Position numbers and translations under genes: made by a program
Part shown: piece after piece, positions 1-35,839 of the stretch
Position numbering within the stretch: position 1 is the first letter of the stretch
Layout: every line of letters begins with the position of its first letter
The notes under the pieces: model-generated
The model's database searches: none
The model's input: only the letters and a program-made list of their open reading frames with translations
What the model was told of the DNA's origin: nothing
Source: an uncultured SAR116 cluster alpha proteobacterium
Lineage (GTDB): Bacteria > Pseudomonadota > Alphaproteobacteria > Puniceispirillales > Marisalimonadaceae
Assembly: GCA_902619615.1 (NCBI GenBank)
Contig: CACNFD010000017.1
Coordinates: 1 to 35,839, forward strand
Length of the DNA: 35,839 bases
Direction: 5' to 3'

Positions 1-1068
1 TATTTCATTGTTTTTAGTACTGTTAGGTTTGTCATATTCATTTAATTGAATAACATTAAATTTTTTAATATTATCTAAAATGTTATTTTTTGTAATATAT
101 AATTCTTCAATTTCAAAAGCATTATAATCAGTGTTTTCATCTTTTCTTTGGTTACCAAAATTATTTATTTCTAACTCTCGTTCTTGTATTAGATTTTCAA
201 AATTTTTTGTAAGCAAACATATAATTCCCTCATCAAGTGATAAATAATCAAAAATTGAATTTAATTGTTTTTCATGAAATAAAGGTAAAAAATGTTCTAT
301 ACCGTTAAACTTAATACCAGCAGATATGTTTTCATAAAATAAACTATTTATACTAGCAGCTCCATTTTTACTCCTAAATCTTTTTCTGAAATTCTCTATG
401 CTTTTTTCATTCAATATAAATTCATTTGATGTATAAATATCAAAATCATTTATTTTATCCTTTGATCTTTGTGTAAGAGGATCCATTATTTTGATTGATT
501 CTATATTTTCACCTATAAAGTCAATTCTAAATGCACTTTTGTTACCAACAGGAAAAACGTCTAATATGCTTCCTCTTATACTAAATTCACCAAACTCTCT
601 TACTGTTTGCACTCTTTTATATCCTGAGTTATTTAAAAACTCGACAATTAGTTGAAATTTATAATCTGATGATAATTTTAAATTTACAAAATGTTTTAAA
701 AAAAAATCTTTAGGCGCTGTCTTTGTAAATAAACCATTAATAGTAGTTAAGATAACGTTTTTGCTTTTATTTTTATTTTTTTTAAAAAAACAAAGATCTG
801 TATATGATTTTATACGCTCTCCAATTAAATTGAGATTTGGTGATGAGATATCATAAGGCAAACAATCCCATGCTGGGATTTTGTATATGTTTATTTCTTT
901 GAAATTGGAATATAAAAAATTATAAACATTCGAGAGCTCTAAATCATTTTTTGCTATGTAAAATATATTGTGATTTTGAGATAGAGAAGAAATCAAGAAA
1001 GGTATTAAGCTATCTCTAATGCCATTGATTTCTCTTATTTTATTTAAATCTTTATTAAAATTAAACAA
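1..1068 (-). CDS. mfd: Transcription-repair coupling factor Mfd, N-terminal part (cut by window edge)
   Basis: Mfd is a DNA translocase that removes stalled RNA polymerase and recruits UvrA. Only about 356 codons lie in the window; the family is usually about 1,150 residues, so the polymerase-binding and helicase parts are off the left edge. Reading the minus strand gives an open frame to position 1 with the UvrB-like N-terminal module: PAWDCLPYD near residues 65-73, REFGEFSIRG near 157-166 and DPLTQRS near 196-202, all family hallmarks. I place the start at the TTG at 1068-1066, one base after the sdhE stop; no ATG is available nearby in frame. The tight spacing suggests co-transcription and coupled translation with sdhE. 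Identity is confident; the start is less certain. Confidence 0.93.
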   Translation of the reverse strand, partial: MFNFNKDLNKIREINGIRDSLIPFLISSLSQNHNIFYIAKNDLELSNVYNFLYSNFKEINIYKIPAWDCLPYDISSPNLNLIGERIKSYTDLCFFKKNKNKSKNVILTTINGLFTKTAPKDFFLKHFVNLKLSSDYKFQLIVEFLNNSGYKRVQTVREFGEFSIRGSILDVFPVGNKSAFRIDFIGENIESIKIMDPLTQRSKDKINDFDIYTSNEFILNEKSIENFRKRFRSKNGAASINSLFYENISAGIKFNGIEHFLPLFHEKQLNSIFDYLSLDEGIICLLTKNFENLIQERELEINNFGNQRKDENTDYNAFEIEELYITKNNILDNIKKFNVIQLNEYDKPNSTKNNEI

Positions 1069-1069
1069 T

Positions 1070-1327
1070 TTAATAACCTTTAAATTCTTTTATAAGATCT
1101 ATTAAAAAGTTTTCTTTAGAAGATTTGGATTTTTCAATATTTATGGATAAACGCCATATTCTAGGATCTCCTGAATTTAGAAGATCTTGGTATGCTAACA
1201 AATCATCATCATCGAGATTTTTTAAATGATTTTCTGCAAAATCACCTAATAAAATATCGGTTTCTCTAGTACCAGTATATTTAGATCTATAAATTAATTT
1301 TTTTATAAAAATAGTTCTATTACTCAA
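1070..1327 (-). CDS. sdhE: FAD assembly factor SdhE (succinate dehydrogenase flavinylation)
   Basis: This 85-residue protein is the size of SdhE/SDHAF2, which helps attach FAD covalently to the succinate dehydrogenase flavoprotein. The conserved block is seen as YTGTRETDILLG near residues 17-28, followed by a helical segment (LDDDDLLAYQDLLNSGDPRIW) typical of the family. The family signature is RGxxE; here it reads TGTRE, so the arginine is a threonine while the glycine (19) and glutamate (22) remain. The start codon is TTG. It sits directly upstream of mfd and divergent from recG, the usual alphaproteobacterial neighbourhood, which supports the assignment despite the short length. Confidence 0.88.
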   Translation of the reverse strand: MSNRTIFIKKLIYRSKYTGTRETDILLGDFAENHLKNLDDDDLLAYQDLLNSGDPRIWRLSINIEKSKSSKENFLIDLIKEFKGY

Positions 1328-1389
1328 TTTTTTCTCGTTTTATTGATATTTTTTGTTATTGTTTATTATAAATAAAGGTTTTTGATTTC

Positions 1390-3516
1390 TTGTCTAATGT
1401 AATTATTAAAAGACCAAAAGAGATTTTTGAATTATTCTCATCACTTGGAAATTTAAGTGGTGTTGGAGAAAAAAAATTAAACCTTTTAGAAAAAAAAATT
1501 GGTCCATATTTAATAAATCTTTTATTTTATTTGCCTCACAAGTCTATTAATAGATACCAAAATATATCATTAAAAGAAGTAAATCATGGTGACATATTAA
1601 CTTGTGAAGTAGAGGTTGTAGAAATAAATATTCCTCCTTTTAATTTCAGAAAAAAAAATAATATGTCTAGGATAATAACCTTTGGTATCAATGATCAAAA
1701 AAATGTTAGATTAGACATTATTTATTTTGGGCAAAATACACAATATTTAAAAAATATTTACAAAGTCGGAAATAGAGTTTTTGTAAGTGGAAAATTTGAG
1801 ATCTTTAATGGGCTTGGACAGATTGCTCATCCTGACTATGTTGTAAAAGAAACTGAGAAAAAATTAATACCATTGTTTCAACCAATTTATCCTTTATTTT
1901 TTGGAATAAACCAAAAATTCATATCAAAAATTATCAATCAAGGTATAAAGAAAATACCAACAACACCTGAATGGTTGAGAAAAGATATACTAATAAAATA
2001 CAAATTCCCAAATTGGCATACTTGTATATCTAGAATACATAATCCAGAAAACAATGATGACTTAAACTTAAATAGTATTTTTAGAAAACGACTTGCTCTT
2101 GATGAATTAATTGCAAATCAGATTTCAATGTTACTAATAAAAAATAAAATTTCTAAAATAAAAGAAATTAAACAACCTTATAGCAACTCTGAATTAATTG
2201 AAAATTTTTATTCAAATTTACCATTTGAGTTAACTGAAAACCAAATAAAAGTTATTGATGAGATCAAAGAGGATATTTATAGTAATAAAACTATGGTTAG
2301 GATGCTTCAGGGAGATGTTGGGTCCGGTAAAACAATTGTTGCTGTAATTTCTATGCTCAACGCAATATTAGATGGATCTCAAGCAGTATTGATGGTTCCA
2401 ACAGAAATTCTTGCAATTCAACATTTTAATACAATTACAAACTTACTAAAACCTATAAAAATTCAACCAATTCTTCTATTAGGAGAAAGTAGATCTGTTT
2501 ATGATAACAAAACTAGATCCAATATAATTAAACAAATAGCAGACGGTGAAATTAAAATTATAATTGGAACTCACGCATTAATTTCAAAAAAAATAATATA
2601 TAATAACCTATCTTTAGCTGTTATTGACGAGCAGCATAGGTTTGGCGTTAAACAAAGAGTTGAAATAACAGAAAAAGGTAATAACGTTAATGTACTAGTT
2701 ATGACAGCAACTCCTATACCTAGATCTCTCGCACTTACTGCTTATGGTGATATGGATATTTCTGTTTTAAGAGAAAAACCGATTGGCAGAAAATCAATAA
2801 ACACATACGTTTTATCACAAAACAAAATTGCAGAAGTATTATCTTCTATTGAAAGAGCAATTAAAGCTGGAGCATTAGTATATTGGGTTTGTCCTCTAAT
2901 TGAAGATTCTGAGAATTCAGATCTGATTGCAGTTAACGAAAGATATAATTTTTTAAAAAATAATTTTAAAAACATTAATGTTTCATTAATTCATGGAAAA
3001 CAAAATCAGATTGAAAGAGAAACATCAATGAATGAGTTTAAATCTGGTGAAAGTAAAATTCTTGTGGCAACTACGGTAATCGAAGTTGGAGTAGATGTTC
3101 CTGAAGCTACAATAATTGTGATTGAATGTGCAGAAAGATTTGGATTAGCGCAAATACATCAGTTAAGAGGAAGAGTTGGAAGAAGTAATAAAGAATCCTC
3201 ATGTATATTGTTATATAATTCTAATTTAAGCTCAATTGCTCATTCAAGGTTAAAAATTTTAAAAGAAAATGACAATGGATTTAAAATTTCTGAATATGAT
3301 TTAGAATTACGTGGACCAGGCGAAATTCTTGGAAGCAAACAATCTGGCAATCTTGAATTTAAGTTTGTAGATTTGTATGTTCACAACCAAATGATTCCTG
3401 TTGCAAGAGATGAAGCGAGAAAAATGCTGGAAAATGAAGATGATAAAGAAAAAATTAATGTTCTTTTATCTATTTTCGAAAATAATGATGCTATAAAATT
3501 ATTAAAAGGAGGTTGA
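1390..3516 (+). CDS. recG: ATP-dependent DNA helicase RecG
   Basis: RecG remodels stalled replication forks and branched recombination intermediates. The 708 residues match the normal family length. The N-terminal wedge/OB region opens with an LSGVGEKKLNLLEKK helix-hairpin element; the superfamily 2 motor follows with Walker A GDVGSGKT (308-315), the DEQH box (413-416), MTATPIPRSLALT, and the late motif QLRGRVGRS. The start is a TTG preceded by AAAGG about eleven bases upstream; the family normally starts roughly ten residues before the first conserved block, which fits. It diverges from sdhE-mfd across a 62-base gap and converges on the DUF502 gene with three bases between stop codons. Confidence 0.97.
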   Translation: MSNVIIKRPKEIFELFSSLGNLSGVGEKKLNLLEKKIGPYLINLLFYLPHKSINRYQNISLKEVNHGDILTCEVEVVEINIPPFNFRKKNNMSRIITFGINDQKNVRLDIIYFGQNTQYLKNIYKVGNRVFVSGKFEIFNGLGQIAHPDYVVKETEKKLIPLFQPIYPLFFGINQKFISKIINQGIKKIPTTPEWLRKDILIKYKFPNWHTCISRIHNPENNDDLNLNSIFRKRLALDELIANQISMLLIKNKISKIKEIKQPYSNSELIENFYSNLPFELTENQIKVIDEIKEDIYSNKTMVRMLQGDVGSGKTIVAVISMLNAILDGSQAVLMVPTEILAIQHFNTITNLLKPIKIQPILLLGESRSVYDNKTRSNIIKQIADGEIKIIIGTHALISKKIIYNNLSLAVIDEQHRFGVKQRVEITEKGNNVNVLVMTATPIPRSLALTAYGDMDISVLREKPIGRKSINTYVLSQNKIAEVLSSIERAIKAGALVYWVCPLIEDSENSDLIAVNERYNFLKNNFKNINVSLIHGKQNQIERETSMNEFKSGESKILVATTVIEVGVDVPEATIIVIECAERFGLAQIHQLRGRVGRSNKESSCILLYNSNLSSIAHSRLKILKENDNGFKISEYDLELRGPGEILGSKQSGNLEFKFVDLYVHNQMIPVARDEARKMLENEDDKEKINVLLSIFENNDAIKLLKGG

Positions 3517-3519
3517 TAG

Positions 3520-4164
3520 TCACTTAATCTTTTTACTCTTTATTTTTGGAGTAACGATGCCACCAGAAATCACCATTTTCACAGCATCTTCAACTTTCAT
3601 TTTCATATATATTAAGTCCTTCTTGGGGACAAATAAAAGAAATCCACTTGTAGGGTTAGGAGTAGTAGGTATAAAAACATTAATTAAGGTTTCATCTTTT
3701 AAGTTCTGAACTTCTCCTTTTGTTTCTCCTGTGACAAACCCAATAACCCAAATTTTTTTTCTTGGATATTCAACTAAAACAACTTCTCTAAAACTGTCTG
3801 AGTTAGTAGACATGACTGTTTCCATAATTTGTTTAATTGCACCGTATATACTTCTAACAACAGGCATTTTATCAAGCACTCTTTCCCCAGCCTTAAGCAA
3901 AGTTCTACCAATAAATCCAGGAGTTATAGCTCCAATAAAAGTAATAACCACAACACTGATAATTAATCCTATTCCAGGTATTTGGTGTGGTAACTGTTTA
4001 GTAAAATCCAAACTATCAGGTAATAAACCAGCAACTTGAGAGTCTATAAAAGTAATTATGATCCAAGTAACGTAGATTGTTATTAAAATTGGAGATGTGA
4101 CTAAAATACCTGCAAGAAAATATCTTCTAAATCTTGCAAACAAACCTATTTTTTCTTCAGACAA
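3520..4164 (-). CDS. DUF502 family membrane protein
   Basis: A 214-residue inner-membrane protein of the DUF502 family, related to plant COV-type proteins; its biochemical function is not established. Two hydrophobic segments are visible near residues 13-38 and 64-86, the second ending in a GAITPGFIGR stretch. The soluble C-terminal half carries MPVVRSIYGAIKQ, VVLVEYPRK and IPTTPNPTSGF, all typical of the family. The start is a TTG supported by a strong AGGAG six bases upstream. It lies tail-to-tail with recG, a pairing common in alphaproteobacteria. Confidence 0.9.
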   Translation of the reverse strand: MSEEKIGLFARFRRYFLAGILVTSPILITIYVTWIIITFIDSQVAGLLPDSLDFTKQLPHQIPGIGLIISVVVITFIGAITPGFIGRTLLKAGERVLDKMPVVRSIYGAIKQIMETVMSTNSDSFREVVLVEYPRKKIWVIGFVTGETKGEVQNLKDETLINVFIPTTPNPTSGFLLFVPKKDLIYMKMKVEDAVKMVISGGIVTPKIKSKKIK

Positions 4165-4170
4165 TTTAAA

Positions 4171-4215
4171 CTCCTGATGTTATAAATATTATAAGTTATT
4201 TAAATAAATACACAA
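4171..4215 (-). promoter_or_regulatory. Candidate promoter and ribosome binding site of the DUF502 gene
   Basis: Reading the minus strand, a perfect TATAAT lies at 4193-4188 with a weak TTGTGT sixteen bases upstream at 4215-4210. It is followed by AGGAG at 4175-4171, six bases before the TTG start. The leader would be very short, about 17 bases. The ribosome site decides the TTG start. The promoter is inference from consensus only; AT-rich DNA gives many chance matches. Confidence 0.4.
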
Positions 4216-4238
4216 AACCAATATGAAAAGATTTAAAA

Positions 4239-5072
4239 ATGAAAAAATTATCAGATGAACAGTTAAGTGAGTTAAATAAGTTAGATTCTATCTCAAAAAT
4301 AAGAAGAGTAGTTCAAATATTAAGAGATCCAATTGATGGTTGTCCTTGGGACTTAAAACAAGATTACAATTCATTGGCTCCCTATTCTATTGAAGAAGCT
4401 TACGAACTTGTAGATGCAATAGAAAACAATGATATCAAAGAGATTAAAACAGAGTTAGGAGATTTATTATTACAAGTTATTTTAATTTCACAAGTAGCTG
4501 ATGATAAAGGAGATTTTAATTTTGATGATGTTGCTAATGAGATATCAAAAAAAATAATTAGAAGACATCCACAAATATTTGATAAAAATTACAATAAAAA
4601 TGATCTTCCTCATGAAACATGGGAAAAAATCAAAAAATTAGAAAAAAACAAAAGCACAAATACAAAAAATACATTAGACCAAGTTGAAAAAAATATTCCA
4701 ACTTTACTAAGAACTCTTAAATTACAAAAAAAAGCTGCATCATTGAATTTTGATTGGGAAAATGAAACTCAAATTTTAAATAAAATTGATGAAGAAATTT
4801 TTGAATTAAAAAATGCATTCAAGTTAAATGACAAAAAAATGATTGAAGAAGAGTTAGGAGATCTATTCTTTACTGTTATTAATTTATCACGAAATTTAAA
4901 TTTAGATCCAGAGCAAACAATAAGAAAAGCTAATAAAAAATTTACTACCAGATTTAATGAGATGGAAAACTTTATTGAAGGCAACAAACTAAAATGGCAT
5001 AATTTAAAAAAACATGATTTTAAAAATCTTTGGAATAAAGTAAAAAATAAACAAAGAGGAATTAATGAATAA
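4239..5072 (+). CDS. mazG: Nucleoside triphosphate pyrophosphohydrolase MazG
   Basis: MazG hydrolyses (d)NTPs to monophosphate and pyrophosphate, acting as a housecleaning enzyme and influencing stress nucleotide levels. The 277-residue length and two tandem MazG folds match the full-length housekeeping form. The first domain carries CPWD (35-38), the EEAYE helix (52-56) and ELGDLLLQ (72-79) that build the magnesium site. The second carries EEIFELKNA and EELGDLFFTVINLSR. The last eight bases overlap ydfG, so the two are probably translated in tandem. In many alphaproteobacteria mazG lies beside hflX; here it is nearby but separated and inverted. Confidence 0.95.
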   Translation: MKKLSDEQLSELNKLDSISKIRRVVQILRDPIDGCPWDLKQDYNSLAPYSIEEAYELVDAIENNDIKEIKTELGDLLLQVILISQVADDKGDFNFDDVANEISKKIIRRHPQIFDKNYNKNDLPHETWEKIKKLEKNKSTNTKNTLDQVEKNIPTLLRTLKLQKKAASLNFDWENETQILNKIDEEIFELKNAFKLNDKKMIEEELGDLFFTVINLSRNLNLDPEQTIRKANKKFTTRFNEMENFIEGNKLKWHNLKKHDFKNLWNKVKNKQRGINE

Positions 5073-5829
5073 TAACATACCTAAAACTATACTTATTACT
5101 GGGGCCACTTCAGGCTTTGGAAAGGCAACGGCAAAGCTATTTAATGAAAATGGCTGGCAAACAATAATTACAGGTCGAAGAGCTGATCGTTTAGAAGAAC
5201 TTGCAAAGGAATTGGGCGACAAATCATTACCACTTGCTTTTGATATAAGTGATAGGCGTGCAGTTAATTCAGCCATACAAAATATATCTCCAAATTTTAA
5301 TAATATATCTGTTTTATGTAATAATGCAGGCTTAGCTCTTGGATTAGAGGGTGCTGATAATGCAAACCTAGATGACTGGGATCAAATGATTGATACTAAT
5401 ATAAAAGGGCTAGTGTATGCCACTCGAACTATTTTGCCATTGATGGTTGAAAACGGAGAAGGTCATATAATTAATCTAGGATCAGTCGCTGGCACATATC
5501 CTTATCCAGGAGGTAATGTTTATGGAGGAACCAAGGCATTCGTTAGTCAATTTTCTTTAAATTTAAGAGCTGATTTAGTTGGCAAAGGCATTAACGTAAC
5601 GTCTGTAGAGCCAGGTTTAGCAGAAACAGAATTTTCTATTGTTAGGTTTAAGGGAGACAAAGAAAAAGCGTCTCAGGTATATCAAAATACAAGATCAATA
5701 AAAGCAGAAGATATTGCAGAAACAATATATTGGGTGGCCACAAGACCTAAAAATATAAATGTTAATAAAATTGAAATAATGGCTGGAGATCAAGCTTTTA
5801 ACCCTTTTAATATTGTAAAAAATGGCTAA
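5065..5829 (+). CDS. ydfG: NADP-dependent 3-hydroxy acid dehydrogenase, YdfG type (short-chain dehydrogenase)
   Basis: A classical short-chain dehydrogenase of 254 residues. It has the TGATSGFG cofactor loop (12-19), NNAG (86-89) and the catalytic Ser140, Tyr153 and Lys157 in LGSVAG and YGGTK. Long stretches such as NNAGLALG, KAFVSQFSLNLRADL and EFSIVRFKGD closely follow the E. coli YdfG sequence as I recall it; YdfG reduces malonic semialdehyde and oxidises serine and allo-threonine. Its start overlaps the end of mazG and is preceded by AGAGGA. GC content by eye is near 40 percent against roughly 25 percent in mazG, which may mean high expression or transfer. Substrate in this organism is inferred. 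Confidence 0.92.
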   Translation: MNNNIPKTILITGATSGFGKATAKLFNENGWQTIITGRRADRLEELAKELGDKSLPLAFDISDRRAVNSAIQNISPNFNNISVLCNNAGLALGLEGADNANLDDWDQMIDTNIKGLVYATRTILPLMVENGEGHIINLGSVAGTYPYPGGNVYGGTKAFVSQFSLNLRADLVGKGINVTSVEPGLAETEFSIVRFKGDKEKASQVYQNTRSIKAEDIAETIYWVATRPKNINVNKIEIMAGDQAFNPFNIVKNG

Positions 5830-6701
5830 TTTTTGTATTTCCTGTAAGGATTATCAGATGGAATAATTAAATCTCTAATATTATTCCAAATTTGAACATT
5901 GCTTGCAGCTAAAATTGATCCTTTAGATTTTATATTAAATTCATCTTTATTTATTGCCATATAAACACAACCGCCAGCCTCTTTTGTGATCAAGTCCATT
6001 GGAGAATGATCCCAGGGAGTAACTCTTCCGTGAAAAATAAATTGAATTTCATTATTTGCTAACATAATTGTTTCGATGCCTGCACTACCAATAAATAATC
6101 TTTCTGTGCTAGTTCTTAAATTATTGAGAATAGACTTTCTGTAATTTTCAGGTATTCCTTTAGTTCCACCAGAACCAATTAATTTTAGTGATTTATATGG
6201 ATTTATTAAGAGTTGAGATAATATATTGGTGTTTGTGTCAACTTGATAAGCTCCAAAGTTTTTAAATGCGTAAACAAATTTGTGTTTTAGAGGACAATAT
6301 ATAAATGTGGCTATAGGAACCATAAAACTAACAAGTGAAATCATAGAACAAAAATTTTCTTTTCCATTAATGTAGTTCTTAGTTCCATCTATTGGATCAA
6401 CAACCCACAGTAGAGGTATATCCAAATATTTATCATATTTTTTTTGTAAAAAAGCAGTTTCTTCACCTAATATATCATTAACATTTAAAAACCCTTTTAA
6501 ATGCTCTAATATAAATTTTTCACTTTTTTTATCTGCAATACTTACAAAATCATCATTTGATGTTTTTGTACTTATATCCTCAGATTTCAAATTTTTATAA
6601 TAATGTAAAATAATTTTTTTATTAACATTTATTAATAGATTCATTATAAAAGCAATGATTTCACTTCTTGTTTTATTATTTTGAATTGAAATATCATTCA
6701 T
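5826..6701 (-). CDS. Inositol-monophosphatase-family phosphatase
   Basis: A 291-residue magnesium-dependent phosphatase of the inositol monophosphatase / CysQ / HisN superfamily. The metal-site motifs are present: GEE (79-81), DPIDGT (102-107) and PWD (229-231), followed by EAGG. The sequence does not let me choose between 3'(2'),5'-bisphosphate nucleotidase, histidinol-phosphatase and inositol-phosphatase activity, so no symbol is given. It lies five bases downstream of hflX on the same strand and is probably the last gene of that transcript. Its stop codon overlaps the ydfG stop by four bases tail-to-tail. Confidence 0.87.
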   Translation of the reverse strand: MNDISIQNNKTRSEIIAFIMNLLINVNKKIILHYYKNLKSEDISTKTSNDDFVSIADKKSEKFILEHLKGFLNVNDILGEETAFLQKKYDKYLDIPLLWVVDPIDGTKNYINGKENFCSMISLVSFMVPIATFIYCPLKHKFVYAFKNFGAYQVDTNTNILSQLLINPYKSLKLIGSGGTKGIPENYRKSILNNLRTSTERLFIGSAGIETIMLANNEIQFIFHGRVTPWDHSPMDLITKEAGGCVYMAINKDEFNIKSKGSILAASNVQIWNNIRDLIIPSDNPYRKYKN

Positions 6702-6706
6702 ATTAA

Positions 6707-8017
6707 TCAGATAGTATACAACTCAATTTCAGGAAAATATGATTTAAATGAATTTAATTTGTCATTAGATATTTTAGCTTTAACTTTATTACCTACAAAA
6801 TTTATATCACAAAAGGTTTCATTATATACATATGAATTTTTATACAACCATGAAGAAATTTTATATGCGTCAACAGGTATATAAAAAAGAATGTTAGTAA
6901 ATTTTTTTTCCGCTAAATTTTCAATATAATTTTTTAAATTTTCAATGCCTTTAGAAGTTAAAGCTGAGGTTTTAACAGAGTTATTCTTATATTTCATTCT
7001 AATATTACTCACGTCGGAATTTAAATCACATTTATTAAAAACATTTATTATTTTCTTTTCTAACACTTCTTCAGTAAAACCAATAGAAATTAATGTATCA
7101 AAAACTAACTTTGCTTGGTTTTCTATATTAGGATTTGATAAATCATGAACTAACAATAAGTAATCAGCTGTAAAGAGTTCTTCTAAAGAAGATTTAAATG
7201 AATCAATTAACTCTGTAGGTAATGCTGATATAAAACCAACAGTGTCTGAAATTATAATCTTTCTATTATCAGACATTTTTATAGAACCCATTTTTGTATC
7301 TAAAGTTGCAAAAACCATATCTTTAACTAATATGTCTGAAGATGTAAGATTGTTAAAAATTGTTGACTTTCCACTATTGGTATAACCAACCAATGAAAAC
7401 ATCAAAGAAGAGACATTTTTTCTAAGTTTTCTTTGAACTTCTCTTGTTTGTGTCACCTTTAAAAGTGATTTTTTTAATTGTTTAATTTTTGAATTAATTA
7501 TTCTTTTATCTAATTCTATCTGTCTTTCACCAGGGCCACCTACTTTGCTTAATCCCCCCCTTTGTCTTTCAAGATGTGTCCAAGACCTTACAAGTCTAGT
7601 TTTTTCAAAACTTAAATTAGCTAGTTCAACTTGTAATTTACCTTCTTTAGTTTTGGCTCTTAGACCAAAAATTTCAATAATAAGTTGTGTCCTATCTATG
7701 ATTTTTTTTTGAAAAATTCTCTCTAAGTTTCTTTGCTGTATTGGAGATAAAGAACAATCAAAAACTATTAAATCTACGTAGCTTAGATCAAAATTATTTT
7801 TAACTTCATTAGCAACTGTATTATTAATTAATAATGACGATTTTGGGATACTGATATTAATTACTTTTTCAAAAACAATGGATGCATCTAATGCTTGTAC
7901 AAGACTTCTAGTTTCAGACGAACGCGAAATGAAATTCTTTTGGTTAAAAATATCATTTTGCGAAAATTTGTTATTTTTAAAAATAGGAAGAATTAAAAAT
8001 GTATTATAATTAATCAT
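6707..8017 (-). CDS. hflX: Ribosome-associated GTPase HflX
   Basis: HflX is a GTPase that binds the 50S subunit and splits stalled ribosomes. The 436 residues show the N-terminal HflX domain, the linker motif GGPGERQIE (160-168), then the G domain with G1 GYTNSGKST (211-219), G3 DTVG (258-261) and G4 NKCD (328-331). A run of seven C on the plus strand (7554-7560) encodes the RGG just before the GGPGE motif. In relatives hfq lies immediately upstream; here the upstream gene is the aminotransferase, fifteen bases away, and hfq is absent. The frame is intact and all GTPase motifs are present. Confidence 0.96.
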   Translation of the reverse strand: MINYNTFLILPIFKNNKFSQNDIFNQKNFISRSSETRSLVQALDASIVFEKVINISIPKSSLLINNTVANEVKNNFDLSYVDLIVFDCSLSPIQQRNLERIFQKKIIDRTQLIIEIFGLRAKTKEGKLQVELANLSFEKTRLVRSWTHLERQRGGLSKVGGPGERQIELDKRIINSKIKQLKKSLLKVTQTREVQRKLRKNVSSLMFSLVGYTNSGKSTIFNNLTSSDILVKDMVFATLDTKMGSIKMSDNRKIIISDTVGFISALPTELIDSFKSSLEELFTADYLLLVHDLSNPNIENQAKLVFDTLISIGFTEEVLEKKIINVFNKCDLNSDVSNIRMKYKNNSVKTSALTSKGIENLKNYIENLAEKKFTNILFYIPVDAYKISSWLYKNSYVYNETFCDINFVGNKVKAKISNDKLNSFKSYFPEIELYTI

Positions 8018-8032
8018 TAAATATTAATAACT

Positions 8033-8875
8033 CTAAAATTTTTTGAAATATAAATTTCTTAATTCAATTGATGTTTTGCCAATTATACCATTACTAATTT
8101 TAATATTGTCAATTTCAATAATTGGCGTAACAAATGAAGAAGCACTAGTTAAAAATACTTCCTTAGACTCTAACATTTCGTCTTTTGTGAATTTTTTTTC
8201 TAACATTTTAAAATTATTGTTTTTTGCAAATTGGGCAATAGTTTTCCTAGTAATTCCAGATAAGATTTTTCCATCAATTTCACGAGTTAAAATTTCATTG
8301 TTGTTATTAATAATCCAAATATTTGAACTAGATCCTTCAGTTACATAACCTTCATGATCAATAAAAATTCCTTCATAAGCATGATTTTGATTAGCATAGG
8401 TTTTAGCAAGAACATTTGGCAATAACTGAGTTGTTTTAATGTCTGGTCTAGACCATCTGTTGTCAAACACAGTAATTGCCTTTACACCTTTTATATCGTC
8501 GTCTATGTTATTTTTCTTCTGTGAAACAATCATTGTTAATATTGGTTTAGAATTGAGTTTGAAATAACTATGATTTCTGTCAGCAATACCTCTTGAAACC
8601 TGAATATAAATACTACCAAAATTAACTCTATTTAATTTAAATAGATTTTTTATAATAATTTTAAGTTGCTGTTTTGATAAATGAAATTTGATGTTTATTA
8701 ACTTTAGAGAGTTAAATAATCTATTTATATGACCTTCATAATCATAGAAAACGCCGCTATTATAAAAAATTACTTCATAAACAGCGTCACCAAAATGATA
8801 ACCTCTGTCATTTATGTGAATTTTAGCGTTTTGAATATTACAATATACTCCATCTATATAAGATATATTTGCCAT
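8033..8875 (-). CDS. dat: D-amino-acid aminotransferase (class IV PLP enzyme)
   Basis: A fold-type IV PLP aminotransferase of about 280 residues. The likely Schiff-base lysine is Lys147 in DIKTTQLLPNVLAK, and GYVTEGSSSNIWI plus DGKILSGITRKTI form the phosphate-binding part. These features favour a D-alanine/D-amino-acid aminotransferase over branched-chain IlvE. The gene occupies the place where D-amino-acid aminotransferases are found in other alphaproteobacteria, after trkA. I choose the ATG at 8875-8873, which shares one base with the trkA TGA stop (TGATG), rather than the TTG one codon earlier; the arrangement implies translational coupling with trkA. Confidence 0.87.
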   Translation of the reverse strand: MANISYIDGVYCNIQNAKIHINDRGYHFGDAVYEVIFYNSGVFYDYEGHINRLFNSLKLINIKFHLSKQQLKIIIKNLFKLNRVNFGSIYIQVSRGIADRNHSYFKLNSKPILTMIVSQKKNNIDDDIKGVKAITVFDNRWSRPDIKTTQLLPNVLAKTYANQNHAYEGIFIDHEGYVTEGSSSNIWIINNNNEILTREIDGKILSGITRKTIAQFAKNNNFKMLEKKFTKDEMLESKEVFLTSASSFVTPIIEIDNIKISNGIIGKTSIELRNLYFKKF

Positions 8876-10260
8876 CAAAAGAAATCCAAATTAACTGAAA
8901 GTAGTTCTTCTACTTTTTTCATTGATTTTACTGGCACAAACATAACAACTATATCCCCAGCTCTGATTATTGTATCACCTCTTGGTGAAACAATGCTTTC
9001 ATCATCTTTCACTACAGCTCCTATAGAAACATCTTTTGGTAATTTTATATCTTTAAGAGTTTTACCTATAATTGAAGATGATTTTAGGGCTTCAAATGAT
9101 ATAACTTCACCAAATTCTTCAATTATAGAATGAACATGTTCAATTTGACCACTTCTTACTTCCTGCAGAATAGATGAAGCTGTTAGATTAGGAGGGCTTA
9201 CCACACCTTCTAAATCCAATGAATTAAAAAGTGGAATAAATACAGGTAAATTAATTAATGCGACTGTATGTGACGCTCCTGATCTTTTAGACAATAAAGA
9301 TGATAGAATATTAACTTCATCATTATTGGTAGCTGCTATATATGTCTCACCTTGTCCTAACCTAGCTTCTAAAATTATTTCAGGATCTAGGGAATCTCCA
9401 GAAATAATTGTAGCATATTCTAACATTTCAGCAGCATATCTTGCCTTTTCTTTATCTATTTCTAAAATTGTAAGGTTAGTTTCTGGAGATAATTTATGTA
9501 TCTCTTCAGCAACTCTAATGCCAATTGCTCCAGCTCCTGAAATTGTTACTTTTTCTGCAGTAGTTTCTATGTGACCAAAGGCATTCAAAGTTCTATTTAT
9601 TTGTTTTGTAGGACAAGCTAAATAAACTCTGTCACCAGCTAAAATTATATCATCTCCACCTCTAGGAACTATCAATTTAGTACCTCTAATTATTGCCATT
9701 ACTGTAACTGACAGATCTGGGAATAAATCTACTAAATTTCTTAATGGAGTATCAAGAATTGGGCAATCTGATTTACAGGAAACTCCTAACATAGTTACAA
9801 GGGATCTTGCAAACTCAGCAACATCAAACGCTCCTGGTGTTCTCCATTGATTAACTATAGCATTAGCAACTTCGTCTTCTGGTGAAATAATTTTATTTAC
9901 TCCTACATGTTTTAATAAATAATTTGAATATTTAGGGTCAAGATATTCTTTAGATCTTATTCTTATAATCATTGTAGGAGTTGCAAAAATCGATTTGGCT
10001 ACATGACAAGCCGCAACATTTATCTCATCAGATTGAGTAACGGCAATTATAAGATCAGCATCTTTTATCCCAGCATCTTCAAGAACATTTGGATAAGAAG
10101 CTAAACCCAACACACCTTGAACGTCATATAATTCTGTAATACGTTGTATGGCTTCAGAATTTGAATCAATTACTGTTATATCAAAACCTTCATTAGAAAG
10201 ATGTTCAGTAATGGAAGTCCCAACCCTTCCAGCACCACAAATTATAATTTTTTGCTTCAT
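8875..10260 (-). CDS. trkA: Trk potassium uptake regulatory protein TrkA
   Basis: TrkA is the cytoplasmic NAD(H)-binding regulator of the TrkH/TrkG potassium channel. The 461 residues hold two RCK repeats: a first nucleotide fold with GAGRVG near the N-terminus and a second with GAGAIG around residue 240, each followed by a TrkA-C domain (for example ISFEALKSSSIIGKTLKDI). No trkH is in the window, so the partner must be elsewhere. It follows ntrX by 26 bases and overlaps dat by one base. The ntr-trkA linkage is standard in alphaproteobacteria. Confidence 0.96.
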   Translation of the reverse strand: MKQKIIICGAGRVGTSITEHLSNEGFDITVIDSNSEAIQRITELYDVQGVLGLASYPNVLEDAGIKDADLIIAVTQSDEINVAACHVAKSIFATPTMIIRIRSKEYLDPKYSNYLLKHVGVNKIISPEDEVANAIVNQWRTPGAFDVAEFARSLVTMLGVSCKSDCPILDTPLRNLVDLFPDLSVTVMAIIRGTKLIVPRGGDDIILAGDRVYLACPTKQINRTLNAFGHIETTAEKVTISGAGAIGIRVAEEIHKLSPETNLTILEIDKEKARYAAEMLEYATIISGDSLDPEIILEARLGQGETYIAATNNDEVNILSSLLSKRSGASHTVALINLPVFIPLFNSLDLEGVVSPPNLTASSILQEVRSGQIEHVHSIIEEFGEVISFEALKSSSIIGKTLKDIKLPKDVSIGAVVKDDESIVSPRGDTIIRAGDIVVMFVPVKSMKKVEELLSVNLDFF

Positions 10261-10286
10261 CTAATAACCCAAAAATTTAATTGATT

Positions 10287-11681
10287 TTATTTATTAATAT
10301 TTATATCTAAGTCTTTCAATTTTCTGTGTAATGCGGATCTGTCCATACCAATAAATGTTGAAGTTTTTGCAATGTTGCCTTTAAATCTTTTTAATTGTTC
10401 TTTTAAATAATTTTCTTCAAAAACTTTTCTTGCTTCTTTTAATGACAAACTTAATTGGTTTGAAATGGCATTTGGTTTAGCTTTATTACTGTAACCTAAT
10501 ATCTCTGGTGGCAAATGTGAAGGCAAAATAATAAAATTTTTTTGATTGCCATACATAATAATTAACCATTCTATAATATTTTTTAGTTGTCTTGCATTAC
10601 CAGGCCATTCATAATTTTCTAGAATCACACGTGTTTCAGAAGAAAATTTAAGAATGTTACTTCCAAAATCTTTTGATAAAAAGTTCAAAAAATGATTAAT
10701 TAATCCATTAATATCTTCTCCTCTTTTATTTAGTGGTGGAACTTCGATTGGAGCAACTGAAAGCCTATAAAATAAATCTTCTCTAAGAGAACCATTTTGC
10801 ATAGATTTTAATAAATTCTTATTACTAGCTGATATAATTCTAACATCAACATTAATTTTTTTATTGGAACCAATCTTATAAAAACTTTGATCTTGGATTG
10901 CTTGAACTAACTTGCCTTGTGTTTGTATGGGTAAATCACAAATTTCGTCAAAAAAAAGTGTTCCATAATTTGCTTGTTCAAACAAACCTACACTAGATTG
11001 ATTGTTTTTTTCTTCGATATTAGTTTCATTCCAACCGAATAATACCTGCTCAACTCTCTCTGGAGACAAAGTTGCACATGATGCAACTATAAAAGGAAAA
11101 GAATTCCTATTAGATTTTTTATGGATCCATCGTGCAATAAGCTCTTTCCCAGACCCAGATGGGCCTGTAATTAAAACTCTACTATTAGTAGAGGCTATTT
11201 TATTTATTTTTTGATTTATATTTTTAAATATCACTGATTTATCAATTAACTTCATACGTTCATTTTCTTTTAACTCAAAATCTAAAACTTTTAATTTTAA
11301 ACTTCTTTCTTTAAGAGCTTTTTCTACCATTAATATTAAACGATCAGCTTTAAAAGGTTTTTCAATAAAATCATAAGCACCATTTTTTGCAGCTTTCATA
11401 GCTGTTTCAATATTTCCGTGACCAGACATCATTAAAACAGGAATTTGTAGATCATAATTTTGGCTAAAACTTAAAAGTTTAAGACCAGCGTTAGTATCAT
11501 TGTTCATCCATATATCAGTTATCATAAGAGTGATATTTTCATTTTTAAGAATATTCACTGCCATATCAAAGTTTGTTGCAATTATTGCATTATAATTTTC
11601 ATCTTTAAGTATTTCTGCAACCATTTCACAAATATCAATCTCATCATCTACAACAAGAATAGAAATTTTATTTTTTAACAT
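10287..11681 (-). CDS. ntrX: Response regulator NtrX
   Basis: NtrX is the partner of NtrY in nitrogen and redox signalling. The 464 residues comprise a receiver domain (phospho-acceptor Asp56, Lys108), an AAA+ domain with Walker A GPSGSGK (173-179) and Walker B FFDE (243-246), and a Fis-type helix-turn-helix at the C-terminus (GNIAKTSTFIGMDRSALHRKL). Where sigma-54 activators carry GAFTGA after LFG, this protein reads LFGWNETN and then a short gap, so the sigma-54 loop is absent. From recall, NtrX proteins often lack it. The first 14 bases overlap the end of ntrY, indicating coupled translation. Confidence 0.95.
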   Translation of the reverse strand: MLKNKISILVVDDEIDICEMVAEILKDENYNAIIATNFDMAVNILKNENITLMITDIWMNNDTNAGLKLLSFSQNYDLQIPVLMMSGHGNIETAMKAAKNGAYDFIEKPFKADRLILMVEKALKERSLKLKVLDFELKENERMKLIDKSVIFKNINQKINKIASTNSRVLITGPSGSGKELIARWIHKKSNRNSFPFIVASCATLSPERVEQVLFGWNETNIEEKNNQSSVGLFEQANYGTLFFDEICDLPIQTQGKLVQAIQDQSFYKIGSNKKINVDVRIISASNKNLLKSMQNGSLREDLFYRLSVAPIEVPPLNKRGEDINGLINHFLNFLSKDFGSNILKFSSETRVILENYEWPGNARQLKNIIEWLIIMYGNQKNFIILPSHLPPEILGYSNKAKPNAISNQLSLSLKEARKVFEENYLKEQLKRFKGNIAKTSTFIGMDRSALHRKLKDLDININK

Positions 11682-13890
11682 TTACTTTCTTCTTCTTTTT
11701 AAATTTTGATACAAGTGGAAAACTTAGAACTACGGATGTTCCATTTGAGTCTTTAAGTGGTTTAATTACCATTGATCCGTTATGATCATCTATAATTTTT
11801 TTTGTAATTGCTAATCCTAGACCTGAATTACCTACCTTTGTTGTATAATAAGGTTCTGTGATTTTTGAAATAATAGAATTTTCAATACCAGTCCCATTAT
11901 CATTAACTTTAACAAATACTATATCATTGTCTATTCCAAATATAATTGAAATATGACCATTTTTAATTTCATTTAATGTAATATTTTCGTATGAATTTTT
12001 AATTAAATTAGTGCAAGCTTGTCTTACTTGCTTTTCATCAGCCATTATAAAAGCTTTATCCATTACCTCGTCAATTTCAATTTTAACATTCTTGAATGAA
12101 GAAATCATTGGATTGATATAATCATGTATTATTTTGTTTATATTTATCAATTTTAATTTAGGTGATGGCATCCTTGCAAATGAAGAAAACTCATTAACCA
12201 AATGATCAATATCATCGACTTGACGAGTTATCATATTTAAAGACTCTTCAAAAAACACTTTATCTATTTTTTTACCACTATTAAGTCTTTTTATTAGACG
12301 TTCAGAACCCAACCTTATTGGAGTAAGAGGATTTTTGATTTCATGCGCAATTCTTCTTGCAATATCAGACCAAGCACCCATTTTTTGAGCTTCAATCAAA
12401 CTTGTTATATCATCAAATGTTAATACATAACCTAAAATTTGAGTTTCAGATTTTTGAACTACTAATCTAGTTATTAAATTTAAAACCTTATCATTTCTAA
12501 TAATCTGAATTTTATCTTCAACAACATTTTTTTCTGTTCTAATTAAGCTTTCTACTAAATATTTAAACTCAGGTACTATTTCTAAAATTGATTTACCATA
12601 ATCTTTATTAATTGAAATGTTTAGTAATTGCATAGCTGTTAAATTTGGAAGATTAATTTTTAAATCTTTATCAAGTCCAACTACACCAGAATAAACACCT
12701 GAGAGAACTAATTCAGAGAACTTTCTTCTTTTATCTAATTGATCATTTGCATGTTCTAAATCAACTCTATTTGATTTAAGATCAGAAATCATTAAATTAA
12801 ATGCTTGGACTAACCGTTTAATTTCATTGACATTAATTTTAGACAACACATTATTTGATATTTTGTAATCTAAATTACCGCCACCAACTTCTTCAGCTCC
12901 CCTTATAAGAGAACTTATTGGTTCAAGTAACCTGTTTGCTATATTCAAACCTATAATTAATGAACTAAATAATAGAATAATTGTAATTAATATAAAAATA
13001 AATATGAAAGAAATTTTTATATCAAATTGTTTTAATTCTATAGATTGATAATCAGAAACTGCTATTGAGGTACTTTCTATTGCGTTAAGTACTTTTTGAT
13101 CAACAAATCTAGTTATTAATAAATAAGCATCAATAAATTGAGATAATTTTATAAACGCACGAATTTTATTTGAATCATCTTCTTTAACAATAAAAATTTC
13201 ACCACTATTTGCTATATCATAATATTTTTGTGGAACTTCTGTATAAGTGTATTCAAACACAAATTCAGAAAAGGCTAACACATTTCCAATTGAGTCAATA
13301 ATTACAGCCTCTGATAAATTATGCTTTCTAGTATATTTATTAAGAAAGTTATTGAATTTAGTTTTATTTGATGAAAGAAAAGTAGAATTTAAATTAATTA
13401 AATTATTAAGTTCTAAAATATCTCCCCTAATTGCACTTTGATGTTCATTTAAATATTGATTTGCTACTTCTACAGATTGAGAAATTGCAGTTGAAATTTT
13501 TTTATTAAACCAGCCACTTAAAGCAGTGTCAAAAATAAAAATTGAAAAAAAAGCTATGAATAATGTAGGTGTCAATGCTATTGCAGAAAAAATAATTAAG
13601 ATTTTCTTTTGAAGCTCTTGGCCTGCTTTTTTTAATTTTATTTGTTTGAAAATATTTAAGAAATATTTAAAAAATACATGAAATAATAAAGCAATAATAA
13701 AAACAAAAATTGTTAGTAAAATAATAAATAAGTAATAGTTGTCTTTAAAAAGTTTAAATTGATATAATGTACTGTATATAAATAAACAAAATACTAAAGA
13801 TATTAAAAAAAATAAAAAAAATAATTTTTGTCTGTAAATATTTAAAAAAAATTGTTTCATTTTATAACCTAATATAGCACTGTATACCAT
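11668..13890 (-). CDS. ntrY: Nitrogen/redox sensor histidine kinase NtrY
   Basis: A membrane sensor kinase of 740 residues. Three hydrophobic segments lie in roughly the first 120 residues, then a periplasmic loop, a fourth segment near 294-318, a HAMP linker (RLLEPISSLIRGAEEVGGG), a PAS-like region, the dimerisation helix with His516 in AHEIKNPLTP, and an ATPase domain with the N box LIKNSYEN and G boxes DNGTGI and GNSGLGLAI. The annotated start is an ATG at 13890; a second in-frame ATG at 13860 (MKQFFL) would remove ten residues and is equally plausible. It sits 29 bases after ntrC and overlaps ntrX by 14 bases. Confidence 0.95.
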   Translation of the reverse strand: MVYSAILGYKMKQFFLNIYRQKLFFLFFLISLVFCLFIYSTLYQFKLFKDNYYLFIILLTIFVFIIALLFHVFFKYFLNIFKQIKLKKAGQELQKKILIIFSAIALTPTLFIAFFSIFIFDTALSGWFNKKISTAISQSVEVANQYLNEHQSAIRGDILELNNLINLNSTFLSSNKTKFNNFLNKYTRKHNLSEAVIIDSIGNVLAFSEFVFEYTYTEVPQKYYDIANSGEIFIVKEDDSNKIRAFIKLSQFIDAYLLITRFVDQKVLNAIESTSIAVSDYQSIELKQFDIKISFIFIFILITIILLFSSLIIGLNIANRLLEPISSLIRGAEEVGGGNLDYKISNNVLSKINVNEIKRLVQAFNLMISDLKSNRVDLEHANDQLDKRRKFSELVLSGVYSGVVGLDKDLKINLPNLTAMQLLNISINKDYGKSILEIVPEFKYLVESLIRTEKNVVEDKIQIIRNDKVLNLITRLVVQKSETQILGYVLTFDDITSLIEAQKMGAWSDIARRIAHEIKNPLTPIRLGSERLIKRLNSGKKIDKVFFEESLNMITRQVDDIDHLVNEFSSFARMPSPKLKLININKIIHDYINPMISSFKNVKIEIDEVMDKAFIMADEKQVRQACTNLIKNSYENITLNEIKNGHISIIFGIDNDIVFVKVNDNGTGIENSIISKITEPYYTTKVGNSGLGLAITKKIIDDHNGSMVIKPLKDSNGTSVVLSFPLVSKFKKKKKVNVKK

Positions 13891-13919
13891 AGTCTATATT
13901 AATACTTTAATACATATTT

Positions 13920-15356
13920 TTAAGGCTTTCTTTTTTTTACTACTTCAATGCCATATAAATTTATTTTAGATCTTAATGTGTTTCTGTTAAAACCAAGACA
14001 TTTAGATGCCTTTATTTGATTACCTCGAAATAAGTTTAAGGTTGTCTCAATTAAAGGTTTTTCTATTTTAGATATAAAATTGCTGTGTAAATTATTTAAT
14101 GACAAATTCTCATCAAAATCTTTAAAATACTTCTTAAGATAATTTTTAAAATATAATTCTAAATTTTCTTCATATTTATTTCCTTCATCAAATCTATCCT
14201 CTGACAATACTTCTTTAACAAGGGTTAATGGTATATCTTCTGTAGAAGACAACAAACATAATCTTTCAACTACATTTTCTAATTCCCTTACATTACCTGG
14301 CCATGAATATTCTTTTAAAGAATTTAAACCTTCATATGAAATAGATCTTTTTATATTTTTATTTTTATAGTTTCTATTCAAAAAAGATGAAGTTAAATCA
14401 GTTATATCTTCAAATCTATCTTTTAGTGATGGTAATTTAATAGGTACAACATTTAATCTATAATACAAATCTTCTCTAAACAAACCTTTCTCAACATCAT
14501 TTAATATATTTTTTTTTGTAGAAACAAAAATTCTAGTTTTTTCTAAATTTGAATTTTCAGGAAATATTTGTGACAATCCATTTTCAATAAAATTTAATAA
14601 GTTTTTTTGTTGTATGTCAGATAATTCAGTAATATCTTTTATAAATATAGAACTTCCACTTAAATCATTGATATTTTTTATTTCGTTCGAGGTAAAATTA
14701 TTAATTCTGTCAAATAAACTATGATATGAGTAATCATCGAAAAATTTTGAGTCTAAATTGATGAATTGGTTATTTGTATTTGAGCTAAGATCATGTATTG
14801 ATTTAGCGATAAGTTTTTTGCCAGTACCACTCTCACCTGATATTAGCACAGAAAAATTTGTATTAACTATTCTAGAAATTATTTTATAAATTTCTTGCAT
14901 TGCCATCGACTTGCCAACAACCGGACCAGAATCATAAATATTTTTAGCAATTTGATTAGAGCTTTCGGGTTTATTTGTTTTTGATGAGAAGAATGTGCTT
15001 GAAACTAAATTTAATAGTTCATCTAAATCAAATGGTTTAGGTAAGTATTCAAAAGCCCCTTTTTTCTCTGCTCTTACAGCAGTCAATAAAGTTGTTCTAG
15101 CGGACATTACTATAATCTTTAAATTAGGATTGTTTTTTTGAAGTTTGGGCAAAATATCTAGTGCATCACCATCAGGAAGACCAACATCAGTAATTAAAAC
15201 ATCAGCAAAGTCTGATTCAACTAACCTCCACATGCCAGCAGCAGTACCACTAGATTTAACGTTATACCCTGCTCTAGTCAAAGCAGTTGAAATAACTACA
15301 CGAATACTTCTATCATCATCAACGACTATAATATTTTTTACATTTTTAGATTCCAT
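13920..15356 (-). CDS. ntrC: Nitrogen response regulator NtrC with a degenerate AAA+ domain
   Basis: The receiver domain is intact (Asp57 in LITDVGLPDG, Lys107 in YLPKPF) and the C-terminal Fis helix-turn-helix is well conserved (RGNQIKASKCLGFNRNTLRSKI). The central AAA+ domain keeps Walker A GESGTGK (174-180) and GLFREDLYYRLNVVP (291-305). However the region that should read LFGHEKGAFTGA is SLFDRINNFTSNE (213-225), the Walker B Asp-Glu pair is replaced by Lys-Asp in IFIKDI (237-242), and sensor I Asn is Lys in STKKN (279-283). ATP hydrolysis and sigma-54 activation are therefore unlikely (inference). The frame is unbroken and of normal length, so this looks like repurposing rather than a pseudogene. 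It follows ntrB by 19 bases. Confidence 0.92.
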   Translation of the reverse strand: MESKNVKNIIVVDDDRSIRVVISTALTRAGYNVKSSGTAAGMWRLVESDFADVLITDVGLPDGDALDILPKLQKNNPNLKIIVMSARTTLLTAVRAEKKGAFEYLPKPFDLDELLNLVSSTFFSSKTNKPESSNQIAKNIYDSGPVVGKSMAMQEIYKIISRIVNTNFSVLISGESGTGKKLIAKSIHDLSSNTNNQFINLDSKFFDDYSYHSLFDRINNFTSNEIKNINDLSGSSIFIKDITELSDIQQKNLLNFIENGLSQIFPENSNLEKTRIFVSTKKNILNDVEKGLFREDLYYRLNVVPIKLPSLKDRFEDITDLTSSFLNRNYKNKNIKRSISYEGLNSLKEYSWPGNVRELENVVERLCLLSSTEDIPLTLVKEVLSEDRFDEGNKYEENLELYFKNYLKKYFKDFDENLSLNNLHSNFISKIEKPLIETTLNLFRGNQIKASKCLGFNRNTLRSKINLYGIEVVKKRKP

Positions 15357-15375
15357 TAATAAAAACTCCTTTTAT

Positions 15376-16437
15376 TTAAGATTTCCTTAAAGGAAAATTA
15401 ATACAAAAATTTGTAAAACCTGGATTTGAAGTAACATCTATAACTGCTCCCATTTCTTCTAAACCACTAGCAACTACAGATAAACCAAGACCTTTACCTT
15501 CTTTTTTCGAAGTAACAAAAGGATCAAAAATACTTGATATTAAATTGTTTGAAATTCCAATTCCGAAATCAATTATTTCTATTTGAAGAGGCAGTGGAGT
15601 GGGAACATCTTCTTTTCCAAAAGAAGTTATTTTGTTTGAATTAAAACTAGTTTTAATTTTTATATTACCTTTCTTTTTACTAGCTTCAGTTGCGTTCTTT
15701 AATAAATTAATAATAATCTGTATTAGTAAATTTTTATTAGCAAACAACCTAGGTAAAGATGGATCAAATTCATTGATAAAATTTATTTCTGCCCCAAAAC
15801 TATTTTCTGCAACACGTCTACAGTGATTAAGAATTTCGTGAATATTTAGACTTTCATAATCTAATTTCATATTATTATTGCTAATTTGTTCCATTCTATC
15901 TAATAGTGACTCGATTCTGTCACATTCAATTGATATAAGTTTAGTAAGTTCAAAGGAATTAGATTTATCTTCTAAATCACTTTCAATTAGTTGTGATGCA
16001 CCTTTAATTCCGGCTAGAGGGTTTTTTAATTCATGCATTAACATATCAATCATTGATGAAAATGATCTGGAAATTTTACTATTTATTCTTTGAGACTGAA
16101 ACATTTCTGAAAGAGCTAATTGACTTATCTGAATAATGATCTGATTATTATCAAATGATAAAGGTACTAAATGAACTCTTACTTTTCTATTTGGAAAATT
16201 TAAGTTACTAAAATCTAAACTTTCCTCAGTTAAGCCAACTTTGTTATTTCTTACTCTATTTATTAAATTTAAAATTGGAGAATCACTCTGAACGAATAAG
16301 TCGATTTTTTTTCCAACTATTATATTTGAACTAACACCAAAAAACTCTTCACCGATTTCATTTATATAAATTATCTCATTTGAATTATTTACTAAAAAAA
16401 CTGGAGTTCTTAATTCATTTAAAATATTATTTTCCAT
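15376..16437 (-). CDS. ntrB: Nitrogen regulation sensor histidine kinase NtrB
   Basis: A soluble histidine kinase of 353 residues that normally phosphorylates NtrC under nitrogen limitation and is controlled by PII. It has an N-terminal PAS domain (about 1-110), His135 in MHELKNPLAGIKGA, the N box LLKNATEAS and G boxes DFGIGI and GKGLGLSV. No hydrophobic membrane segment is visible. It is the first gene of an apparent ntrB-ntrC-ntrY-ntrX-trkA-dat-hflX-phosphatase run. In relatives dusB usually precedes it; here a divergent ispDF does. Confidence 0.94.
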   Translation of the reverse strand: MENNILNELRTPVFLVNNSNEIIYINEIGEEFFGVSSNIIVGKKIDLFVQSDSPILNLINRVRNNKVGLTEESLDFSNLNFPNRKVRVHLVPLSFDNNQIIIQISQLALSEMFQSQRINSKISRSFSSMIDMLMHELKNPLAGIKGASQLIESDLEDKSNSFELTKLISIECDRIESLLDRMEQISNNNMKLDYESLNIHEILNHCRRVAENSFGAEINFINEFDPSLPRLFANKNLLIQIIINLLKNATEASKKKGNIKIKTSFNSNKITSFGKEDVPTPLPLQIEIIDFGIGISNNLISSIFDPFVTSKKEGKGLGLSVVASGLEEMGAVIDVTSNPGFTNFCINFPLRKS

Positions 16438-16562
16438 TAGAGAATAGTAGCAATTAAAATTGGTAATTTAAAACGATATTTGATTATAAATTATACAAAT
16501 ATTTGAATTTTCATAAAGATTTCAAAATAAATGCCTAATTTTATGGCAAAATTGAGGTAGGT
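16438..16562. promoter_or_regulatory. Divergent intergenic region between ntrB and ispDF
   Basis: This is the longest gap in the window, about 125 bases, and must hold the start signals for both directions. On the minus strand two TATAAT hexamers lie close together at 16495-16490 and 16488-16483, candidate minus-10 boxes for ntrB, but no good minus-35 stands at 16-18 bases. On the plus strand GAGG lies shortly before the ispDF ATG. A four-base TGCC/GGCA inverted pair near 16540-16558 is too weak to call an operator. Confidence 0.35.
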
Positions 16563-17747
16563 ATGAGTAATGTTAAAATGGCAATAATTTTATTGGCAGG
16601 CGGTGTTGGTAAAAGGTTTAACAAAAATATTAGTAAACAAATGATTAGTTATAGCGGTGTTACAGTTTTAGAAATTAATATAAAAAATTTTCAAAAACAC
16701 TTAAAAAATATTCCTATTCAAATAGTTACAAATAAACAAGACTTATCTAAAGTTTCTCAATTATGTAATAAATATCAATTATTAACTCCTGTTCTAGGTG
16801 GAAATGAAAGACAAAAAAGTTCTTATAATGCTCTTTTAGCACTAAAAAAAATTAATCCTAAATACGTTTTAGTACATGATGCAGCTAGACCAATAATTTC
16901 TGCTAAAGTTATTAAAGAAATGGTTAATTATAGCAAAAAAGACGTTTTTTGTGTAGCGCCTGTATTAAAAGTAAGAGACTCTATAAGAACAATTTCAAGT
17001 AATATAATAAAAGGTAATATAACAAAAGAAAATAAAGTTTTAATACAAACACCACAATTAAGTAATTATAAAATTCTTAAATATTATCTAAAGAAAAGTA
17101 AAAAGATATTTGAAGATGAAAGCTCTGTATTTCTTGAAAATTCAATGAAAGTAATTGCTATTGAAGGTGATCCCCTTTCATTAAAAATAACTTATGATAA
17201 AGATCTAAAATTGTTGGAGCCTCATTTGACTAAAAATTACATAACAAAAATAGGTAATGGTTTTGATATTCATCGATTTGGTAATAGTAAAAATTTAAAA
17301 AATAACTTTATTGTACTTGGTGGTATTAAAATTAGAGATACAAGACCATTAATTGGTCACTCTGATGCTGATGTTTTGCTTCATGCAATAACAGATAGTA
17401 TTTTAGGTGCAATTAATAAAGGTGATCTAGGAAGCATTTTTCCACCTTCAGATGAAAAATGGAAAAATGCAGACAGTTCAATTTTTTTAAAACATGCTTC
17501 AAAAATGCTTCAAAATGAAAATGGGAAAATAAATAACATAGATGCTACAATTATCTGCGAAAAACCAAAAATATTGGATTATTCAAAACAAATGCAAAAA
17601 AATATTGCAAAAATACTAAATATTAATAGCCAAAGAATTAGTATTAAAGGAAAAACATCTGAAAGCATTGGTTTTATTGGCAGACAAGAGGGAATTGCAG
17701 CAATGGTATCAACTGCTATTCAAATTAAAGATACTGATATTCAATGA
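16563..17747 (+). CDS. ispDF: Bifunctional IspD/IspF enzyme of isoprenoid (MEP) synthesis
   Basis: A 394-residue fusion catalysing two steps of the non-mevalonate pathway. The IspD half (about 1-220) is the CTP:methylerythritol-4-phosphate cytidylyltransferase, with LAGGVGKRFNKNISKQ (11-26) and VHDAARP. The IspF half (about 230-390) is the MECDP synthase, with zinc ligands expected at Asp235, His237 and His274 in FDIHRFG and HSDADVLLHAITD, then GDLGSIFPPSD and IGFIGRQEGIAAM. IspE and the other steps are outside the window. The fusion is typical of alphaproteobacteria. The ATG is preceded by GAGG. It overlaps pgpA by four bases (ATGA). Confidence 0.97.
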   Translation: MSNVKMAIILLAGGVGKRFNKNISKQMISYSGVTVLEINIKNFQKHLKNIPIQIVTNKQDLSKVSQLCNKYQLLTPVLGGNERQKSSYNALLALKKINPKYVLVHDAARPIISAKVIKEMVNYSKKDVFCVAPVLKVRDSIRTISSNIIKGNITKENKVLIQTPQLSNYKILKYYLKKSKKIFEDESSVFLENSMKVIAIEGDPLSLKITYDKDLKLLEPHLTKNYITKIGNGFDIHRFGNSKNLKNNFIVLGGIKIRDTRPLIGHSDADVLLHAITDSILGAINKGDLGSIFPPSDEKWKNADSSIFLKHASKMLQNENGKINNIDATIICEKPKILDYSKQMQKNIAKILNINSQRISIKGKTSESIGFIGRQEGIAAMVSTAIQIKDTDIQ

Positions 17748-18262
17748 ATAATAATCAAAAAATTTTATTATATTTTTCTAAGATTGCCGAGCTATACCCA
17801 GTTGGACGTTCAAAATATGCTCCAGGCACAATAGCTTCCTTAATTGGCATTGTAGTAGGTTACTTTTTAATATTAAATATGGATATAAAATTTTATTTAG
17901 TCTTTTTATTTCTTTTTATAATAATAAGTTATTTTCTTTGTGAGGCTCACTTAAAATTAAATAACAAAAAAGATCCAAAAGAAGTTGTAGTAGATGAAGT
18001 TTCGGGTCAGCTTATAGTTATATTAGCTTGTGTACAATCGGAAAAATTTACTTATATTTTTTTATCTTTACTACTATCATTTATATTGTTCAGATTTTTT
18101 GATATAACAAAAATAGGTCCCATTAAAAAATTTGAAAATTTACCCAACGGTATTGGTATTATGGCAGATGACATTGTTGCAGGATTATTTGCATTTGTAA
18201 CTCAAGCTGCAATTTTAACTAGTTTAAATCAAAATATTTTTATTAAAACATTATGGAATTAA
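17744..18262 (+). CDS. pgpA: Phosphatidylglycerophosphatase A
   Basis: PgpA removes the phosphate from phosphatidylglycerophosphate to give phosphatidylglycerol at the inner membrane. The 172-residue protein has the APGTIASL motif near 26-33, the acidic VVVDEVSGQL segment (81-90) and RFFDITKIGP followed by GIGIMADDIVAG near the C-terminus, all family-defining. Hydrophobic segments lie around 32-65, 95-120 and 147-165. It starts inside the last codon of ispDF and ends about ten bases into the annotated pncC start, so three genes are translationally linked. Confidence 0.93.
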   Translation: MNNNQKILLYFSKIAELYPVGRSKYAPGTIASLIGIVVGYFLILNMDIKFYLVFLFLFIIISYFLCEAHLKLNNKKDPKEVVVDEVSGQLIVILACVQSEKFTYIFLSLLLSFILFRFFDITKIGPIKKFENLPNGIGIMADDIVAGLFAFVTQAAILTSLNQNIFIKTLWN

Positions 18263-18753
18263 AAATGTGGGATATAATTAATTTTCAATCTGAAAAGTTA
18301 TATTTAAATTGTATTAATAAAAATTTAACAATTACAACAGCAGAAAGCTGTACAGGCGGAATGATATCATCTGCGATTGTTCATATTAATGGTTCAAGCA
18401 AAATATTTAAATCATCGGTAGTTGTTTATTCAAACGATATGAAAAGTAAATTACTTAATATTCCAAATGATTTAATTATGAAAAATGGAGCTGTAAGCGA
18501 AATAGTAGCATTCCATATGGCTAAAAATTCATTAAAATTATTAAAAGCAGATTTGTCTATTGCAGTTACTGGAATTGCTGGACCTACTGGTGGAAGCATT
18601 GATAAACCCATTGGACTTGTTTGGATAGCAATTGGAACTAATCAAAAAATTATTTCAAACAAATATCATTTTACCGGAAATAGACTTGAAGTTAGACTAA
18701 AAACTACATGTGAGTCATTAAAATTAGCTAACAATGTGATTTCAAAAATTTAG
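18253..18753 (+). CDS. pncC: Nicotinamide-nucleotide amidase (CinA C-terminal domain protein)
   Basis: A stand-alone CinA C-terminal domain of 166 residues, the PncC type that deamidates nicotinamide mononucleotide in NAD recycling. The active-site segment TAESCTGG (29-36), VVVYSNDMK and the glycine-rich AVTGIAGPTGGS are present. The N-terminal molybdopterin-binding-like part of long CinA proteins is absent, as is normal for this form. Two starts are possible: the ATG at 18253, overlapping pgpA by ten bases, or the ATG at 18265 just after the pgpA stop. It converges with the Coq10-like gene, three bases between stops. Confidence 0.92.
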   Translation: MELKMWDIINFQSEKLYLNCINKNLTITTAESCTGGMISSAIVHINGSSKIFKSSVVVYSNDMKSKLLNIPNDLIMKNGAVSEIVAFHMAKNSLKLLKADLSIAVTGIAGPTGGSIDKPIGLVWIAIGTNQKIISNKYHFTGNRLEVRLKTTCESLKLANNVISKI

Positions 18754-18756
18754 TTT

Positions 18757-19185
18757 TCAACTATACAATTCATTAGCTCTGCTCTCAAAAGCTTTTACCA
18801 TTTTTCTTACTGCTTCATTAAATAAAGCTTCTATCAATGTTTGCAAAAAAACAGATTTAAATTTAAAATCAACCATAAATTCTATCTCACAACCATCTGG
18901 ATTTTCTTTAAATAACCAGTAATTTTGAAGATATTCAAATGGACCTTCTTTGTAATCAACTATTATTTTTTTCTTTTTTTTATCAAGAGTTATTTTTGAA
19001 GAGTAGATCTCTTTATAAATTTTAAACCCAATTATCAAATCCGCTTCGAAGGATTTGGAAGTAGTATTTTTAACTCTTGCACCTAAACACCAGGGCAAAA
19101 ATTCTGGATATTTTTTAACATCTGCAACTAAATTATATAAATTGTCTGGAGAATGTTTTATTATTCTCCGTTCTTCATGCTTCAT
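18757..19185 (-). CDS. Coq10/START-domain ubiquinone-binding protein (RatA-like)
   Basis: A 142-residue START/SRPBCC-fold protein of the Coq10 family, which binds ubiquinone or its precursors and supports respiration. The N-terminal SPDNLYNLVADVKKYPEFLPWC block and the EIEFMVDFKFKS block near 100-112 are the clearest family signals. Databases often label this family as the RatA toxin after an E. coli study; the neighbourhood beside lipA and pdh genes favours the respiratory role. It is the last gene of a long co-directional run, sixteen bases after lipA. Confidence 0.88.
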   Translation of the reverse strand: MKHEERRIIKHSPDNLYNLVADVKKYPEFLPWCLGARVKNTTSKSFEADLIIGFKIYKEIYSSKITLDKKKKKIIVDYKEGPFEYLQNYWLFKENPDGCEIEFMVDFKFKSVFLQTLIEALFNEAVRKMVKAFESRANELYS

Positions 19186-19201
19186 TTTAAAGATTACTTT
19201 T

Positions 19202-20140
19202 CTAATTATTTAACTGATTATTTCTTATTTTTTTTAATTTTTCAAAATCTTCACTTGCATGAAAACTGCTTCTTGTTAAAGGAGATGATGAAACTAATGA
19301 AAAACCTTTTGACAAAGCAACTTTTTTATATCGTTCAAAGTCATCTGGCGTTACAAATCTCTCTACTTTATGATGTTTAATGGTTGGTTGGAGATATTGA
19401 CCAATAGTTAAAAAATCTATGTCAGCAGATCTCATATCATCCATAACTTGATAAATTTCATTTTGACTTTCACCTAAACCAACCATTATTCCAGATTTAG
19501 TAAAAATATTTGGATCAAACTCTTTCACTTTAGCTAGCAGATTTAATGAATGAAAATATCTAGCTCCAGGACGAACAGATGGGTATAATCTTGGAATAGT
19601 TTCAAGATTATGATTAAAAACATCTGGTTTTGCGTTTATAACCTTTTCCAAAGCTCCATCCTTTTTTAAAAAATCAGGCGTTAGAATTTCAATTGAAGTG
19701 TTTGGAGAATATTTTCTTACATCTCTTATGGTAGCAACAAAATGATCTGCACCACCGTCATATAAATCATCTCTATCGACAGAGGTTATAACAACATGGT
19801 TTAAGTTTAGTCTCGCTACTGATTTAGCAACCCTTATTGGTTCAGATAAATCAAGTTTGTTAGGTTTTCCGGTTGCAACATTACAGAATGAACAAGCCCT
19901 CGTACAAATATCACCCATGATCATCATTGTGGCATGTTTTTTTGACCAACAATTTCCAATGTTTGGACAACTAGCTTCTTGACAGACAGTTGTGATATTA
20001 AGATCATCTAATAAATTTTTTGTTTGGTCAAAAATCTTACCTTGAGGAGCTTTGACTTTTAACCAAAAAGGTTTTTTGGGTGATATATTATCAGGTTTAT
20101 TAATTTTTTCTGGATGTCTTATTTTTTTTAAATCATTCAT
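19202..20140 (-). CDS. lipA: Lipoyl synthase
   Basis: A radical SAM enzyme that inserts two sulfurs into octanoyl groups on lipoyl domains. The 312 residues have the auxiliary cluster cysteines Cys53, Cys58 and Cys64 ([12 protein letters not shown]), the SAM cluster cysteines Cys79, Cys83 and Cys86 (CTRACSFC), and the C-terminal RSS motif with Ser291. All residues needed for activity are visible. It follows lpd by 27 bases on the same strand, next to the genes whose products carry its substrate domains (PdhB and PdhC), a sensible supply arrangement. lipB is not in the window. Confidence 0.97.
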
Positions 20141-20167
20141 AATAAATAATATTTATTCCCAATCTAT

Positions 20168-21577
20168 TTAGTAATGAATTGCTTGATTATAGGCATCCAA
20201 AACAGACTCATGAATACCTTCAGAAAGTGTCGGATGAGGAAAAATTGTATGCATAAGCTCATATTCCGTAGTTTCTAATTTTTTTGCTATAGAAAAACCT
20301 TGTATTAATTCTGTTACCTCTGGACCAACCATATGAGCTCCAATTAATTCTCCTGTATCCTTATTAAATATGGTTTTAATTAAACCTTCAGAGTCTCCTA
20401 AAGCAATAGCTTTACCATTGCCAATGAACGGAAATTTACCAATTTTAAGATTAAGATTTTTAGATCTCGCTTGTGTTTCAGTCATTCCAATTGAAGCAAC
20501 TTGAGGCCTACAGTATGTACAACCTGGGATTGATGTTTTATCTATTGGTTTTAAATTTCGATGACCTGCAATTTTTTCTACACATAAAATACCTTCATGA
20601 CTGGCTTTGTGAGCCAACCAAGGACCATCAGTAATGTCACCAATTGCGAATATTCCCTTCTCATCTGTTTCTAAAAACTCATTAGTTACAACATGACCTT
20701 TATCAATTTTTATATTAAAATCTTTTAAGCCTAGTTTTTCAGTATTTGCAATTATTCCAATTGCTAAAACAAGTTTTTCTGAGTTTATTGTTTCAACCTT
20801 TTCATTAGTGATTATTTCAGCTGAAACAGAATTTTCTTTGCTTATTACTGATTTTAATGCTGAATTAGTTTTAATCTTAATACCTCTTTTTTCAAAGTTT
20901 AATTTTACAATTTTAGATATATCAGTGTCTTCATTTGGTAAAATTGAGGGTAAAGCTTCTACAATAGTTACTTCAACCCCTAAATCATTATAAAAAGAGG
21001 CAAATTCCATTCCAATTGCACCAGAGCCAACTATAATAAGTGATGAGGGTAACTTTGGCGGAGTCATTGCGGTTTTATAATCCCAAATATTTACTCCATC
21101 AGATGAAACAAAAGGTAAATTTCTAGATCTAGCACCAGTTGCAAGGATAACATTTTTAGCAGTTTTTTCTGTATTATTATTCTTGGTTTTTATTCTTATT
21201 TTTTTAATATTTGAAGTGTCTTTAACCAAACTTCCAAATCCTTCAAAGACTTGTACTTTATTTTTTTTCAAAAGATGACTAATGCCAGATGACAGTTGCG
21301 ATGCAACTTTTCTAGACCTCTTAGTTATATTGTTTATATCCATTTTTATGCCAGATACTGTAAAACCAAATTCATCAACATTATCTAGTATGTGTCTGAT
21401 TTCACTAGCTCTTAATAACGCTTTAGTAGGAATACAACCCCAGTTTAAACAGATCCCACCTAAATGTTTATCCTCAACTAATGCTACTGACATACCTAGT
21501 TGAGATGCTCTAATCGCAGCCACATATCCACCGGGGCCGCCACCAATAACAATAAGATCATAATCAACATCTGTCAT
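20168..21577 (-). CDS. lpd: Dihydrolipoyl dehydrogenase (E3)
   Basis: The flavoprotein that reoxidises dihydrolipoamide, passing electrons to NAD. The 469 residues show the FAD fold GGGPGG (12-17), the redox disulfide CLNWGC (Cys43, Cys48), a second nucleotide fold GSGAIGMEFASF, the ATDE-like FAIGDITDGP block and the C-terminal active-site HPTLSE. It lies nine bases downstream of pdhC, so it probably serves pyruvate dehydrogenase primarily. The ATG is preceded by AGGA. No defects seen. Confidence 0.97.
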   Translation of the reverse strand: MTDVDYDLIVIGGGPGGYVAAIRASQLGMSVALVEDKHLGGICLNWGCIPTKALLRASEIRHILDNVDEFGFTVSGIKMDINNITKRSRKVASQLSSGISHLLKKNKVQVFEGFGSLVKDTSNIKKIRIKTKNNNTEKTAKNVILATGARSRNLPFVSSDGVNIWDYKTAMTPPKLPSSLIIVGSGAIGMEFASFYNDLGVEVTIVEALPSILPNEDTDISKIVKLNFEKRGIKIKTNSALKSVISKENSVSAEIITNEKVETINSEKLVLAIGIIANTEKLGLKDFNIKIDKGHVVTNEFLETDEKGIFAIGDITDGPWLAHKASHEGILCVEKIAGHRNLKPIDKTSIPGCTYCRPQVASIGMTETQARSKNLNLKIGKFPFIGNGKAIALGDSEGLIKTIFNKDTGELIGAHMVGPEVTELIQGFSIAKKLETTEYELMHTIFPHPTLSEGIHESVLDAYNQAIHY

Positions 21578-21586
21578 ATCTGTTTC

Positions 21587-22864
21587 CTACAATAGAAGTA
21601 ATGAGGGATTTTCAATTAAACTTTTAAATTCTGATAAAAATTCTGCACCAACGGCACCATCAACAACTCTATGATCACAAGATAAAGTAACAGTCATAAT
21701 AGTTGCAATTGAAATTTCATTGTTAATTACTATTGGTCTTTTTTCACCTGACCCAACAGCAAGTATGCAACCTTGAGGTGGGTTAATTACTGCTGAAAAT
21801 TCTTTAATACCGTACATTCCAAGATTAGAAATTGAAAAAGATCCTCCAATATACTCATCAGGCCGTAAGTTTCCATCCTTAGCCTTGAAAGCTAAATTTT
21901 TCATATCGTTTGAAATTTCTAACAAGCCTTTTGACTGAACATTTTTTACAATAGGTGTTATCAATCCGCCATCAATAGCCACAGCAACGGAGATGTCAGT
22001 GTTACTGAAATATTTTGTATTTTCATTTTCCCAACTAGCATTGGCTTTAGGCACCTTCATTAGAGTTGCGCTTGAGGCTTTGATAATCATATCATTTACA
22101 GATATTTTATATTCGTCATTAGATTTAGAGTTTAACGTTTTTCTTACTTTTAAAAGTTCGTCTATATTACAATCTAAAGATAGATAAAAATGAGGAGCTT
22201 CATTTTTTGATTTAACTAACCTTTCTGCAATAGTTTTTCTCATTGCACTATTTTTTACAATTTCAAAATTATTACTTTCTAGATTGTTTAGGCTTGGATA
22301 TTCAATTTTTTTGACATCAAAATTATCTACATCAATTTTAAGAATTCTACCATGAGGGCCCGATCCTTTAATTGAGCTTAATGGTATATCTCTTTGTTTG
22401 GCAATCCTTTTTGCTAAAGGAGAAACAAAAATTCTTTCTAGTTTATCAGGTTTAAAATATGATTCTGTTGTATTGTTGGGAATTGATTTTGATATTTCAA
22501 CATTATTTTTGATATCGTTAATCTGAACAACGTTTTCTTTTTCTTTATGTACTTCTTTTTGTACTTCTTGTTTTATTTCTTTATTAGAAACTGTAGGGAT
22601 TGCGTTCTCAGAAAGATTCTCGCCTTCAGATAAAAGGATAGCTATAGGAGAATTAACTTTAATAGATTCTTGACCTTCTGAAACTAGTATCTTACCAATA
22701 ATACCATCATCGATCGCTTCAACTTCCATTGTTGCTTTATCTGTTTCAATTTCAGCAATCAGGTCACCTGATTCGACTTTATCACCTTCTTTTACCAACC
22801 ATTTTGATAAAGTTCCTTCTTCCATTGTAGGGCTAAGAGCTGGCATTAAGATATCTACACTCAT
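21587..22864 (-). CDS. pdhC: Pyruvate dehydrogenase E2, dihydrolipoamide acetyltransferase
   Basis: The structural core of the pyruvate dehydrogenase complex, transferring acetyl groups to CoA. The 425 residues contain one N-terminal lipoyl domain (Lys43 in [12 protein letters not shown]), a flexible linker, a peripheral-subunit binding domain ([28 protein letters not shown]) and the catalytic domain ending in [15 protein letters not shown] with the active His. A single lipoyl domain in E2 plus another on E1 beta is typical of alphaproteobacteria. The ribosome site lies within and just after the pdhB stop codon (TAGGAAT). Confidence 0.96.
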
Positions 22865-22873
22865 TGAATATTC

Positions 22874-24208
22874 CTAATCTTCATAGCATACTTGTGCAGA
22901 TGCACTTACGATGTCGTCAACTTGCGGTAAAGCCAATTTTTCTAAATTAGCAGCATAAGGCATTGGAACATCTTTCCCTGTTACTCTTAAAACAGGAGCA
23001 TCGAGCCAATCAAAAGCTTTTTCAGAAATTAAAGCTGAAATTTCAGCACCAATTCCAGAAAAAGGAAAACCTTCTTCACAAGTTACAGCCCTATTTGTTT
23101 TTTTGACTGATTTAATTATGGTGTCAATATCTAATGGACGTAATGTTCTAAGATTAATAACTTCTGCGTTAATGTTTTTATCTTTAAGAATTTCTGCAGC
23201 TTCTAGGGATTTTCCAACCATTATGGAGAAAGCAATAATTGTTACATCATTTCCTTCTTTTTCAATGTTCGCCTTACCAATAGGTAAAGTAAAATTGTCA
23301 TCATCTGGACAGCTAAAACTTTGACCATACATTACTTCATTTTCTAGAAATATTACCGGATCGGGATCCCTAATTGCTGACTTAAGAAGGCCTTTAGCAT
23401 CTTTACTTGACCATGGAGAAACAACTTTTAAACCTGGACAATGTGAGTACCAGCTTGCATAACATTGACTATGTTGCGCTGCTACTCTAGATGCTGCTCC
23501 GTTAGGGCCTCTAAAAACTATTGGACAACCCATTTGACCACCAGACATATAAAGTGTTTTAGCTGCTGAATTTATTATTTGATCCATTGCTTGCATAGCA
23601 AAATTAAACGTCATAAATTCAACAATAGGTCTTAAATTTCCAAAAGCAGCCCCTATACCTATCCCAGCGAAACCATGTTCTGTAATTGGAGTGTCATATA
23701 CTCGTTTAACTCCAAATTCATCTAGTAAACCTTGAGTTACTTTATATGCACCTTGGTATTCAGCAACTTCTTCTCCCATTACAAACACACTTTTGTCAGC
23801 TCTCATTTCTTCAGCCATAGCATTTCTTAATGCTTCTCTTACAGTAATTAAACTAGAATTAGCTTCAATTGAGATTGGTTTGTCATTTGTAGGTTTGGAT
23901 GGAATCTTTTCTTTTTCTAAGTACGGTTTATCAGCAATATTTTTAATAGTGGCATGAGGTAATTCATTTGTATCTACTAACAAAGCAATAGGAGTATTGA
24001 CTTTCACTCCTTCAGTGCCCTCTGCAACTAATAATTGTCCAACTTTGCCATCATCAACTGCTTCAACCTCCATAGTAGCTTTATCAGTTTCTATTTCAGC
24101 GATTAAATCACCCGATGAAATAGAATCTCCTTCATTTACAAGCCATTTTGATAAGGTGCCCTCTTCCATAGTGGGGCTAAGGGCTGGCATCAATATTTCA
24201 ATTGTCAT
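22874..24208 (-). CDS. pdhB: Pyruvate dehydrogenase E1 beta with N-terminal lipoyl domain
   Basis: The beta subunit of the thiamine-diphosphate-dependent decarboxylase. Residues 1-77 form a lipoyl domain (Lys43) nearly the same as that of pdhC, then a linker of about 45 residues, then the E1 beta fold from [15 protein letters not shown] onward, with [35 protein letters not shown] and [17 protein letters not shown]. The length, 444 residues, is about 110 more than an E1 beta without the lipoyl domain. The operon order is alpha, beta, E2, E3. Confidence 0.96.
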
Positions 24209-24218
24209 TAAAACACCA

Positions 24219-25223
24219 TTAATTAATAGTTATATCAGTAAATAATTCATCTTCAGACGGCTCAGGTGAACCTTGAGCAAACTTGGCTGCTTCTGCAATG
24301 ACTGATTTAATATCTGTATCAATATCCTTAAGAGTTTTATCATCAACTCCCATCTTATTTAAAAGAGATTTTATATTTTCTATTGGATCAGATGTTTTTC
24401 TTATTTTATCAACTTCGTCTCTAGTTCTATATTTAGCAGGGTCAGACATTGAATGTCCTCTATATCTATACGTTTTCATTTCTAAAATATATGGACCCTT
24501 TCCTGATCTACAATAATCAATCGCTCTTATAGCAGCTTCTCTTACTGCTAAAATATCCATTCCGTCAACTATCTCAGACATAATACCATAAGGTTTACCT
24601 CTATCAGATAAATTTTCTCCTGCTGAAGATCTGTTTACAGACGTTCCCATACCATACTTATTATTTTCAATTACAAAAACTACTGGGAGCTTCCAAAGAG
24701 AGGCAATATTGTAAGACTCATAAACTTGACCTTGATTTGCTGCGCCGTCTCCAAAATAGGTAATCGAAACATTTTTATTTCCATTATATTTATGTGAAAA
24801 AGCTAAACCAGCGCCTATTGGGACTTGAGCGGCTACAATACCATGACCACCAAAAAAACCCTTTTCACGACTAAACATATGCATGGAACCACCCTTACCT
24901 TTTGAATAACCGTCTTTTCTGCCCGTGAGTTCTGCCATGACTCCTTTAGGGTCCATGTCGCATGCTAACATGTGACCATGATCTCTATAAGATGTTACAA
25001 TACTATCACCATCAATTTGAGCCGATTGAATACCAACAACTACAGCTTCTTGCCCAATATATAAATGACAGAATCCTCCAATTTGTCCCATCCCGTATAA
25101 TTGACCCGCTTTTTCTTCAAATCTTCTAATAAGAAGCATCTTTTTATACATATCTTGTAATAAATTTAAGTCATAGTTCATTTTTGGTTCAATTGATATT
25201 TTCTTAGCCATATTTTTATTCAT
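24219..25223 (-). CDS. pdhA: Pyruvate dehydrogenase E1 alpha
   Basis: The alpha subunit of heterodimeric E1, binding thiamine diphosphate. The cofactor motif runs from GDG (158-160) to ENN (186-188). [20 protein letters not shown], the GKGGSMHMF segment and the C-terminal [15 protein letters not shown] loop are standard. The 334-residue length is normal. The first ATG at 25223 is preceded by AGGAAT; a second ATG four codons later is an alternative. A 78-base gap before it, the largest inside this run, may hold a promoter for pdhA-pdhB-pdhC-lpd-lipA, although I could not find convincing boxes. Confidence 0.96.
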
Positions 25224-25301
25224 TTTATTCCTATGAATTTAAGTGAAAGCATTTTACTTTTAACAAAGAATTAAATTTATTTCTAATACTAATTTAATCT
25301 A

Positions 25302-25610
25302 TTATTTAATATAAATGACTATTTGATCAGATTGTATCAATCCTAAAAGATCATATGAAATTTCAGTTATATAATCTGAGTCTAAATTATTATCTCTTAA
25401 AAGATTAATCTCACTCATAATATTTTTTTTATTGTTTATAAGTTTATTGTACTTTTTATTTGCTGCGGCTATTTGTGAATTAAGCGAAAAAATTTTCCAA
25501 ACAGACCTTTCGCCATAGAAAATATGAGAAATAAAAAAAACAAAAATAATAAATGTCAAAAAAGTTATAGAATTTGAAACAAATTTTTTTCTTATAAGAT
25601 AATTATTCAT
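25302..25610 (-). CDS. ftsB: FtsB/DivIC-type septum formation initiator
   Basis: A small divisome protein of 102 residues. It has a basic cytoplasmic start, one membrane segment (about residues 14-32), a polar coiled-coil region (33-70) and a C-terminal YDLLGLIQSDQIVIYIK that matches the end of FtsB-family proteins. In the division complex FtsB pairs with FtsL and FtsQ. Sequence conservation in this family is low; position between eno and pdhA, as in many alphaproteobacteria, is strong support. The start follows AGGAT. Confidence 0.85.
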   Translation of the reverse strand: MNNYLIRKKFVSNSITFLTFIIFVFFISHIFYGERSVWKIFSLNSQIAAANKKYNKLINNKKNIMSEINLLRDNNLDSDYITEISYDLLGLIQSDQIVIYIK

Positions 25611-25619
25611 ATATAATCC

Positions 25620-26903
25620 TTAAGTATTCGAATTAAAGAAATCTTTTCCATAGTAATGAGCATTATCTCCAAGTGTCTCTTCAATTCTAAGAAGTTGATT
25701 ATACTTAGCTGTTCTATCACTTCTAGACAATGAACCTGTTTTAATTTGACCAGCATTAAGTGCAACTGAGAGATCACTTATAAAAACATCCTCTGTTTCG
25801 CCTGATCTATGAGAAATTATAACTCCAAAATTATAATTATGAGCAAGTTCAATAGTTTCTAGAGTTTCTGAAACCGTTCCAATTTGATTTAATTTTATTA
25901 AAATAGCGTTTCCTGACTTTTCTTTAATACCTTTTAAAAGACGTTTTTTATTTGTAACATATAAATCGTCTCCAACGACTTGTAATTTGTTACCTAAAAA
26001 CTTTGTGAGCTCCTTAAACCCATCCCAATCATTTTCATCAAAGGGATCTTCAATTGAAACAATTGGAAATTTTTTACAAATACTTTCCCAATACTTGAAA
26101 AGTTCATCACTATTTAATTTTTTATTTTCACCACTTAAATGATAAAAACCTTTCTTATATAATTCACTTGCAGCAGCATCAATAGAAATAAAAATTTCTT
26201 CTCCTAATTTATATCCACTTTTTTCCACAGCCCTAGAAATATATGAAAGTGCTTCTTCAAGATTACTAATATTAGGGGCAAATCCACCTTCATCGCCAAC
26301 TGCAGTTGAAAGAGAATTTTCTGACAAAATGTTTTTTAAGGTTTGGAAAATTTCTACACCAGCTCTAAGCGCTTCAGTAAATGTTGAAAATCCAATAGGC
26401 ATTATCATACATTCTTGAAAATCTAATCCATTATTAGCGTGGGCACCACCGTTAATTATATTCATCATTGGTACTGGTAGAGTGTTTGCTCTAATACCAC
26501 CTATATAATGCCAAAGAGGCAAACCTTTGAAATTAGCAGAAGCTCTTGCAACAGCCATCGAAAAACCTAGCATAGCATTGGCTCCTAGGCGACTTTTATT
26601 TTTTGTATTATCAAGTTCAATTAAATCATAATCTATACTTTTCTGTTCGAGTGGATTTCTTCCAGAAAAGGTATTAAATATTTCAACATTCACATTTTCA
26701 ACAGCTTTACTAACACCATACCCGTTGTATAAATTACTTTTTTTGTCTCTTAGCTCATAAGCTTCATATTTTCCTGTTGAAGCTCCTGACGGGACAGCTG
26801 CTCTACCAACACTTCCGTCAGATAATCTTACATCTACTTCTATAGTTGGATTGCCTCTACTATCTAATATTTGTCTAGCTTGAACATCTTCAATATATAT
26901 CAT
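25620..26903 (-). CDS. eno: Enolase
   Basis: Converts 2-phosphoglycerate to phosphoenolpyruvate in glycolysis, and binds RNase E in some bacteria. The 427 residues match the family. Key segments are [46 protein letters not shown], the metal Asp in GDDLYVTN, the catalytic Lys in [10 protein letters not shown], and SHRSGETED. The ATG is preceded by GGAGTT. It is nine bases upstream of ftsB and 25 downstream of kdsA. Confidence 0.98.
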
Positions 26904-26928
26904 AATAACTCCAATTTAGGATAACATA

Positions 26929-27753
26929 CTACGTTTTGATAATTTTATCTAATTCTATCAACCTAGCTAATAAAGGTTCAAGTTCAGACATTTTTAACAT
27001 ATTTGGGCCATCACTTGGAGCTTTGTCAGGATTTTCATGAACTTCAATAAACAAACCTGATATTCCAACTGACACTGCAGCTCTAGATAATGTTGGAACA
27101 AACTCTCTTTGACCTCCTGATGAAAGACCTAATCCACCAGGTTGCTGAACAGAATGAGTTGCGTCAAAAACAATTGGATATCCAAAACTAGACATTTGTG
27201 GAAGTGCGCGCATATCAGTAACTAAGGTGTTATAACCAAATGACGTACCTCTTTCCGTAAGTAAAATTTGATCATTTCCATTATTTAAAATCTTGTCTAA
27301 TACATTTTTCATATCCCAAGGGGCTAAAAATTGTCCTTTTTTAACATTTATTACCTTTTTAGTATTAGCAGCAGCAATTAATAAATCAGTTTGCCTACAT
27401 AAAAAAGCAGGTATTTGAATAATATCAACAATTTCTTCAATATCTTTACATTGATGTGTTTCATGAACATCTGTTAATATTGGTAAATTAAAGCTTTTTT
27501 TTACATCAGATAAAATACTTAAACCCTTTTCAAGACCCACTCCCCTAAAAGAGTTTGTGCTAGTTCTATTCGCTTTATCAAAAGATGATTTATAAACAAA
27601 ATTTATATTTAATTTTTTACATATATCTTTAATCATACCAGCATGGTTAATTGCGTGTTCTTTGCTTTCAATAGAACAAGGTCCAGCAATTAAAAATAAA
27701 GGAAGTTCATTAGATACTTTAAAATTTAATATTTCAACAATGTTTTGTGTCAT
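26929..27753 (-). CDS. kdsA: 3-deoxy-D-manno-octulosonate-8-phosphate synthase
   Basis: Joins phosphoenolpyruvate and arabinose-5-phosphate to make Kdo8P for lipopolysaccharide, so the cell has or had a Gram-negative outer membrane. The 274 residues include [41 protein letters not shown] and [11 protein letters not shown], all substrate-binding segments. A cysteine follows AGP, and Cys-His-Glu-Asp positions typical of metal-dependent forms may be present, but I cannot settle metal dependence. It lies between pyrG and eno; enolase makes its phosphoenolpyruvate substrate. Confidence 0.97.
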
Positions 27754-27779
27754 TTAATAAAATACCAAAAAATTTAACA

Positions 27780-29426
<1,647 letters not shown>

Positions 29427-29446
29427 TCATAAGCCTAATAGTACTG

Positions 29447-29758
29447 TTAATTTCCAAGAGGAACGGAAGGCTCCTTATCTGAACTACTTTCAATTGTTTT
29501 ATTAACCTCAGTCGCAATAGATTTAGAATCTTGAGAGGATAATAATGCTAAAATGATCGAAGTTAAGAAAAAACATCCACCTAAGAAAGCTGTTAGTTTA
29601 GTCATAAAATTTGCAGTACCTCTGGCAGTCATAAAACCTCCACCTGCATTACCAGAACCACCAATACCTAGTCCTCCACCTTCACTTTTCTGCAATAAAA
29701 CAGCGCATATAATACAAATAGCTAAAACAACATGTATTACTAATATGAATGTAATCAT
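29447..29758 (-). CDS. secG: Preprotein translocase subunit SecG
   Basis: The small non-essential subunit of the SecYEG channel. The 103 residues have two membrane segments (about 1-20 and 52-70) separated by the family's glycine-rich loop: LLQKSEGGGLGIGGSGN, then the TARGTANFMTKLTAFLGG block. The C-terminal 30 residues are polar and poorly conserved. Location between tpiA and pyrG is the same as in many proteobacteria. Confidence 0.94.
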   Translation of the reverse strand: MITFILVIHVVLAICIICAVLLQKSEGGGLGIGGSGNAGGGFMTARGTANFMTKLTAFLGGCFFLTSIILALLSSQDSKSIATEVNKTIESSSDKEPSVPLGN

Positions 29759-29775
29759 TGGATATCCTATCTCTG

Positions 29776-30513
29776 TCAGAATTTATCTAAATGTTTAACT
29801 GCTGCTGAGTAAATTGCAAGAAAATCTTTTACATTAAGACTGGAACCACCTACCAAAACACCATCAACATTAACTATATTCAAAATATTATTTATATTCT
29901 CTGGATTAACAGATCCTCCATAAAGAACTTTTACTTTCTTATTTGTTTTTTTAGAGATAAATTTTTTTATGTGTTGATGCATTTCCTCAATTACATTTAC
30001 GCTAGGGATTTTTCCTGTTCCAATTGACCATATTGGCTCGTAAGCTATCAATAAATTTTCAAAATTATCCGGTAAAGACTCAAGTAATTGTTTCTCAACA
30101 AACTTAAAAGCACTACCTTTTTGATGATCAATTAAATTTTCTCCAACACACAAAATCACTTTTAAATTACTATTTATTGCGGATTGAGCTCGTAATTTTA
30201 TTTCATCATTAATTTCATTATTTAGAATTCTTCTTTCTGAATGACCAATAATTACATATTTACATCCAGTGTCTTTTAAAAATAATGGTGAAACTTCTCC
30301 CGTGTAAGCGCCAGATTTCTTATAATGACAATTTTGTCCCCCAACTGATATTGGCAATTTAGAGATGAGACTATTTAAATAATCTATGTAAGTCATTGGA
30401 GGAAAAATACAAGCTTCAACCTTACTAGAAAATTTGAAATTATTTAAATGCTTAGAAAATTCAAATATCGAATTTTTATCTAAATTCATTTTCCAATTAG
30501 CTGCTACAAACAT
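29776..30513 (-). CDS. tpiA: Triosephosphate isomerase
   Basis: Interconverts glyceraldehyde-3-phosphate and dihydroxyacetone phosphate. The 245-residue barrel has Lys8 in AANWKMN, the catalytic His91 in IGHSERR, Glu159 in AYEPIWSIGTGK and the phosphate-binding YGGSV and GVLVGGSSL. It is the most upstream gene of the twelve-gene run that includes enolase and pyruvate dehydrogenase, giving three central-carbon steps on one strand. It diverges from ppiD across 115 bases. Confidence 0.97.
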   Translation of the reverse strand: MFVAANWKMNLDKNSIFEFSKHLNNFKFSSKVEACIFPPMTYIDYLNSLISKLPISVGGQNCHYKKSGAYTGEVSPLFLKDTGCKYVIIGHSERRILNNEINDEIKLRAQSAINSNLKVILCVGENLIDHQKGSAFKFVEKQLLESLPDNFENLLIAYEPIWSIGTGKIPSVNVIEEMHQHIKKFISKKTNKKVKVLYGGSVNPENINNILNIVNVDGVLVGGSSLNVKDFLAIYSAAVKHLDKF

Positions 30514-30545
30514 AAAATTAATCCTATTATGTTATGAATTTAATA

Positions 30546-30608
30546 AATTTAAAAAAATTAAGTTATTTATAATTTATTTTAAATAGTATATTAATTTAAA
30601 AAAATTAA
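30546..30608. repeat. 16-base direct repeat in the tpiA-ppiD divergent region
   Basis: The word AATTTAAAAAAATTAA occurs at 30546-30561 and again at 30593-30608, 47 bases apart start to start. The rest of this 115-base gap is almost pure A/T with no convincing promoter pair, no tRNA and no hairpin terminator. The repeat may be a chance result of composition or a bending element in a bidirectional promoter. Confidence 0.4.
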
Positions 30609-30628
30609 CAATTATACTAGGTAATAAA

Positions 30629-32494
30629 ATGTTGAGAGCACTTCGTAATCAAACAAAATCAATATTTTTCAAATTTTTTCTTTTTTTACTCATTTGCGGG
30701 TTTGCATTATGGGGTGTAGGAGATTTAACAGGAGGTTATAAAGGAAAAGACATTTTAAGTGTTGAAAGCCAAAATGTGACTGTTGAAGAAGTGTTAAATG
30801 AAATCAATAGAGCAAGATATTTATTACCCAACAGACCAAGCTTTGAGGATGCAATAAAAAAAGGTATTCACAAAAATATTTTAAATAAGTTTGAACAAGA
30901 AATTTTAATAAATGCGGAAGCAAAAAATTTAAGTTTAAATGTACCTTTATCTCAACAAATGAAGGTAATAAAAAATGAGAAAGCTTTCAAAGATCCTCTT
31001 GGTAAATTTTCACAAAATAAATTTACACAATCCTTGCAAAATTTAGGTTTGTCAGAAGGAAAATATATAGAAATGATTAAGACTGAAAAAAATTTTAAAC
31101 AAATATCTATGCCATTTATGTCAAACGATTATTACAATGAAAAAATAATTAAAAAATTCATGGATTGGCAAAATGAAATAAGAGATATTGAATATGAAAC
31201 ATTTAAGATTATTGATAAAAATGAAATTGAAAAACCTTCAGATAAAATCTTAAAATCCTATTATGAAAAAAATATAAAACCTTATCAAACACCTGTTACT
31301 AGAAATATAAATTATATTGAGATAAAGCCTTCTTTTTTTGAAAGCCAAGTAGTTCTAAATAAAGAACAAATAGATGAAAAGTATGAAATTGAAAAATCTA
31401 ACTATACAAAAGAGGAAACAAGAGAAATTCTTCAAATAACAACTCAAGATCAGATTAAAGCAAATAAATTTTTGGAATCAATTACAAAAGGTAAAAGCTT
31501 TGAAGAACTTGCAAAAAGAATATTCAAATTATCTAAAGAAGATATTAATATTGGCTATACCAAAAAGTCTGATCTTCCTATCGAAAGTGCAGATTTAATT
31601 TTTAAGTCTAAATTAAATGAAATATTAGGACCAATTAAAACTAAATTTGGATTGAGTATTTATAAGGTTGTCAATATTACACCAAAAAAACAAATAAAGC
31701 ATGAAGAAGTCATTAAAGATGTTACGAAAAAATTAACAAAAGAATTGTCTGTAGAAATACTTTTTGAAAAACTTGATGAGATAGAAGATTTAATTGCAGA
31801 AGGTAATACAATTGATGAAATTTCTAAATCTAAAATTTTAAAAGAAAAAGTTGTAGTAAAAAAAATTAATAATATTTCCAAGCAAGGTTTAATTTATTCA
31901 TATGATAAAGAAGTGATTTTTCTAAATAAAAATGAAATTTTTTTAAAAAATATATGGAACACTGATATCAATGAATTAAGCGAAATTTTTAATTCAAATG
32001 ATGATACATACTACTTAATACAAGTTGTTAAAGAAAATAATCAAGAAACACCTAACTTTAGTTTAGTTAAAAATAAAGTTTATAATAATTGGTTGGAAAA
32101 TGAATTAATTTTAAAAACTAAAGAAAGAGCTAATGAATCAATTCTTTCAAAAAACAATAACCTACCATCTAGAAAAACTATTAAAAGAACAGATAAAAAT
32201 TTTGAAAATATTAATGACCCAAATTTAATAAATAAAATATTTGAAATTAAGAATAATGAAATTCAACTAATTAACTCAAAAGCAACTATATTAGCTGTAA
32301 GAATTAAAAACTCTAGAACTGATAATTATACTTTTAATAATGATATATATGATGATTTAAATATTAGTTTTTCAAAAAGCTTCTTTAATGATTTTTCAAA
32401 TATTTATTTAAAAGAGCTAGCTTTAAAACATAAATTAAAAAGAAACTATAAAGAACTAGATAATTATATTTTTAAATCAGAAGTTACTAATTAG
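30629..32494 (+). CDS. ppiD: PpiD/SurA-type periplasmic peptidyl-prolyl isomerase/chaperone
   Basis: A 621-residue membrane-anchored chaperone acting on proteins leaving the Sec channel. It has a short basic start, one membrane anchor (about residues 12-30, ending LWGVGDLTGG), a SurA-like N-terminal helical region, a parvulin domain around residues 265-350 (EILQITTQDQIKANKFLESI to KTKFGLSIYKVVNITP) and a long lysine/asparagine-rich C-terminus. The anchor block and overall plan match alphaproteobacterial PpiD. Catalytic competence of the parvulin domain cannot be judged by eye, and many PpiD proteins are inactive isomerases. It overlaps the merR-like stop by four bases. Confidence 0.9.
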   Translation: MLRALRNQTKSIFFKFFLFLLICGFALWGVGDLTGGYKGKDILSVESQNVTVEEVLNEINRARYLLPNRPSFEDAIKKGIHKNILNKFEQEILINAEAKNLSLNVPLSQQMKVIKNEKAFKDPLGKFSQNKFTQSLQNLGLSEGKYIEMIKTEKNFKQISMPFMSNDYYNEKIIKKFMDWQNEIRDIEYETFKIIDKNEIEKPSDKILKSYYEKNIKPYQTPVTRNINYIEIKPSFFESQVVLNKEQIDEKYEIEKSNYTKEETREILQITTQDQIKANKFLESITKGKSFEELAKRIFKLSKEDINIGYTKKSDLPIESADLIFKSKLNEILGPIKTKFGLSIYKVVNITPKKQIKHEEVIKDVTKKLTKELSVEILFEKLDEIEDLIAEGNTIDEISKSKILKEKVVVKKINNISKQGLIYSYDKEVIFLNKNEIFLKNIWNTDINELSEIFNSNDDTYYLIQVVKENNQETPNFSLVKNKVYNNWLENELILKTKERANESILSKNNNLPSRKTIKRTDKNFENINDPNLINKIFEIKNNEIQLINSKATILAVRIKNSRTDNYTFNNDIYDDLNISFSKSFFNDFSNIYLKELALKHKLKRNYKELDNYIFKSEVTN

Positions 32495-32832
32495 ACTAAA
32501 TTTTTTTTAATAATACTTGAACCTTGTTTCATTAAATTTAAGGCCTTATTTAAATTCAATATAATTGTATTATCATTTAAAGAAGATTTTTCTTTACTTT
32601 TTTTTTCAATAAAATTTACCGCACCCTTGATAGTGAAACCTTCGTCATAAAGTAATTTTTTAATCATTAATAAATACTGAACATCTTTCGAAGAATAATA
32701 ACGTCTACCACTCAAACTTTTTTTGGGTTTAATTGTATTAAATTTTTTTTCCCAAAATCTTAACACATGAGATTGAACTCCTATAATTTTTGCAGTTTTG
32801 GATATTGTAAAAAAAGAATTATCATCAAACAT
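32491..32832 (-). CDS. MerR-family transcriptional regulator
   Basis: A 113-residue regulator with an N-terminal winged helix: FFTISKTAKIIGVQSHVLRFWEKKF (about 6-30) is the MerR helix-turn-helix and GRRYYSSKDVQYLLMIKKLL (42-61) the wing and following helices. There is no metal-binding cysteine pair or long effector domain. The gene lies six bases after ihfA, a linkage common in alphaproteobacteria, where its target is not known to me. Confidence 0.9.
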   Translation of the reverse strand: MFDDNSFFTISKTAKIIGVQSHVLRFWEKKFNTIKPKKSLSGRRYYSSKDVQYLLMIKKLLYDEGFTIKGAVNFIEKKSKEKSSLNDNTIILNLNKALNLMKQGSSIIKKNLV

Positions 32833-32838
32833 ATTAAG

Positions 32839-33123
32839 TTACTTAAAGTATGATTTCAATACATTCGAAGAACTAAAGGTTACAACGTTTCTCTCATTTA
32901 TTGGGACCTCAATACCAGTTTTAGGATTTCTTCCAATTCTAGTTTTTTTATGTCTTACTGAAAATGTTCCAAAAGAAGAAATTTTAACATCATATCCTTT
33001 TTCAAGTTCACTTAAAATAAACTCAAAAATTTCTTCAATCATAGTAGAAGACTCAGTTAATGATATGCCTACATTATCACTAATTGCTTCAATAATATCA
33101 TTTCTTGTCCAAGTCTTTTTCAT
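32839..33123 (-). CDS. ihfA: Integration host factor subunit alpha
   Basis: A 94-residue DNA-bending protein of the HU/IHF family. The beta-arm segment IGRNPKTGIEVPINERNVVTF contains the intercalating Pro67, and KISSFGTFSVR is the saddle strand. The IHF alpha label rather than HU rests on its length, the N-terminal TRNDIIEAI and the position next to a MerR gene and fabH. IHF classically assists sigma-54 promoters, which is relevant because the NtrC here appears unable to use sigma-54. Its beta partner is not in the window. Confidence 0.92.
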   Translation of the reverse strand: MKKTWTRNDIIEAISDNVGISLTESSTMIEEIFEFILSELEKGYDVKISSFGTFSVRHKKTRIGRNPKTGIEVPINERNVVTFSSSNVLKSYFK

Positions 33124-33164
33124 TATTTTATATTAATACAATTTTAATAAGTTAAAAGTTTTTT

Positions 33165-34157
33165 TTAAAAAATTTTTGGTTTACCGATTCTTAAAATAGA
33201 TGCTCCCCAACTTAAACCACCCCCAATTGCGTGAATGCCAATTAGATGACCATTTAAAATTTTCTTTGACTTTATAGCATCATCTAAAGCTAATGGAATA
33301 GATGCAGCAGAAGTATTGCCATGATCTTTTACAGTAGAAATAATTTTATTAAAATCAATTTTCATCTTGTCTGCAACAGCTAGAATTATTCTTTGGTTTG
33401 CTTGATGTGGTACTAACCAATCTATTTCATTAATATTTTTATTTGAAGCTTCAAGTGCTTCATAAAGAGATGATGAAAGCTTTTCTACAGCATGTTTAAA
33501 AACTTCTTTACCTATCATCTCAATAAATCCTGTTTTTTGATTACTAGACACTCCTCCATTAGTCTTTAACAAATCATAAAATTGGCCATCTGAATGTATA
33601 ACATTTGATAAAACCCCCCAATCATCATGTTTTTTATCAGTATTTACAATTTTTTGGAGAATAATTGCACCAGCACCATCTCCAAATAAAACTGATGTAG
33701 ATCTGTCATCCCAGTCTAGTAATTTGGACATTGAATCAGCACCAATGACCAAACAATTTTTGTAAATACCTTCCGACATCATTGACTTAGCCACCGATAG
33801 TGCAAATACAAATCCAGCACATACAGCTTGAACGTCAAAAGAAACTGCATTAATACCTAATTTTTTTTGCACCAAGGTAGCTGTAGATGGGAAAGTGTTA
33901 TCTGGTGTAGTTGTAGCAACAATAATTAAATCAATTTCATTTTTTAAAATTTTTGCATTTTCAATTGCTTTATTGGCCGCAAAAAAAGCCATATCAGATG
34001 TGGTCTCGTTATCTGACACAAAATTTCGATTTTTGATACCTGATCTCTTTGCAATCCATTCATCAGAAGTATCAACAAATTTTGTAATACTTTCATTTGA
34101 ATATTGATTTATTGGTAAATAAGAGCCAACACCAGTTAATAGTATTTTACACGAAAT
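33165..34157 (-). CDS. fabH: 3-oxoacyl-ACP synthase III, likely ATT start
   Basis: FabH condenses acetyl-CoA with malonyl-ACP to begin fatty-acid synthesis. With the start proposed here the protein has 330 residues, the normal length, and catalytic Cys113 (AVCAGF), His in PHQANQR and Asn in DHGNTSAA fall at the expected positions. The only usual start in frame is a GTG at 34019, which would delete 46 residues including the conserved LTGVGSYLP strand and SDEWIAKRSGI. The frame upstream of that is open and there is no in-frame ATG, GTG or TTG before the plsX stop. An ATT at 34157-34155 lies eight bases after a perfect AGGAG, so I take it as the start. A base-call error is the main alternative. 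Confidence 0.9.
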   Translation of the reverse strand: MSCKILLTGVGSYLPINQYSNESITKFVDTSDEWIAKRSGIKNRNFVSDNETTSDMAFFAANKAIENAKILKNEIDLIIVATTTPDNTFPSTATLVQKKLGINAVSFDVQAVCAGFVFALSVAKSMMSEGIYKNCLVIGADSMSKLLDWDDRSTSVLFGDGAGAIILQKIVNTDKKHDDWGVLSNVIHSDGQFYDLLKTNGGVSSNQKTGFIEMIGKEVFKHAVEKLSSSLYEALEASNKNINEIDWLVPHQANQRIILAVADKMKIDFNKIISTVKDHGNTSAASIPLALDDAIKSKKILNGHLIGIHAIGGGLSWGASILRIGKPKIF

Positions 34158-34165
34158 TTTTAAAT

Positions 34166-34170
34166 CTCCT
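34166..34170 (-). promoter_or_regulatory. Ribosome binding site that fixes the fabH start
   Basis: AGGAG on the minus strand, eight bases before the ATT codon at 34157-34155. It is the best ribosome site in this gap and is too far from the GTG at 34019 to serve it. It starts 13 bases after the plsX stop codon. Confidence 0.7.
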
Positions 34171-34183
34171 AAAAATATTGCAT

Positions 34184-35203
34184 TTATAGACTATACTCAA
34201 TTTTATTTATTTTATTTTTTAAATCAGAAATAAAATTGTATCTTACCATATCTACTGCAACTCCAATAGCATTTGCAAAACCAAAAGCGTCTGTACCTCC
34301 ATGACTTTTTACTGCAATACCGTTAAGTCCTAAAAACACAGCACCATTATATTTTCTTGGGTCCATTTGTAATCTGAAATTATTAATTGCTTTTTTTGCA
34401 AAGAAATAACCAATTTTAGAACTCAAAGAGCTTGTGAGCGCTTGTTTTAAATATGAAGTTACCAATAAAGCTGTGCCTTCAGCTGTTTTTAATGAAACAT
34501 TACCACTAAAGCCATCTGCTATAACAACATCAGAGTATCCCTGTGCAATTTTATCTCCTTCAATAAAACCTCTATAATTTATTTGATTTTTTAAACTATA
34601 TAAGATTTGAGAAGCTTCTTTTATATAATCAAGACCTTTCTGCTCTTCTTCTCCAATATTTAAAAGCGAAATTGAAGGATTTTTTATGCCCATAACAATA
34701 TTAGCAAAGGCTTGCCCCATTATGGCAAATTGAACTAAATTCTGCGCATCACATTCAATGTTAGCACCTAAATCTAACATACAACTTTCACCAACTATAG
34801 TAGGGAAATATGCAGCTATAGCAGGTCTAGTAATTCCATCCATTGGTCTAAGAATCAGCTTAGTCATAGCCATTAAAGCGCCAGTATTTCCTGCAGAAAC
34901 TAAAGCATCAGCTTTACCAGATTTGACTAATTGAATAGCCATTGACATAGATGAATTTTTACCTTTTCTAAGAGCAACGCTAGGCTTTTCATTAGCACCA
35001 ACAATTTCATTTGTATGAATGATATTTGAGTTTTTTAGAATTTCAAATGAGCTTATTAATGGACTAACTTTTTCTTTATCTCCAAAAAAAGAAAAAATTA
35101 AATTTGGGTACCTTATTTTTGACTGCGCTGCTCCTTCAACAACTATTTCAGGAGCATTATCACCACCCATAGCATCTAATGATAAGTGTATTGATTGTGC
35201 CAA
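34184..35203 (-). CDS. plsX: Phosphate acyltransferase PlsX
   Basis: Makes acyl-phosphate from acyl-ACP, the first dedicated step toward phosphatidic acid through PlsY. The 339 residues start with the LSLDAMGGDNAP signature (8-19) and continue with KPSVALRKGKNSSM, SAGNTGALMA, the CMLDLGAN block, GFIEGDKIAQG and the ADGFSGNVSLKTAEG motif. The start is TTG, with GGAG five bases before it; the nearby ATG is out of frame. fabH follows after 26 bases. In relatives a DUF177/YceD gene, sometimes with rpmF, lies just upstream; it is absent here. Confidence 0.96.
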   Translation of the reverse strand: MAQSIHLSLDAMGGDNAPEIVVEGAAQSKIRYPNLIFSFFGDKEKVSPLISSFEILKNSNIIHTNEIVGANEKPSVALRKGKNSSMSMAIQLVKSGKADALVSAGNTGALMAMTKLILRPMDGITRPAIAAYFPTIVGESCMLDLGANIECDAQNLVQFAIMGQAFANIVMGIKNPSISLLNIGEEEQKGLDYIKEASQILYSLKNQINYRGFIEGDKIAQGYSDVVIADGFSGNVSLKTAEGTALLVTSYLKQALTSSLSSKIGYFFAKKAINNFRLQMDPRKYNGAVFLGLNGIAVKSHGGTDAFGFANAIGVAVDMVRYNFISDLKNKINKIEYSL

Positions 35204-35233
35204 AATAACTCCATTTAAATTTATTTAAACTTC

Positions 35234-35261
35234 ATAATATAAAACAGTAAACTATTAACAA
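35234..35261 (-). promoter_or_regulatory. Candidate promoter for plsX-fabH-ihfA-merR
   Basis: On the minus strand TTGTTA (35261-35256) and TATTAT (35239-35234) are separated by sixteen bases, about thirty bases before the plsX TTG start and its GGAG. This is the best-formed promoter-like pair I found in the window. The remaining 100-base gap shows no gene. Chance matches are common at this base composition. Confidence 0.45.
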
Positions 35262-35303
35262 TAACGTTTGATTAATGCAAATTAATAAATTAAAGAAATT
35301 TTT

Positions 35304-35810
35304 TTAATTGAAAAATTCATCCACCTTGGGAAAATTAAAATTGTTTGACAAAAAATAATCTAATTTTTTTTTTTCAAATTTAGATATACATTTTATACAA
35401 TAATTTGCTAATAATTTTGGTTCGTTATTAAATTCAGTGACATTTCTGTAAACATTTTTAATGATGTGTTCTTCTAACTTTATAAAATTATTGCTTTCAA
35501 AACAATTACAATAAGCCTTTTGACGACCCATAAAAGAATTTATCATATTCTTGATCTTAATGTGCACTCCAGCATCACCTGCACCTAATTCTCTTAGACT
35601 TAAATCTAAATCTAAAAAAATTTTGTCAAACAAGATTTGTGATAACTCAATTCCTTTTTTATCTGACCTTGTAAGAGAAAATATAAGTATTATAGAAAAT
35701 AAAGTTAAAAGATCATACCGTCCATCTAATGTGTCTGGAACTTTCAACTTATTGTAAAAAACTTTATGTCTAGAAACATCAACTATTTTTTGATAATATG
35801 TATCTATCAA
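35304..35810 (-). CDS. Ubiquinol-cytochrome c chaperone family protein
   Basis: A protein of 168 residues related to mitochondrial Cbp3/UQCC1, which assists assembly of the cytochrome bc1 complex. The diagnostic segments are LKVPDTLDGRYDLLTLFSIIL near 22-42 and LRELGAGDAGVHIKIKNMINSFMGRQKAY near 72-100. Several cysteines in the C-terminal part (CNCFE, YCIKCI) are notable and could bind a metal, but this is not established. The start is taken as the TTG at 35810; the frame is closed by a TAA about fifteen bases further upstream, so little could be added. The region beyond is at the window edge. Confidence 0.88.
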   Translation of the reverse strand: MIDTYYQKIVDVSRHKVFYNKLKVPDTLDGRYDLLTLFSIILIFSLTRSDKKGIELSQILFDKIFLDLDLSLRELGAGDAGVHIKIKNMINSFMGRQKAYCNCFESNNFIKLEEHIIKNVYRNVTEFNNEPKLLANYCIKCISKFEKKKLDYFLSNNFNFPKVDEFFN

Positions 35811-35839
35811 ATTTCTTTTTTGGTATTTAGTAATTATAT

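Follow-up and report, generated by a model that had tools for sequence, protein, structure and literature searches.

Degenerate NtrC proteins in the SAR116 order Puniceispirillales and their probable uncoupling from sigma-54

An NtrC that has lost both the GAFTGA loop and the Walker B Asp-Glu (D-E) pair is encoded in the window, by which we mean the whole stretch of DNA analysed (35,839 nucleotides from an uncultured SAR116 alphaproteobacterium). Judged from its sequence, the protein is probably a phosphorylation-switched regulator that is uncoupled from sigma-54, acts at sigma-70-type promoters and probably binds ATP rather than burning it; moderate confidence is placed in this reading. The initial annotation of the window, made from its letters alone, had also held that this is not an ordinary sigma-54 activator, in agreement with the motif losses and with a presumed glnB promoter that has no -24/-12 element.

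The ntrBC-ntrYX locus

The window genome (2.16 Mb in 59 contigs, 99% completeness) has the gene order ntrB, ntrC, ntrY, ntrX and a trkA-like gene (trkA named by eye) on the minus strand. The genes of the cluster are as follows.

15376..16437, minus strand: ntrB, sensor kinase upstream of ntrC (Pfam, NCBIfam)
13920..15356, minus strand: ntrC, 478 aa, receiver, degenerate AAA+ domain and Fis-type helix-turn-helix (HTH) (Pfam, NCBIfam, alignment)
11668..13890, minus strand: ntrY, sensor kinase (NtrY_N domain)
10287..11681, minus strand: ntrX, without GAFTGA, Walker B D-E present (NCBIfam, sequence reading)

By sequence, the open reading frame (ORF) at 13920-15356(-) is an NtrC orthologue. Its product carries the Pfam domains Response_reg, Sigma54_activat, AAA_lid_14 and HTH_8, and its top NCBIfam model is TIGR01818 ntrC (381.5 bits, under the cut-off of 558.6); the NtrX model NF051870 gives 246.3 bits and does not reach its cut-off of 600. 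The gene has an ntrB partner within an ntrBC-ntrYX cluster, and the protein groups with canonical NtrCs of the same order. The window NtrX lacks GAFTGA as well and has both Walker A and the Walker B D-E. It keeps the pair that the window NtrC does not, so the losses differ between the two regulators of the cluster. Elsewhere in the window, hfq is absent at 8017-8033, between hflX-like and aminotransferase-like genes, while relatives carry hfq near ntrX; an Hfq match was found in 0/25 own-genus genomes (many incomplete) versus 15/16 others of the order.

The GC content of NtrC loci is 23-28% in the window's own family (f1) and in family f3, and 44-65% in families f2 and f4, with the exception of one f4 genus at 34-39%. 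A low-GC, streamlined SAR116 subclade has been described (PMC8547437, in excerpt). The window genome would belong in that subclade, and the GC of the f1 and f3 loci fits this placement.

Motifs lost and kept in the window NtrC

The motifs of the protein lie at the following positions.

15186..15188, minus strand: codon of the phospho-acceptor Asp57, conserved (alignment, selection)
14814..14837, minus strand: residues 174-181, Walker A GESGTGKK, kept (alignment, selection)
14673..14717, minus strand: residues 214-228, GAFTGA-loop equivalent LFDRINNFTSNEIKN, replaced and drifting (alignment, dN/dS)
14622..14654, minus strand: residues 235-245, Walker B segment SSIFIKDITEL, D-E replaced (alignment to solved chains, relatives)
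14505..14531, minus strand: residues 276-284, sensor I segment IFVSTKKNI (STK) (alignment)
14451..14486, minus strand: residues 291-302, arginine-finger segment GLFREDLYYRLN, kept (alignment, selection)
13962..14012, minus strand: residues 449-465, Fis-type HTH KASKCLGFNRNTLRSKI, kept (Pfam, dN/dS 0.025)

Where canonical NtrC has D-E, the window protein has K240-D241. The initial annotation had reported the loss of GAFTGA and of the Walker B Asp-Glu, and alignments to solved chains and to relatives confirm it. HMMER alignments to LuxO (5ep0) and NtrC1 (1ny5 and 4l4u) map GAFTGA and D-E to the same positions, so the motifs are not found elsewhere in the window NtrC, and that possibility was rejected. 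GAFTGA and the D-E pair are absent from 36/36 own-family NtrCs read (a few rows are cut by contig ends). This is the result of the comparison with sister genomes that the annotation had proposed, and on this basis an assembly or sequencing error was rejected. Of the features that mark a sigma-54 enhancer-binding protein, neither the GAFTGA loop nor the Walker B Asp-Glu for ATP hydrolysis is present. A further loss, beyond those noticed at first, is the change to Asp of the Asn in canonical 'NMAAIPRDLIESELFG', which we take to be the glutamate-switch Asn.

The annotation had also listed a sensor I change from Asn to Lys. The Lys is real, but Asn was not the ancestral residue; the position holds His (ATH) in canonical relatives of the same order and His or Asn in other NtrCs, so the Lys is less telling and no invariant Asn has been lost. 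Walker A, Asp57, the arginine-finger segment and the HTH, which had been described as intact, are intact in the alignment, and FREDLYYRLN and WPGNVREL are also retained. The role of GLFREDLYYRLN as arginine-finger segment is presumed from general knowledge of the domain. Asp57 is D in 35/36 own-family rows, the remaining row being truncated. R300 is R in 28/36 and R357 in 27/36 of these rows, which counts against the reading favoured here.

Fold and selection

An AlphaFold2 model of the protein (23 rows, mean pLDDT 80.1) retains the strands and helices of the AAA+ domain, with pLDDT <50 at residues 223-229, the place of the missing loop, and at 265-270. The nearest solved folds are NtrX, NtrC1, NtrC4, LuxO and VpsR, with Brucella NtrX (5m7n/5m7p) at the top.

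Selection was compared by segment in 113 own-genus pairs of >80% identity and in 9 pairs of the canonical family f2. The dN/dS values are relative, as pairs are non-independent, f2 pairs are saturated in dS and own-genus pairs have a dS of 0.7-1.0. The ends have the lowest own-genus values (receiver 0.027, HTH 0.025), followed by the Walker A block (0.071) and the stretch between the arginine finger and the lid (0.092). The segment that runs from Walker B to sensor I is at 0.16, and the GAFTGA equivalent (residues 197-236) is at 0.235, similar to the linker (0.246). The same loop in f2 is at 0.059 (9 pairs, dS saturated). The annotation's view that the ends are under strong selection and that the middle domain was kept rather than deleted is upheld by these values and by the 36/36 own-family rows. 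A pseudogene was rejected by the selection pattern and by rows without internal stops. The constraint is of the pattern expected of an ATP-binding assembly domain without working hydrolysis and without a sigma-54 interface; ATP binding is suggested, not proven, by such a pattern. The annotation's suggestion that the domain was retained for oligomerisation would also agree with it.

A graded series of NtrCs within the order

From the order, 87 NtrCs were read (36 in f1, 8 in f2, 4 in f3 and 39 in f4, with fragments such as those of G040 and G108 excluded); the f2 rows come from 8/12 genomes. Only f2 is canonical (8/8). Outside it, the loop is altered with Walker B kept in 20 NtrCs, and both are gone in 59. 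The f4 rows span most of this range: nine have GAFVGA or GSFVGA with D-E intact, in eleven the loop is replaced but D-E and Walker A are intact, and nineteen have the loop deleted and D-E lost, 12/19 of these also being without the glycine before the P-loop lysine. The four f3 rows all have the loop deleted, D-E lost and the P-loop present. In f1 the loop is replaced and D-E lost in 36/36, with the P-loop present in 35 and changed from K to R in one; GxxGTGK is thus found in 39/40 rows of f1 and f3. Genera g10, g11 and g12 of f1 (10/36 rows) read N-E, D-Q and E-E, with one or both positions acidic, so the pair was lost by different routes within f1; the window pair has its acidic residue, Asp, at the second position. 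That part of the family is still acidic at these positions counts against the favoured reading.

A phylogenetic tree was made from 43 of the 87 order rows, with 11 of 23 named rows as an outgroup and with the affected columns left out. The 43 order rows lie on one side of a 100/99 branch and the 11 other rows on the other. Rooted on these other alphaproteobacterial rows, f1 and f3 are joined (100/98), as are f2 and f4 (97/85); the tree has long branches and uneven composition, and f4 is a single clade with only 89/65. All f2 rows are canonical, as are 8/11 outgroup rows (all but the three from Rhodobacterales). Unless GAFTGA was regained, the order has therefore lost it two or more times. Walker B, too, looks to have been lost separately in f4 and in f1 plus f3, because half of f4 keeps D-E. 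The rows may be read as stages of a rewiring, in the sense of living relatives and not of ancestors.

Such a series could also mean that the AAA+ domain is simply decaying and that NtrC is heading for loss, with receiver and HTH alone being useful. The loop and the Walker B segment do evolve faster than the rest, and the additional glycine change in the twelve Walker-B-less f4 members would fit. We consider this quite improbable, however, given the absence of internal stops, the near-invariant P-loop of f1 and f3, the dN/dS of only 0.07-0.09 in the own-genus Walker A and arginine-finger segments, and the conservation of the DNA sites described below.

Sigma-54 in the window genome and in the order

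The initial annotation had placed the protein in a lineage probably without rpoN. That expectation fails. The window genome has a single intact rpoN (498 aa, E 2.9e-62) with bactofilin-, peptidase- and motAB-like neighbours (named by eye). Its flagellar cluster encodes two divergent enhancer-binding proteins, of which one has the motif GAFTGA and the other GSFTGA. In this cluster a fliK-like gene is preceded at 27 nt by a sigma-54-like element, and one of the two activators at 33 nt; a third such element coincides with the start of a flagellin-like ORF (all gene names by eye); another match in the cluster (C12:51171) falls inside a gene. Searched at <=1 mismatch, the -24/-12 pattern gives 59 matches versus 4 for the reversed pattern. 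The comparison is given no weight as a test, since CG, which occurs in the reversed pattern, is probably rare in such DNA. From its neighbours and these promoter-like elements, the surviving RpoN probably serves flagella. The refutation named in the annotation combined rpoN with functional NtrC-dependent sigma-54 promoters, so rpoN alone does not refute uncoupling from sigma-54; no such promoters were seen at the three operons examined.

Across the order, rpoN was found in 87/121 genomes, many of the 34 misses being incomplete. None was found in G027, G049 and G059, which are 95-99% complete. Loss of rpoN as the cause of the NtrC changes was rejected on the gene's presence in the window genome and in those 87 genomes. 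Among the f4 genomes, G027, G049, G059, G066 and G069 (90-99% complete) gave no rpoN, and neither GAFTGA nor the Walker B D-E is left in the NtrCs read from G027, G049, G059 and G069. In genus g10, a sigma-54 DNA-binding-domain fragment with stops lies directly behind an intact rpoN (G047:C9:58392-58532, G050:C65:12375-12500).

A short, second type of RpoN is found in 11/12 f2 genomes (119-150 bits, complete ORFs of about 434-467 aa) and in 0/109 other genomes of the order, many of which are incomplete. In three f2 genomes it lies in an ilvC-mreB..rodA neighbourhood (named by eye). In G031 and G034 (each 99% complete), a canonical NtrC occurs with the short RpoN only, which is thus the sole partner found for it; no flagellar activators appear among the matches listed for these two genomes, which suggests that none are there. 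The association of short RpoN with canonical NtrC is strong (7/8 genomes with canonical NtrC), within one clade only; the eighth, G056 (76% complete), has a canonical NtrC and a -24/-12 element with the long RpoN only. In an RpoN tree of 27 rows, several of them on long branches, the stem of the short copy is long and its placement has 83/81 support, which fits gain or loss. That GAFTGA was lost because the short RpoN was lost is accordingly not accepted: the association is confined to one clade, the tree is indecisive and G056 is an exception.

Upstream regions of glnB, ntrB and amtB

The sigma-54 score and its threshold of 17 (of 19.5), the palindrome consensus and the 32-37 nt window used below were chosen after seeing the data. 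At <=3 mismatches, the palindrome TGCCTA-N5-TAGGCA is found before glnB-glnA in 50/51 genomes (f1 12/12, f2 9/10, f3 2/2, f4 27/27), and the sole miss, G051, is cut by a contig end; at <=2 mismatches it is found in 42/51. Shuffled regions reach these levels in 13% and 1.25%, respectively. The glnB site of the window genome has 3 mismatches, the level that 13% of shuffles reach; since own-genus sites are degenerate, the case for them rests on position and conservation. The pattern TGCYTAN5TARKCA is matched exactly at just two places in the 2.16-Mb genome: before glnB, and at C14:26466 inside the first part of a homoserine-dehydrogenase-like ORF (named by eye).

Strong -24/-12 elements (score >=17, within 130 nt of glnB) are found in 4/10 f2 genomes (G025, G034, G043 and G056), an example being TGGCATGAAAGTTGC, about 50 nt before glnB. 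The same score is reached before glnB in 0/41 genomes of f1, f3 and f4, where the highest is 16.5 (G110) and shuffles reach the threshold in 2%; these include 0/12 own-family genomes and 0/6 genomes with a GAFVGA NtrC. In f2 genus g5, AGAACC-N4-ATTGC is found at -39 to -43 before glnB in 5/5 genomes, with a score of 14.0. This score is reached by chance in other families, so the variant counts as a promoter only by conservation. The tenth f2 genome in the count is G051. Before ntrB and amtB, no score >=17 was found in the own family (0/20 and 0/6, respectively) or in f2 (0/6 and 0/3); as the canonical relatives are also low there, the promoter contrast is seen at glnB only. The operator stayed, and strong sigma-54 promoters are seen only with canonical NtrC.

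The g5 glnB promoter has AGAACC at -24, not TGGCAC, in all five genomes (G028, G031, G037, G040, G045). The short RpoN of the same genus has a changed RpoN box in 3/3 read (L196 7409-8731, L199 7552-8913, L373), with ARRTVAKYR replaced by TARAVAKRR, TPRAIAKHR or TARAIAKHR. This nearly invariant reader and the element it recognises may have changed together.

Might sigma-54 promoters still be driven in some unusual way, by mixed rings with NtrX or a flagellar activator, or by another loop? The presence of rpoN would allow it, and in Caulobacter, HTH-mutant NtrC alleles raise sigma-54-dependent flagellar genes despite the missing GAFTGA (PMC12421884, in excerpt). Against this, the best score in the own family is 15.0, reached at G041 glnB and at the window genome's ntrB, Walker B is gone too, and the window NtrX is itself without GAFTGA. 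Such a mechanism is judged highly improbable.

Two elements lie before ntrB in the window.

16532..16548, minus strand: candidate NtrC site TGCCATAAAATTAGGCA, some 110 nt before the start codon of ntrB, differing from TGCCTAN5TAGGCA at 2 positions (site search)
16481..16498, minus strand: TTGTATAATTTATAATCA, downstream of the candidate site, readable as one or more sigma-70-like hexamers, as a weak further copy of the site, or as both (mostly conserved at ntrB across the genus)

The sites keep to a narrow range of positions. In the own family the glnB palindrome starts at -99 to -111 (12/12); in the own genus the best ntrB site is at -102 to -116 in 19/20, with 2-4 mismatches, and the amtB palindrome is at -104 to -107 in 6/6 genomes (one with 4 mismatches). 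These counts come from an unconstrained search, in which the best match before G007 ntrB (4 mismatches) lies at -57; for the comparison of sequence downstream of the sites, palindromes were sought between -125 and -90. In the other families no comparable site was found before ntrB (20 regions) or amtB (8 regions), the best matches having 3-5 mismatches and being scattered. The ntrB and amtB palindromes are an own-genus trait. Before glnK-amtB, the 5/5 f4 genomes fetched (L239-L243) have a conserved palindrome GATGCAAAAAACGCATC, with small changes, that is unlike the glnB palindrome.

A -35-like TTG lies 32-37 nt after the palindrome in 31/38 own-family promoters, with 5.9 expected from shuffles, a test that counts related genomes separately; the misses are 5/12 glnB and 2/20 ntrB promoters. 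No -10 at one fixed spacing was found in the own-family promoters. If the TTG is the -35, the operator centre would be near -80 from the start site. A centre near -80 resembles the arrangement of class I activators. The initial annotation had proposed action at sigma-70 promoters or as a repressor. The first part agrees with the absence of a -24/-12 element at glnB, while the repressor part is not favoured by the position of the sites. It is nonetheless conceivable, though we think it unlikely, that NtrC mainly represses, or that it has a dual role and blocks sigma-70 promoters while another factor activates. Caulobacter NtrC both activates and represses (PMC10274813, PMC12421884, both in excerpt), and the second conserved element of the ntrB promoter overlaps a TATAAT-like sequence. 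In most promoters, however, the better palindrome is upstream of the -35-like sequence, the usual place of an activator, and Caulobacter glnBA expression needs NtrC (PMC10274813, in excerpt).

Discussion

The favoured reading of the window NtrC as a sigma-70-type activator could work as follows. NtrB would phosphorylate Asp57, and the receiver, together with an AAA+ domain that probably still binds ATP (P-loop and first arginine finger kept), would form a dimer or oligomer on the palindrome. NtrC would bind predicted palindromes related to TGCCTA-N5-TAGGCA, which in its own genus precede the start codons of glnB-glnA, amtB-glnK and ntrB by about 100-115 nt. From there it may contact RNA polymerase carrying the housekeeping sigma factor, the presumed partner being sigma-70, and would activate, rather than repress, by recruitment, with no remodelling of a sigma-54 closed complex and with ATP presumably bound without hydrolysis.

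At close to even chances, we tentatively propose that this one order preserves the steps by which a regulator moved, without leaving its glnBA operator, from enhancer-driven, ATP-burning activation through sigma-54 to recruitment-type activation through sigma-70. At the first step NtrC would be canonical, with -24/-12 promoters and a second RpoN of its own; the second would have GAFVGA, and the third a replaced loop with Walker B intact. In the fourth neither would remain, and in the low-GC families ATP would be a structural ligand only. Nitrogen control would thus have given up the sigma-54 machinery, with sigma-54 itself kept for flagella. The conversion of a sigma-54 activator into a sigma-70 activator could then be studied in natural variants, in several states within one order. 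The cultured strain 'Ca. Puniceispirillum marinum' IMCC1322 (taken as genome G030) has one of the middle states, with the loop lost and Walker B kept, and the series offers a natural test of whether the NtrC AAA+ domain needs ATP binding alone to activate. It also brings a caution: an ntrC gene in an rpoN-bearing genome does not imply sigma-54 control of nitrogen genes.

Comparison with known systems

Beyond the order, 70 NtrCs were read, 30 of them with the highest scores and 40 taken from lower down the list, and so not a random sample; 63 are canonical, 6 lack GAFTGA alone and 1 (G193) lacks GAFTGA and D-E. rpoN was found with 3 of the 7 GAFTGA-less NtrCs and not found with 4; for the canonical ones, none was detected in 3/63. 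Among the NtrCs read, the Walker-B-less state is thus rare outside the order and common inside it. In the open-licence literature searched, no naturally Walker-B-less NtrC lineage, graded relatives or paired promoter difference was found. By word search of the SAR116 papers, the text obtained of PMC8547437 does not contain 'sigma' or 'nitrogen regulat', and that of PMC12262181 does not contain 'rpoN' or 'nitrogen regul'. Loss of GAFTGA in NtrC is already known from Rhodobacter and Caulobacter. What is new here is the state without Walker B, together with the graded relatives and the promoter contrast.

The closest parallels are the NtrCs of Rhodobacter capsulatus and Caulobacter, which lack GAFTGA and act at sigma-70 promoters, those of Caulobacter controlling glnBA, whose expression requires NtrC, and glnK-amtB (PMC10274813, in excerpt). 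According to the same excerpt, ATP binding rather than hydrolysis is essential for R. capsulatus NtrC, whereas Caulobacter NtrC needs the conserved residues of both Walker motifs, so hydrolysis can matter in a sigma-70-type NtrC. Like the NtrC of Rhodobacter capsulatus and those of the Rhodobacterales compared, the window protein has a receiver, a P-loop and an HTH but no GAFTGA. In six named Rhodobacterales NtrCs (a seventh, frame-broken row, L061, was dropped), the loop is deleted and D-E kept (6/6), whereas in the window NtrC the loop is replaced and D-E lost. We take the genera of these six to be Rhodobacterales. The Caulobacter crescentus NtrC resembles that of the window in having no GAFTGA while other activators of its genome, FlbD and TacA, have it; unlike the window NtrC, which has no Walker B D-E, it depends on both Walker motifs (available excerpts).

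Alphaproteobacterial NtrX has the same domain order as the window NtrC, and Brucella NtrX has been solved with ATP and with ADP; Caulobacter NtrX, in the excerpts available, is without GAFTGA, as is the window NtrX. The window NtrC nevertheless fits the ntrC model better than that of NtrX, and a separate NtrX is encoded two genes away. Vibrio cholerae VpsR, a GAFTGA-less relative described in excerpt as acting at sigma-70 promoters, matches the window NtrC in both sequence and fold. Its signal and regulon differ from those of NtrC.
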